The position numbers and the translations under genes are program-made. The notes beneath the pieces were generated by a model. The model saw only the letters and a list, made by a program, of their open reading frames with translations, did no database searches and was not told where the DNA came from. This document shows, one piece after another, positions 1 through 49,697 of a stretch of DNA of 49,697 nt. This stretch comes from an uncultured Fimbriimonadales bacterium (GTDB taxonomy: Bacteria > Armatimonadota > Fimbriimonadia > Fimbriimonadales > GBS-DC). The stretch spans positions 1 through 49,697 of the forward strand of contig CALKLF010000011.1 in the NCBI GenBank assembly GCA_937992175.1. The letters run 5' to 3'. Numbering within the stretch: position 1 is the first letter of the stretch; the number at the start of each line of letters is the position of its first letter.

Positions 1-10
1 AGCGCGGATG

Positions 11-231
11 GTGCGACGGCATTCTTGCCGTCGCATGTTGAGGATACCCAGGCGACACGACGGCAAGAATGCCGTCGCACCAAAAGAGGGCGTTTTCACA
101 TTAGAGGAGCTTAAGTTACTCAAGTGTGAGATCGTCCCCAAAACGCGCGAAGCGCGCGCGGTGCGACGGCATTCCTGCCCTCGCTTGTTGAGAATACACA
201 GGTGGCGCGACGGCAAGAATGCCATCGCACC
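11..231. repeat. Two copies of a 71-bp palindromic (BIME-like) repeat
   Basis: Positions 11-81 and 161-231 are two same-orientation copies of a 71-bp unit. Each unit starts with a hairpin (arm GTGCGACGGC, loop ATTCTT or ATTCCT), has a linker containing TTGAG and ATAC, and ends with the reverse-complement hairpin (loop AAGAAT). The whole unit is therefore also a large inverted repeat. The copies differ at several scattered bases, so the duplication is not recent. No gene is visible in 1-589, and the short open frames here are just repeat read-through. Confidence 0.85.
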
Positions 232-479
232 TGGAGCGACGGCGGCTTGATAAAGGCATCCCACTACAACCTGCAGAGCCTGCCTATTTTTAGTGAACGC
301 AGCGTCGCACGACTCGTCCAATCGGCTGCTGGACAGCATTTTGCGCTTTTATTGCGAGACCGACGCAGCGGGGAACATCCTCCAGCGCGGGCTGTTCAGT
401 CTTTCAGAAGAGACGCATCTGCTATGAGTTCTATCAGTCGGGGCAGCAGTAAGTCTTCCCGCAAAGCATTGAACCGAAT

Positions 480-563
480 GAGATTTCTCGCCTTCGGCTC
501 GGAATGACAGGTTTCTTCGCGCAAAAACCGCTTTGTCATTCCGAGCCGAAGTTGAGGAATCTC
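480..563. repeat. 30-bp inverted repeat pair (GAGATT...GGAATGACA element)
   Basis: The left arm 480-509 and right arm 534-563 are near-perfect reverse complements of 30 nt, separated by 24 nt. A third single arm of the same element lies at 33054-33083. The pair sits just downstream of the leftward MBL gene and could fold into a long stem that ends its transcript. That role is inferred. Confidence 0.75.
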
Positions 564-589
564 GGCATAGGTAGCGAGCTGGGTTAAAT

Positions 590-1231
590 CTACAGATACG
601 GATTTGTCGCCCGCTCGACGCCGACGGTCGTGTCGGGACCGTGCCCCGGATGCAAAATCGTATCGTCGGGCAGGGTCAGGACGCGCGTATGCAAGTGCTG
701 GCGTAGCGTCTCGAAATCGGCGTGGGGGATGTCGGTGCGCCCGACGCTGCTGGCGAAAATCGCGTCCCCGCAGAACAGGCGCATCGGGTGCGTGTTTTTC
801 AGTAAAAAGCCGAGATGATCAGGCGCGTGCCCGCGCAGCGCCAGCGCTTCAAACTGCAACGCGCCGACAGTGAACTCGTCACCCTCGCGCAGGAAGCGGT
901 CGGGCGGCGGAACAGGCTCTACGGGCGGTAGGTTCAGATAGACGGGGTGTTCGTGAGCATGCTGCGCCCACAGTTCCCACTCGACCTCGGAGATCCAGAA
1001 CGGCGCGCCCGTGTGCTGTTTCAGGGCGCGCACGCCTACCACATGGTCAAAATGCCCGTGCGTGGCTAAAATGGCGAAGACAGGTGGGTTTCCCAGCGCA
1101 TGCAGGCGTTCTATGATGCGCTCCGCCTCCATGCCAGGGTCGATTACTATCGTTTCACGGGTCGCCGCGCACTGCACGAGGTAACAGTTCGCCTGCAGAA
1201 CGCCCAGCGGCAGTTTTTCGATATGCACCAT
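590..1231 (-). CDS. MBL-fold metallo-hydrolase (glyoxalase II-like)
   Basis: This is a 213-residue single-domain metallo-beta-lactamase-fold hydrolase. The metal motif THGHFDH is at residues 57-63 (His58, His60, Asp62, His63), followed by later ligands in the GHAPDH, CGDAIF and HPGHGPDT segments. Small cytosolic members of this group hydrolyse thioesters such as S-lactoylglutathione, but the substrate cannot be read from sequence. No signal peptide is visible. Its ATG shares one base with the TGA of secG, so it is the last gene of a tatA-secG-MBL transcription unit. Fold and metal site are sure; glyoxalase activity is only a guess. Confidence 0.9.
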   Translation of the reverse strand: MVHIEKLPLGVLQANCYLVQCAATRETIVIDPGMEAERIIERLHALGNPPVFAILATHGHFDHVVGVRALKQHTGAPFWISEVEWELWAQHAHEHPVYLNLPPVEPVPPPDRFLREGDEFTVGALQFEALALRGHAPDHLGFLLKNTHPMRLFCGDAIFASSVGRTDIPHADFETLRQHLHTRVLTLPDDTILHPGHGPDTTVGVERATNPYL

Positions 1232-1461
1232 CAGGGCATGTAGTTGACGACGGCGGTCAGCACGAACATCGTGACGGCTAAAATCAGCGTCAGGCGCGAC
1301 AGGTTGTCATCGAAGCCGGGCTTCGCCTTGCCGAACATGCTATCCGCCGCGCCCGGACTGAAAATACCTTCCGAGCGCGAGGTCTGAATGGCGACCAGCC
1401 CGATGAACAGCGCCATGATAATCATGTCCACCCAGGTCAGCACGATTTTCAGGATCTCCAT
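1231..1461 (-). CDS. secG: Preprotein translocase subunit SecG
   Basis: This 76-residue protein has two hydrophobic helices (about residues 5-25 and 55-75) joined by a polar loop rich in Gly, Ser and Phe, which is the SecG layout. SecG is a small subunit of the SecYEG channel in the inner membrane and supports SecA-driven export. A GGAG element lies 6 nt before the ATG. The start overlaps the end of tatA by 13 nt and the stop overlaps the MBL start by 1 nt, so translation is probably coupled. SecG sequences are poorly conserved; the call rests on size, topology and the loop. Confidence 0.85.
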   Translation of the reverse strand: MEILKIVLTWVDMIIMALFIGLVAIQTSRSEGIFSPGAADSMFGKAKPGFDDNLSRLTLILAVTMFVLTAVVNYMP

Positions 1462-1679
1462 TGTCGCTCCTCGTCGTAGGGATCGATGTTCTGGATGCGC
1501 TCGCGGATTTCGTCGACAGGCTCTTCGAGTGAGCGCGTGACTTCCTCGCCCGCTTTTTTGAATTCGCGCATGGCTTGCCCGACCGAGCGCGCAATCTCCG
1601 GCAGCTTGCGCGGGCCGAAGATGAGCAGCGCGATTACGAACAAGACCATGATTTCGGTAAAGCCGATGCTTCCGAACAT
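1449..1679 (-). CDS. tatA: Sec-independent translocase protein TatA/TatE family
   Basis: This 76-residue protein has one N-terminal transmembrane helix (residues 7-21), the hinge FGPRKLPE, and an amphipathic helix followed by a charged tail. This is the TatA/B/E pattern: TatA forms the pore of the twin-arginine pathway for folded proteins. The FGP hinge and short tail favour TatA over TatB. A GGAGGG ribosome site (1686-1691) and a GGTATAAT promoter (-10 at 1711-1716) precede it. TatC is not in the window. A likely substrate in the window is the superoxide dismutase at 47967-48722. Confidence 0.92.
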   Translation of the reverse strand: MFGSIGFTEIMVLFVIALLIFGPRKLPEIARSVGQAMREFKKAGEEVTRSLEEPVDEIRERIQNIDPYDEERQWRS

Positions 1680-1685
1680 AGATTT

Positions 1686-1718
1686 CCCTCCGCCCTCTGG
1701 CGGCGCGTGTATTATACC
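1686..1718 (-). promoter_or_regulatory. tatA-secG-MBL promoter and ribosome binding site
   Basis: On the minus strand an extended -10, GGTATAAT (TATAAT at 1716-1711), is followed by GGAGGG (1691-1686) a few bases before the tatA ATG. This operon therefore has a conventional leader, unlike the many leaderless genes in this window. The rest of the gap to 1880 shows nothing recognisable. Confidence 0.6.
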
Positions 1719-1880
1719 TCTAAAGCTTGCCCACTCGATACGAGCTTCCTCAAAGCGTTTTAGGGTAAGGCTGGAATGGAACTCGGTGTAGTAACTCAGG
1801 GCACGCTCGCAAATGGGCTGATTTAATAGATAACCTGCAACCGTTGAGTCAGCGTGTAGACATTCATAGTTAGATAATAC

Positions 1881-2915
1881 CTAAAGTCCCGCCCACTCGA
1901 TGTAGGCGCGTACCCAGCCTGCGAACGCGCCGCCGAACAGCATCACGAGCAGCGCGCCGACCGCCAGAAAGGGACCGAACGGCAACATGGTCGGCGTCTC
2001 TTCGAACGAGTCATCGAGGGGTTCCTCTTCAGGTTGACCCAGCGCGGCGTACACGCGCTGTTGCACGCGGCGGGGCAGGAGCGTAATCAGCGCGTCTACC
2101 CAGAGCGTGTAGAGCGCGCACGAGAGCAACAGGCTCCCCAGCGGTTCAGGCGGAATCGGCTCTTCGTCGGTTGGTTCTGTTGAGCTGAGTCGCGCCGCGT
2201 GACGGCTCCGTAGCAGCGTCCACAGCCCGCCCAGAATCGCGCCCGTCGCGATGGAGACGGCGAAGGCGACCAGCATACCCGGCGCGAGCAGCAGCGCGCC
2301 CATCCCACGCACGAGCTTGATGTCGCCGTGCCCCATCGCGTCCTTGCGGAACCCAATCCGCCCCAGAATCGCAATCAGGCTGAACAGCCCCGCGCCCAGA
2401 AGCGCGCCCAGCGCAGCGTTGCGCAGGTTCAACACGCCCAGCGACGCCCACTCCCAATCGGTCGGCGCGCCTTTCAGCAGCCCCGCATGCAGCAACCCCA
2501 GAATGAGCAACGCCACATTCAACTCGTCGGGAATAATGTAATGCTGCAGGTCAATAAAAAAGATGGCAATCAGAACCGACGCCGCAAGCGCGTAGCACAC
2601 AAAGCGCAACGGCGACTCGCCCATAATCAGCCACTGATGCCACAGCCACGCCCATACTGCCGCGTTCCACAACTCCACCAGAAAGTAGCGGATTGGTATC
2701 GAGGCGCGGCAGTAGCGACACTTGCCCGCCTGAACCAGATAACTCAACAGAGGAACCAGGTCGCGCACGCCGAGCCGATGTCTGCAGGCAGGGCAGTGCG
2801 AAGGCGGGAACGCAATCGAAAGGTTTCGGGGCAGACGGTAAATCAGCACATTCAGAAAGCTGCCTACCGCCGCCCCGAACGCGACGCCGAAAACGATGCT
2901 CCACGCAGGAAGCAT
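1881..2915 (-). CDS. pilD: Type 4 prepilin peptidase (A24 family)
   Basis: This 344-residue polytopic membrane aspartyl protease cleaves prepilin leader peptides and N-methylates the new N-terminus. An N-terminal domain with two CxxC pairs (CPAC and CRYC, about residues 41-71) marks the bifunctional form. The first catalytic Asp lies in FFIDLQHYIIPDE (about residue 121) and the second in GHGDIK, the GxGD motif. The C-terminal third is longer than usual and contains an acidic insert. Its ATG overlaps the pilC stop (TAATG). Likely substrates in the window include the pseudopilin at 14649-15494. Confidence 0.95.
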   Translation of the reverse strand: MLPAWSIVFGVAFGAAVGSFLNVLIYRLPRNLSIAFPPSHCPACRHRLGVRDLVPLLSYLVQAGKCRYCRASIPIRYFLVELWNAAVWAWLWHQWLIMGESPLRFVCYALAASVLIAIFFIDLQHYIIPDELNVALLILGLLHAGLLKGAPTDWEWASLGVLNLRNAALGALLGAGLFSLIAILGRIGFRKDAMGHGDIKLVRGMGALLLAPGMLVAFAVSIATGAILGGLWTLLRSRHAARLSSTEPTDEEPIPPEPLGSLLLSCALYTLWVDALITLLPRRVQQRVYAALGQPEEEPLDDSFEETPTMLPFGPFLAVGALLVMLFGGAFAGWVRAYIEWAGL

Positions 2916-4135
2916 TAACTCTGATTCTGGCTGAGGTTAGAAATTACCTCAATCATTGGTAAGAACATTGAGATGACGATGAAGCCGACGATGAAGCCCA
3001 GTAACACAATCATCACCGGCTCAATCGCCGCTGTGAGGCTCGCGATGGTCATCTCCACCTCGTTCTCGTAGAAGTCGGCGATTTTGTTGAGCATGTGGTC
3101 GAGCGAACCCGATTCCTCGCCGACGCTGACCATATGCACCACCATCGGCGGGAACATCTTGCTGCGCTGGAGCGGGTCGGCGATTTTCTCGCCTTCGCGG
3201 ATTCGGGCGCGCGATTCGATCACGGCGTCCGACACGACCGAGTTGCCCACCACGCCCGCGACGGTCTCCATCGCCTGCAGAATCGGCACGCCCGACGCCA
3301 GCAGCGTGCCCATCGTGCGGCTGAAACGCGCCATCACGATTTTATGATGGAGCGGACCGAACACGGGGATACGCAGCTTCACCCGATCGGCGACGCGCCG
3401 TCCGACGCGCGTGCTGACGAACAGTTTGTAGGCAATCAGCACCGCCAGCACTGCGATAATCACCACATACCAGCGTTGCGTGAAGAGCGCGCTGAGGTCA
3501 ATCAGGAACTGCGTGGGCGCGGGCATCTCCTTAATGCCCAGCTCTTTGAACAGGCTGGCAAACTGTGGCACGAGCCACGACACGAGGAAAATCACGATGC
3601 CGACCGCCGCCAGCAACACGATGACGGGGTAGGTCAGCGCGGAGCGGATTTTGCGCCGCAGCTCCACATCTTTTTCGAGGAAGCCCGCGATGCGCTGCAG
3701 CGACTCTTCCAGCACGCCGCCAACCTCGCCCGCGCGAATCAGACCGATAATCAGCTGGCTGAATGCTTTCGGGTGGCGCGCCATCGAGCGGGAGAGGCTC
3801 TCGCCCGATTCGACGCGGGCGGAGAGATCCATCAGAATCTTGCGCAGGCGGGCGTTGTTCGTTTGCGCCTGCAGCACATCGAGACAGCGAATGAGCGACA
3901 CGCCCGCGTCGAGCATCGTGGAGAACTGGCGGGCGAAGATGGCGAGGTCGCTCAGCTTCACGCGCCCATAGCCGCCCGCGGGCACGCGCGGCGCCTTGCG
4001 GTCCTCGGTGATTTCAATGACCTGCAGCCCTTCGGCTTGGAGGCGTTTTTTCAGTTCCTCTGCGTTGGGCGCTTCAACCTTGCCCGAACGGGTTTGCCCG
4101 TTCGCGTCTCGTATCGTGTAGTTGAAGTACGGCAT
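2915..4135 (-). CDS. pilC: Type IV pilus inner-membrane platform protein PilC
   Basis: This 406-residue protein is of the type II secretion F family. It has an N-terminal IRDANGQ-type domain followed by two T2SSF repeats (about residues 70-195 and 275-400), each with a DAGVSL/ASGVPI-like motif and membrane helices. PilC couples the PilB and PilT motors to pilin insertion or removal at the inner membrane. AGGAGGCG precedes the ATG. It lies between pilT and the prepilin peptidase in a pilB-pilT-pilC-pilD operon. A diverged second copy is encoded at 19651-20859. Confidence 0.95.
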   Translation of the reverse strand: MPYFNYTIRDANGQTRSGKVEAPNAEELKKRLQAEGLQVIEITEDRKAPRVPAGGYGRVKLSDLAIFARQFSTMLDAGVSLIRCLDVLQAQTNNARLRKILMDLSARVESGESLSRSMARHPKAFSQLIIGLIRAGEVGGVLEESLQRIAGFLEKDVELRRKIRSALTYPVIVLLAAVGIVIFLVSWLVPQFASLFKELGIKEMPAPTQFLIDLSALFTQRWYVVIIAVLAVLIAYKLFVSTRVGRRVADRVKLRIPVFGPLHHKIVMARFSRTMGTLLASGVPILQAMETVAGVVGNSVVSDAVIESRARIREGEKIADPLQRSKMFPPMVVHMVSVGEESGSLDHMLNKIADFYENEVEMTIASLTAAIEPVMIVLLGFIVGFIVISMFLPMIEVISNLSQNQS

Positions 4136-4156
4136 AGACGGTTCGCCTCCTGAGTA

Positions 4157-5374
4157 TTAGCGTCCGCGCGGGGGCGGCGGGGTTCCCGGCGCGCCCGGCA
4201 CGCCGCCCGTCGGCGCAATCATCTTGCGCAGCTCGTCGGGGTTAATCGCCCGCGACATCGCCTCTTCGTAGGTCACCCAGCCCTTCACATAGAGGTCGCG
4301 TAGCGACTGATCCATCGTCTGCATGCCCAGCTGCCCGCTGGTCTGAATCATCGTGTGGATCTGGTGCGTCTTGTTCTCGCGGATGAGGTTTCGAATGGCG
4401 GGCGTGGCAATCATCACCTCGACAGCGGGCACACGCCCCGGCTGCCCCGCGCGCGGCAACAGCTGCTGACTGATAATCGCCTGCAGGTTGTTCGCTAACT
4501 GAATGCGAATCTGCTCCTGTTGCCCCGGCGGGAACACATCGACAATACGGTCAATCGACTCGGCGGCGTTGTTCGTGTGCAGCGTTGCGAAGACCAGGTG
4601 TCCCGTCTCGGCAGCGGTGATGGCAAGCTGAATCGTCTCCAGGTCGCGCATTTCGCCCACCAGAATCACATCCGGGTCTTCACGCAACGCGGAGCGCAGC
4701 GCCGCCGCGAACGACTTGGTATCCTGCCCCAGCTCGCGCTGGTTGATGATACTCGACTTGTGCTGGTGCAGATACTCAATCGGGTCCTCAACGGTGATGA
4801 TATGCACGCTGCGTTCGGTGTTAATCTGATTAATCATCGCCGCAAGCGAGGTGGACTTGCCCGATCCTGTGGGACCCGTCACCAGAATCAGTCCGCGCGG
4901 GCGGCGCGTGAGTTCTTCCAGCACGGGCGGCAAGTTCAGCTCGCGAATGGTGGGCACGCGCGCGGGGATTAAGCGGAACGCCGCCGCCACCGCGCCTTTA
5001 TCTTTATACACATTCACGCGGAAACGCGCGATTTTGTGCAGGCTGTAAGAGAAGTCCAGTTCGTAGTTCGTTTCGAACTTTTGAATCTGCTCGTCGGTGA
5101 GAATCTCGTACATCATGCGCTGCGTCTGCGTGGGCTGCGCTTTTTCGTAGTTCAGGCGCAGCAGTTGCCCATCGACGCGAATCACGGGCTCCACGAACGG
5201 GCACAGGTGCAGGTCGGACGCGCCCTTTTCGGTAACGATGTAGAGCAGCTCGTCGATATGCGTATCTTCGAGGCTGCGCGGTTGTGCTACGGCAGGCGCA
5301 GCGGGTGCGGAGGGAGTAGCGGTCGCCGTTCCACCTCCGTTCGCGGGCATACTCGGTGTCGGGTTCATATTCAT
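4157..5374 (-). CDS. pilT: Twitching motility ATPase PilT
   Basis: This 405-residue hexameric ATPase drives pilus retraction. After a low-complexity Ala/Pro-rich N-terminus (residues 8-33) come a PAS-like N-domain and the RecA core: Walker A GPTGSGKS (167-174), an Asp-rich VEDPIE, Walker B with GEMRDLET (about 239-246), and the His box HLVFATLHTNNAAES. The AIRNLIRENK segment near residue 329 matches the AIRNLIRE motif that is diagnostic for PilT. AAGGAGGT lies 11 nt before the ATG. The C-terminus ends in a Pro/Gly-rich tail. Confidence 0.96.
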   Translation of the reverse strand: MNMNPTPSMPANGGGTATATPSAPAAPAVAQPRSLEDTHIDELLYIVTEKGASDLHLCPFVEPVIRVDGQLLRLNYEKAQPTQTQRMMYEILTDEQIQKFETNYELDFSYSLHKIARFRVNVYKDKGAVAAAFRLIPARVPTIRELNLPPVLEELTRRPRGLILVTGPTGSGKSTSLAAMINQINTERSVHIITVEDPIEYLHQHKSSIINQRELGQDTKSFAAALRSALREDPDVILVGEMRDLETIQLAITAAETGHLVFATLHTNNAAESIDRIVDVFPPGQQEQIRIQLANNLQAIISQQLLPRAGQPGRVPAVEVMIATPAIRNLIRENKTHQIHTMIQTSGQLGMQTMDQSLRDLYVKGWVTYEEAMSRAINPDELRKMIAPTGGVPGAPGTPPPPRGR

Positions 5375-5399
5375 GGTTCGGTGAGACCTCCTTGTGGTA

Positions 5400-7163
5400 T
5401 CAATAGAATCCTGCGGTGAAGACCACGCGGCGCACCTCGTCGGGCGTGGTGACGCCCTCCAGTACCTTAATCAATCCATCCTCGCGCAGTTCCTTCATGC
5501 CGTTCGCTTTCGCCGCCTCTTTGATGTCGGAGAGCGGCGCGCGGCGCACGATGAGTTCGGCGATTTCGGCGTTGACCACCATCAGTTCATAGATGCCGAC
5601 GCGCCCGGCGAAGCCGCGCCCGCGGCAGTGGTCGCAGCCGACGCCTTCCCAGATGGTGACCATCTGGTCGGGGTCTTCAATCTGGAATCCGAAGGCGCGC
5701 AGGTCGGCGGCGGGGATTTCGCGCGGCTCTTTGCAGTGCTGGCACACCCGACGCGCGAGGCGTTGCGCCATCACGCCTGTCACGGTCGCCGCAATCAGGT
5801 ACGGCTCCACGCCCATGTCCACCATACGAATCACGGCGGACGGCGCGTCGTTTGTGTGGAGCGTCGACAGCACTAAGTGTCCCGTCAGCGCGGCTTCAAT
5901 CGCAATCTCCGCCGTCTCCAGGTCGCGCATCTCGCCCACCATGATAATGTCGGGGTCTTGACGCAGGAACGCGCGCAGCGCGCTCGCAAAGGTCAAGCCT
6001 GCCTTGCGGTTCACCTGCACCTGCGCGATGCCCGGCAACTGGTACTCAATCGGGTCTTCAATCGTCAAGATGTTCTTTTCGACGGAGTTCAGCTTGTGAA
6101 GTACCGAATACTGGGTGGTGGTTTTGCCCGAACCTGTGGGACCTGTGGACAGCACCATGCCCTGCGGCTGGATCACGAGTTCTTCCAGTCGCGCCTGCGT
6201 TTCAGGCGTGAAGCCGAGTTTGTTCAAACCGAGCAACACGCTGGTCTTGTCCAGAATACGCATGACGATTTTTTCGCCGTGGGGGGTAGGGATGGACGAA
6301 ACGCGCAGGTCATAGTCCTTGTTCTGATAGCGGATGGGAATGCGTCCGTCTTGCGGCAGTCGTTTTTCGGCGATGTTCATCTCCGCCATGATTTTGTAGC
6401 GGGAAATAAGCGGGGCTTGCACATATTTGGGCAGCGAGAGGGCTTCGTGCAGCACACCGTCGATGCGGTAGCGGATGCGCAGGTTGCGGATTTGCGGCTC
6501 CACATGGATGTCGCTGGCGCGCTCGTTGATGGCTTGCTGGATGATGGTGTTCGCCACGCGCACGATGGGACCCTCTTCGGCTTCGCGCAGCACGGCTTTT
6601 TCGTCCTCTTCGGCTTCACCGCGCGCGCTGTAGGCGGCGATGTCGGTCATCACGCTGCCACGCAGGTCTTGCGCACGCACAGGCGCCGCCGCGCTCTCGC
6701 CCCCCCCTGTCGCCGCGCCGTCCGACGCGGAGCCACCGTAGGCTTTGCGAATCGCGTCCTCAATCGCCCCTGGCGCGGCGATGACCTGACGCACCGTACA
6801 GCGCGAGTTCACCCGCACATCGTCAATCGCCATCACATTGTTGGGATCCGCCATCGCTAGGTAGAGGATGTTGCCATCCTTCTTCACGGGGATGACATTA
6901 TAGCGCTTGGCGATATGCTCCTTGACGACATTAATCGCGGACGGCTCGGGCTGCACGCGATCCAGATCGACGAAGGGCATGCCCAGCTCGAACGCTTTGG
7001 CTTCATAGGCGTCGCGCTCGCTCACCACCGCCTGATCGATCAAAATCTGAATCAGGTCCTTGCCCGTCGACTGTTGCACCCTGCGTGCATCTTCCAGCTG
7101 TTCTTGCGTGACTAAGCCCTTCTCCAGCAGATATTCGCCTGCCGTTCTGCGTGTCATAGCCAT
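5400..7163 (-). CDS. pilB: Type IV pilus assembly ATPase PilB (GspE family)
   Basis: This 587-residue ATPase drives pilus extension. The N-terminal 140 residues form a MshEN/T2SSE-N domain, followed by an Ala/Gly linker. The ATPase core has Walker A GPTGSGKT (341-348), Walker B with GEMRDLET (about 410-417) and a His box. A zinc tetracysteine is formed by Cys474/477 and Cys510/513. It is the first gene of the pilus operon. AGGAGTG precedes the ATG and a TATAAT (7203-7208) lies upstream. PilM-Q are not adjacent, which suggests a scattered pilus system. Confidence 0.95.
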   Translation of the reverse strand: MAMTRRTAGEYLLEKGLVTQEQLEDARRVQQSTGKDLIQILIDQAVVSERDAYEAKAFELGMPFVDLDRVQPEPSAINVVKEHIAKRYNVIPVKKDGNILYLAMADPNNVMAIDDVRVNSRCTVRQVIAAPGAIEDAIRKAYGGSASDGAATGGGESAAAPVRAQDLRGSVMTDIAAYSARGEAEEDEKAVLREAEEGPIVRVANTIIQQAINERASDIHVEPQIRNLRIRYRIDGVLHEALSLPKYVQAPLISRYKIMAEMNIAEKRLPQDGRIPIRYQNKDYDLRVSSIPTPHGEKIVMRILDKTSVLLGLNKLGFTPETQARLEELVIQPQGMVLSTGPTGSGKTTTQYSVLHKLNSVEKNILTIEDPIEYQLPGIAQVQVNRKAGLTFASALRAFLRQDPDIIMVGEMRDLETAEIAIEAALTGHLVLSTLHTNDAPSAVIRMVDMGVEPYLIAATVTGVMAQRLARRVCQHCKEPREIPAADLRAFGFQIEDPDQMVTIWEGVGCDHCRGRGFAGRVGIYELMVVNAEIAELIVRRAPLSDIKEAAKANGMKELREDGLIKVLEGVTTPDEVRRVVFTAGFY

Positions 7164-7202
7164 TGGTTATCACTCCTACCCATAGTCCCTGCCGCTTGCA
7201 TA

Positions 7203-7285
7203 ATTATAGCATGTTCTCATTTCGCGCAAGCGGTGCGGTATAATACCACAGGCGGGAGCGGATTCCTGCCATTTCGGAACGGAGG
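7203..7285. promoter_or_regulatory. Divergent promoters of pilB (-) and the STN-like gene (+)
   Basis: Two -10 boxes face outward in a short gap: TATAAT on the minus strand (7208-7203) towards pilB and CGGTATAAT on the plus strand (7239-7244) towards the secreted protein. The plus transcript has a normal leader with GGAGG at 7281-7285. The 30 bp between the two -10 boxes imply overlapping -35 regions and possible co-regulation. Confidence 0.55.
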
Positions 7286-7294
7286 AGAATGAAA

Positions 7295-8086
7295 ATGCGA
7301 ATGATGTGGCTGGTGGGACTGGCGCTGACTGTCGCGTTGAGCGGCGCGCAGGCGGGCGGGCGCACGCAGCGCGGCACGACGCCGCAGGACGACGGGCGTG
7401 TCCCTATTGCGCAGGTGGCGCAGGAGGTCGCGCAGAAGTTCAAGGTGCGAATTATCGTAGACCCCGCGCTTACGGTGCGGGTGACCCCAACGCAGGCGGA
7501 TACGCTGGAGAAAGCGCTGGACGACCTGGTCGCCAACGCGCGCGATGTGGTCTGGCGCAAGGTGTATACCAATAAAGTGCTGGGCATGGAGCCGAACCCA
7601 GAGCAGATTATAAGCGCGACGCGCGCACTGCTTTCGATTGAGCTGGGCGGGGTGATGGTGGTGAACCCGCGCACGGCGACGCTCAACTCGTTCGTGGCGA
7701 ACTACCCTGCGCCGCCGAACTTGGAAGATACGCTGGAACAGATGCAGCCGCCGTTCAGCGCGAAGCCTGTGTATGTGATTCTGAACCCGCGCCTGCAGCA
7801 AGCGGCGCCGCGCGGAACCCCTACGGAACAGTTCAATCAGCTCCAGCAGCAGCTTTTCGAACTGCTGGCGCGCATGTCCCCTGAGGAGCGTAGTCAGGCG
7901 TTGCGCGCAGGCATGAGCATGTGGATGAACGCCGACCCTGCCCTGCGCAATCAGATGATTCTGGAAGGTATGCGCATGTCGTTCGAATACTGGCAGTCCC
8001 TCTCGCCCGACCAGCAGCGCGAGATGATGGAGATGGGACGCAAGTTTTTCGAGCAGTATATGGGCGGCGGACCGATGGAGTACTGA
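7295..8086 (+). CDS. Secreted protein with STN (secretin N-terminal)-like domain
   Basis: This protein of about 263 residues has a Sec signal peptide (MRMMWLVGLALTVALSGAQA). Residues about 35-90 resemble the short secretin/TonB N-terminal (STN) fold: VAQEVAQKFKVRIIVDPAL, then TPTQADTLEKALDDLV. The C-terminal half is Gln/Met-rich with predicted helices and repeated MSPEERSQ / LSPDQQREM stretches, and it ends MGGGPMEY. No secretin pore domain is present. It diverges from pilB, so a periplasmic role in pilus biogenesis is plausible but unproven. ATG 7295 was preferred over ATG 7289 because GGAGG (7281-7285) is then 9 nt away. Confidence 0.75.
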   Translation: MRMMWLVGLALTVALSGAQAGGRTQRGTTPQDDGRVPIAQVAQEVAQKFKVRIIVDPALTVRVTPTQADTLEKALDDLVANARDVVWRKVYTNKVLGMEPNPEQIISATRALLSIELGGVMVVNPRTATLNSFVANYPAPPNLEDTLEQMQPPFSAKPVYVILNPRLQQAAPRGTPTEQFNQLQQQLFELLARMSPEERSQALRAGMSMWMNADPALRNQMILEGMRMSFEYWQSLSPDQQREMMEMGRKFFEQYMGGGPMEY

Positions 8087-8119
8087 CGTGACTGGAAACC
8101 GTCGTTGAGCGGTCTCCAG

Positions 8120-9574
8120 TTAACATTCCACCCGCTGGCGCAGCCGCTGGATTCGTTCTTGCAGGCGGGGGTCAGTGCGCAGTCGCTGCTCCGCCTGCTT
8201 GTAGGCGTGCAGGACGGTGGTATGGTCGTTGCGTCCGAGCGCTTCGGCGATGCGCGTCCACGATTCGCCCGTCGCCTCGCGCGCGAGGAACGTCGCAATC
8301 TGTCGCGCCTGCACAACCTCGCCGCGCCGACTGTTGCCCGTCAGTTCCTCCTGTGGCACGCCCAGCTCCTCACACACGATGCGCAGCACACGCTCCAGCG
8401 TGGGCGTCTGCGGCGCGCGGGGCTGCGCGTTCACTAAGTACGCATGGAGCGCCTGCGCCGCCAGCTCCAGCGAGAGCGGCTCGCCCGTGATCGAGCTTTG
8501 CGCAATCAGGCGCGTCAGCACGCCCTCCAGTACCCGAATGTTCGACTGAATCTTATCCGCGATGAACTCGGCGATCCCCAGGGGCAACAGCACACCGTCG
8601 CGCTCCGCCTTGTTCATTAAAATCGCGATGCGCGTCTCCAAGTCGGGTGGCGCAATGTCCGCGCACAGCCCCATCTCGAATCGCGAACGCAGTCGCTCCT
8701 CGACGCCAATCAGGTCGCGTGGGGCTTTGTCGCTGGTCATCACGAGCTGTCGCCCCGCGCCATGGAGCATGTTGAAGATGTGGAAGAACTCCTCCTGCGT
8801 GCGCTCCTTGCCTGCGATGAACTGCACATCGTCCACCAGCCAGAGTTGCACGGGGCGGTAGCGTTCGCGAAACTCATCGGCTTTCTGCTGGCGCGTCGCC
8901 TGCACATAGCTGCGCAGGAACTCTTCGCCGCTAACATAGACCACGCGGGCGTTCGGAATGCGCTGCAGGTACGCCTGTCCAACAGCGTGCAGCAGGTGCG
9001 TTTTGCCCAGTCCCGGCGCGCTGTAGATGAACAGCGGGTTATAGCGGTTGCTTGCGCCCTGTGCGACGGCGAGCGCGGCGGCGTGCGCCAGACGATTGCT
9101 CCTGCCCACCACAAAGGTCTCAAAAGTGAAATTCGGGTTGAACTCAGGAGTCGGATAAGCCAATGACGGCGGCGGGGTCGGCGCAGGCGCGACAACAGCG
9201 GGCGCAGGTTCAGCAGGCTGCGCAGCGTCCTCGCCAATCAGTGCGACAGAGACAGGAAAGCCCAGTTGCTGGCTCAGCAGCTCCTGCAGGTCGCGCTGGT
9301 AGCGCTGCTGAATCCAGTTCCGCCCGAACGCGCTGTCCAGCTGCAGGCGTACCTGATCGCCCTCGATGCCTGCCAGCGTAATCGCTTCCAGGTATCGACG
9401 GCTGGAGAGAGGAACGCGGGGCAGTAACGCCTGAATCACATTACGCCACGCCCGACGCAACCGCGCCGCGTCGACATCCTCTCCAAGCTGCAACTGCTCT
9501 GGCACATAGTCATCCCTGCGCATGGTGGTCATGCGTCCCTGCTCTCGCCTGCGGGGTAGCGTATATATTAGCAT
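8120..9574 (-). CDS. dnaA: Chromosomal replication initiator DnaA
   Basis: This is a protein of about 484 residues with the full DnaA layout: N-terminal domain I, a Pro/Ala-rich linker (AAQPAEPAPAVVAPAP), the AAA+ core and the C-terminal DNA-binding domain. Walker A reads SAPGLGKTH, with Ser-Ala-Pro where GGVG is usual, and Walker B contains WLVDDVQF. The signature helix reads GRNDHTTVLHA. DnaA-ATP opens oriC. ATG 9574 was chosen because AGGAAGGGGGGAG lies directly upstream; TTG 9595 and ATG 9532 are alternatives. dnaN is not adjacent, and no consensus DnaA boxes were seen in the gap to phoU. Confidence 0.95.
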   Translation of the reverse strand: MLIYTLPRRREQGRMTTMRRDDYVPEQLQLGEDVDAARLRRAWRNVIQALLPRVPLSSRRYLEAITLAGIEGDQVRLQLDSAFGRNWIQQRYQRDLQELLSQQLGFPVSVALIGEDAAQPAEPAPAVVAPAPTPPPSLAYPTPEFNPNFTFETFVVGRSNRLAHAAALAVAQGASNRYNPLFIYSAPGLGKTHLLHAVGQAYLQRIPNARVVYVSGEEFLRSYVQATRQQKADEFRERYRPVQLWLVDDVQFIAGKERTQEEFFHIFNMLHGAGRQLVMTSDKAPRDLIGVEERLRSRFEMGLCADIAPPDLETRIAILMNKAERDGVLLPLGIAEFIADKIQSNIRVLEGVLTRLIAQSSITGEPLSLELAAQALHAYLVNAQPRAPQTPTLERVLRIVCEELGVPQEELTGNSRRGEVVQARQIATFLAREATGESWTRIAEALGRNDHTTVLHAYKQAEQRLRTDPRLQERIQRLRQRVEC

Positions 9575-9788
9575 GTCGCTCCCCCCTTCCTGCAAATGTT
9601 AAGGGCAAAGGAAACCTATCAGAAAGCACTCTGCAGCGTTTAAATGACTGACAAGTAAGTCTTTCGCTTTTTTACAAGGATTTCAGCGTTCATTCGCGTT
9701 TTTGCTTGGTCTAATCAATCGGTTGTGGGGGCTACAGACGCCTATACAAGATTTGCCTCTTCTCCCTTTCAAAACCCTCGTGTTCAGG

Positions 9789-9794
9789 TATAAT
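9789..9794 (+). promoter_or_regulatory. Leaderless extended -10 promoter of phoU
   Basis: CAGGTATAAT places TATAAT at 9789-9794, only 8 nt before the ATG at 9803. With normal initiation spacing the transcript would begin at or next to the start codon. No Shine-Dalgarno sequence is present. The 200-bp dnaA-phoU gap otherwise shows no clear DnaA boxes. Confidence 0.6.
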
Positions 9795-9802
9795 AACGCC
9801 CC

Positions 9803-10561
9803 ATGATAACGCGGCAAGCTTTTGACGCAGAACTGCAGGAGCTGGAGACGAAGGTGCTTGCGATGGCAAGCATCGTGGAGGGGATGGTCGCCGATGCGGT
9901 GGAGGCGCTCTGGCGCAACGATATGCACCGCGCTGAGCAGGTACTCAAGCGCGACGACGAGGTCGACCAGATCGATGTGGAGATCGAGTCCAGCTGCCTG
10001 CGCCTGATTGCCCTGCAGCAACCGATGGGCAGCGACCTGCGCATCATCGGGACGATTATGAAGATGATTACCGATATCGAGCGTATCGGCGACTACGCGG
10101 TCGATGTCGCCAAAGCCGCGCGCAAGATTCAGGACGAGCCGCCAGTGGAGCAAATGGTGGACATTCCCCGCCTCGCGAACGCCGCGCGCCGCATGCTGCT
10201 GGAGAGCATCGAGGCGTATGTCAAGCGCGACCTGCAGAAGGTCATCCATGTGTGTCAGCAGGACGACGAGGTGGACGAAATCTACCGACGGATCCGCACG
10301 CAGCTGCAGGAGATTATGCGGGCGCACCCCGAGCAGGTGACGGCGGCGTCATGGCTGCTGCTGACGGCGCACTATCTGGAGCGCATCGCCGACCACGCGA
10401 CGAACATCGCCGAGCGGGTCTGGTTCATGGAGACAGGACGCCTTGAGCAGCTCGCCAAGAAGCACAAGAGCGGCGCGCTGGAGGAGGCGTTCGCCGAAGC
10501 AGCGCAGCACGCCGCCGAAACTCAGACGGGCGAAAACGACACGAATGCTCTCCCTGTCTGA
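9803..10561 (+). CDS. phoU: Phosphate signalling/transport regulator PhoU
   Basis: This 252-residue all-helical protein is made of two PhoU repeats. Each carries the metal-binding E/DxxxD helix: ITDIERIGDYAVD in the first and HYLERIADHATNIAERV in the second. PhoU links the Pst phosphate transporter to the PhoR histidine kinase and dampens phosphate uptake. Neither pst nor phoBR genes are in the window. The C-terminal 30 residues are an Ala/Glu-rich extension. The 3' end overlaps yggS by 17 nt, so the two genes are co-transcribed. Confidence 0.95.
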   Translation: MITRQAFDAELQELETKVLAMASIVEGMVADAVEALWRNDMHRAEQVLKRDDEVDQIDVEIESSCLRLIALQQPMGSDLRIIGTIMKMITDIERIGDYAVDVAKAARKIQDEPPVEQMVDIPRLANAARRMLLESIEAYVKRDLQKVIHVCQQDDEVDEIYRRIRTQLQEIMRAHPEQVTAASWLLLTAHYLERIADHATNIAERVWFMETGRLEQLAKKHKSGALEEAFAEAAQHAAETQTGENDTNALPV

Positions 10562-11219
10562 ACGCTGGCAGGCGTTGCAGGAGCGTATCGCCGCCGCGTG
10601 CGCGCGAGCGCGACGCGACCCTGCCTCGATTGCCATCGTTGCCGTGAGCAAAGGCGTCGCGCCTGAACGAATCGCCGATGCCTATGCGCTCGGACTGCGC
10701 GATTTCGGCGAAAACTACTGGCAAGAGGCGCGCACCAAACTGGACGCGCTCCCCCACGATATACGGTGGCACTTTATCGGGCATCTCCAAACCAATAAGG
10801 TCAAATATGTTGTGGGGCGGTTTGCATTAATACAAGTGGTAGATAGGGTATCCTTACTGCAGGAGATTCAGCGCGTGGCGATTCGCAAAGAGGTTGTGCA
10901 ACCCGTGCTGATTGAAGTGCGCCTTGCAGAGGTCGCAGGCAGGGCGGGCGTCGCGCTGGAGGCGGCGCATGCGCTCATCGAGGAGACGCTGAAAACGCCC
11001 AGCGTCGCCTTACATGGGCTGATGGGCGTCGCGCCCTACACGGGCGATGAACGCGCTATCCGCGCGACGTTCCAGAGCCTGCGCCGCCTGTACGAGCAGT
11101 TGCCCGCGCCGAATCGAAAATGGCTCTCGATGGGCATGAGCCACGACTTCGAGATTGCCATCGAAGAGGGCAGCACGATGCTGCGTCTCGGAACCGCGCT
11201 CTTTGGCGAGCGTTCGTAG
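10545..11219 (+). CDS. yggS: YggS family pyridoxal 5'-phosphate homeostasis protein
   Basis: This 224-residue PLP-binding TIM-barrel protein has no known catalysis; the family buffers PLP and affects amino-acid metabolism. The cofactor lysine lies in VAVSKGV (about residue 32). Family motifs GENYWQEA, WHFIGHLQTNK and SMGMSHDFEIAIEEGST are all present. The start at 10545 fits the family length and overlaps phoU. It precedes sepF, and a yggS-sepF order is common across Gram-positive bacteria and Cyanobacteria. A palindromic repeat begins immediately after its stop codon. Confidence 0.95.
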   Translation: MLSLSERWQALQERIAAACARARRDPASIAIVAVSKGVAPERIADAYALGLRDFGENYWQEARTKLDALPHDIRWHFIGHLQTNKVKYVVGRFALIQVVDRVSLLQEIQRVAIRKEVVQPVLIEVRLAEVAGRAGVALEAAHALIEETLKTPSVALHGLMGVAPYTGDERAIRATFQSLRRLYEQLPAPNRKWLSMGMSHDFEIAIEEGSTMLRLGTALFGERS

Positions 11220-11270
11220 CACGGGCGTCCTCGCCCGTGTGCGAACTTTGCTGGAGCGAGACGCTCAAGC
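11219..11270. repeat. Two modular hairpins after yggS
   Basis: Hairpin one has arms GCACGGGC / GCCCGTGT around GTCCTC (11219-11240). Hairpin two has arms related to GCTTGAGC around GAGAC (about 11250-11270). They fill most of the yggS-sepF gap. The sepF Shine-Dalgarno GGGAGG follows at about 11280. Confidence 0.7.
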
Positions 11271-11292
11271 CACTGGACAGGGAGGTTGAACT

Positions 11293-11712
11293 ATGAGCCA
11301 CTACTACGAGGAGATGGAGGAACAGTACGAGGACAGACAGACCCTGTGGACGCGCCTGCGTTCACTGGTGGGGCTAACCCGCGAACAGGAGGACGAGAGC
11401 GACGCCATCCCCGCTGCTGCCACGAACATCCGCTATCGCCGGTTCCATGCTTACCATATATGCATCCGGAAGGAGGTGCATAGCCTTGAAGACGCGCGGA
11501 TCGCCGCGGACGGGCTGAAAGAGGGCGTTCAGCAGATCATCAACCTGGCGTCCACCCCTCAGGGTGTGCGTGAGCGCGTGATTGACTTCCTTAACGGTGT
11601 GGTTTACGCGATTGAGGGCTGTGTGGAGCGCGTGAGCGAGCATGTGTTCGTCTACGCGCCGCCACAGGCAATTATCGACGCGCCTGATACCGCACGCTCA
11701 GAACGCGCCTGA
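11293..11712 (+). CDS. sepF: Cell division protein SepF
   Basis: This 139-residue protein has an acidic N-terminal segment that could be the membrane-binding helix, an Ala-rich linker, and a C-terminal DUF552 core (about residues 60-130) containing VHSLEDARIAADGLKEG and RVIDFLNGVVYAIEG. SepF anchors FtsZ to the membrane and remodels the Z ring. It occurs in lineages such as Firmicutes, Actinobacteria, Cyanobacteria and Armatimonadota. GGGAGGTTGAACT precedes the ATG. The N-terminal amphipathic helix is less obvious than usual. Confidence 0.93.
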   Translation: MSHYYEEMEEQYEDRQTLWTRLRSLVGLTREQEDESDAIPAAATNIRYRRFHAYHICIRKEVHSLEDARIAADGLKEGVQQIINLASTPQGVRERVIDFLNGVVYAIEGCVERVSEHVFVYAPPQAIIDAPDTARSERA

Positions 11713-11788
11713 GGACGCGCTCTGGTGACAAGTCAGACCGCAAGCGCGAGCCTGGCTTCTCGGTAGTGTCAGTGTGGCATACCCCCCC

Positions 11789-11818
11789 TTGATATTTAGC
11801 CACGCTAAAGGGTATATT
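11789..11818 (+). promoter_or_regulatory. feo promoter with a palindromic operator in the spacer
   Basis: A -35 box TTGATA (11789-11794) and a -10 box TATATT (11813-11818) are 18 bp apart. The spacer begins with a perfect 15-bp palindrome TTTAGCCACGCTAAA (11795-11809). A repressor bound there would exclude RNA polymerase. The half-site TTTAGC resembles DtxR/MntR-family boxes, so iron-dependent repression is likely but inferred. The -10 lies 8 nt from the feoB ATG, so the mRNA is probably leaderless. Confidence 0.7.
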
Positions 11819-11826
11819 TATGGAAA

Positions 11827-12396
11827 ATGGCGACTGCTACCGCTGTTGAGGAGCCGATGCGCAGGCAAACGCGCGCGAAACCGACCGTACTGATTGTGGG
11901 CAACCCGAATGTGGGCAAGAGCGTGCTGTTCCATAAACTCACAGGACGCTATGTGACGGTTTCGAACTATCCAGGCACAACGGTCGAGATTGCGCGTGGG
12001 CTGATGCGCTATCGCGGACACGAATTTGTGATTATCGATTCGCCGGGCATGTATTCGCTTTCGCCGATTACCGACGAGGAGCGCGTAGCGCGGCGCATCC
12101 TGCTGCGTGACCGTCCCGACCTGGTGTTGCATGTGATCGACGCGAAGAATCTGGCGCGCACCCTGCCCCTGACGGCGCAATTGATGGAGACCGGCGCGCC
12201 CGTGGTCGTTGTGCTGAACATGATGGACGAGCTGGAGCGCGCTGGGCTGAGCATCCAGATCGACGCGCTGGCGCAGCAGCTCGGCGCGCCCGTGTTGCCG
12301 ACGGTCTGCCTTTCGGGGCAGGGCGTCGACACCGTGAAGGAGCTGATTTATGAGCGTCTCGCCGCCCCCCACGCCGACCTACCCGCCCGCGATTGA
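11827..12396 (+). CDS. feoB: Ferrous iron transporter FeoB, stand-alone GTPase domain
   Basis: This 189-residue protein is the G-domain of FeoB as a separate polypeptide. G1 is GNPNVGKS, G2 lies in SNYPGTTVE, G3 is DSPGMYS, G4 is NMMD and G5 is in VCLSGQ. In normal FeoB this domain and a GDI helical domain are fused to the membrane channel. Here the frame ends after the G domain and overlaps the next gene by 47 nt. That gene starts with the helical GDI-like part and continues into the permease. The gene is intact rather than broken, so the split looks functional. Confidence 0.93.
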   Translation: MATATAVEEPMRRQTRAKPTVLIVGNPNVGKSVLFHKLTGRYVTVSNYPGTTVEIARGLMRYRGHEFVIIDSPGMYSLSPITDEERVARRILLRDRPDLVLHVIDAKNLARTLPLTAQLMETGAPVVVVLNMMDELERAGLSIQIDALAQQLGAPVLPTVCLSGQGVDTVKELIYERLAAPHADLPARD

Positions 12397-13816
12397 ACAC
12401 GCCGTCGCGCACATCAGCGACCTGCTGCGCGGCGACTACGCGCTCAGTCCTCGCACCATCGCGCTGCTCCTTTTGCAGGACGACCCCGAAATCTGGGACG
12501 AGGTCGAGGCGCAGGAGAGCGCAGGCACGCTGGAGCGCATCCGCACGCTGAAAACGGAGCTGGAAAAGGCGGGCGAGACGCCGCTCGCTTGGCAGATTGA
12601 GCATCAACGCCAGCTCTGGAGCCAGCAAATCGCCGCGCAGGTCACTCAGGCGACCCGCCCCGCGCGCCCCCACACCCTCGCCGACTGGATTGGATGGCTC
12701 TGTATGAACCCGTGGACGGGGTTCCCCATCCTCGTGCTCGTACTTTACTTCGGACTGTATCAGTTCGTGGGCGTGTTCGGCGCGGGAACCGTCGTCGGGC
12801 TGATCGAAGAGAACCTGTTCGGCGAGTATATCAACCCCTTCGTGGAGAACCTCGTGCGCTCGATTGTGCCCTGGCAGGCGATTCAGGAGTTGCTGGTGGG
12901 CGAATATGGGGTGTGGACGCTGGGCATGACCTACGCGATTGCGCTGATCCTGCCGATTGTGACCTTCTTCTTTCTGGTGTTCGCGCTGCTGGAGGACACG
13001 GGCTATCTGCCGCGCCTGGCGATGCTGATTGACCGCGCGTTCAAGGCGCTGGGGTTGAACGGGCGCGCGGTCATCCCGATGGTGCTGGGCTTCGGATGCG
13101 ACACAATGGCGACGGTGGTCACGCGCGTGCTGGAGACCCGCCGCGAACGCATCATCACGACGCTGCTGTTGACGCTGACCATCCCCTGCTCGGCGCAGCT
13201 GGGCGTGGTCCTCGCGCTCCTCTCGGCGTATCCACTGGGGCTGGCAATCTGGGCGGGGGTGATTGCGCTGGTCTTTCTGGTTTCGGGCTGGCTGGCGGCG
13301 CAGGTGTTGCCCGGACGCACGACGCCGTTCTATATGGAGATTCCCCCGATGCGCCTGCCGAGCCTGTCGAATGTGTTGCTGAAGACCCTTGCGCGATTGC
13401 AGTGGTACTTTCTGGAGGTGTTGCCCCTGTTCCTGATTGCGAGCATGCTCATCTGGGTGGGGCAGCTGACGGGGCTGTTTGACCTGGCGTTGCGCGCCCT
13501 GACGCCGCTGACGCAGTTGCTGAGCCTGCCCGCGCAGACGAGCGTGGCGTTCCTGTTCGGCTTCTTCCGACGCGACTACGGCGCGGCGGGGCTGTATGAT
13601 CTGCACGAGAAGGGCTTGCTCACAGGCAACGATATGCTCATTACGGCGGTGGTGCTGACGCTGTTTGTGCCCTGTGTGGCGCAGTTTCTGATTACAATTA
13701 AAGAACGGGGCTGGAAGATCGCGCTGGCGATGTTCGTGATTGCGATGACCGTCGCGTTTGGCGTTGGGTTCCTGCTGAGCCAGGCGTTGGGCGCGTTGGA
13801 GGTGCAGGTCGGATGA
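12350..13816 (+). CDS. feoB: Ferrous iron transporter FeoB, GDI-like and membrane domains
   Basis: This 488-residue protein begins with about 110 soluble helical residues (GDI-like) followed by two Gate domains with about 9-10 transmembrane helices. The first Gate motif reads GFGCDTMAT, where canonical FeoB has GFGCNVPA. The IPCSAQLG segment is typical of FeoB, and the second Gate reads FFRRDYGAAG. These variants fit a non-classical split FeoB subgroup. It acts with the preceding GTPase subunit to import Fe2+ across the inner membrane. The start lies inside the feoB GTPase frame (+1), and the stop overlaps the zinc-ribbon gene. Confidence 0.92.
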   Translation: MSVSPPPTPTYPPAIEHAVAHISDLLRGDYALSPRTIALLLLQDDPEIWDEVEAQESAGTLERIRTLKTELEKAGETPLAWQIEHQRQLWSQQIAAQVTQATRPARPHTLADWIGWLCMNPWTGFPILVLVLYFGLYQFVGVFGAGTVVGLIEENLFGEYINPFVENLVRSIVPWQAIQELLVGEYGVWTLGMTYAIALILPIVTFFFLVFALLEDTGYLPRLAMLIDRAFKALGLNGRAVIPMVLGFGCDTMATVVTRVLETRRERIITTLLLTLTIPCSAQLGVVLALLSAYPLGLAIWAGVIALVFLVSGWLAAQVLPGRTTPFYMEIPPMRLPSLSNVLLKTLARLQWYFLEVLPLFLIASMLIWVGQLTGLFDLALRALTPLTQLLSLPAQTSVAFLFGFFRRDYGAAGLYDLHEKGLLTGNDMLITAVVLTLFVPCVAQFLITIKERGWKIALAMFVIAMTVAFGVGFLLSQALGALEVQVG

Positions 13817-14019
13817 GGTGCAGTTTTTGCGGGCATGAGTTGACGGATGCGGGCATCGAGAAAGCCTGTCGGGGGTGCGCGGCGTTTGGGGGCTGCCGAC
13901 TGGTGAAGTGCCCGCGTTGTGGCTACGAGCAACCGCAGGAGCCAAGATGGATACGGAGCATCGTGGATTGGGCGCGGCGGAGGCGGCAGGGGAGAGCGCA
14001 GGACGCGCCCTCCCGTTGA
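13813..14019 (+). CDS. Small zinc-ribbon protein of the feo operon
   Basis: This 68-residue protein carries two metal-binding clusters: CSFCGHEL and CRGCAAFGGCRLVKCPRCGYE. That gives seven cysteines in CxxC and CxxC-x5-C patterns, followed by a basic tail. A similar cysteine-rich protein often accompanies split FeoB genes in anaerobes and thermophiles. It may sense iron or redox state or bridge FeoB and FeoA, like FeoC, but its function is unknown. It overlaps feoB by 4 nt and feoA by 73 nt, so it is tightly embedded in the operon. Confidence 0.8.
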   Translation: MRCSFCGHELTDAGIEKACRGCAAFGGCRLVKCPRCGYEQPQEPRWIRSIVDWARRRRQGRAQDAPSR

Positions 14020-14228
14020 CGCAGCTGCCGACTGGCGCACAGGCGCGCATCGTCCGGGTCGTCCATGACCACGATGGGCACTGGCGCAAGTTGAGCGCGC
14101 TGGGCGTCACGCCCGGTGCGACGCTCTACCTGCAACAACGATTCCCGACCTACGCCGTTCGGATCGGCATGTCCACCATTGCTGTGGACGCGCTGCTGGC
14201 GTGCCTGATTTATGTTGAGCCTCTATAA
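13947..14228 (+). CDS. feoA: Ferrous iron transport protein FeoA
   Basis: This 93-residue protein has an SH3-like FeoA domain at about residues 20-92: LTQLPTGAQARIVRV, then LSALGVTPGATLYLQQR and VRIGMSTIAVDALLA. FeoA is a cytosolic partner that supports FeoB-mediated Fe2+ uptake. It starts inside the zinc-ribbon gene in another frame, and feoA is last here whereas it usually comes first. The N-terminal 20 residues are extra compared with a minimal FeoA. A repeat cluster begins just after the stop. Confidence 0.88.
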   Translation: MDTEHRGLGAAEAAGESAGRALPLTQLPTGAQARIVRVVHDHDGHWRKLSALGVTPGATLYLQQRFPTYAVRIGMSTIAVDALLACLIYVEPL

Positions 14229-14234
14229 CCCGCG

Positions 14235-14376
14235 GCTTGAGCGTCCCCGCTCAAGCGCAGGTAGCTCCGACACGGGCGAGACGCCCGTGCAGCAGGCGTG
14301 GCTTGAACATCGGCTGCGCACGGGCGTCCCGCCCGTGCTACAGGCACGCCTGCACGGACAAGATGTCCGTGCTACA
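14235..14376. repeat. Cluster of four modular hairpins downstream of feoA
   Basis: Going right: arms GCTTGAGC around GTCCCC (14235-14256); an ACGGGC-armed hairpin around GAGAC (about 14268-14291); GCACGGGC around GTCCC (about 14318-14340); and GCACGGAC around AAGAT (about 14351-14372). The feo operon ends at 14228, and the 29-residue gene on the minus strand ends at 14378, so the cluster lies between convergent genes and may block read-through. Confidence 0.75.
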
Positions 14377-14377
14377 A

Positions 14378-14467
14378 TCACCAAACTTCATCGAGCGCGT
14401 CGCGCAACAGGCTGTACGCTCCCACGATACAGGCGACCGCGAGCGCAAGGGCTATGGCTGAAAGCAT
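14378..14467 (-). CDS. 29-residue predicted membrane peptide
   Basis: A short frame of 29 codons begins at ATG 14467, directly behind GGGGAGGTG, an almost perfect ribosome site 6 nt away. The peptide begins MLSAIALALAVACIVGAYSL and ends LRDALDEVW: one strongly hydrophobic helix (residues 2-20) and a short charged tail. Size and topology resemble small accessory subunits such as KdpF, but no partner gene is near and it is not recognised. It stands alone between convergent feoA and the minus-strand pseudopilin gene, which is upstream of it. Coding is inferred from the ribosome site and the helix. Confidence 0.55.
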   Translation of the reverse strand: MLSAIALALAVACIVGAYSLLRDALDEVW

Positions 14468-14561
14468 CGATTCACCTCCCCTTCTGGGCTACTGAATCGA
14501 TTATGCCGTCTGTAGGGCGTCTATTTTATGGTGAAGTTGCGGGATTAGCCCATTTTTAAGT

Positions 14562-14619
14562 CGTCGGCGGGACGCCGACGCTACGAGCGTGTTCGCGTAG
14601 CGTCGGCGGGACACCGACG
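14562..14619. repeat. Pair of CGTCGGC / GGGAC hairpins
   Basis: Hairpin one: CGTCGGC, loop GGGAC, GCCGACG (14562-14580). Hairpin two: CGTCGGC, GGGAC, ACCGACG (14601-14619). The loop is the same GGGAC/GTCCC as in the other hairpin families of this window. They lie upstream of the small peptide gene and downstream of the pseudopilin gene. Confidence 0.7.
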
Positions 14620-14648
14620 ATTCGTGCTACTTGAAACCCCAACCGGTA

Positions 14649-15494
14649 TTAGTCCCACTTCTCCCACAAATCGGGGCGCTGGGTGCGCGTATATTCCACT
14701 GAGGAGCAGAAAGTGTTATTGTTGCGCTCGCACTCGCGCTCAGGCAGCCCATACAGCGCCTCAAACGGCGTGGCTTTGGTGTGCCCGTCTGCGTAGGTCA
14801 CCGTAACTTGCCCCTGATGCCGCCCGTGCGGACGCTGATGGAATCCTGGAGGGAATCCTGGCGGCGTGTTGAAGCCGTAGTGTTGCCATTCCGTGCGCAG
14901 GAACGGGGAGTGAACCACATTCATATGGAATCCGAACTGGTCGTACAGCGGTCGGCTGCCCGTACCCGACGGCACGCCGTCCATCACCATCACATGGTTC
15001 GCAGGCGCGGAGAGCTGGGCAAGCGTTTTGCTTGGAGGATAGACCTGTGGCGGGAAGGAGCAGCCCGCCGAGAACCCCATCGGCGAGGGATACGCCGCGC
15101 CGTAGCCGATGCGCCCCTCACAGAGTAAACGACGACTCGTCGCGGAGTTCGGATCCGAAAGCGGCTTCGCGTTCGGACAACGCGAGTAGAGATTGTCGCG
15201 CGAGTAGGGTTGCAGCCAGTAGAGGTAGCCGATGGAGGTGCAACTCGTATACCCGCCGCCGCAAAAGCCAGGCGGCGGAATCAGCTGGTTCTCCGCCAGC
15301 GGGAAGGTCTCGTCATAATCCTGCACATACATCATCGCGGCGATGCCAATCTGTTTATTCTGGCTCAGACACTGCGTTTGACGCGCTTTCTCACGCGCTT
15401 GCGCGAACACAGGGAACAGAATCGCCGCCAGGATCGCAATAATTGCGATTACTACGAGCAACTCAATCAAGGTAAAACCGCGTCGTTTCGTCAT
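14649..15494 (-). CDS. DUF1559-family pseudopilin (N-terminal methylation motif, H-X9-DG)
   Basis: This 281-residue protein has a type IV prepilin leader: MTKRRG then [18 protein letters not shown], cleaved after Gly6 by the prepilin peptidase, with the mature Phe N-methylated. The C-terminal [12 protein letters not shown] gives the H-X9-DG motif of DUF1559 proteins, which are abundant in Armatimonadota and Planctomycetota. It is probably a minor pilin or secretion pseudopilin, located at the surface or periplasm. A GGTATAAT promoter (15512-15517) lies 17 nt before the ATG, with only a weak GGTGAT ribosome site. Confidence 0.93.
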
Positions 15495-15583
15495 CGTCGA
15501 TCACCACTGCAATTATACCTTAGATTTATAGGGTTAAGCGACGAGTTCGCCTGAAAGGATGGGCGGCGCGATAGCCACACGCC

Positions 15584-18298
15584 TTAGTACTCCAGCAGTA
15601 CCGTCGGCTCCAGCGGATAACAGCCCATCGACGCGCCGTAAATCGCAATCCCGCCGGGCAAGTCGGGGGGCACAATCAGACGGATGCGGATTTGCCTGTC
15701 CTGCTGCAGCCTCGCCCGCAGCACGGGGGTCAGCTCCAGCGTCGCCTCCATGAGGTAGCCGTATGAGCCGCGCTCGGTTCCCGCCCAGTGCGAGAGGACT
15801 CCGCGCGCGTCGGCGGGGTCGTCGGGCAGTTCCCATGTAGCGACGCGCTCGCCCGCCATCTCCACCAGCACGCGCGAAGGGTATTTGTTGCCGTCGGTTT
15901 GGGGGTAGTCGTCAGGGTGGACGCGCTGCGCCCAGTCGACCTTTTCGCGTCCTGCTTTCGCGCTCACCTCCATCCGTAGGCGGACGCGCTTCGCCTCGCT
16001 CAGCGATACGCCTTCGGGAATGGCGACGGTGTACTCTACATAGCCGTGCCCGCGCGCCCAGTGCTTACCCTGCATCGGCTTCTCAGGCTGGCTCTGCAGG
16101 TTGAACGCGCTGGCGACATACTCCGTCGGCTTGAAACGCAACACTACCTGCCCCCGCTTGAGTTCGAACGCGGGCAACTGCTCCATCCCCACCAGCCACT
16201 GCGTGTAGTTGGTGTGGACGCGCAGTCGGTTCCAGTCCTCCGCCCAGACGACCAGCGTCACGAGGCACGGTTTGTCGGGCAGCTGGAGGCTCGCAATCGT
16301 GAGCGGCGTGAGGCGATAGGGCGGCGTGGTGGTGAACACTTGCCGCTGCACGCGACCGCGCCGACGGTTGCCGAGTGCGTCGATATAGTCCAGCCGATAG
16401 AGCAGCGTGAACGGCTTGTCTACAAACCTGCCCGAATAGTGGCTGAACAGAATCGGAACCTGCACGGTCTCGCCCAGCGCGGCGCGTTTAATCGCGGGCA
16501 GGTCGATTACCAGAAAGTCGGTCGCGAACACATCCCGCACGCCCATCCGCTCCGCCCAGAAGTCGAAGCCGTACTCCTTGGGGCTGCGGTCGTAGTTATA
16601 CACGCCGTTATGCTCCCACTCGATGTCGGTTAGCTCGGTGTAGACATAGCCCACGAGCCGGTCCATGCTGCGCAGCGTGTTGGTGAGCGCAAGCCCGCCC
16701 CACGACCAGTCGCCGTCGCCGTCGAACGCCGCGAGGTAGCCGTACTCGTTATTGATAAACGGCTCGCCCTGACTGACGCGCCCATCAATATAGTTCCAGT
16801 TCTTGCCGACGCCTACCTCCTGACGGTTCACAATCTGATACTGATGTCTGAACAGGTCTACATTCCTGCCGTACCAGTGGAACGAGTTCAGCTCGGTTTC
16901 TAAGTGCGCCCAGCCCGTGTTATCCTGCACGAGGCGCGTGGGGTCGAGTTCTCTGGCGAGCCGATACATCTGCAGCGTCCAGTCCACGCGATGGGCGCGG
17001 TTCTCTTCAGTAAGCCTGCCAATGCCCCATTCTTCGTTGAACACCGTCCAGATGATGATACTGGGGTGATTGAAATCGCGCCGAATCTGGTCGCGCATGG
17101 TTTGCTCGAACAGGCGTCGGGCGCGCTCGGAGGGGGTGAAAAAGCAGGGGATGTCCGCCTGTATCAGCATACCGAGTTTATCCGCCCAGTAGAGTTTGCG
17201 CGGCTCGTCGGCTTTGATGTGGATGCGCAACAAGTTGAAGCCCGCGCGTTTGGCAAGTTCGATATCGCGCTTCAAAAACTCGTCGTCAGGGGCGGTGTAG
17301 AGACCGTCGGGGTTGTAGGACTGGTCTAACGCGCCTCGCAGATAAATCGGCTTGCCGTTCAGCAGCACATAGCTAAAGTCCGACTCGCCGTATTTGCCCC
17401 AGCGCACGGTGCGCACGCCGAAATAGCCCCGCACAGTGTCGTAGGCGCGCTTGCCGTCTTCCGAGAGCAGGCGCAGTTCAAATTCATACAGGTGAGGGCT
17501 GTCAGGCGTCCACAGGCGCGGGTTTTCCAGCACGAGGCGGAAGGTTTTCTCGGTCTCGGTTTCCAGCACACCGAACTGCTGCGTGGGGAAGGCGCGATTG
17601 CGTGAGCGCAGCTCCAGTTGCAGGGGTTCCTGAACCGCTGTGCGCTCCAGCTCTACGGTGAACTCCACAACGCCTGTCGGGACGCCCGCCTCGTCCGTTA
17701 GGGGGGTGATCTTAAAGTATTGAATACATGCTGCACCCGTCGCCTCCAGCCACACGGTCTGCCAGATCCCGCTGACGCTGGTGTACCAGTCGGGCACTTG
17801 CTTGCCCAGCGGCGTCTCGCGGTCAGTGTAATCTTCGACGCGCACGCAGAGCGTATTCGGGCGATCGAAGCGCACATGCGGAGTGATGTCGAACCGAAAC
17901 TCGGAGTAGCCGCCTTCGTGTTCGCCGATGCGCTGCCCGTTGACCCACACGGTCGCGTGATGGTCGACCGCCCCAAAGCAGAGCCACACGCGCTTGCCGC
18001 GCCAGTTTTCGGGAACTGTGAACTCGCGTCGATACCATGCAACGCCCCTGTAGTTCGTGTCACCAATCCCGCTCAGTTTACTCTCCCAGCCGAAGGGCAC
18101 GCGAATCGTGCGTTCATAGGGCTTTGTTAAGCTGTGCCAGTTCTGCTCCAAGCCAATAGTTTGGGGGTCAAACTGGAACTCCCAGACGCCGTTGAGCGAT
18201 TGCCAAGCGCGGCGTTCGAAATCGGGGCGCGGGTGTTGCGCCAGTGTGAGTTGCGTGGTGAGCGTCATCCCTGCCATCAGCAGTCCCGTCCGTGTCAT
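15584..18298 (-). CDS. Glycoside hydrolase family 2 protein (beta-galactosidase/glucuronidase type)
   Basis: This protein of about 904 residues starts with a signal-like segment (MTRTGLLMAGMTLTTQLTLA). The GH2 sugar-binding domain (NGVWEFQFDP, WYRREFTVPENW, VWVNGQ), the immunoglobulin-like domain and the TIM barrel follow. The acid/base Glu is in FNEEWG and the nucleophile Glu in NNEYGYLA. The C-terminal 250 residues are an extra beta-rich region. It likely hydrolyses beta-linked oligosaccharides in the periplasm; the substrate is unknown. ATG 18298 was chosen because the longer frame would run into the tRNA; no ribosome site is seen. Confidence 0.9.
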   Translation of the reverse strand: MTRTGLLMAGMTLTTQLTLAQHPRPDFERRAWQSLNGVWEFQFDPQTIGLEQNWHSLTKPYERTIRVPFGWESKLSGIGDTNYRGVAWYRREFTVPENWRGKRVWLCFGAVDHHATVWVNGQRIGEHEGGYSEFRFDITPHVRFDRPNTLCVRVEDYTDRETPLGKQVPDWYTSVSGIWQTVWLEATGAACIQYFKITPLTDEAGVPTGVVEFTVELERTAVQEPLQLELRSRNRAFPTQQFGVLETETEKTFRLVLENPRLWTPDSPHLYEFELRLLSEDGKRAYDTVRGYFGVRTVRWGKYGESDFSYVLLNGKPIYLRGALDQSYNPDGLYTAPDDEFLKRDIELAKRAGFNLLRIHIKADEPRKLYWADKLGMLIQADIPCFFTPSERARRLFEQTMRDQIRRDFNHPSIIIWTVFNEEWGIGRLTEENRAHRVDWTLQMYRLARELDPTRLVQDNTGWAHLETELNSFHWYGRNVDLFRHQYQIVNRQEVGVGKNWNYIDGRVSQGEPFINNEYGYLAAFDGDGDWSWGGLALTNTLRSMDRLVGYVYTELTDIEWEHNGVYNYDRSPKEYGFDFWAERMGVRDVFATDFLVIDLPAIKRAALGETVQVPILFSHYSGRFVDKPFTLLYRLDYIDALGNRRRGRVQRQVFTTTPPYRLTPLTIASLQLPDKPCLVTLVVWAEDWNRLRVHTNYTQWLVGMEQLPAFELKRGQVVLRFKPTEYVASAFNLQSQPEKPMQGKHWARGHGYVEYTVAIPEGVSLSEAKRVRLRMEVSAKAGREKVDWAQRVHPDDYPQTDGNKYPSRVLVEMAGERVATWELPDDPADARGVLSHWAGTERGSYGYLMEATLELTPVLRARLQQDRQIRIRLIVPPDLPGGIAIYGASMGCYPLEPTVLLEY

Positions 18299-18354
18299 CG
18301 GGGGAACAGGTTCGACGCAAGAGGTGGGATTCCTGCCTGAGGAAAAAGTAAAAT

Positions 18355-18431
<77 letters not shown>

Positions 18432-18445
18432 TCGATGACGCTATT

Positions 18446-18476
18446 AATATACCATATCGCACAGGGGTTGTGTCAA
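18446..18476 (-). promoter_or_regulatory. Promoter of the initiator tRNA
   Basis: On the minus strand TTGACA (18476-18471) and GGTATATT (TATATT at 18451-18446) are separated by 19 bp. The -10 ends 14 nt before the tRNA 5' end. This is one of the two consensus -35 boxes found in the window. Confidence 0.65.
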
Positions 18477-19588
18477 GGGGTCAGGCGCAGGTTATCCGCC
18501 AGATACCAGCCGCCCAGAAGCGACAGAAACAGCAGGTTGCCCCCGAAAAGCGCAGTGTAGAGCCAGTCGTGGGGGTAGAGCAACGCGAAGCCGAGCGTGA
18601 GCGCGCCGCCGACTCCAAACACCCGCACCACCGAACGGCTCAGACCGCCCTGAGTGAGCGCGAGCAGGGTATAGAGTAGCATTGCAAACGGAAAGCAGAG
18701 CGCGCTTAGCCCCACCAACGCGCCGCCTGCGGAAATCTGCCCCCCGCGCCGCTGCCATGGGAAGGCGTCCCCAATTGGCGCGATCCAGCGACTGACCGCC
18801 ATCAGGAACCCCGTCAGGAATCCTGCCAGACCCAGATACACCAGCAAGTTCAGGCTCCAGCCAAGCAGCAGGGGCGTTCCGGGCACGGTGTACGCCAGTG
18901 TCAGCAAAAACAGCACTGCGCCCCAGCCTAGCGACTGCGCCGCGTAGAGCTTCCATTCGGGGGGCAACTTCAACGCGGGCAGGTTGCGCAGCAGAGGTGT
19001 GGGCGGCGCGGCGGGTTTCATGCGCGTTAGCTCCAGCATGCTCTCCAGTTTGCGCTGCAGGTCGGGATTGTTGGGGTCTAACTGAATCGCGTAGGTGTAG
19101 GCGTTCATGGCGGCGTCGTAATGCCCCTGTGTGCGGTATACATCGCCGATGATCTCGTGTCCTTTCGCGTGGCGCGGGGCGAGGCGGGTGGCTTGTTTCG
19201 CCCAGTAGAGCGCGTCCTGCATACGCCCCTGCAGGAACGCTCGCTCCGCCTGAATAATCACGCGGCGCAGTTCGTCAACGGGCGGGCTGCTGCGCTGCGA
19301 CCGCGACGGTTCAGAGGGTTGCGAGCGCGGCGGCTGTGTGCGTGGCTGGCTGTAGCGCGCGCTCGGCAGCTCGCCCATGCGCAGGCGCAACAGCGCGTCA
19401 TAATGCCGACGCCGTTCGGGGTCGGAAAGCACCTGATACGCTTCCTGAATCTGCAGGAACTTTTCTCTCGCCTGGGGCGAGGGGTTCACATCGGGGTGGT
19501 ACTGGCGCACGAGTTCGCGATAACGACGCCGAATCGCCTCCTGCGTCGCGTGGATCGATAGCCCCAGCACCTCGTAATGGTTTTGCAT
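18473..19588 (-). CDS. Membrane protein with N-terminal J domain and TPR repeats
   Basis: This protein of about 371 residues starts with a complete J domain (residues 4-70): HYEVLGLSIHATQEAIRRRY, the catalytic HPD in YHPDVNPS, and LSDPERRRHYDALL. A Pro/Ser/Gln/Arg-rich linker (about 77-105) and two TPR units (about 110-190) follow. The last 160 residues hold about five membrane helices. J domains stimulate Hsp70 (DnaK), so this protein may recruit DnaK to a membrane site. It is not classical DnaJ, since the Gly/Phe and zinc domains are absent. ATG 19588 was used; GTG 19594 is also possible. Confidence 0.85.
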   Translation of the reverse strand: MQNHYEVLGLSIHATQEAIRRRYRELVRQYHPDVNPSPQAREKFLQIQEAYQVLSDPERRRHYDALLRLRMGELPSARYSQPRTQPPRSQPSEPSRSQRSSPPVDELRRVIIQAERAFLQGRMQDALYWAKQATRLAPRHAKGHEIIGDVYRTQGHYDAAMNAYTYAIQLDPNNPDLQRKLESMLELTRMKPAAPPTPLLRNLPALKLPPEWKLYAAQSLGWGAVLFLLTLAYTVPGTPLLLGWSLNLLVYLGLAGFLTGFLMAVSRWIAPIGDAFPWQRRGGQISAGGALVGLSALCFPFAMLLYTLLALTQGGLSRSVVRVFGVGGALTLGFALLYPHDWLYTALFGGNLLFLSLLGGWYLADNLRLTP

Positions 19589-19600
19589 GCTCACATCGTG

Positions 19601-19651
19601 GCTTGAGCGTCCCGCTCAAGCTTCGGTCGCGCACGGGCGGGACGCCCGTGC
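19601..19651. repeat. GCTTGAGC and GCACGGGC hairpin pair
   Basis: Arms GCTTGAGC around GTCCC (19601-19621) are followed by arms GCACGGGC around GGGAC (19631-19651). The loops are reverse complements of each other. The pair occupies the gap between the pilC paralogue and the J-domain gene; its final base coincides with the last base of the pilC-like frame. Confidence 0.75.
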
Positions 19652-20859
19652 TAAGGATTGCCTGCCGCGCCGAAAATCGAACTGAAGTAGCCCGCGTAGA
19701 ACTGAATGAGAACTATCGCCACATAAATCGCCACGCCGAGATAGACCGCCACGCCCAGAATGTACCCTGCCTGATGGGAGCGCAGCTTACCCTCCTCCTC
19801 ATAATATTCGGCGACCTTGTCCATCATAAAGCCGAGCTCGCCTGTGTTTTCGCCCGTGGCGACCATATTCATCACCATCGGGGGGAAGACGCCCGTGCTG
19901 GCGAAGGTCTGCGCGATGCTGTAGCCCGCTTCGAGTTTGGAACCTGCGGGCTGGATTCGGCTACGCAGGTACTCGTTGCCGGTGGCGTCGGCGGCGTAGC
20001 GGATGGCTTGCGAGAGGGGCAGCCCCGCGCCGTAGAGCGCGCTGAGCGCACGGGCGAACCGCGCCAGCGCCAGCTGGCGCACCGTGAAGCCAATCCACGG
20101 CAGGCTGACTGTGAATAGCCCCCATGCATACCGAAAGCCCTGCGCCTGCATCGCCAGCCGAAAAGCCGCCCAGACAACGAAAACCGCCAGCAGAATCTTC
20201 GCATAAGTCCACGCGATGCGTGCGAGCGTCTCGCCTACAGGCGCGCCGCCCGACGCGCCCACCAGCGTAATCAGCGCAGGGATCAGCCCCGGTATCAGGA
20301 TGGCGAAAAACAGCACCAGCTTGGGATAGAAAGTGACGCGACTTATCAGGCGGCGCAGTTCGAGTTCGTTCTCCATATAGGTTGCAATCTGGCGTAAGAT
20401 GTTTTCCAGCGCGCCGCCCGTCTCGCCCACGCGGATCATCGCGCGAATCATCGGCGAGAAAATCGCAGGATGCTTGTCGAAGGCGTCGGCGAGGCGTTCG
20501 CCTGCGAGAATCGAGTTGCGGATGTCGTTAAGGGTACGGCGCAGGCGGGCGTTGCCCCCCCGCTGATTGCCGAGCGTCTCCAGCGCCTGATAAATCGGCA
20601 CGCCCGCCGCCAGCATCGTGGCGAACTGACGGAAGAACACCGCGAGCGTTTTCAGCGGGACGCCGCCGAACAGGGGCTGCCATACGCCCTGATGGGCGGC
20701 GCGTACGGGCGTCGTCGGCTCTGGCTCGGCGTAGAGTTCGAGCAGCCAGTAGCCCTGCTTACGCACGGCATCGGTCGCCTCGAGGCGCGTGCTTGCCTGT
20801 ACCGTGCCCCGCACCTCGCGTCCTTCGGGCGTCTGCGCAATATAGCGAAAGAGGGGCAT
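19651..20859 (-). CDS. Type II secretion F family protein (second PilC/GspF paralogue)
   Basis: This protein of about 402 residues is a second platform protein of the PilC/GspF family. It has an N-terminal FRYIAQTPEGREVRG domain, then T2SSF repeats with MLAAGVPIYQALETL and LYGAGLPLSQAIRYA. It is well diverged from the copy at 2915-4135, so it probably serves another machine, such as a type II-like secretion or pseudopilus system. No GspE ATPase is adjacent. The pseudopilin at 14649-15494 could be a client. ATG 20859 is 6 nt behind a CGGTATAAT box (leaderless), which argues against the TTG 6 nt upstream. Confidence 0.92.
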   Translation of the reverse strand: MPLFRYIAQTPEGREVRGTVQASTRLEATDAVRKQGYWLLELYAEPEPTTPVRAAHQGVWQPLFGGVPLKTLAVFFRQFATMLAAGVPIYQALETLGNQRGGNARLRRTLNDIRNSILAGERLADAFDKHPAIFSPMIRAMIRVGETGGALENILRQIATYMENELELRRLISRVTFYPKLVLFFAILIPGLIPALITLVGASGGAPVGETLARIAWTYAKILLAVFVVWAAFRLAMQAQGFRYAWGLFTVSLPWIGFTVRQLALARFARALSALYGAGLPLSQAIRYAADATGNEYLRSRIQPAGSKLEAGYSIAQTFASTGVFPPMVMNMVATGENTGELGFMMDKVAEYYEEEGKLRSHQAGYILGVAVYLGVAIYVAIVLIQFYAGYFSSIFGAAGNP

Positions 20860-20865
20860 GCACAA

Positions 20866-20873
20866 ATTATACC
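20866..20873 (-). promoter_or_regulatory. Leaderless -10 promoter of the second pilC-like gene
   Basis: On the minus strand CGGTATAAT (TATAAT at 20871-20866) ends 6 nt before ATG 20859. No ribosome site exists between them, so initiation should produce a transcript starting at about the start codon. Confidence 0.6.
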
Positions 20874-20884
20874 GACTGCGGTCT

Positions 20885-21544
20885 CTACCGCCGTGCCGCC
20901 ACGAGGCTTCGTCGATAGGTGGGGTGGCTCAGGTGGTCGATGTCCACGCCGCCGCGCGAGCGCGCGCTGTGAATGAAGTAGCCGTCGCCGATGTAGATGC
21001 CCGTGTGGTCAATCTCTTTCCCTTTCACGGCGAAGTAGAGACGGTCGCCTGGGCGCAGGTCTTCGTAGCGGGTGATGGGCATGCCCACTTTTGCCTGGTC
21101 GCGGGCGCGGCGGGGCAGGCGGATCCCCATCTGCTCATAAATCATTTTCACGAAGCCCGAGCAGTCCAGCCCTGTGCGCGGGTCGTTGCCGCCCCACCGA
21201 TAGCGCACGCCCAGAAAGCGCATTGCTAGGCGCGTCACATGGTTCGGATCCGCCCCGCGCGGCAGGGTGTAGACCACATCATACGGCGTGAGCTTGACCG
21301 CGCTTTTGGGAACCCAGCCGATAGAACCGTTGCTCATCAGCACGCCGCGCCAGTCGCCCCGCTGCTGTGTCATCATCAGATAGAATCGCGCGGGAACCTG
21401 TGGATACAACACCGCGCTGCGTAGATGGGGTTGCGTATAAATCGGCGTCGCGCGGATGGTCTCGACGAGCCTGCCGATGCGATGTGTCACATAGGCAGAC
21501 TCGCGCGTCGCGCTCCGACTCGATAGCGAACGGCTCTGGGGCAT
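20885..21544 (-). CDS. SH3-containing NlpC/P60 cysteine peptidase
   Basis: This 219-residue protein has an SH3b-like region (about 30-95) followed by an NlpC/P60 domain. The catalytic Cys is in GLDCSGFVKMIY and the catalytic His in DHTGIYIGDGYF, with LRPGDRLYF between them. Such enzymes cut peptide stems of peptidoglycan (gamma-D-Glu to diamino acid). No signal peptide or lipobox is visible at the N-terminus, which is odd for a cell-wall enzyme; it may start elsewhere, leave by another route or work on recycled muropeptides. Its ATG directly follows the gmk stop (TAAATG). Confidence 0.88.
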   Translation of the reverse strand: MPQSRSLSSRSATRESAYVTHRIGRLVETIRATPIYTQPHLRSAVLYPQVPARFYLMMTQQRGDWRGVLMSNGSIGWVPKSAVKLTPYDVVYTLPRGADPNHVTRLAMRFLGVRYRWGGNDPRTGLDCSGFVKMIYEQMGIRLPRRARDQAKVGMPITRYEDLRPGDRLYFAVKGKEIDHTGIYIGDGYFIHSARSRGGVDIDHLSHPTYRRSLVAARR

Positions 21545-22183
21545 TTACGCGCTTTCAGCCTCCTGCAAGGGTCGCACCATCAGGTTCCGCACGCGATGAC
21601 GCTCCGCAATCAGGATACAGCGCAGCGTCTCCAGCGCACGGTTCAAGTCGTCGTTGATAATCAGATAGTCGTATCGAGGGATATATTCCATCTCCTCGCG
21701 GGCGTTCATCAGACGCAGCTGGATGGCTTCCTCGTCGTCGCGTCCGCGTCGGCGCAGGCGTTGCTCCAGCTCCTGCAACGAGGGCGGCGCGATGAAGATT
21801 AGAATCGCTTCGGGGTACTGGGCGCGCACCTGCATCGCGCCCTGCACATCGATGCGCAGCACAACATCGCGTCCCGCGTCGCGCAGGGCTTCCATCTCGC
21901 GGCGCGGCGTGCCGTACCAGTTGCCATGCACCTCCGCGTACTCCAGAAACGCGCCCTCCTCGCGCAGCGCGTGGAACTCCTCCTCTGTGACGAAGTAGTA
22001 GTCCAGCCCGTGGCGTTCGTTCACGGCTTGCGGGCGCGTGGTGTAGGTTACCAGTCGGCGCACATTCGGCGCGACCAGCTGCCACTGTTCGATGAGTGTA
22101 TCCTTGCCCACGCCTGCGGGACCTGAGAGCACCATGAGCAGTCCGCGCGCGGGCGAGCCGGGTTTCGCCAAAGTATTCGTCAC
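21545..22183 (-). CDS. gmk: Guanylate kinase
   Basis: This protein of about 212 residues converts GMP to GDP with ATP. The P-loop reads SGPAGVGKDT, with Asp where most guanylate kinases have Gly or Ser. TYTTRPQAVNERHGLDYYFV binds GMP, and EYAEVHGNWYGTP and VLRIDVQGAMQVR are family signatures. GTG 22183 was chosen because AAGGAGGTG lies 7 nt before it; a longer frame runs to 22288 without a ribosome site. It is followed without a gap by the NlpC/P60 gene. Confidence 0.95.
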   Translation of the reverse strand: MTNTLAKPGSPARGLLMVLSGPAGVGKDTLIEQWQLVAPNVRRLVTYTTRPQAVNERHGLDYYFVTEEEFHALREEGAFLEYAEVHGNWYGTPRREMEALRDAGRDVVLRIDVQGAMQVRAQYPEAILIFIAPPSLQELEQRLRRRGRDDEEAIQLRLMNAREEMEYIPRYDYLIINDDLNRALETLRCILIAERHRVRNLMVRPLQEAESA

Positions 22184-22353
22184 TTCGCACCTCCTTGCTC
22201 TGGGCGCGTAGGTCGCGTCGTCGCGCGCGCCGCCGTTCACCATACTGCGCCGCGTCAGCGTCAGGCTTCTGTTCCAAGAGTGCGCCATGCCGTGCTAATT
22301 ATCGGCAGGCGCGCCTTTTCTGCAGAGTAGCCCCGCCGCGCTGCACATCGCCC

Positions 22354-22740
22354 TTAATGATACACGGTTCGTGAACGATTTCCTGCTATTTGCCAATCGT
22401 ACTGGGCAGCGAGCAAGAACGCCTCGGTGCGCCTACTCACCGCGTTGTAGCCGTACCCTACGATGTAGTGTCCGTCAGGCGAGACCGCATTAGCCACTAT
22501 GAGGACTGAGCCGTGCGTCAGCAGGCAGGCGCAGGTCTGGTTCAAGCCTTCCATCCCGCGAAATGTTGTCCAGCGGAACGCGCACCACTGACCGCAGGTG
22601 TTATATGCCCAGCCGACCACCACCGAACCGTCGGCGGATATCGCCTGTTCCATGCGTATGTCAGACGAAGTGCCTAACCAGTTCAAACGCTGCGCACTCG
22701 CGACACTCGTCCATGCGCCAAGCCCCAGGCTCAGCGCCAC
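22354..22740 (-). CDS. HAF-repeat-like extracellular protein, probably frameshifted at its 5' end
   Basis: This is a 128-residue frame with repeats of the HAF/autotransporter type: AISADGSVVVGWAYN and AVSPDGHYIVGYGYN, each paired with a W-T-rich strand. The visible start, GTG 22740, gives a signal core (ALSLGLGAWTSVASAQ) without positive residues. A better start lies at GTG 22771, with AGAAGG 7 nt away and a GGTACAAT promoter (22792-22797). It encodes MTSIQMWRLNRG, a good signal n-region, in the neighbouring frame. A one-base shift near 22735-22745 would join them. It is either a recent pseudogene or a sequencing error. Function is unknown. Confidence 0.6.
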   Translation of the reverse strand: MALSLGLGAWTSVASAQRLNWLGTSSDIRMEQAISADGSVVVGWAYNTCGQWCAFRWTTFRGMEGLNQTCACLLTHGSVLIVANAVSPDGHYIVGYGYNAVSRRTEAFLLAAQYDWQIAGNRSRTVYH

Positions 22741-22949
22741 GATTAAGCCGCCACATTTGAATGCTTGTCACAATCAAACCTTCTGAGCGAAATTGTACCG
22801 CCTAGCGGTACGCCTGCATTATACACCAGTTTTTTTCTCTATGCCTGTTGCTCGGAAAGTGAAATTACCCGATTTTCGGTGCGCATTGCTCCCGATTCGG
22901 TCCCAGCGCGCCGATGGGAAGCCGAATCCTCTGACCCTGCGGGAATCTC

Positions 22950-24200
22950 GTGCTTCGCGCCGAATCTACGCCCCTGATGGAACGCGAGCGGGAGTTTGTC
23001 TCCATACGGTGGGTTGTGGCGGGCATCCTGACAGGGATGGTCGGGGGCTTGCTGCTCAATCGCGCGGGCGGCGCGGAGTCGCCCCTGTTTGAAACGATTG
23101 CGCTGGGCGGGGATCTGTTTATCCGTTTGCTCCGCATGGTGATTGTGCCGCTGGTGGTTGCCTCGCTGATTACGGCGGCGGCGGGGCTGGACACGCGCTA
23201 TCTGGGTAGACTGGGCGGGATTACCCTCATCTACTACGCGGCGACGACCGTGCTTGCCGCCGCGCTGGGGCTGGTGATTGTGAACCTGATTGATCCGGGC
23301 GTGGGCGCGGTGCTGCAGGAAACCAAGCTGCCCAAAGAGTTGCAGGAACGCCAGCCGCCGACCTTCGCTGACCTGCTGCGCAATCTGATTCCCGCCAACC
23401 CGATCGACGCCCTCGCGCGCACCGATATGCTCCAGATAATCAGCTTCAGTCTGATTGTGGGCGTCGCGCTGAACATGATGGGCGAGCGGGCACAGTCGAT
23501 CAAGCAGTTCGTGGGCGAGGTTCTCGACCTCTCGATGGTTATCGTGCGCTGGGTGCTGTATCTGTTGCCTGTGGGTGTGGCGTTGCTGTTGATGCGGGCA
23601 ATTGGGCAGGCGGGGTTCGATGTGTTCGCGCCGCTGGCGAAGTATATGGGCGCGGTGCTGGGCGGGCTGGCAGTGCATGGGCTGATTGTGTTGCCGTTGC
23701 TGGTGTGGCTGCTAGGCGGCATGCCGCCGTGGCGGTTCCTGCGGGGGATTGCGCAGCCGATGATTACCGCGCTCAGCACCAGCTCCAGCGCGGCGACGCT
23801 ACCCGTGACGATGCGCACCGTAGAGCGCGAACTCAAAGTGCCCGGCTACATCAGCCGTTTCTGCATTCCCATCGGCGCGACAGTGAACATGGACGGCACG
23901 GCGCTCTACGAGGCGGTCGCCGCGCTGTTTATCGCGCAGGCGTATGGCGTGCAGCTGGAGTTCACGCAGCAGATTGTAGTGCTGTTCACAGCGACGCTCG
24001 CGGCGATTGGTGCGGCGGGTATCCCCAGCGCAGGGCTGTTCACGATGGTGATTGTGTTGCAATCGGTCGGGCTGCCGCTGGAGGGCATCGGGCTGATTCT
24101 GGCAGTGGATCGCATTCTGGACATGTTCCGCACGATGGTGAATGTGGAGGGCGACGCAGGCGGGGCGGTCATTCTGACGAACATCGTCGGCAGGAAGTAG
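22950..24200 (+). CDS. Dicarboxylate/amino acid:cation symporter (DAACS family)
   Basis: This 416-residue transporter of the GltP/DctA fold has eight transmembrane helices and two re-entrant hairpins. The serine-rich hairpin reads ITALSTSSSAATLPVTM and helix 7 contains CIPIGATVNMDGTALYEA, the Na+/substrate motif. HP2 shows AAIGAAGIPSAGLF. It imports glutamate, aspartate or C4-dicarboxylates with Na+ or H+. Start GTG 22950 has a weak GGGA upstream; ATG 22977 is an alternative. Substrate choice cannot be assigned with confidence from sequence. Confidence 0.93.
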   Translation: MLRAESTPLMEREREFVSIRWVVAGILTGMVGGLLLNRAGGAESPLFETIALGGDLFIRLLRMVIVPLVVASLITAAAGLDTRYLGRLGGITLIYYAATTVLAAALGLVIVNLIDPGVGAVLQETKLPKELQERQPPTFADLLRNLIPANPIDALARTDMLQIISFSLIVGVALNMMGERAQSIKQFVGEVLDLSMVIVRWVLYLLPVGVALLLMRAIGQAGFDVFAPLAKYMGAVLGGLAVHGLIVLPLLVWLLGGMPPWRFLRGIAQPMITALSTSSSAATLPVTMRTVERELKVPGYISRFCIPIGATVNMDGTALYEAVAALFIAQAYGVQLEFTQQIVVLFTATLAAIGAAGIPSAGLFTMVIVLQSVGLPLEGIGLILAVDRILDMFRTMVNVEGDAGGAVILTNIVGRK

Positions 24201-24235
24201 TGCGCCTGTGGGGTATCCTGTAGGCGGAGGCGACG

Positions 24236-25210
24236 ATGCGACGCTGGATTGGAGGCTTGGGGGTCGGTGCGCTGCTGCTGGCATGTCGTCCTGCGCCCGT
24301 CGAGCAGTCCTCGCAGGAATGGGTTCCTCAACTGCGCGTATCAGCACGCGGCAAGGAGTACGACACGGTACGCTACTCGCGCGACAGAGTTTCGCTCTAT
24401 GCTGAGGTCTACCGTCCCCCCGACCGGCGCAGGGCGTATCCCGCCGTCGTGCTGTTGCCGGGCGGGTTCGTGGGGGTAAACGCGAGCCATCGCGCGGCGG
24501 CGAAGCGGCTCGCGCAGGCGGGCTATCTGGTTGCGCTACCCCACATGCGCGGGCAGGGCAAAAGCGGCGGTGTGATCGATTTCGGGCTGGAAGACGCCGT
24601 CGATGTGCGCGGACTGGCGAAGGCGTTGCGGCAGGTCGGCGGCGACGGCAGGTTCGCCTATGTGGGGATTTCACTCGGCGGCGCGATTGCGTTCAACGCC
24701 GCGCGGAACGACGCCGACGCACGGGGAATCGTCTGCCTGCTCAGCCCGACCGACTTCCGAGAGCAGCGCGCCCTGCTGATACACTACGGGCAGGTCGAGC
24801 GCGCTCAGCGGTGGGACGCATGGAAGGGCGGTTCGCCCGACGATTGCCCCGAGTGCTGGGACGCGCGCGACCCGCTGATTCATGTACGCGAGGTGAGCGC
24901 GCCGATCCTGTTCATTCAGGCGGGCGAGGATGTGCTGATTCCTGTAGGACAGGCGTGTCGCTGGCGCGCGGTACGGCAGGAGATGGGGCGCACGGTACAT
25001 ACGGTTGCGCTGACCGACAAGGGCAAGCCGTGGCGGGGGGAACTCAAGGAACGCCAGCGGTGCGCTCTGCCGTTCACGGGCTGGGGCGACCTGCGCGAGG
25101 ATCATCTGGTCTTCTTCCCCAGCATGCCCCACAAAACGAACGAGGCGATGTGGGACATCACGCTGAAGGCGTTAGCGCGCTGGTTCGAGGAGGCGGCGCG
25201 TGCGCCCTGA
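24236..25210 (+). CDS. Alpha/beta hydrolase, predicted lipoprotein
   Basis: This 324-residue protein starts with a lipoprotein signal (MRRWIGGLGVGALLLACRPA; lipobox LLAC, Cys17), so it is anchored in the cell envelope. The alpha/beta-hydrolase fold follows: the oxyanion region LLPGGFVG, nucleophile Ser in GISLGG, Asp in AGEDVLIP and His in MPHKTNE. This resembles dienelactone hydrolase/X-Pro dipeptidyl-peptidase-like esterases. The substrate is unknown. GGCGGAGGCG precedes the ATG, and GGTATCCT at about 24208 may be the promoter. It overlaps a frame leading into the acyltransferase. Confidence 0.85.
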   Translation: MRRWIGGLGVGALLLACRPAPVEQSSQEWVPQLRVSARGKEYDTVRYSRDRVSLYAEVYRPPDRRRAYPAVVLLPGGFVGVNASHRAAAKRLAQAGYLVALPHMRGQGKSGGVIDFGLEDAVDVRGLAKALRQVGGDGRFAYVGISLGGAIAFNAARNDADARGIVCLLSPTDFREQRALLIHYGQVERAQRWDAWKGGSPDDCPECWDARDPLIHVREVSAPILFIQAGEDVLIPVGQACRWRAVRQEMGRTVHTVALTDKGKPWRGELKERQRCALPFTGWGDLREDHLVFFPSMPHKTNEAMWDITLKALARWFEEAARAP

Positions 25211-25220
25211 ACCCTCTGTG

Positions 25221-25591
25221 GCACGGGCGTCCCCGCCTGTGCTGATGAGCCTATTGCGCCTGCGCCAGCGTGTGGCACGGGCGTCCCCGCCTGTGCCACC
25301 TGAGAATCTGTCTTCAAACAGCAGTACGGTGGCAGCTTCGCTTGGCATTTCCGCCTCACCCCCCAGCCTCCTGCTGATAAGGATACAACGCCTGAGTTCA
25401 GCGGGAAGGCGCGAGACAGCTTTTTGTCTGCCCTCGCCCTCTTCCCCCTCTCCCGCGTCGCGGGAGAGGGGGAAGAGGGTGAGGTTGGAAACCACCTCCA
25501 CAATACTTCCAAGCGGAGGCGTCGAGATATTAGGCGCGGGCGTCCCCGCCCGTGCCACGCTCTCAGTCAGCACGGGCGGGGACGCCCGTGC
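25221..25591. repeat. Dense block of five inverted repeats between two genes
   Basis: GCACGGGC-armed hairpins around GTCCCC lie at 25221-25242, 25275-25296 and about 25534-25556, plus one around GGGGAC at 25570-25591. Between them, about 25427-25488 is a long palindrome: CCCTCGCCCTC, an arm ending CTCCCGC, then GCGGGAGAG and AGGGTGAGG. The reading frame of the acyltransferase stays open through the whole block, so the proteins encoded upstream of 25617 are repeat-derived rather than real. Confidence 0.8.
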
Positions 25592-25616
25592 TACAGGGGG
25601 CGAACGTTTCCCGTGG

Positions 25617-26630
25617 GTGGAAATATTTCGCGGGCTGGCGATTCTGGAGGTCGTGTTCCACCACGCTTCGGGGCGGTTTCTGAGCATGCTTGATCGCGAG
25701 GGCGTCGCGTGGCTGATTCTGGCGATTCTGAACCGCACGCTCCATTACGCTGTGCCCGCGTTCCTGATGATGACGGCGTTCGTGCTTGCGCTCTCGCTGC
25801 TCCGCGAGTTTCGTCCCACGCGCTATTTCGGGAACCGCGCCCTGCGCGCCCTGCTGCCCTATCTGCTGTGGAGCGGGTTGTATCTGATTTATCGCTTCTA
25901 CGCTTTCGGCGCGTTGCCTGACTGGTCGCGCTGGGCGGATTACCTGTTCTGGGGCAAGGCGTATTTTCACCTCTATTTTCTGGCTGTGGCGATGCAGCTC
26001 TATCTGCTGTTGCTATTGCTGTTGCCTGCAGCGCGCCTACGGTTGCCATTCTGGGCGGTGCTGATTGGCATCGTCGCACTCACGATGGCGGTCTACTGGG
26101 CGAATCGGTTCGTGTATCGTGTGCCGTATACGGGCAGCTATGTGCTGTGGTACACGCCCGTCATCCTGCTGGGGCTATGGCTGGCGACTCAGGCGAACCG
26201 ACTGGAGGAGGTTCTCCGTCGGGGCTGGCTGTTCGCGCTGCTCTGCGCGAGCGTGGGGTTGTGGCTCTATCTGCCGCTCGCGTTGCAGGCGTTGCAGGGC
26301 TTCCCAGTGAACACTTTTCAGTATCAGACAGGCAACTGGCTGTTCACGACGGGCGTGAGCTTCCTGCTGCTGACAGTGGCGTACTGGCTGAGTCAGCGGG
26401 GGGGCTGGATGGTCGCGGGCGTGCAGCTGCTGGGACGCTACTCGCTGCAGATTTACCTGTTGCACCCGCTGATTCTGAGCGAGTTGAGCCGCTGGAGCGT
26501 TTCCAGCGCGTTGCAGGCGCGCTGGGGGTTGCCGCTGTTTGTAGCGCTGGCGTTGCTGGTTCCGTTCGCGGTAGGCTGGCTGCTATCGCGTGCGCCGAGG
26601 GTCTCCGTCGCTGTGTTCGGGCGGGCTTAG
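25617..26630 (+). CDS. Acyltransferase 3 family membrane protein
   Basis: This protein of about 337 residues has about ten transmembrane helices, starting with EIFRGLAILEVVFHH (RGLAI and a conserved His). Later come NRTLHYAVPAFLMMTAFVL, RALRALLPYLLWSGLYL and GRYSLQIYLLHPLIL. This family O-acylates surface polysaccharides and lipids. The start is uncertain. GTG 25617 is the first usable one after the repeat block, and FPWVEIFRGL suggests the native N-terminus began slightly upstream, where repeats now lie. Its TAG overlaps the argF stop on the other strand. Confidence 0.8.
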   Translation: MEIFRGLAILEVVFHHASGRFLSMLDREGVAWLILAILNRTLHYAVPAFLMMTAFVLALSLLREFRPTRYFGNRALRALLPYLLWSGLYLIYRFYAFGALPDWSRWADYLFWGKAYFHLYFLAVAMQLYLLLLLLLPAARLRLPFWAVLIGIVALTMAVYWANRFVYRVPYTGSYVLWYTPVILLGLWLATQANRLEEVLRRGWLFALLCASVGLWLYLPLALQALQGFPVNTFQYQTGNWLFTTGVSFLLLTVAYWLSQRGGWMVAGVQLLGRYSLQIYLLHPLILSELSRWSVSSALQARWGLPLFVALALLVPFAVGWLLSRAPRVSVAVFGRA

Positions 26631-27589
26631 CCAAGCATCAGCGCAATCAACGCTTTCTGCGTGTGCAAGCGGTTCTCCGCCTGATCCCAAACCGCCGACT
26701 GCGCGTCGTCCAGCACGGCGTCGGTAATCTCCTCACCGCGTCGCGCAGGCAGGCAGTGCAACACGATGGCGTCGGGCTTCGCCAAGCGCAGCAGCTCCTC
26801 GTTCACCTGATACGGCAGGAACTTGCGCAGGCGCGCCTCGCGCTCGGTTTCGAAGCCCATCGAGACCCACACATCGGTATAGACGACATCGGCGTCGGCG
26901 ACGGCGGCGCGCGGGTCGTGCAGCAGCTCCACCGAACCGCCCGATTGCGCCGCGAACGCCTGCGCCTGATTCAGAATCGCCTCGTGGGGCGCGTAGCCTT
27001 CGGGCGTCGCGACGCGCACGCGATGCCCCAGCAACGCCGCGAGCAGCGTGAAGCTGTGACACACATTATTGCCGTCGCCCACCCACACGAGCGTCAGCGG
27101 TTGGGTTCCCTTGCGCTCCTGGATGGTCATCAGGTCGGCTAACGCCTGACAGGGATGCTCGCGGTCGCTGAGCGCGTTGATGACGGGGACATCCGAAAAC
27201 CGCGCGAGTTCCTCCAGCGCGGTATGCAAAAACACCCGCGCAATCACGCCCTGCACCCAGCGTCCCAGATTGCGGGCGATGTCCATCACCGCCTCGCGCT
27301 TGCCCATCTGAATATCGCTCTGCGTGAGGTACACCCCGTGTGCGCCCATCTGGTACAACCCGACCTCCAGAGTGACGCGCGTGCGCAGCGAGGGCTTCTC
27401 GAAAATCAGCGCGAGCGCAACGGGACACGCGAATCGGAACAGCTCCTGCCCCGAATGCGTCGCGCGTTTCATCGCGTGCGCCAGCTCCAGCACAATTTGC
27501 GCTGTGCGCGGGTTCAAATCGGCAACCGAAAGATAATGCGCGGGCGGGTGAGACGCCTGCCAGCTCGCCTTTGCCTGCTCGTAGGTCAT
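26627..27589 (-). CDS. argF: Ornithine carbamoyltransferase
   Basis: This protein of about 320 residues condenses carbamoyl phosphate and ornithine to citrulline in arginine synthesis. The carbamoyl-phosphate loop is KPSLRTR, the domain hinge HPCQALADLM carries the substrate His, and HCLPARRGEE is the ornithine-binding loop; DVWVSMGFE supports ornithine specificity. ATG 27589 was chosen over longer starts because GGAGA lies upstream and a GGTAAATT promoter (27612-27617) gives a short leader. Other arg genes are absent nearby. Its stop overlaps the acyltransferase stop (TTAG). Confidence 0.96.
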   Translation of the reverse strand: MTYEQAKASWQASHPPAHYLSVADLNPRTAQIVLELAHAMKRATHSGQELFRFACPVALALIFEKPSLRTRVTLEVGLYQMGAHGVYLTQSDIQMGKREAVMDIARNLGRWVQGVIARVFLHTALEELARFSDVPVINALSDREHPCQALADLMTIQERKGTQPLTLVWVGDGNNVCHSFTLLAALLGHRVRVATPEGYAPHEAILNQAQAFAAQSGGSVELLHDPRAAVADADVVYTDVWVSMGFETEREARLRKFLPYQVNEELLRLAKPDAIVLHCLPARRGEEITDAVLDDAQSAVWDQAENRLHTQKALIALMLG

Positions 27590-27640
27590 CGTTGCTTCGT
27601 CTCCGCGGGTTAATTTACCTGAAGCTGCCCCAATCACCAA

Positions 27641-27821
27641 GATGCCCCTTTGGTACGACGGCGTCCCTACCGTGATGTCCCGTCAACACCACCAACCTAC
27701 TCGCCTGCGAGCGTGAGCGCGTTCGAGTAAAGTGAGTTAGCTACTCGGAACCCGCTGACGCGGAGAGCATCGCTGGGAACTCACTCCCGAAAGTAACCAA
27801 GACAGCAGGAATCCTTCTGCT
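27641..27821. other. argF-upstream gap with a degenerate hairpin, otherwise unassigned
   Basis: A decayed relative of the GGTACGACGGC hairpin lies at about 27655-27675 (loop CGTCCC, imperfect right arm). A short stem GCAGGAATCCTTCTGC occurs at about 27805-27820, just before the next gene. No RNA family or promoter was recognised. Confidence 0.4.
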
Positions 27822-27845
27822 GTGGGCAAAAAACTTACTCTCGTC

Positions 27846-29285
27846 ATGAAGCCGCGAACGAAGTGGGCTTTGCTGGGTCTGGGGGTACTCGTTCTCGCCC
27901 TGCTAACGGCATGGTGGTTTTGGGGGAGCGGTTCGGTGCGCGTAGTCAGGCTCCGCGACGGCTCGACCGTGCGCCTGCTCCAGATTACGCGCGGCGCCAT
28001 GCACAGCTACACGCCTCCTTTCTGGCGCCCCTGGCTCGAACGGGTGGGATGGGCTGAGCCCTATCAAGGGCTATCGGGAGGTAGTTTTCCATCGCCGAAA
28101 CCTGAGGTCTGGGTGTGGCTGCAGCAGCGGTTCTCTCCCACTAAGCCAGGTTCCGAGTGGGATTCCATGCCGCGCGTGCGCCTTGTTGACTCACAGGGCG
28201 CGTATCTTCCTGTAAGGACGCAGTACCCCACTTTGTGGAATTCGATTGAGCGTATCTTTGTGGTCAGCCTGCCCCAATTGCCCCCTTCTGAGCGTCAGGT
28301 CTGGCTGGAGTTCCCTGATGCGGGCGGGCGTCGTCTTATCCGCGTACCGCCGCCTTATCTGGGGCGTTCCGCGCCGTCTCTGCAACCGCAGCCGCTGCCT
28401 ACGCGCCTCAAGACCTCTGAGTTTGAATTCGAGCTTCAGCGACTGGTCATCACTGACGGCGGTGCGCTCATTACCGAGGGGGGTCAATTTCGTTTACGCC
28501 AGATTGAACCGCGTGGGCGCTTCCTTGAGCAGGGCAAGCCCACGAATCACTGGAGCATAGAAAGTTACTGGCTGGAGGATCCCTATGGCAATCGCTATAA
28601 CCCGTGGGAGCCGCCGCCGTGGCATTATCCCTACTGGGTGTTCTGCGCGAAGGTCTACCGATCCGCCGACGCCCCAACGAAATCACAAGACGACTGGCTA
28701 TCGAACTGGATTACCCTGCGGCGAGGGGCAGATACTCCCGTTAACGCCACAGTCACGAGTGCAGGCGTCACAGTGCATGTTTTGGGTCTGTTCGAGCATC
28801 CTCAGGCGCGTCTCGAAATAGACCCCGCCAACCCCAATCAGTATCGCATCCACGCGGGCGGCGCGCCGTCTCGTAAGCTGGACGAATATCGGCTGGTGGA
28901 AGTAACGCCTGCAGGTGGAAGACAGGCGTGGCAAGTCGCCACAAAAATCCCTGTTCTGTTGCTCTGTATCCCGCTTCCCCCAGCAGGCAACTACTCTTTC
29001 AGTAATAGCGACATCGGTGGTTTTATTTTCAATGACCGAAAAATCTACCTTTACCTGCAAAACGAGCGCGGGTGGTCATATCCAGTGGAGGCGATTGCCG
29101 TCGAGAACGACTCAAACTACACTGCGTTGCTGATTGCGGCGCGGGCAGATTCCCTGCCCAAGACGGCTCGTCGTATCAGGGTGCAGGTAAAAGTCTGCCC
29201 CGCGCATACGCTTCGCCTTACTGTCCCCCCACTGAGCAAGGAGCAGGTTCAGGCGGCGTGGCGGCGGGAGGCAGTGTCGCCATAG
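27846..29285 (+). CDS. Hypothetical membrane-anchored protein
   Basis: This protein of about 479 residues starts MKPRTKWALLGLGVLVLALL: a basic n-region, then one hydrophobic helix and TAWWFWG, so it is probably an inner-membrane-anchored periplasmic protein. The rest is beta-rich and Pro/Trp-rich, with strings like LRDGSTVRLLQITRG and WLEFPDAGGRRLIRVPPP. Two segments near 140-200 and 360-420 look repeat-like. I recognise no family. GTG 27822 is an alternative start. The 3' end lies 98 nt upstream of pntB, so no tight operon is evident. Confidence 0.7.
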   Translation: MKPRTKWALLGLGVLVLALLTAWWFWGSGSVRVVRLRDGSTVRLLQITRGAMHSYTPPFWRPWLERVGWAEPYQGLSGGSFPSPKPEVWVWLQQRFSPTKPGSEWDSMPRVRLVDSQGAYLPVRTQYPTLWNSIERIFVVSLPQLPPSERQVWLEFPDAGGRRLIRVPPPYLGRSAPSLQPQPLPTRLKTSEFEFELQRLVITDGGALITEGGQFRLRQIEPRGRFLEQGKPTNHWSIESYWLEDPYGNRYNPWEPPPWHYPYWVFCAKVYRSADAPTKSQDDWLSNWITLRRGADTPVNATVTSAGVTVHVLGLFEHPQARLEIDPANPNQYRIHAGGAPSRKLDEYRLVEVTPAGGRQAWQVATKIPVLLLCIPLPPAGNYSFSNSDIGGFIFNDRKIYLYLQNERGWSYPVEAIAVENDSNYTALLIAARADSLPKTARRIRVQVKVCPAHTLRLTVPPLSKEQVQAAWRREAVSP

Positions 29286-29369
29286 GCAGCGCGCCCATCT
29301 GGGTTTCCAGCGGGCGCATTTCGATGCAGGCGGAGGTTTTGTTGCGAAATGCTCTCCCACCGAAACAGG

Positions 29370-29375
29370 TAAACT
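29370..29375 (+). promoter_or_regulatory. Probable leaderless -10 of pntB
   Basis: CAGGTAAACT places TAAACT at 29370-29375, 8 nt before ATG 29384. The box is weak, but its GGTA-start and spacing match the other leaderless promoters here. Confidence 0.45.
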
Positions 29376-29383
29376 TTTCCACG

Positions 29384-30781
29384 ATGAGCGCGGCGGTAAT
29401 CAATCTGGTGTATCTGCTGGCAGCGGCGTTGTTTATTCTGGGGCTGAAAGGGTTGTCGCACCCGCGCACAGCGGTGCGGGGCAATCAGCTTGGCGCGACG
29501 GGGATGTTGATTGCGATTGTCGCGACCCTACTGGATCGACAGATCCTGAGTTTCGAGTGGATTCTTCTGGGGCTAATCGTCGGGTCGCTGATTGGCGCAG
29601 TGATGGCACTGCGCGTGGCGATGACGGCGATGCCGCAGATGGTGGCGATTCTGAACGGGTTCGGCGGCGCGGCGTCCGCGCTGGTGGCAGGGGCGAACCT
29701 GGTGGAGAGCGCGCTGCCGAACGCGCAGCTCCCCGCGCCCCTGCTACAGCTCACACTTGCCGCCGCGGCGTCGGGCATCATCGGCGCGGTCACCTTCTGG
29801 GGCAGCCTCGTCGCCTTCGCAAAACTGCAGGGAATCATCAGTGAGAACCCTCTTCAGGTGAGTTTTCTGCACTACATCAACGGGATGTTGTTGCTGGCAG
29901 CGGTGGGGCTGGGTGTGCTGCTTGCGCTCAACCCCACCGCGCTGGGCTATTACTGGGCGTTGCTGGTTGTGGCGTCGCTGGTGGGACTGCTGCTGGTGAT
30001 TCCGATCGGTGGCGCGGATATGCCTGTGGTGATTGCGCTGCTGAACTCCTATTCGGGGCTTGCCGCCGCCTCAACGGGCTTCGTGCTGAACAATAACGCG
30101 CTCATTATCACGGGGTCGCTCGTCGGTGCGTCGGGGATTATCCTCACGGCGATTATGTGTCGGGCGATGAACCGCTCGCTGCGCAATGTGCTGTTCGGCG
30201 TGTGGGTTCCGTCGGAGGCGGGACCGAAAGCGGAGGATGTGTACGCGGGCAAGGTGAAAGCCGCTTCGCCCGACGATGTGGCGATGTTGCTGGAGGGCGC
30301 GCGCTATGTGGTGATTGTACCGGGCTACGGGATGGCGGTCGCTCAGGCGCAGCACGCTGTGCGCGACCTGATGCAGATTTTAGAGAAGCAGGGAACCCTC
30401 GTGGAGTTCGCCATTCACCCTGTCGCGGGGCGCATGCCTGGGCATATGAATGTGCTGCTCGCGGAAGCCGATGTGCCCTATGACCGCCTCAAAGAGATGG
30501 ACGACATCAACCCGCGCTTCGAGCAGGTGGATGTGGCGATTGTGATCGGCGCGAACGATGTGGTGAACCCCCTCGCCCGCACCGACCCGAACAGCCCGAT
30601 TGCTGGCATGCCGATTCTCGATGTGGACAAGGCGCGCAGCGTGGTGGTGATTAAGCGCAGCCTCAGCCCCGGCTTCGCGGGCATTCCGAACCCGCTGTTC
30701 GCGGCGGACAATACGCTGATGCTCTTCGCCGACGCGCGCGAGGGCGTGCAACAGATTATCGCCGCGCTCAAAAGTAAGTAA
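29384..30781 (+). CDS. pntB: NAD(P) transhydrogenase subunit beta
   Basis: This protein of about 465 residues is the standard size for PntB. The first 270 residues contain about nine transmembrane helices forming the proton channel (dII). The C-terminal NADP-binding domain dIII has VVIVPGYGMAVAQAQ, GRMPGHMNVLLAEADVPY, GANDVVNP and RSLSPGFAGI. Together with PntA it couples the proton gradient to NADPH formation from NADH. No pntA (alpha) gene lies next to it or anywhere else in the window, which is unusual because the two normally form one operon. Confidence 0.94.
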   Translation: MSAAVINLVYLLAAALFILGLKGLSHPRTAVRGNQLGATGMLIAIVATLLDRQILSFEWILLGLIVGSLIGAVMALRVAMTAMPQMVAILNGFGGAASALVAGANLVESALPNAQLPAPLLQLTLAAAASGIIGAVTFWGSLVAFAKLQGIISENPLQVSFLHYINGMLLLAAVGLGVLLALNPTALGYYWALLVVASLVGLLLVIPIGGADMPVVIALLNSYSGLAAASTGFVLNNNALIITGSLVGASGIILTAIMCRAMNRSLRNVLFGVWVPSEAGPKAEDVYAGKVKAASPDDVAMLLEGARYVVIVPGYGMAVAQAQHAVRDLMQILEKQGTLVEFAIHPVAGRMPGHMNVLLAEADVPYDRLKEMDDINPRFEQVDVAIVIGANDVVNPLARTDPNSPIAGMPILDVDKARSVVVIKRSLSPGFAGIPNPLFAADNTLMLFADAREGVQQIIAALKSK

Positions 30782-30788
30782 AGTAAGG

Positions 30789-30794
30789 TAAAAT
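30789..30794 (+). promoter_or_regulatory. Leaderless -10 of the coiled-coil gene
   Basis: AAGGTAAAAT places TAAAAT at 30789-30794, 6 nt before GTG 30801. Separate transcription from pntB (18 nt upstream) is therefore likely. There is no ribosome site. Confidence 0.5.
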
Positions 30795-30800
30795 CGGGGT

Positions 30801-31718
30801 GTGGCAGCTACGGTAGAGGATCTGGCAGACCTGATCCGCCTGCTGGAGGAGCATCCCGACTGGCAGGAAGCGTTGGCGCGCATGATGCTGACACCGAAGA
30901 CGCTCATGCGCATTTTTCAGTCTGACCCTGAGTTGCAGGCGGTGCTACGCGCTGTGATTCTGGGGGAGGAGTTTCTCCAGTTGCCTGCGCTTACACGCCA
31001 GCTCATTGAGCGGGTAGGTGGGTTGGAAGAGGTTTCGCGCGAGTCCGTGCAGCGACTCACGACCGTGGAACGCGAAGTCAGTGAGCTGAAAGAGGTTTCT
31101 CAGGTGTCGGTTCAGCGACTCACTGCCGTAGAACACGAGGTCGCCGAGTTGAAGGAAACCTCGCAGCAGAGCGTAGCGCGTCTGGATGAGACCGTAGGGC
31201 GTCTGGACGAGACAGTGAATCGGCTAAACGAGACCATCGTGCGTTTAGACCGCATTGAGGGGAGGCAGCGTGGGATGGAAGGGCGATTAGCGGGCGAAGA
31301 CTATGAGAAGCGGATCCGTCGCTCTGCGTGGCGGCTATTCTTTGGGGGCGAGGGCGGCAGCCCAGAAGATGAGCACGTGCAGCGCAGGCTGCGTGAATGG
31401 CTGGAGATGAACCGCGCGCTCGTCGGGCGTATGCGCGAGGAAGACGACCCTTCCCTGAGTGACCTCATCTGGTGGAAGGGCGACCGAGTGGCAGTGGTGG
31501 AAGTTTCACTCAAATTGAACGGCGAGGATGTGCAGCGCGCCCACGCCCGCGCGAATGCGCTGCGTCAAGCGGGCGTAGACGCATTCCCACTGGTCATCGG
31601 CGAGGAGTGGGCGCATCCCGAATCGCGCGCCCTCGCCGAACAGTTGCAGGTCGCGTGGAAAGTCGACGACGATGTGTCGCAGGACTACATCGAATTCCGA
31701 CGCATTGAGGCGGATTAG
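30801..31718 (+). CDS. Coiled-coil protein with a PD-(D/E)XK nuclease-like C-terminus
   Basis: This 305-residue protein has three parts. Residues 1-80 are helical and acidic. Residues about 80-160 form a coiled coil with three ~22-residue repeats (QRLTTVEREVSELKEVSQ, QRLTAVEHEVAELKETSQ, then LDETVGRL/LDETVNRLNETI). The C-terminus (about 175-300) resembles restriction-endonuclease-like folds, with D in LSDLIWWKG and E-x-S-L-K in VVEVSLKLN. DUF3782-type proteins in Cyanobacteria have this layout; their function is unknown. The usual catalytic Lys is replaced by Ser-Leu-Lys spacing, so activity is doubtful. Its stop overlaps the dockerin gene (TTAG). Confidence 0.75.
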   Translation: MAATVEDLADLIRLLEEHPDWQEALARMMLTPKTLMRIFQSDPELQAVLRAVILGEEFLQLPALTRQLIERVGGLEEVSRESVQRLTTVEREVSELKEVSQVSVQRLTAVEHEVAELKETSQQSVARLDETVGRLDETVNRLNETIVRLDRIEGRQRGMEGRLAGEDYEKRIRRSAWRLFFGGEGGSPEDEHVQRRLREWLEMNRALVGRMREEDDPSLSDLIWWKGDRVAVVEVSLKLNGEDVQRAHARANALRQAGVDAFPLVIGEEWAHPESRALAEQLQVAWKVDDDVSQDYIEFRRIEAD

Positions 31719-32683
31719 CACCCGCCGCCGAAGTTGAACAATACCTCCAGCAAGTCGGCGTCGTCCACAACCCCATCGCGATTCAGGTCGGCTTGCGCGT
31801 GATTCGAGCCGAAGTTGAACAGCACGATGAGCATGTCGGCGTCGTCTACGCAGCCGTTGTCGTCGGCATCGCCGGGGCGGGCTGGCACAAAGCCCAGCGC
31901 GGTCGGCTGGCGTCCGCTCGGGTAGCCCTTGAGCGTGAGCGCGTCGACAGGCGTCGCCGTCGCACTCTGCGAGTCGTGATTCAGTGTCAGTCGCCACAGG
32001 CGTGCCTCGCTCGCGCTGGAAGTCGCCAGGTAGAGCGCGTCGCGCTCAGCGTCATACGCTAAGCCGCCCAGTGTGTGCCCGTCGGGGATGCCGCTCAGCG
32101 TATAGGCGTTGCCTTCAAACACCAGCGGCTCGTCGGGGAAGCTCACGCGATACAGCCCCTGCGCAGTGGTTATCATCAGCGCATCGCCGACCCACTCCAG
32201 CCCGATTGGTCGCTCCAGATGCGGCTGATTCATCGCGTAGTACGCGCCTGTGCTAACGCCGAAGCGATCGCTCGCATAGAGAATGCCGGGGCTGTTCCCC
32301 CGCGCGGGCGCGGCGCGCCACAGCTCACCCTCGTAGAACGCGCCGTCCTTCATATAGTGATGCCCGTAGAAGCAGTTGCACATCTGATAGCCGAACGCCG
32401 ACACGAACGCGCCCGTGTAAGGATTCACTTTGAGCAGCGTGCGGTCGTTCTCCAAGCCGATGTAGAGCGTGTTGCCGTCGTAGGCAAGCAGGTTATAGTC
32501 GCCCGAATGCACAAAGCCCCATGAGGCGGGCGCAACCACACGGTCCACCTGCCCCGTGCGCAGGTTGTATCGATACACACTTGCGGGGATTGACCCCGCT
32601 GCCGACAGCCACAGATAGCCGTCAGCGTATGCGCCTGCCATAAGCAGCGTCGCTAATCCGATTCCAATCGCTAAGTGTCGCAT
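31715..32683 (-). CDS. Secreted propeller-like protein with C-terminal dockerin repeats
   Basis: This 322-residue protein has a Sec signal peptide (MRHLAIGIGLATLLMAGAYA). A beta-propeller-like body of strands such as NTLYIGLENDRTLLKVNPYTG and GLAYDAERDALYLATSS follows. The C-terminus has two calcium-loop dockerin type I repeats, DADDNGCVDDADMLIVLFNF and DLNRDGVVDDADLLEVLFNF, ending in FGGGC. Dockerin tails bind cohesins in cellulosomes, but in Armatimonadota such tails are common without a cellulosome. The partner is unknown. GGAGGTGG precedes the ATG. Confidence 0.88.
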   Translation of the reverse strand: MRHLAIGIGLATLLMAGAYADGYLWLSAAGSIPASVYRYNLRTGQVDRVVAPASWGFVHSGDYNLLAYDGNTLYIGLENDRTLLKVNPYTGAFVSAFGYQMCNCFYGHHYMKDGAFYEGELWRAAPARGNSPGILYASDRFGVSTGAYYAMNQPHLERPIGLEWVGDALMITTAQGLYRVSFPDEPLVFEGNAYTLSGIPDGHTLGGLAYDAERDALYLATSSASEARLWRLTLNHDSQSATATPVDALTLKGYPSGRQPTALGFVPARPGDADDNGCVDDADMLIVLFNFGSNHAQADLNRDGVVDDADLLEVLFNFGGGC

Positions 32684-32708
32684 GGTCTTCCACCTCCGAA
32701 TTTATTTG

Positions 32709-33140
32709 CCCTCACCCCCAGCCCCTCTCCCACTGCGTGGGAGAGGGGAGTGGCGCAGCACGGACACTCCTGTCCGTGCGCGGGCGTGGCACGGGCGTCG
32801 CGCCCGTGCAGGTTTTTGCTTGGACGGGATTGTCCAAGCGACAGTCCCCTGCCCCCCTTTCCCACAGCGTGGGAGAGGGTAGCCGAGCGCGTTCACTGCG
32901 CTTTACCTCTCCCCTCTCCCGCGACGCGGGAGAGAGGGCAGGGGGTGAGGGCGGAAAGAATGCTGTTCTGCGTCTTCCCGCTAAACTCAGCTGTCGTACT
33001 CCTATCAGGAATGGGGTGTGGGCAAGATTACAAATTCCCCACATCCCCACGCCGAGATTCCTCGCCTTCGGCTCGGAATGACATAAAAACAAGCAACCCC
33101 CTCTCCCACGCCGTGGGAGAGGGGGCAAGGGGGTGAGGGT
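32709..33140. repeat. Repeat-filled gap of 456 bp with seven palindromes
   Basis: Contents: CCCTCACCCC...CTCCCAC/GTGGGAGAGGGG (32709-32748); GCACGGAC around ACTCCT (32758-32779); GCACGGGC around GTCGC (32789-32809); GCTTGGAC around GGGATT (32818-32839); two further CTCTCCC-type palindromes (about 32850-32960); the GAGATTCCTCG arm (33054-33083); and another CTCTCCC palindrome (about 33094-33140). No gene is supported in 32684-33139. Confidence 0.8.
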
Positions 33141-33829
33141 TATTTCTTGCGGCGGCGCAGCGCAATCAGGCTCACCAAACCCGAACCGAGCGCCAGCATG
33201 CTCGCAGGCTCCGGAATCGGACCCGTGTGAATCACATAGTCCAGGTCGCGCACCGTACCCGTGATGCGTGTGAAGGACGACTCGAAGCAGAACGCATACA
33301 GCTCCAGTCCGATGAAGTTCTGCTGGTTGCCGCCTGTCTCATCGCCGCGCACATAGAAGTTGTCGTTACATACACTGGAGAAGTACGGCGAACTCAGCAG
33401 CGTCAAATCCACCAGCAGGCTCGCGCCCGTGATGCGCTTGATGAGAATATCTACAGGCAACCCCGATTGCGATGCAGGCAAGCAGTAGTTAATGTCCACG
33501 GGGCCCGTGCTCCAGCGCACCTGCGTCGGCGAAACGGCGGTACCCGTCAGGTTGATGGTCGGAAGCCCTTGAATGTTGGTCAGCGCAGCCAAGTCAAGGC
33601 TGATGTCGAGACTATTAGGAGCCTTTGTGATGCAGACAGGATTCTGATTGCCCAGCGAAATGGTTGTGGTGAGTGCGCCTGAGGTAACAAGGTTCCCCGC
33701 GTTCAGGTCGAACTCTAAGTTATCATCCAGCCACACCAGCCCTGCCAGACCGGACGGCTGCGCGTACGCGCTCAGTGCGACCAGCGTGCTGATTGCGCCG
33801 ATAAGAGAAAGCTTCGTCAAGCCTTTCAT
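33140..33829 (-). CDS. PEP-CTERM sorting domain-containing secreted protein
   Basis: This 229-residue protein has a Sec signal (MKGLTKLSLIGAISTLVALS-AYA). The body is beta-rich and Thr/Asn-rich. The C-terminus reads PIPEPASMLALGSGLVSLIA then LRRRKK: a PEP motif, a hydrophobic helix and a basic tail, the exosortase-sorting signal. Exosortase is expected to cut at PEP and anchor or export the protein; no exosortase gene is in the window. ATG 33829 was chosen because GGAGG is 10 nt upstream. Five or more cysteines in the body may form disulfides. Confidence 0.9.
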   Translation of the reverse strand: MKGLTKLSLIGAISTLVALSAYAQPSGLAGLVWLDDNLEFDLNAGNLVTSGALTTTISLGNQNPVCITKAPNSLDISLDLAALTNIQGLPTINLTGTAVSPTQVRWSTGPVDINYCLPASQSGLPVDILIKRITGASLLVDLTLLSSPYFSSVCNDNFYVRGDETGGNQQNFIGLELYAFCFESSFTRITGTVRDLDYVIHTGPIPEPASMLALGSGLVSLIALRRRKK

Positions 33830-34160
33830 GTTCACAAGACCTCCATACTGCCAGAATGGGGAAGGACAACCTTCCGAGAACTTTGCTCCTGCCCTGCGGA
33901 GCGGGGAGCTGCGCTCGCCGCTTCCATCCTATACAGACTCGAAAACCGCCCAAAAGCGGACAGGTTAATTCCACTGAACGGGCGTTCGTAGCCGCTTTCT
34001 GGGCAGACGACTATGCACAGTATATATCGGTTTGGAGTGCAAGGTGGAATGAGCAGGGCGAAAACTGGTAGAAGTGAGGAGCGAAACTGGGAGGGTTGCG
34101 AGGATTGGGCTCATCTCATATTCCCTCCGATTCACTTCCCATCTCAAGAGGGTATTCAGG
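33830..34160. other. Gap without a recognisable gene
   Basis: This 330-bp stretch between the PEP-CTERM gene and trpD has no repeat from the families above and no convincing reading frame. A frame ending at 34071 is Trp-rich at its end (see rejected items). It may hold the promoter of the minus-strand PEP-CTERM gene. Confidence 0.4.
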
Positions 34161-34166
34161 TATATT
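34161..34166 (+). promoter_or_regulatory. Leaderless -10 promoter of trpD
   Basis: CAGGTATATT puts TATATT at 34161-34166, 7 nt before ATG 34174, with no ribosome site. It supports 34174 as the true start rather than the in-frame upstream start at 34096. Confidence 0.6.
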
Positions 34167-34173
34167 TACAGGT

Positions 34174-35208
34174 ATGGAACTCGCTGCCATCATCAAGCGT
34201 GTGCTGGAAGGGGACGATTTAGAATCGGCGCAGGCGGAGACGCTGATGGACGCCATGATGCAGGGCGCGCTCACGCCCGTTCAGATAGCGGGCGTGTTGA
34301 TGACAATGCGCACGCGCGGGGAGACGCTGCAGGAACTCATTGGCTTCGCACGAGCGATGCGGGCGCACTCGGTCAAAGTGCCCGTTGGTAATCTCGATTT
34401 GCTGGACACCTGCGGGACGGGGGGCGATACCTTAAAGACATGGAACCTCTCCACGGCGACAGCGTTCGTGGTCGCAGCGGCTGGCGTTCCCATCGCCAAA
34501 CACGGCAACCGCGCCGTGAGCAGCCGTTGCGGCAGCGCGGATGTGCTGGAGGCGTTGGGGGTGCACCTGAACCTGACGCCCGAGCGGATTGCGCAGGGAA
34601 TCGAGCAGGTGGGCGTGGGCTTCATGTTCGCACCGATGCATCATCCCGCGATGCGCCATGTCGCCCCCGTGCGTCGGGAACTCGGCGTGCGTACCGTGTT
34701 CAACTTACTGGGCCCGCTCACGAATCCCGCGAACGCCCGGAAGCAGCTGCTGGGGGTCTTCAGCTGGGAGTGGCTCACGCTGATCGCCGAGGCGCTCGCG
34801 CAACTGGGCACGGAGCGCGCCCTCGTTGTGCATGGCATGGATGGCTTAGACGAGGTCTCTCCCATCGGCGTGACCGTCGCTGCGCACCTGAAGTCCGACG
34901 GCTCGATTGAGACTTTCGAGTTCACGCCGAGCGACTTGGGGCTGGAGTCGGTTCCTGAATCCGCGATAACGCCCGGCGAAACGCCGCAGGAGAACGCACG
35001 AATCTTGCGCTCCGCGATTACGGGCGACGACGAACTGCGCATGCGAGCGATTCTGCCCAGCGCAGGCGTCGCGCTCTGGGTCGCCGGGCGCGTGGACGAT
35101 ATTCGGGACGGGATTCTGCTGGCGATGCGCGCCATCGAGTCGGGACGCGCAGAAGAGGTTCTGGAAGCTTTTATTGCGTATACACAGGGCTGTTCGGGAC
35201 AGGGTTAG
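34174..35208 (+). CDS. trpD: Anthranilate phosphoribosyltransferase
   Basis: This protein of about 344 residues transfers phosphoribose from PRPP to anthranilate in tryptophan synthesis. The PRPP and anthranilate sites are visible: DTCGTGGDTLKTWNLST, KHGNRAVSSRCGSADVLEALG, and the metal/PRPP-binding VHGMDGLDEVS. The start was chosen from the leaderless promoter and from homologous N-termini (MELAAIIKRVLEGDDL). Other trp genes are absent nearby. Confidence 0.96.
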   Translation: MELAAIIKRVLEGDDLESAQAETLMDAMMQGALTPVQIAGVLMTMRTRGETLQELIGFARAMRAHSVKVPVGNLDLLDTCGTGGDTLKTWNLSTATAFVVAAAGVPIAKHGNRAVSSRCGSADVLEALGVHLNLTPERIAQGIEQVGVGFMFAPMHHPAMRHVAPVRRELGVRTVFNLLGPLTNPANARKQLLGVFSWEWLTLIAEALAQLGTERALVVHGMDGLDEVSPIGVTVAAHLKSDGSIETFEFTPSDLGLESVPESAITPGETPQENARILRSAITGDDELRMRAILPSAGVALWVAGRVDDIRDGILLAMRAIESGRAEEVLEAFIAYTQGCSGQG

Positions 35209-35286
35209 TCAGAGCTTTAGCAAGCACAGGCAAGGAGTCGCCTCGCATAAACAGGATTCTCCCCGCCTCCGCTGAACAGATTCTCT

Positions 35287-36153
35287 GTGCGCGAGCTGGT
35301 GCTGGAGCTATGGAACTATCGCGAGCTGTTGCGGACGCTGGTGATTCGCGAGTTGCGCGTGCGCTACAAGAACTCCACGCTCGGTTTTTTCTGGTCGCTG
35401 CTGAACCCGCTGGCGACTGTGCTGGTAATGACCATCGTGTTCAAGTATGTGATGGGCATGCGCATCGCGAACTACTCGGCGTATATCCTCGCGGCGTACC
35501 TGCCATGGACCTTTTTCCAGTTCGCGCTGCTCGACTCCAGCCAGACGATTCTGGTGTATATGCAGGTGATTAAGAAAATCTACTTCCCGCGCGTGCTGCT
35601 GCCGCTGGCGGCGGTGGTCTCGAACTTTATCCACTTCCTGCTGGCGATGGGCGTACTGTTTCTCTATTTGTACGGCTTTGTGGGGACGCCGCCGCAGTGG
35701 AGCCTGCTGCTGTTGCCAGGGATTATGCTGGCGCAGTTGGTGTGGGTGGCGGGGCTGGCGGCGATGATTGCCTGCTGGAATGTGTTTTATGAGGATGTGA
35801 AGTATCTGGTGAGTGTGGGGCTGCAGCTGCTGTTCTTTCTGACGCCCGTGATTTACTTCTCGGAGCAGCTGCGGTACACGACGCTGGTTCCCGAAGCGTA
35901 TCGTGAGGGGCTGTTCTGGGCGTATCATATTCTGAACCCGATGGCGACGCTGACGATGGCGTACCGCAAGGCGATACTGCCCCCGATTACGATTGTGCAG
36001 GAGAGCGCGCCTTTGGGACAGGCGATGCAGTTTCCCGATATGCCGTTGCCACTGTGGCTGCTGGGGCTGAACCTGCTGCTGGGCGCGGGCGTCGCGCTGC
36101 TGGGGCTGAGCTACTTCCGAAAACGCGAATGGGAGTTTGTCGAGCGACCATGA
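35287..36153 (+). CDS. ABC-2 type permease (polysaccharide export, TagG/RfbA type)
   Basis: This 288-residue inner-membrane protein has about six helices. It begins RELVLELWNYRELLRTLVIRE and has the family segment VRYKNSTLGFFWSLLNPL. Such permeases export O-antigen, teichoic-acid or other lipid-linked glycans together with a TagH-like ATPase. That ATPase is not adjacent here; the ATPase at 46934 belongs to another group. GTG 35287 lies directly after a gap without an obvious ribosome site. Its end overlaps the dprA start (ATGA). Confidence 0.88.
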   Translation: MRELVLELWNYRELLRTLVIRELRVRYKNSTLGFFWSLLNPLATVLVMTIVFKYVMGMRIANYSAYILAAYLPWTFFQFALLDSSQTILVYMQVIKKIYFPRVLLPLAAVVSNFIHFLLAMGVLFLYLYGFVGTPPQWSLLLLPGIMLAQLVWVAGLAAMIACWNVFYEDVKYLVSVGLQLLFFLTPVIYFSEQLRYTTLVPEAYREGLFWAYHILNPMATLTMAYRKAILPPITIVQESAPLGQAMQFPDMPLPLWLLGLNLLLGAGVALLGLSYFRKREWEFVERP

Positions 36154-37235
36154 GCCGTGAGGAGCTGATTGCGTGGTTAAGGCTGTTGAGTCTGGAGTTC
36201 TCCGCGAACAAGTTGCGGGCGTTGCTGGCGCGGTTCGGCGACCCCGACGGCGTTTTCAGCGCGAGCGCGGCGGCGTTGCGTGAGGTCGCGGGTCTCCGCG
36301 AGGCGGATGTGGCGGCGATTGAGCGTATTGCGCACGAATCGGTCGAGATACCCCTACTGCTGGAGACAGGCGAGGCGCAGTTGCTCATTGCGGGCGTTTC
36401 CGACGACTACCCCCGCCCGCTGGAAGTGCTGCCCGACCCGCCGCCTGCGCTGTTCGTGTGGGGCGCGTTGCAGGAGCGCGACCGCTTCGCCATCAGCGTT
36501 GTAGGCACGCGCAAGCCGAGCGCGTATGGACGCATGGTCGCCGAACGGTTCACGCGCGACCTGTGTGAGGCGGGGCTGACGATTGTGAGCGGAGGCGCAT
36601 CGGGAATAGACACTGTGGCGCATCGCGCCGCGCTGGAAGCAGAGGGACGCACCGTCGCCATCCTCGGCAGCGGGCTGGGGAACCTCTATCCAGCTGAGAA
36701 CCGCGCACTGTTCCGACGCATCGCCGAATCGGGCGGGGCGGTGGTCAGCGAGTATCCGTGGGACGCCGCGCCCGACGCATGGCGGTTCCCCGTGCGCAAT
36801 CGGCTCCTCGCTGCATGGGGGCTGGGCACGTTGGTGGTCGAAGCCCCCGCAGCAAGCGGCGCGCTGATTACCGCCCGACTCGCCGATGAGTACGGACGCG
36901 AGGTGTTCGCCGTGCCGGGCAGCATCGACAACCCCAAAAGCAAAGGTTGCCATACGCTGATTAAGGAGAACGCAGCCCTGGTCGACAGCGCGGAGGACAT
37001 CCTGAGCTTCCTGAGTATTCAGACCGAGCCACGCGAGCGAACTACCAGCCTGCCGATGCTGACCGAGGCTCAGGAGAAGCTGCTCGGTGCGCTTGATCTA
37101 GAGCCGCGCCATGTGGACGCGCTCGCGCGGCAGGTCGGGTTGCCCGTGCATACCGCGCAGGCGGAGCTGACAATGCTGGAGATGCAGGGACTGGCGCGAC
37201 GCATGCCGGGCGGCGCGTTCGTGCGGGTGCTGTAG
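36150..37235 (+). CDS. dprA: DNA-processing protein DprA
   Basis: This protein of about 361 residues has an N-terminal helix-hairpin region, a Rossmann core (about 90-290) with the SGGASGIDTVAHRAA and AVILGSGL-type segments, PEN/NRL and ASGALITARLA motifs, and a C-terminal winged helix (QEKLLGALDLEPRHVDALARQ). DprA loads RecA onto incoming single-stranded DNA in natural transformation. The adjacent pilus genes support competence, although they are elsewhere in the window. The start overlaps the ABC permease stop (ATGA). Confidence 0.96.
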   Translation: MSREELIAWLRLLSLEFSANKLRALLARFGDPDGVFSASAAALREVAGLREADVAAIERIAHESVEIPLLLETGEAQLLIAGVSDDYPRPLEVLPDPPPALFVWGALQERDRFAISVVGTRKPSAYGRMVAERFTRDLCEAGLTIVSGGASGIDTVAHRAALEAEGRTVAILGSGLGNLYPAENRALFRRIAESGGAVVSEYPWDAAPDAWRFPVRNRLLAAWGLGTLVVEAPAASGALITARLADEYGREVFAVPGSIDNPKSKGCHTLIKENAALVDSAEDILSFLSIQTEPRERTTSLPMLTEAQEKLLGALDLEPRHVDALARQVGLPVHTAQAELTMLEMQGLARRMPGGAFVRVL

Positions 37236-37289
37236 GGGGCGTGTATTAAGTCCCTCAAAGATGAAATCGTTGCCTTTGTCTGCTGTTCT

Positions 37290-37565
37290 TTCTCCTCCTC
37301 CCGACCTCCCCCGTGAACGGGGGAGGCGTCGCGGCTGCTCGCGCGTGCGCTCCCTCCCCGCTGGCGGGGAGGGGTGGGGTCTGATAAGGGTGCTACGCCT
37401 GAGTTCAAACGCCCTGCGCCCTCCGAGGCTGGAAAAGCGTGGGAAATCGCAATCGCGTCTCCCCAAGTTGGGACAACGCTGTGTACCCTTGTCAGGGGTT
37501 GGGGCGGCGGCTTCGGCAGATGTACCTACCGCACCCCACGACGGCAGGAATACCGTCGCACAAGG
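37290..37565. repeat. Palindromes and a hairpin after dprA
   Basis: About 37295-37330 is a stem of CCTCCCCCGT / ACGGGGGAGG type; about 37350-37375 is CCCTCCCCGC / GCGGGGAGGGG. At about 37540-37562 an ACGACGGC / GCCGTCG-type hairpin recurs, as at 11-81 but with a decayed arm. The 37236-37755 gap shows no gene. Confidence 0.7.
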
Positions 37566-37672
37566 CGCATCCTCGATGGGCATACGATTCTTTTAGGTAA
37601 GCACCTACCAATCGGGGATATGCCGTAAAATCATGGTCAGAGGCGTGTCTATCCTCACGATATAACAGCAAA

Positions 37673-37738
37673 CGCCCCGAACCATCGGGGCGTAGCTGGA
37701 TAACTGCAAGCAGGCCGCCCCTGAAGCATCAGGGGCGC
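37673..37738 (-). terminator. Tandem hairpins at the end of the PEP-CTERM fragment
   Basis: Two stems lie just downstream of the minus-strand gene. CGCCCCTGA / TCAGGGGCG is a perfect 9-bp stem with a 4-nt loop (37717-37738). CGCCCCGA / TCGGGGCG is a perfect 8-bp stem with a 5-nt loop (37673-37693), followed on the minus strand by GTTTGCTGTTAT. They look like a terminator pair, though the U-tract is weak. Confidence 0.6.
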
Positions 37739-37755
37739 GCCAAGTTAGGAACCGC

Positions 37756-38010
37756 TTAGTTCGCGCGGCGGCGGCGCAGCGCCAGCAGACCCACCAGACC
37801 GCTGCCCAGCGCAATCATGCTGGCAGGCTCGGGCACAACATCAATGCGACCGTTGATGACACTGAGCTCGTACTGGTAGGGCCGACCCTGCGGCGTATTC
37901 GCCAAGATGTTCGTCTTCACCGTTGGGTCAGTGTTCGGAGGACTACCGCTCAGCGGGCGACCGAAGTTGATGTTGTAGGTACCAAGATTGCAGTGACCAC
38001 ACTGCATCAA
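37756..38010 (-). CDS. C-terminal part of a PEP-CTERM protein (no signal peptide)
   Basis: This 84-residue frame starts at TTG/ATG 38010-38007, with no Shine-Dalgarno, and ends VPEPASMIALGSGLVGLLALRRRRAN, a full PEP-CTERM signal. The part before it is only about 55 residues and lacks any signal peptide, whereas normal PEP-CTERM proteins carry both. It is probably a deletion remnant. A good promoter remains: TTGACA (38100-38095) and a TATAAT/TAATAT -10 (38079-38072) on the minus strand, followed by a tandem terminator, so it may still be transcribed. Confidence 0.55.
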   Translation of the reverse strand: MMQCGHCNLGTYNINFGRPLSGSPPNTDPTVKTNILANTPQGRPYQYELSVINGRIDVVPEPASMIALGSGLVGLLALRRRRAN

Positions 38011-38071
38011 GAACCAGTGTTTATACTTCGTTGTCTATCGGTGCAGCGAGAGGCTCTCGTTGCAACCGCCT

Positions 38072-38100
38072 ATATTATAACATTTTTGCGCGGGTGTCAA
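38072..38100 (-). promoter_or_regulatory. Strong promoter of the truncated PEP-CTERM gene
   Basis: Minus-strand TTGACA (38100-38095) precedes TATAAT (38079-38074, 15-bp spacer) or TAATAT (38077-38072, 17-bp spacer). It is the strongest -35 of the window besides the tRNA promoter. The leader would be about 60 nt and contains a small GAGAG/CTCTC stem. Confidence 0.55.
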
Positions 38101-38162
38101 GGGGTGAGGGGCAAATTCGGGGGGAATTCAGGGGAATTTGAGGACTAATGACAGGAGTTGCC

Positions 38163-39608
38163 TCATCGTGTCTGTGTTCCGAAAATCAGCGGCGCGACGC
38201 CGTGTTGATGCAGTCCACTGATGGGGCGGAATCGAATCTCGTTCTCGCCCTCCAGATAGCCGAAGAGCGCGAGCCAGCGATGGCGCAGCAGGGCAAATTC
38301 AAACGGGACGCTTCGCAGGCGTGGGACACCCGTGAAGACGATGAACCCCTGCATGCCTGACTGCTCCATCTCGAGACGCGCCTCTTCGTCCGCCTTGCGC
38401 AACGCTGCGAAAAGCGACGCCGTGGTCTCGACCACCAGCGGTAGCAGCGCGCCCTGCGTATCCGCCAGCCAACCCTGACCGTTCTGCCACACGATATGCT
38501 GATAGCCCAGCAAGCAGGGCAGTTCGCGCGGGGCGAACGGGTCGGCGAGCCGTTGCAGATAACGCCCAATCAGCGGTTCCCACTCGGTAGAAGCGTGCTG
38601 TACCGCCTCCTGAGCCAGCTCCCTGCGCGGCGTGGACAGCGGCAGCGATTCGTAAATCTTGACGCGCTTGGGCGCATAGCCCGGATACACACCTACGCGC
38701 GTCGCCAGAAACGGTTCAGGACGCGCGGGTTTGAACCCCTGCGCCGACGCCGGCGCGTTCAACGGCGTAATCTTCATCTCGCGCAGCAGCTCGCCCGAAT
38801 CCAAATCGATCAGATGGCTGATGTCCAGCCGAAAGCCCGTTGGGATCTCGATGTTCTCATAGGCGAGTTCCATTAGGCGCAGGTTCTCGCGGGGCTGCAG
38901 GTCTTTGTCGCGCCAGGTGCGCCCGAGCATCTCTTCGAGTTGCTCTTCGGGCAGGGCGCGTCGTTCCGTGAAATGCTCTTCCACCGCGCGCGCCGTCAGC
39001 CAGAGTTGCAGCAGCGCGCGGGTGTAGCGCGCCTCGCTGACGGGCGAGTGGCGCGCGTTCTCAATCAGCTGGGCGAGGTACTCGAGGGCTTGCTGCAGGC
39101 GGCGCGTCTTGAGCGATTGCAGGTTCGAGGCGGCGGCGCGCAGCTGCTCCAGAAACGCGGGTTGCACGCCCGTCAGCCCGCGCTCGGCGAGTTCCTGCGC
39201 GAGTTTGAGCGTCTGCTCGATGCTCTGGGTCTGCAAATCGGTGCGCTCGACGGTTGCTTTGGCGGCGCGTTTGCCCCCGCGCGACGGCTTCTCGGGCGGC
39301 GTCTCGGTCAGGGTCTGCTGCCCGTAGACGAACCGCTCGGGCGATTGCGCCCACACAATCAGCATGGCGATGGCATGCTTGCAGAACTTGCTGAATCGCG
39401 CGGCGGGGCAGGTGCATTTCGCCTTCGGCGCGCCGTCCTTGAACTCGATGCGCACCGTGTAGGGCTTGCTGCCCTGCACCTGGGCGTAGAGCGTCGTGTC
39501 GGAGCGCGCCAGATGAAGTAGCTGATCGCTCGCAGCGATGGACTCCGCGTTGCGATAGACGCCTATGTCGCACAGGGCGCGCACCTCGTCTAAAGTGAGC
39601 GGCGGCAC
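38163..39608 (-). CDS. SWIM zinc-finger protein (YehQ-like)
   Basis: This 481-residue protein has a SWIM domain at about residues 35-95. The zinc ligands are in CTCPAARFSKFCKHA, giving CxC-x(8)-CxH, preceded by YTVRIEFKDGAPKAK. The body is Ala/Arg/Leu-rich and mostly helical. Its GTG start directly follows the TAA of the VWA gene (TAAGTG), so the two are one operon. The pair matches the last two genes of the yehLMPQ-type cluster (MoxR-like AAA ATPase, unknown protein, VWA protein, SWIM protein). Function is unknown; DNA or protein binding is likely for SWIM. Confidence 0.82.
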   Translation of the reverse strand: MPPLTLDEVRALCDIGVYRNAESIAASDQLLHLARSDTTLYAQVQGSKPYTVRIEFKDGAPKAKCTCPAARFSKFCKHAIAMLIVWAQSPERFVYGQQTLTETPPEKPSRGGKRAAKATVERTDLQTQSIEQTLKLAQELAERGLTGVQPAFLEQLRAAASNLQSLKTRRLQQALEYLAQLIENARHSPVSEARYTRALLQLWLTARAVEEHFTERRALPEEQLEEMLGRTWRDKDLQPRENLRLMELAYENIEIPTGFRLDISHLIDLDSGELLREMKITPLNAPASAQGFKPARPEPFLATRVGVYPGYAPKRVKIYESLPLSTPRRELAQEAVQHASTEWEPLIGRYLQRLADPFAPRELPCLLGYQHIVWQNGQGWLADTQGALLPLVVETTASLFAALRKADEEARLEMEQSGMQGFIVFTGVPRLRSVPFEFALLRHRWLALFGYLEGENEIRFRPISGLHQHGVAPLIFGTQTR

Positions 39609-40781
39609 TTAGCGTCGCACCCCCTTCAGAATCTGCTCCATGACCTCAAGCAGTTTGTCAGGCGTGGCGGCGAAGGTCGGGATGTCCAGCGCGGCGACCT
39701 GTCGCGCCAGCGGTTTATTATACACGGGCTTTCCTTCCTCCAGCGCGAGCAGGCACAACACCTGCGTTTTACTCTCGCGCAGGGCGCGCAGCTGCGCCAG
39801 CAGCGCGTTCGCGTCGCCCCCCTCGTACAGGTCGGTAACCAGCACGAAGATACACTTCTCAGGTTGCCGAACAAGCCCCGAGCCGTAGGCGACCGCCTGC
39901 GCAATATCCGTACCCCCACCCAGCTGCAGGTTGAACAGCAGCTCCACCGGGTCGTCGTTCAGATAGGGCGTGAGGTCGACGATGCTCGTGTCGAACACCA
40001 CGAGATGTGTCTCCAGCACGCGCAGCGAGGCGAAGATGCTCGCCATGATGCTGGAGTAGACCGCCGAGTTCGCCATGCTGCCGCTCTGGTCGACCAGAAT
40101 AATAATCTGCCAGTCGCGGAAGCGTTTCTCGTTCGCCCAGAAGTAGAGCCGTTCGGGGATAATCGTCTTACGGTCGGGCAGGTAGTTCTTGAGGTTGCTT
40201 TTGAGGGTGCGTCGCCAGTCGAGGTTGCGTGCGGAGCGGAGGGGCGAGTAGCGGTTGCGTTGCAGCGCGCCAAACACCGCCTGCTGCACGCGCAGTTCGA
40301 GCTTGCGGCGCAGTTGCTCCACGACGCCCCGTATCAAATCGCGCGCCGCCTGCTTGACCGTGTCGGGAATCTGCTCTTTGAGGCTGAGAATCGTCGTCAC
40401 GAGCTGCACATCGGGTTGCAGCTGAGGCACAATCTCGGGCTGCAGCAGCATTTCCGCCAGCCCTGTGCGCTCGAAGGCGTCGCGCTGCACCATCGCGAGG
40501 GTGGGCTGATTGAACAGGGCACGCATCTGTTCCAGCCACTGCGGGATGTAGGGGCTGGAGTCGCCCGTACCACCGAACCGCTCGCCGCCGTCGTAGACGA
40601 AACTCAGGGCGCGATCGAGTTCAGTGAGTCGCACCCCCGCAGGCAGCGCGCTCTGCAGGGAGGAGTCAGAATCGTCTGAACCGTCGCCGCGCCTGCCCAG
40701 CCGAAACGCAGGGTTCACCTGTTCCGCCCTGCGTCCCAGAATCAACCGCCAGCGCGTCAGCGCGTCCGTGTGGGGGTGCAT
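39609..40781 (-). CDS. VWA domain-containing protein (CoxE/YehP-like)
   Basis: This protein of about 390 residues has an N-terminal helical region and a VWA/CoxE-like domain in its C-terminal half. The MIDAS reads DQSGSM (DxSxS), with TSIVDLT and VTDLYEG as further metal-contact segments. Such proteins act with MoxR-type AAA ATPases as metal-dependent adaptors. The partner ATPase is absent from the window. Start ATG 40781 was chosen because GGTATACT (TATACT at 40797-40792) sits 10 nt upstream, so the mRNA is probably leaderless; an in-frame ATG 21 nt further up lies across that promoter and can be excluded. Confidence 0.85.
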   Translation of the reverse strand: MHPHTDALTRWRLILGRRAEQVNPAFRLGRRGDGSDDSDSSLQSALPAGVRLTELDRALSFVYDGGERFGGTGDSSPYIPQWLEQMRALFNQPTLAMVQRDAFERTGLAEMLLQPEIVPQLQPDVQLVTTILSLKEQIPDTVKQAARDLIRGVVEQLRRKLELRVQQAVFGALQRNRYSPLRSARNLDWRRTLKSNLKNYLPDRKTIIPERLYFWANEKRFRDWQIIILVDQSGSMANSAVYSSIMASIFASLRVLETHLVVFDTSIVDLTPYLNDDPVELLFNLQLGGGTDIAQAVAYGSGLVRQPEKCIFVLVTDLYEGGDANALLAQLRALRESKTQVLCLLALEEGKPVYNKPLARQVAALDIPTFAATPDKLLEVMEQILKGVRR

Positions 40782-40791
40782 GTGCTTTAAG

Positions 40792-40855
40792 AGTATACCC
40801 ATGCCCTCTTGCGGTGGAAAAGCCCGATTCGCGCCCCTGCAGGGTCAGGTATACT
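40792..40855. promoter_or_regulatory. Divergent leaderless promoters of the VWA-SWIM operon and fabD
   Basis: Minus strand: GGTATACT with TATACT at 40797-40792, 10 nt before ATG 40781. Plus strand: CAGGTATACT with TATACT at 40850-40855, 10 nt before ATG 40866. The whole divergent intergenic region is only 84 bp and has no ribosome sites. Confidence 0.6.
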
Positions 40856-40865
40856 CTCCCGCGTT

Positions 40866-41816
40866 ATGGCAGTGGCGGTGGTGTTTCCAGGGCAGGGCGC
40901 GCAGCGTCCAGGGATGGGACGCGAGCTGTACGAACGCAGCGCCGCAGCGCGGAAAGTGTTCGAAATCGCCAGCGAGTTCTCCGGACGCTCCTTCACCGAG
41001 CTGTGCTTTGAAACCGACGAGGAGACCCTCAAACGCACCGAGAACGCGCAGCCCGCGCTGCTGGTGACCTGCTACGCGGCGTGGGAGGCGTTGCGCGAAG
41101 CGGTTCCCGAATTCAAGCCCGATTATGTCGTGGGGCACAGCGTCGGCGAGTATCCCGCGCTCGCCGCGTCGGGCGTATGGACTTTTGAGGAGTCGCTGCG
41201 CTGGGTGGAGCAACGCGCGAAGGCGATGCACACGCTGGCGCATAAAATCCCCGGCACGATGGCGGCGGTGATTGGGCTGACGGGCGAGCAGGTGGAGGCG
41301 GTCTGCGAGCAGGTGCAGCAGGAGACAGGCGAAGTCGTGACGCCCACAAACTACAACGCGCCGAATCAGATTGTGATTTCGGGCACAATCAGCGCCATTC
41401 AAATTGCGGCGGAACGCCTGAAAGAGGCGGGCGCGCGGCGCATCGTGCCGTTAGCCGTCTCCGGGGCGTTCCACTCGCCCCTGATGCAGCCCGCCGCCGA
41501 CCTGATGACCGACGCCTACCGCGAGGCGAACTTCCAGAAACCGGTGTACCCCTTCTTCTCCACGATTGAAGTGCGCGTGCTGGACGATCCAGAAGAGCTA
41601 CGCTTCGTGATGGGGCAGCAAATTGCCCGTCCCGTGCGCTGGCAGCAGAGCGTGGAAGCCCTGCACGCGCTCGGCGTGGATACCTTTATCGAACTCGGCG
41701 TGGGCGATGTGCTGTCGGGGCTGATTAAGCGCATCCTGCCCGACGCCCGCACGCTCCGTGTGGTAGACTCTAAGACCTTAGACGAGACTGTCGCGTTTTT
41801 GCGAGGCGAGTCATGA
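40866..41816 (+). CDS. fabD: Malonyl-CoA:ACP transacylase FabD
   Basis: This 316-residue enzyme moves malonyl from CoA to ACP to start fatty-acid elongation. The nucleophile Ser is in GHSVGEYPA, the start is VVFPGQGAQRPGMG, and the second catalytic residue is His in SGAFHSPLM. It is the first gene of a fabD-fabG-acpP-fabF operon and overlaps fabG by 4 nt. fabH and plsX are not next to it. The start follows a leaderless promoter, so the upstream open frame is not used. Confidence 0.97.
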   Translation: MAVAVVFPGQGAQRPGMGRELYERSAAARKVFEIASEFSGRSFTELCFETDEETLKRTENAQPALLVTCYAAWEALREAVPEFKPDYVVGHSVGEYPALAASGVWTFEESLRWVEQRAKAMHTLAHKIPGTMAAVIGLTGEQVEAVCEQVQQETGEVVTPTNYNAPNQIVISGTISAIQIAAERLKEAGARRIVPLAVSGAFHSPLMQPAADLMTDAYREANFQKPVYPFFSTIEVRVLDDPEELRFVMGQQIARPVRWQQSVEALHALGVDTFIELGVGDVLSGLIKRILPDARTLRVVDSKTLDETVAFLRGES

Positions 41817-42565
41817 CGATTACTTTAGAAGGGCGCGTCGCGCTCGTCACGGGCGCAGGCAGAGGGATTGGCAAAGCGGTCGCTATGGCGCTGGCGCAGG
41901 CGGGCGCGAAGGTCGCTGCCTTCAGCCGCACGGAAGCGAATGCTCAGGAGACCGCCCACGCCATCGAGCAGGCGGGCGGACAGGCAATCGCTTTCGGCGG
42001 CGATGTGGCAGACGCCCCCACTGTCGAGAGCGTGATTGACCAGACCCTCAAACACTGGGAACGGCTCGATATCGTGGTGAACAACGCAGGCATCACGCGC
42101 GACACGCTGCTGCTGCGCATGAAAGACGAGGACTGGGACGCTGTGCTGCAGACGAACCTGAAAGGCGCATTCCTCTGCAGTCGCGCCGCGCTCAAGCCGA
42201 TGATGCGCCAGCGGTGGGGTAGAATCGTGAACATCAGTTCGGTGGTTGGGCTGACGGGCAATGTCGGGCAGGCGAACTACGCCGCGTCCAAAGCCGCGCT
42301 AATTGCGTTTACCAAAACCGTCGCGCTGGAGATGGGCAGTCGCAACATCACCTGCAACGCCGTCGCGCCAGGACTGATCGAAACCGATATGACGCAGGCG
42401 CTGTCCGAACAGGTACGCGAGTACGCCCTGCAACGCATTCCGCTCGGACGCTTCGGCAACCCCGACGAGATTGCGTATGGGGTACTCTTTTTATGCAGCG
42501 AGTTTGCCTCGTACATTACGGGGCAGGTGTTCATTATCGACGGCGGTCTGACCGTCGGGATTTGA
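41813..42565 (+). CDS. fabG: 3-oxoacyl-ACP reductase FabG
   Basis: This 250-residue short-chain dehydrogenase reduces 3-oxoacyl-ACP with NADPH. The cofactor motif TGAGRGIGKAVA, NNAG, and the catalytic Ser-Tyr-Lys (NISSVVGLTG then YAASKAAL) are present, as is the C-terminal PLGRFGNPDEIAYGVLFLCS. It overlaps fabD by 4 nt (ATGA), indicating coupled translation. Related SDRs are hard to tell apart, but its place in the operon supports FabG. Confidence 0.96.
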   Translation: MTITLEGRVALVTGAGRGIGKAVAMALAQAGAKVAAFSRTEANAQETAHAIEQAGGQAIAFGGDVADAPTVESVIDQTLKHWERLDIVVNNAGITRDTLLLRMKDEDWDAVLQTNLKGAFLCSRAALKPMMRQRWGRIVNISSVVGLTGNVGQANYAASKAALIAFTKTVALEMGSRNITCNAVAPGLIETDMTQALSEQVREYALQRIPLGRFGNPDEIAYGVLFLCSEFASYITGQVFIIDGGLTVGI

Positions 42566-42625
42566 ACCGCTCATGCGCCCGCTGCGGCGGATGCAAACAA
42601 CACTCAATCAGAGGAGGTAGACCCG

Positions 42626-42874
42626 ATGAATCAGGAGATCTTTGAGCGTGTGCAGAAAGTCATCGTGGAGCAGCTTGGCGTGGACGAGAACGCCGTGACT
42701 CCCGAGGCGAGCTTTATCGACGACTTCAACGCCGATTCGCTGGATCTGGTGGAGCTGGTGATGGCGCTCGAGCAGGAGTTCGATGTGTCAATCTCCGAAG
42801 AGGAGTCGGAGCAGGTGCGCACGGTGGCGGACGCGGTGCGCCTGCTGACCGAGAAGCTGCAGCTGGAAGAGTGA
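42626..42874 (+). CDS. acpP: Acyl carrier protein
   Basis: This 82-residue acidic helical protein has the phosphopantetheine site DSLDLVEL, with Ser36-like serine in NADSLDLVE. It carries growing acyl chains between FabD, FabG and FabF. GAGGAGGT lies 8 nt before the ATG, one of the strongest ribosome sites of the window, as expected for an abundant protein. It is separated by only 3 nt from fabF. Confidence 0.97.
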
Positions 42875-42877
42875 GCG

Positions 42878-44116
42878 ATGCGCCGTCGCGTCGTCGTTAC
42901 GGGAATCGGACTCGTCACGCCGCTGGGGCTGGGGAAAGAGTCGTTCTGGGAGGGCTTGACCCTGCCCCGCCGCGTGATTGGGCCCATCACGCGCTTTGAC
43001 GCCAGCGGGTTCAGCACGCGCATCGCCGCCGAAGTGAAGGAGTTTGACCCGACGCAGTTCATGGATCGCAAGGACGCCCGCCGCGCCTCGCGCTTCATCC
43101 AGTTCGCAATTGCCGCAACCACCCTCGCCCTGCAGGACGCGCAGCTGGAAATCACCGACTCGAATCGCGAGCAGGTGGGCGTGCTCATCGGTTCGGGCAT
43201 CGGCGGAATCGATTATATGGACTCGCAGGTACGCACTCTCGATCGGCAAGGTCCCGATCGTATTAGCCCCTTCCTGCCCGTGATGATGATCAGCGACATG
43301 GCGTCGGGCATGGTCTCCATCCAGTTCGGTCTCAAGGGCCCGAACCTGTGCGCGGTGACAGCGTGTTCGACGGGCGCGGACGCGATTGGGCTGGCGATGC
43401 GCCTGATTCAGTACGGCGATGCGGAAGTGATGCTGGCGGGCGGTGCGGAGGCGGCGATTGAGCCGATTGGCATGGCGGGGTTCTGCGCGGCGCGAGCGAT
43501 GTCCACGCGCAACGACGACCCAGAACACGCCAGTCGCCCGTTCGACGCCGAGCGCGACGGCTTTGTGATGGGCGAGGGCGCGGGCGTGCTGGTGCTGGAA
43601 TCGCTGGAGCACGCGCAGGCGCGCGGAGCGCGTATCTACGCCGAGCTGCTCGGCTACGGCATGACCGCCGACGCCCACCACTTCACGCAGCCCGACCCCG
43701 AAGGCGATGGCGCACGGCGCGCTATGCAGAAAGCAATCCAGGACGCTGGACTGCAACCCACCGACATCCACTACATTAATGCGCACGGCACCTCCACCCG
43801 CTACAACGACGCGGTCGAGACGCTCGCGATTAAACGGCTGTTCGGCGACTACGCCTATCAGCTGCCCGTGAGTTCCACCAAGTCCGTCACGGGGCATCTG
43901 CTCGGCGCAGCGGGCGCGGTGGAAGCGGCGGCGTGCATTCTCGCCTTGCAACATCAGACCATCCCGCCTACCATCAACTACGAACATCCCGACCCCGAAT
44001 GCGATCTGGATTATGTGCCCAACGCCGCGCGCCCTGCGAACCTGCGCTATGTGATGACCAACTCCTTCGGCTTCGGCGGGCACAACAGCGTGCTGGTGTT
44101 GGGGAAAACAGACTGA
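42878..44116 (+). CDS. fabF: 3-oxoacyl-ACP synthase II FabF
   Basis: This 412-residue condensing enzyme elongates acyl-ACP by two carbons. The Cys-His-His triad is visible: Cys in TACSTGAD, His in HGTSTRYND and His in VTGHLLGAAGAVEA. The C-terminus NSFGFGGHNSVLV is typical. It has the standard length and follows acpP directly. A DNA methyltransferase remnant begins only 18 nt after its stop, so a mobile unit seems to have integrated right behind the fab operon. Confidence 0.97.
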   Translation: MRRRVVVTGIGLVTPLGLGKESFWEGLTLPRRVIGPITRFDASGFSTRIAAEVKEFDPTQFMDRKDARRASRFIQFAIAATTLALQDAQLEITDSNREQVGVLIGSGIGGIDYMDSQVRTLDRQGPDRISPFLPVMMISDMASGMVSIQFGLKGPNLCAVTACSTGADAIGLAMRLIQYGDAEVMLAGGAEAAIEPIGMAGFCAARAMSTRNDDPEHASRPFDAERDGFVMGEGAGVLVLESLEHAQARGARIYAELLGYGMTADAHHFTQPDPEGDGARRAMQKAIQDAGLQPTDIHYINAHGTSTRYNDAVETLAIKRLFGDYAYQLPVSSTKSVTGHLLGAAGAVEAAACILALQHQTIPPTINYEHPDPECDLDYVPNAARPANLRYVMTNSFGFGGHNSVLVLGKTD

Positions 44117-44134
44117 ATCATGGGAGGCTCTGGA

Positions 44135-44362
44135 ATGCTTTGCCCTAACTGGATCGAAGTAGATGGTCAGACCGTCTACTTTCACACTTCGGAGGACATG
44201 AGTATCATCGCCGAAGAAAGCGTGGATTTCATTATCACAAGTCCACCTTACTGGAACCTGAAAAACTACGGGAGTGCAAAGCAGATTGGGCAGGAAACCT
44301 ATGAGGAATATTTGAGACGATTGAATCGTGTCTGGCGAGAATGTTATCGCATCGCGAAACCC
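44135..44362 (+). pseudogene. DNA methyltransferase, 5' fragment
   Basis: ATG 44135 is preceded by GGGAGG at a proper distance. About 75 codons follow: an N-terminus, a D-x-IITSPPYWNLKNYG segment (motif IV, TSPPYW, of amino-methyltransferases) and the following helix up to RIAKPNT. After about 44362 the frame runs into unrelated sequence, so the AdoMet-binding motif and target-recognition region are missing. It is a truncated type II modification gene, beta-class-like order, either N4-C or N6-A. The convergent endonuclease fragment overlaps its end. Confidence 0.75.
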
Positions 44363-44367
44363 AACAC

Positions 44368-44797
44368 GTTGCAACCTTGCTTCTGCCTTCTCCACCTCGA
44401 GTGCGCTTTTTGACTGCCAAATTGACCGATGTTAGCAGTTTGAACGGTGGACTTGACCAGAATGATTGGATTTTCTGCGTCAGGCACAACTAAGTCGAAG
44501 GACTCGCCGAAAAGCTGAATGTCGCACGAAAGGAACATCTATCGAGTGCAGAAGCAACGCGAGACGCCGTTCAGCTTCATGCCCTTGGCGTTTCGCCCTT
44601 TCTTGACGGATATAGCCAGGGTAGGTTGCTTGGTTGAGCGATTCGAAAGCTCCCCACAATATTCGCGGGTCAACAGATTATAAGTGTCAATTTGCCGCAC
44701 GCGAAGACGCGCTTTGAGTGAGTTTACAAGCAGATATGCGTAGTAAGCGCGCAGTGCCCTGATGAACGAGTTGCTCTCAACGAATCGAGAAGCTTCT
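44368..44797 (-). pseudogene. Type II restriction endonuclease-like remnant, convergent with the methyltransferase
   Basis: One minus-strand frame reads ...RALRAYYAYLLVNSLKARLR... NAKGMKLNGVSRCFCTR, hits an in-frame TAG (44541-44539), and continues MFLSCDIQLFGESFDLVVPD... TANIGQFGSQK. Adding one A to the run at 44407-44411 restores SALEVEKAEARLQRV. The VVPDAENPIILVKS segment may be the PD-(D/E)xK-like core. No start codon precedes the frame, and the 3' end is lost in the junction with the methyltransferase. It looks like a restriction gene inactivated by a nonsense mutation, a 1-bp deletion and end loss. The exact family is not recognised. Confidence 0.65.
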
Positions 44798-45803
44798 ATA
44801 GCACCCTAAACTCAAACTCCCGTTCCCCCTTGGGCGGGCGGGTCATGAGGCTCTCCAGCGCGTCGCGGATGGCGCGCTCCCCGCGTAGAATCGAGGCAAT
44901 CGCGTTCAGCAGGGGCATCTCCACGCCGAGTTGTGTGGTGAGCGACTGCGCGACCAGCGCGGTGGGGTAGCCCTCCGCCACCTGCCCCAGTTCCGCCAGC
45001 GCGAGTTCGGCGGTTTTGCCTTCTGCAATCGCTCTACCAAGCCGATAGTTGCGGCTCAGGCGGCTCACGGCAGTTGCGAATAAGTCCCCCACGCCCGTCA
45101 AGCCCATAAAAGTTTCGGGACGCGCGCCCATCGCCGCGCCGAAGCGCATCATCTCCGCTAGCCCGCGCGTGAGCAGCGTCGCCTTCGTGTTGTCGCCAAA
45201 GCCCAGCCCGTCGCTGATGCCTGCGCCAATCGCGTACACATTTTTGAGCGCGCCGCCCAGCTCCACCCCAATCACATCGTCGTTCGTATATACGCGCAGA
45301 ATGGGGGGTGTCATGAACAGTTCCTGAATCTGCTCGGCGCAGGTCAGGCTGCGCGAGGCGGCGACGGTTGCAGTCGGCACGCCGCGCACCAGCTCCACTG
45401 CAAGGTTCGGTCCCGACAACACGACCGTGCGCGCCTCGCTGTCGCCCGTCGCCTCACACACGACCTGTGTGAGCAGCTTGCCCGTGCCTGGTTCCAGCCC
45501 TTTCGCGGCAATCACCAGAATCGCGTTCGCAGGGGGCTGCAGGCAGAGTGTTTCGCGCACCGCGCCCGACGGAACCGCCAGCACCCAGACGGAGCATTCC
45601 TGCAGGGGGGTAGTTTCATGCGTGGGATAAACGGTTTCAGGCAGGCGCGCTTCGGGCAGGTAGCGACGGTTCACGCGCTCCGCCGCCAGCTGTTGAATCT
45701 GCGCGGCGTCGCGTCCCCAGAGCCACACCGTGTAGCCCTTCTGCCCGAGCAGCCACGCCAGCGCAGTGCCCCACGAGCCTGCGCCAATCACCGCAATCTG
45801 CAT
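44796..45803 (-). CDS. gpsA: Glycerol-3-phosphate dehydrogenase [NAD(P)+]
   Basis: This 335-residue enzyme reduces dihydroxyacetone phosphate to glycerol-3-phosphate for phospholipid synthesis. The nucleotide motif is VIGAGSWGTALAWLL, followed by VLSGPNLAVEL, the catalytic Lys in GALKNVYAIG, and GLGFGDNTKATLLTRGL, then GLTGVGDLFAT. It starts directly after the upstream DUF2007-like gene on the same strand (TAGATG). The RM remnant follows its stop codon. Confidence 0.96.
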   Translation of the reverse strand: MQIAVIGAGSWGTALAWLLGQKGYTVWLWGRDAAQIQQLAAERVNRRYLPEARLPETVYPTHETTPLQECSVWVLAVPSGAVRETLCLQPPANAILVIAAKGLEPGTGKLLTQVVCEATGDSEARTVVLSGPNLAVELVRGVPTATVAASRSLTCAEQIQELFMTPPILRVYTNDDVIGVELGGALKNVYAIGAGISDGLGFGDNTKATLLTRGLAEMMRFGAAMGARPETFMGLTGVGDLFATAVSRLSRNYRLGRAIAEGKTAELALAELGQVAEGYPTALVAQSLTTQLGVEMPLLNAIASILRGERAIRDALESLMTRPPKGEREFEFRVL

Positions 45804-46055
45804 CTACATCCCCCGCCATTCCGTCCGCAGCTCTTCCAGCAAACGCAACGCTGTCTCCTCGTCATCGCTATGAACCCAGATTCGCGTCTGGAGCGGTCCG
45901 TAGAGATAGGTTATGGGGGGGAACGCTGCGCCGACACCGTTCTCACGCAGGTAGTCGCGCACCAGCGTCGCCGTCATATCGTCATACGCGGCTGCCACCG
46001 CCACGAACTGCCCTGACCGCTGTCGCTCGCGCTCACCTAGAATGTACCAGTTCAT
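45804..46055 (-). CDS. DUF2007-like small protein
   Basis: This 83-residue protein begins with a polar stretch, followed by GQFVAVAAAYDDMTATLVRDYLRENGVGA (about 15-43) and the C-terminal RIWVHSDDEETALRLLEELRTEW, a ferredoxin-like fold of the DUF2007 'putative signal transducing' type. Its role is unknown. A longer frame continues up to 46190 through the repeat hairpins, but ATG 46055 is the more likely start because the extra residues are repeat-derived. No promoter was seen in the repeat-filled gap. Confidence 0.65.
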   Translation of the reverse strand: MNWYILGERERQRSGQFVAVAAAYDDMTATLVRDYLRENGVGAAFPPITYLYGPLQTRIWVHSDDEETALRLLEELRTEWRGM

Positions 46056-46065
46056 CGCTCTTGTG

Positions 46066-46159
46066 GCACGGGCGTTCCCGCCCGTGCAACGCCTACCCGC
46101 TCTGTAGCACGGGCGGGGACGCCCGTGCCACGCACTGCGCTTGAGCGAGACGCTCAAGC
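46066..46159. repeat. Three modular hairpins between a DUF2007-like gene and terC
   Basis: GCACGGGC around GTTCCC (46066-46087), GCACGGGC around GGGGAC (46107-46128) and GCTTGAGC around GAGAC (46139-46159). All three loops are variants of GTCCC or its complement. Confidence 0.8.
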
Positions 46160-46185
46160 CACGGGGTGTAGGATACCTGAAAAGG

Positions 46186-46191
46186 TACAAT
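46186..46191 (+). promoter_or_regulatory. Leaderless -10 promoter of terC
   Basis: AAAGGTACAAT places TACAAT at 46186-46191, 11 nt before ATG 46203. No ribosome site is present. Confidence 0.5.
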
Positions 46192-46202
46192 TCCCGCCCG
46201 GT

Positions 46203-46907
46203 ATGGAAGCCCTGATTGCGCTGCTGACGCTTACGGCGCTGGAGATTGTGTTAGGGATTGACAACATCGTCTTCATCTCGATTCTGACCGACAAGCTGCC
46301 GCCAGAGCAGCGGGCGAAGGCGCGCTTTATCGGATTGAGCCTCGCGTTTCTGCTGCGCGTTGCGTTCCTGCTCTCCATCACCTGGATTATGCGCCTCGAA
46401 AGCCCCCTGTTCGCGGTTCTGGGCAACGAGTTCTCAGGGAAAGACATGATTTTAATTGCGGGTGGGCTGTTTTTGATGGGCAAGGCGACCTACGAGATTC
46501 ATCACAAAATCGAAGTTGCGCAGGGCGAGGTCAAAGTGCCCAAAATGCTCACGCTGACCACCGCCGTTGTCCAGATTATCCTAGTAGACCTCGTATTTTC
46601 CGTCGATTCGGTGATTACCGCGGTCGGGCTGGCGCGCGATTTGTGGGTGATGATTACCGCCGTGCTGATTGCGATTGTTTTCATGATGGCGTTTGCGGGC
46701 AGCGTGAGCAAAATGATTGACACGCATCCCTCGTTGAAGGTGCTGGCGCTGGCGTTTCTGGTGCTGATTGGTTTCAATTTGATGGGCGAGGGCTTCGGCT
46801 ACAAGATTCCGAAGGGCTACACCTACTTCGCGATGGCGTTCTCGCTGGCGGTGGAAGTGCTGAACATCCGCTTACATCATCGCCCCACGAAGCCGCCTGC
46901 GAAGTAG
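46203..46907 (+). CDS. TerC family integral membrane protein
   Basis: This 234-residue protein has about seven transmembrane helices with the TerC acidic motifs: LGIDNIVFISIL in helix 1 and DLVFSVDSVITAVG in the middle. TerC-family proteins move Mn2+ or other divalent metals and load exported metalloenzymes. The manganese/iron-type superoxide dismutase is encoded 1 kb downstream. This protein is shorter than full TerC of E. coli (about 320). The start follows a leaderless promoter. Confidence 0.92.
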   Translation: MEALIALLTLTALEIVLGIDNIVFISILTDKLPPEQRAKARFIGLSLAFLLRVAFLLSITWIMRLESPLFAVLGNEFSGKDMILIAGGLFLMGKATYEIHHKIEVAQGEVKVPKMLTLTTAVVQIILVDLVFSVDSVITAVGLARDLWVMITAVLIAIVFMMAFAGSVSKMIDTHPSLKVLALAFLVLIGFNLMGEGFGYKIPKGYTYFAMAFSLAVEVLNIRLHHRPTKPPAK

Positions 46908-46918
46908 TCGCTATCGGC

Positions 46919-46924
46919 TATAAT
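46919..46924 (+). promoter_or_regulatory. Leaderless -10 promoter of the ABC ATPase gene
   Basis: TATAAT at 46919-46924 lies 9 nt before ATG 46934; only 26 nt separate this gene from terC, and the -10 sits in that gap, so the ATPase has its own promoter. Confidence 0.6.
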
Positions 46925-46933
46925 ATTCGCTGT

Positions 46934-47926
46934 ATGCCAGCGATTGTGGTCGAACGCCTGTCCAAAACTTACTATTCGTACAAACGCCCGCCCGGCGTCT
47001 GGAACGCGGTCAAGAGCCTGTTCAAGCGCGAGCGACACGAGGTGCAGGCGGTGCGCGACATCTCGTTCACCATCGAAGAGGGCGAGCTGGTGGGGTTTCT
47101 GGGACCGAACGGCGCGGGCAAGACCACTACGCTGAAGATGCTCTCTGGCATTATTTTCCCCACTTCGGGCGAGGCGAAAGTGCTGGGCTATACCCCGTGG
47201 GAGCGTCGCCCCGAAATGCAGCGACAGATTGCGCTCGTGATGGGGCAGAAGATGCAACTCTGGTGGGATTTGCCGCCTTATGAGTCGTATATTTTGCTCA
47301 AGGCGCTCTACGAAGTGCCTGAGGCGGAGTTCGAAAGGCGCGTGCATGAACTTGCCGAGATGCTGGAGATTCGCCATGTGCTGAACACGCAGGTGCGGCG
47401 GCTCTCGCTGGGCGAGCGAATGAAGTGTGAGTTGCTGGCGGCGTTGCTGCATCGTCCGCGCGTGCTGTTTCTCGATGAGCCGACGATTGGGCTGGATGTT
47501 GTCTCACAGAAGCGTATTCGCGAGTTCCTGAAGGAGTATAATCGTCGCGAACGCACCACAATTCTGCTCACCAGCCACTACATGCAGGATGTGCAGGAGT
47601 TGGCGCAGCGTGTGCTGATTATCCATCACGGGCAGCTGATTTTCGACGACACGCTGCGTGCGCTGGTGGAGCGCTACAGCCCTTCCAAAGCGTTGCATTT
47701 GCAGTTCGAGCGTCCCGTGTCGGTGGAGGAGTTGAGCCGTTTCGGGCGCGTGGTGCGGGCAGACGGGCTGGAGGCGGTGCTGGAAGCCCCGCGCGAGCAG
47801 GTGAGCCGCATCGCCAGCGAGGCGCTGCAGGCGTTGCCTATCCACGACATCACCATCGAAGAGGTGGATGTAGACGAGATTATTCGCGACATCTTCGCGG
47901 GCAAGCGTGAAGCGGTGGTTGGATAG
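46934..47926 (+). CDS. ABC transporter ATP-binding protein (ABC-2 export type)
   Basis: This 330-residue nucleotide-binding protein has Walker A GPNGAGKTT, the signature LSLGERMKCELLAALLHRP, Walker B VLFLDEPTIGLD and the switch His in LLTSHYMQDV. A C-terminal extension of about 80 residues is typical of ATPases that power ABC-2 permeases of uncharacterised exporters. The N-terminal segment before the first strand (YYSYKRPPGVWNAVKSLFKRE) marks this group. No permease is next to it. The next gene is convergent sod, with a palindromic hairpin between them. Confidence 0.93.
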   Translation: MPAIVVERLSKTYYSYKRPPGVWNAVKSLFKRERHEVQAVRDISFTIEEGELVGFLGPNGAGKTTTLKMLSGIIFPTSGEAKVLGYTPWERRPEMQRQIALVMGQKMQLWWDLPPYESYILLKALYEVPEAEFERRVHELAEMLEIRHVLNTQVRRLSLGERMKCELLAALLHRPRVLFLDEPTIGLDVVSQKRIREFLKEYNRRERTTILLTSHYMQDVQELAQRVLIIHHGQLIFDDTLRALVERYSPSKALHLQFERPVSVEELSRFGRVVRADGLEAVLEAPREQVSRIASEALQALPIHDITIEEVDVDEIIRDIFAGKREAVVG

Positions 47927-47927
47927 G

Positions 47928-47955
47928 GGTACGACGGCGGGGACGCCGTCGTACC
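47928..47955. terminator. GGTACGACGGC hairpin between convergent genes
   Basis: Arms GGTACGACGGC / GCCGTCGTACC are a perfect 11-bp stem around GGGGAC, directly after the ABC ATPase stop and before the sod stop on the other strand. It could end transcription in both directions, although no T-tract is present. It is also a member of the modular repeat family. Confidence 0.65.
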
Positions 47956-47966
47956 ACACCTGATAC

Positions 47967-48722
47967 TCAGCCGCCCGCCTTCATGCGCAGTGCGGCCTCA
48001 TAGCGCGCGTTCACGACATTCCAGTCGATAGCCTGGATGAACGCATCGATGTAGCGGGCGCGCGCCGTCTGGAAGTCCAGATAGTAGGCGTGTTCGTACA
48101 CATCCATCGCCAGCAGCACTGTGCAGTTCCACATGTGGAAAGTGTTTTGCGCGTCGCCGATGTAGTTGAACAGGCTGCCGTCGTCGTGGTCATAGGCGAG
48201 CCACACCCAACCGCGACCGCCCATGCCTGTGCCTTTCAGGTCTTCCAGCCAGCGTTCGTAGGAGCCGAAGTAGCGGGCGAGCGCAGCGCGTAGCTCACTG
48301 CTTGGCTCAGACCCGCCGCCGCCGATGTTCTCAAAATACAGCTCGTGGTTCTTGAAGCCGCCGTAGGCGAAGGTGTAGTCGACCTTCAGCGAGCGAATCA
48401 GGCTGTAGCTCTGGTTGCCCTTGCTGAAGTCGTCGGAAGTAAGTTGCGCCAGCGCACGGCGGATTTCGTTCGTCTTGTTCACATACCCCTGATAGAGCTT
48501 GTAGTGTTCCTCGTGCGTCTTGCGCGAGATGCCGAATTTCTCGGTCTCGAACACTTTCTCGGGCAGGGGTTTGGCAGTGACTTCAAACACCTGAATCTCA
48601 GCCATAGCGGATACCCTCCTGTTTGTTGGAATAGCCAGCGCGTGGGGAGCCATTACCGCAAAGGTGGTGGTCACCGCCACCTGTTGCAGAAACTCCCGTC
48701 GCGAAAGGCGTTTCGCGCTCAT
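47967..48722 (-). CDS. sod: Superoxide dismutase (Fe/Mn family) with twin-arginine signal
   Basis: This 251-residue protein starts with a Tat signal: SRREFLQ, the hydrophobic core AVTTTFAVMA and a cut near HALA. The SOD domain follows, with metal ligands His in EEHYKLYQGYV, His in KNHELYFENIGG and the DVYEHAYYLDF motif (Asp and His). It removes superoxide. Start ATG 48722 lies 9 nt from GGTATAAT (48732-48737), so it is leaderless. A second start, ATG 48605, has AGGAGGG (48620-48614) 8 nt upstream and would give a 212-residue form without the signal. Both forms may be made. Confidence 0.93.
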   Translation of the reverse strand: MSAKRLSRREFLQQVAVTTTFAVMAPHALAIPTNRRVSAMAEIQVFEVTAKPLPEKVFETEKFGISRKTHEEHYKLYQGYVNKTNEIRRALAQLTSDDFSKGNQSYSLIRSLKVDYTFAYGGFKNHELYFENIGGGGSEPSSELRAALARYFGSYERWLEDLKGTGMGGRGWVWLAYDHDDGSLFNYIGDAQNTFHMWNCTVLLAMDVYEHAYYLDFQTARARYIDAFIQAIDWNVVNARYEAALRMKAGG

Positions 48723-48731
48723 AACGGCAGG

Positions 48732-48739
48732 ATTATACC
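48732..48739 (-). promoter_or_regulatory. Leaderless promoter of sod
   Basis: Minus-strand GGTATAAT (TATAAT at 48737-48732) lies 9 nt before ATG 48722, which starts the Tat-signal form. No Shine-Dalgarno is near this ATG. Confidence 0.6.
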
Positions 48740-48747
48740 CCGTAGTA

Positions 48748-48798
48748 GCACGGACATTCCTGTCCAAGCCACAGAGGCTTGGACAGGACTATCCAAGC
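48748..48798. repeat. Hybrid and GCTTGGAC hairpins upstream of sod
   Basis: 48748-48769 combines a left arm GCACGGAC, loop ATTCCT and a right arm GTCCAAGC from another family, so its arms pair only partly. GCTTGGAC around AGGACT with ATCCAAGC follows at 48777-48798. The first element is chimeric, which suggests recombination between hairpin types. Confidence 0.65.
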
Positions 48799-48803
48799 AA
48801 CTT

Positions 48804-49697
48804 TCACCTGTCCATCCGCAGCACATCCTCGTAGGTTTCCCGCTCCACAATCACCCGCGTCTCGCCGTTGCGCACTGCGACCATCGCAGGGCGCGGATAG
48901 CGGTTATACTGGCTGCTCATCGAGTAGGCGTAGGCGCCTGTGGTGAGAACGGCAATCACATCCCCCGCGCGGGTTTCGGGCAACAGGGCGCAGTCGATGA
49001 GAGGGTCAGTCTCGCAATGTTTGCCCAGAACGCGGTAGGGATGGATGTGTGGCTCTGCCCTGCGACTGACATGCACGGCGGTATAGCGCGCGCCGTACAT
49101 CTGTGGGCGCGGATTGTCCGAGACGCCACCATCCACAATCAGGTACTCGTGAGGCAGGTTCGGGATGTCATGGGGAGTCTGCTTGACCGCCCCCACGCAA
49201 TAGAGGGTCACGCCCGACTCGGCGATTAGCGAGCGTCCTGGCTCCACACCGAGCGCAGGTTCGGGATAGTTGCGCTGCTTGCACGCCTTGCGCAGCGCGC
49301 TCACCAGCGTCTGAGCGTATTCCCGTACCGAGGGCGGCTGGTCGTCGGGCGTGTAGCGAACCGCCAGCCCGCCGCCGATGTTCAGCAGCGACGCCACATA
49401 GCCGTATCGCAGGCGTACCGCGTGAGCGAATTCCACCATCGCCTGCACCGCTGCCGCGAACGCACTCAGGTCGCTAATCTGCGAGCCGATATGGCAGTGG
49501 AAGCCGCGCAACTGAACACGGGAGTTGCTCAGAACATGCTCCACAGCGCGGAAGGCGTCACCATTCAGCAGATGGAAGCCGAACTTGCTGTCGCACTGCC
49601 CGGTGCGGATTAATGGGTGCGTGTCGGCGTCTACTTCGGGGGCGATGCGGATGAGGATGGGAAAACCGCCGCTCGGCTCGCTCGCGCCACCGTCGCG
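48804..49697 (-). CDS. lysA: Diaminopimelate decarboxylase, 3' part (5' end beyond the window)
   Basis: The frame stays open to the window edge, so the N-terminal part with the PLP lysine is missing. Visible are GQCDSKFGF and FHCHIGSQ (H of the cofactor pocket), NIGGG, EPGRSLIAE, and the catalytic-loop segment CETDPLIDCALLP with the conserved Cys. The enzyme decarboxylates meso-diaminopimelate to L-lysine. An unusual Gly/Ser insert (about 12 residues) lies near the window edge. The stop is followed by hairpins. Confidence 0.93.
   Translation of the reverse strand, partial: RDGGASEPSGGFPILIRIAPEVDADTHPLIRTGQCDSKFGFHLLNGDAFRAVEHVLSNSRVQLRGFHCHIGSQISDLSAFAAAVQAMVEFAHAVRLRYGYVASLLNIGGGLAVRYTPDDQPPSVREYAQTLVSALRKACKQRNYPEPALGVEPGRSLIAESGVTLYCVGAVKQTPHDIPNLPHEYLIVDGGVSDNPRPQMYGARYTAVHVSRRAEPHIHPYRVLGKHCETDPLIDCALLPETRAGDVIAVLTTGAYAYSMSSQYNRYPRPAMVAVRNGETRVIVERETYEDVLRMDR

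Follow-up and report, generated by a model that had tools for sequence, protein, structure and literature searches.

Superoxide barely crosses membranes, and therefore each compartment of a cell needs its own protection, usually by means of separate genes. Systems are known in which superoxide dismutase (SOD) carries a twin-arginine (Tat) leader, or in which one gene serves two compartments. The MnSOD of Pseudanabaena PCC 7367 has a Tat leader on an Fe/Mn-type SOD, and a second Met past the predicted cleavage site has been proposed as the start of a cytosolic form (PMC11636452); no other paper on dual starts in a Tat-SOD was found in the literature searched. A predicted Tat signal is likewise found on the Fe/Mn-type SodA2.1 of Chroococcidiopsis (PMC8193680), and in Nostoc/Anabaena PCC 7120 the single gene for SodA gives both a membrane/lumen and a cytosolic enzyme (Raghavan et al., cited in PMC8193680 and PMC11636452). 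Dual starts are already known in bacteria (PMC11005335), as in Salmonella proteoform pairs such as PagC, OmpX and SseL, where the choice between in-frame starts decides whether a targeting signal is retained.

The sod gene of an uncultured Fimbriimonadales bacterium appears to belong with these systems, as one gene with two in-frame starts that probably gives both an exported and a cytosolic SOD. An earlier sequence-only reading had proposed these two forms, and the proposal is well supported by comparison with relatives, although there is no proof at the protein level. The presence of both starts, their conservation, the genes for Tat machinery, the single copy of sod and a complementary pattern of gene copy number are shown here.

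The sod locus, its enzyme and its genome

The window (the whole stretch of DNA that was analysed, 49,697 nucleotides) carries sod on the minus strand, the strand of all sod features below. The long ORF (47967-48722, with the stop at 47967) encodes a Tat leader and Fe/Mn SOD of 251 amino acids. Its start, ATG1, is at 48722 and is followed by MSAKRLSRREFLQQ, with the -10 element GGTATAAT (48732-48739, TATAAT at 48737-48732) upstream and a spacer of 9 nt, CCTGCCGTT, between TATAAT and ATG1. The frame from ATG1 reads MSAKRLSRREFLQQVAVTTTFAVMAPHALAIPTNRRVSA and then MAEIQVFEV from ATG2 (48603-48605), the predicted start of the cytosolic form, which is in frame and 117 nt (39 codons) 3' of ATG1; the short ORF from ATG2 (47967-48605) encodes a putative cytosolic SOD of 212 amino acids. 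The Tat signal peptide MSAKRLSRREFLQQVAVTTTFAVMAPHALA (48633-48722) has a probable AxA-type cleavage after residue 30, the linker IPTNRRVSA (48606-48632) lies between the probable cleavage site and ATG2, and the internal Shine-Dalgarno (SD) AGGAGGG (48614-48620), with a duplex energy of -10.8 kcal/mol, is separated from ATG2 by 8 nt, TATCCGCT. The positions that the sequence-only reading had given for TATAAT and for ATG at 48722 and 48605, together with its AGGAGGG and the 117 nt between the starts, proved exact to the base.

The product of sod is taken to be an Fe/Mn superoxide dismutase (SodFM), with both its activity and the identity of its metal inferred. The C-terminal domain (PF02777) scores 93 bits against a cut-off of 20.9, and the N-terminal domain (PF00081) scores 24.3 bits, slightly below the cut-off of 27. 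All metal ligands are present, as judged by motifs and by alignment to the best solved relative 1coj, an Aquifex SOD; numbered from ATG1 they are His73 (48504-48506, motif EEHY), His126 (48345-48347, motif NHEL), and Asp207 and His211 (48090-48104, DVYEH). Loss of the last His of HXXXHH is a trait of the SodFM4 subfamily (PMC10172142) that is common to the SOD described here, which carries HYKLYQ where HXXXHH is expected, and the enzyme fits SodFM4 on the basis of this trait and not of its placement in a tree.

The genome is a 2.83 Mb assembly that is 94% complete, its nearest named relatives being metagenome-assembled genomes of Fimbriimonadales / Armatimonadota, and a hot-spring habitat is inferred for the source bacterium. 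The genome yielded a single Fe/Mn SOD and no Cu/Zn SOD, with the caveat that at this completeness a second SOD could be missed. The Tat machinery is represented by one clear TatC and two TatA genes, one of the latter (PF02416) lying at 1521-1667 on the minus strand of the same contig, unlinked to sod. A tatA in the window had been claimed earlier and held; the nearby terC (46125-46907), also invoked, is present but carries little weight here. The incomplete source assembly did not yield the 16S 3' end, whilst its sequence in relatives, one single-contig genome among them, includes GGATCACCTCCTT.

Just 5' of the sod promoter, the 21-base GGACAGGAATGTCCGTGCTAC (48745-48765, minus strand) forms part of a strong palindrome. 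It occurs again with 2 mismatches at 32755-32775 (minus strand) in the window and a similar element lies 5' of sod in L009; the element resembles an interspersed palindromic repeat, and may possibly be one.

Two start sites and their conservation

The leader motif SRREFLQ...HALA matches the S/T-R-R-x-F-L pattern, with a hydrophobic region and an AxA-type site. It had been called a twin-arginine signal from the outset, which held as a sequence motif, and the motif and leader are kept in 17 of the 17 SODs of the family. TIGR01409 scores the leader at 17.4 bits against a cut-off of 16.7 and at 13.3 bits when the whole protein is scanned, and a score so near to the family cut-off is a point against the two-form reading. 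The leader is nevertheless regarded as a Tat signal, with Tat-dependent export inferred. Within the genus dN/dS is 0.19 for the leader codons and 0.05 for the enzyme; the former value, taken with the conservation of the SD and ATG2, suggests that both readings are under selection. Of 12 Tat-motif matches in the genome, the handful of clear Tat proteins available for checking have no comparably strong SD ahead of an internal ATG near the cleavage site, a weak control because the proteins are few.

There is no SD at ATG1, and the -10 element lies immediately 5' of it, which is the form of a leaderless start. TATAAT lies exactly 9 nt 5' of ATG1 in 13 of 13 members of the genus and in two further genera, the spacing being 6 nt in a third (L015), and GGTATAAT is found with a GTG start in a fourth (L016). 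The DNA flanking the box cannot be aligned within the genus, yet the box itself is fixed. An element in this position would place the 5' end of the mRNA no more than about 3 nt from ATG1, giving a leaderless transcript. Leaderless genes occur in many bacteria (PMC3160421), and no paper on leaderless transcription in the source phylum was found in the literature searched. The pattern GGTATAAT-N4-16-ATG occurs at 138 sites genome-wide compared with 1 for the reversed control pattern, with spacings that are mostly 6-10 nt, thus a leaderless ATG1 would be ordinary in this bacterium. Leaderless transcription is likely to be widespread in the lineage, although this is inferred from sequence alone. 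Further examples of GGTATAAT followed by ATG are found in the window at 9787-9805 (plus strand) and 20857-20873 (minus strand).

The sequence-only reading had named a promoter for sod, of which the -10 held, with the small correction that no -35 box is recognisable upstream of the gene; conservation backs nothing beyond the -10 element and both starts. When 48500-48900 was scanned for sigma-70 promoters there was no match, and the scan misses the real -10 too because it demands a -35. This bears on the possibility that the two forms arise from two transcripts, with an internal promoter or a processed mRNA feeding AUG2. Sequence does not exclude such a reading and promoters in the phylum are poorly known; against it there is no promoter match in the interval, weak as that evidence is when the scan also missed the -10, and the reading is considered very unlikely. 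One candidate internal promoter at GTATCC, 3' of the SD, was rejected as it is not conserved in L012-L014, whereas the SD is.

It might also be supposed that only the cytosolic enzyme is made, AUG2 being the sole start and the upstream frame an untranslated leader. The strength of the SD at AUG2 and the lack of one at AUG1 favour this. However, the frame 5' of ATG2 codes for a complete Tat signal that is kept by purifying selection, and the -10 box is at a leaderless distance from ATG1; this explanation is considered very unlikely.

For ATG2 within the two-start reading, the internal SD and ATG exceed chance expectation. All 17 SODs of the family have ATG2 with a strong SD (duplex energy of -8.8 kcal/mol or lower), and only 4 of 699 internal in-frame ATGs, taken from long ORFs of the window and of nine related contigs, are at -10.8 kcal/mol or lower. 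When the eight upstream codons are recoded synonymously the observed energy is reached in about 1 in 1000 recodings in 16 of the 17 family members, with p about 0.06 in L015. The RR of the linker is written AGG AGG in 13 of 13 genus members (p about 0.001 each from codon usage alone), and ATG GCT GAG is invariant in the same members, the sole invariant run of three codons within the first 159 codons, whilst other synonymous sites in these 13 species vary (dS about 0.7-0.9). Across the family the SD is encoded through differing residues (RR, KE and GR), which argues for selection on nucleotides, and the highest peak in the profile of SD energy lies at the distance of ribosome binding. Synonymous recoding tells most within the bacterium's own family, as elsewhere residues such as KE or EE fix the SD; in Fimbriimonadaceae it mostly falls short of significance, the amino acids alone being enough to spell the SD.

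A further point against the two-form reading is the partial pairing of the SD and AUG2 in the predicted mRNA fold, with unpaired probabilities of 0.28 for the SD and 0.13 for AUG2 at 37 C, and 0.35 and 0.39 at 60 C. Both N-termini are inferred, but in sequence the locus has what is asked of a dual-start gene, a further in-frame start served by a conserved initiation signal of its own.

Relatives and SOD gene copy number

Within a sample of the class (113 genomes, 47 genera) the Tat leader is present on some SODs and absent from others, and its state changes at least 15 times on a tree of 117 sequences, some outgroups included. The Tat-free relatives begin at the position of ATG2. Outside the family, ATG2 and an SD-like site are retained by most relatives that bear the leader, with a mean SD energy of -5.9 kcal/mol at ATG2 compared with -5.8 kcal/mol at the start of the Tat-free relatives. 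For Tat-bearing class members outside the family the genus-mean internal SD is -7.0 against a background of -2.3 from internal ATGs on related contigs (permutation p about 1e-5), although picking the ATG with the best SD in the expected interval of each sequence inflates the observed value somewhat. Close relatives with a Tat leader (L160, L162) and without one (L159, L172) have a common SD-ATG region, therefore the leader has apparently been gained or lost whilst the SD start stays. One genome of the same family (G013, genus g2, 97% complete) was found to have no Fe/Mn SOD of any kind, whereas the other 17 genomes searched in the family do have one.

Were the cytosolic enzyme to come from the internal start, a second gene would be expected wherever a Tat SOD lacks that start. 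In 291 genomes of the phylum a Tat SOD with an internal SD start is the sole SOD in 62 of 63 cases, with an extra SOD gene in 1 of 63, whereas a Tat SOD without such a start is accompanied by an extra gene in 14 of 17. At genus level the extra gene is found in 1/22 with the internal start and 11/13 without (Fisher p 2e-6), and the extra copies that were inspected have no signal peptide. The threshold for an internal start (SD energy of -3.4 or lower) was set after seeing the data, but the choice matters little because 15 of the 17 Tat-only cases have no ATG at all in the interval, the other two being L114 (0.1) and L258 (-2.1). The exceptions are L114 and L132, which lack a usable internal SD and in which no second gene was found, and L237, which has an internal SD as well as a second gene. 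The copy-number pattern complements the two-start arrangement and so supports it, albeit with only about 7 independent switches once relatedness is considered; an independent-pairs sign test gives the same direction with a median p of 0.5, having no power with so few switches.

The sequence-only reading would have been refuted by relatives lacking either the Tat leader or the internal SD. Within the family 0 of 17 lack either; in the wider class relatives without the leader and relatives without the SD do exist, and the Tat-bearing ones without the SD nearly always have a second SOD.

These comparisons bear on two remaining alternatives. In the first, the enzyme is only exported, with translation beginning at AUG1 alone, and the internal SD and ATG survive as a relic from an ancestral cytosolic gene to which a leader was later added. 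The shared start of the Tat-free relatives is in its favour, as the site may be ancestral. However, a relic should decay, yet AGG AGG is fixed in 13 species amid varying synonymous sites, the SD survives via other residues elsewhere, and a missing internal start accompanies an extra SOD gene, making a relic very unlikely. In the second, one product is sorted to two places by incomplete export or proteolysis, for which there is precedent in the dual location cited for the Anabaena/Nostoc PCC 7120 MnSOD (PMC8193680, PMC11636452). This leaves both the conservation of the SD and ATG2 and the copy-number pattern unexplained, and is again very unlikely.

A variant of the two-start arrangement is apparently present in family f19 (L244-L250, 7 species), where there is one SOD gene each and two SD sites are conserved. 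No in-frame ATG or TTG was found for the Tat leader between the conserved promoter boxes (TTGAAAAT and GGTAyACT, upstream of the start region) and the twin arginines. Instead, 5' of GRRRFLK there is an invariant CAGGAGGTG and then an invariant ATC, 8 nt after AGGAGG; invariance extends to the internal AGGAGGA and ATGGA. Read most simply, and from sequence alone, the exported form would come from a weak AUC start and the cytosolic form from a strong AUG start, although a GTG overlapping the SD is a possible start and is not fully excluded. In an unrelated lineage, a WOR-3 bacterium (L099/L240) has a Tat-like SOD leader with an internal AAAGGAGGT...ATG and a single SOD found, which may possibly reflect independent origin or transfer.

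Proposed mechanism and comparison with known systems

In the proposed mechanism, the GGTATAAT promoter would be sod's own and would give an mRNA with almost no 5' UTR. Leaderless initiation at AUG1 would then give a Tat precursor that folds before export and is cleaved near residue 30, and ribosomes on the internal AGGAGGG would start at AUG2 to give an ordinary cytosolic enzyme, with the two-start gene standing in for two SOD genes where only one is found. The use of both starts in the cell, the location of each form and any regulation of their ratio are inferred, there being no expression, proteomic or localisation data; the earlier suggestion that leaderless and SD initiation set this ratio likewise remains inference only.

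A bolder reading, possible but less likely than not, is that two translation starts replace gene duplication, an arrangement maintained in many genera, with the exported share set differently per lineage, by a leaderless AUG in the bacterium's own family and apparently by an SD-led AUC in f19. The ratio of exported to cytosolic enzyme may then shift with stress, as the two modes of initiation, leaderless and SD-led, can differ in their response to the state of the ribosome. An annotation that chooses one start for sod would miss half of the biology. The phylum offers natural experiments (a two-start gene, an export-only gene with a cytosolic gene, and a cytosolic gene only) that make compartment dosage via translation initiation, and a tunable leaderless/SD ratio on one mRNA, directly testable.

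Compared with known systems, the Pseudanabaena PCC 7367 MnSOD differs in that the second start is a brief proposal, without an SD, conservation or copy-number test in the sections bearing on it, in a genome that also has FeSOD and CuZnSOD, and that SOD is of another type and phylum. For the SodA of Nostoc/Anabaena PCC 7120, proteolytic processing of the signal and linker is credited and no second start, and in Chroococcidiopsis the cytosol is predicted to be served by separate genes. The Salmonella pairs involve other proteins, with Sec or type III signals and not Tat; unlike them, the two starts of sod are kept throughout a family and are complementary to gene copy number. It is this deep conservation of both start signals, together with the complementarity with SOD gene copy number, that appears to be new.
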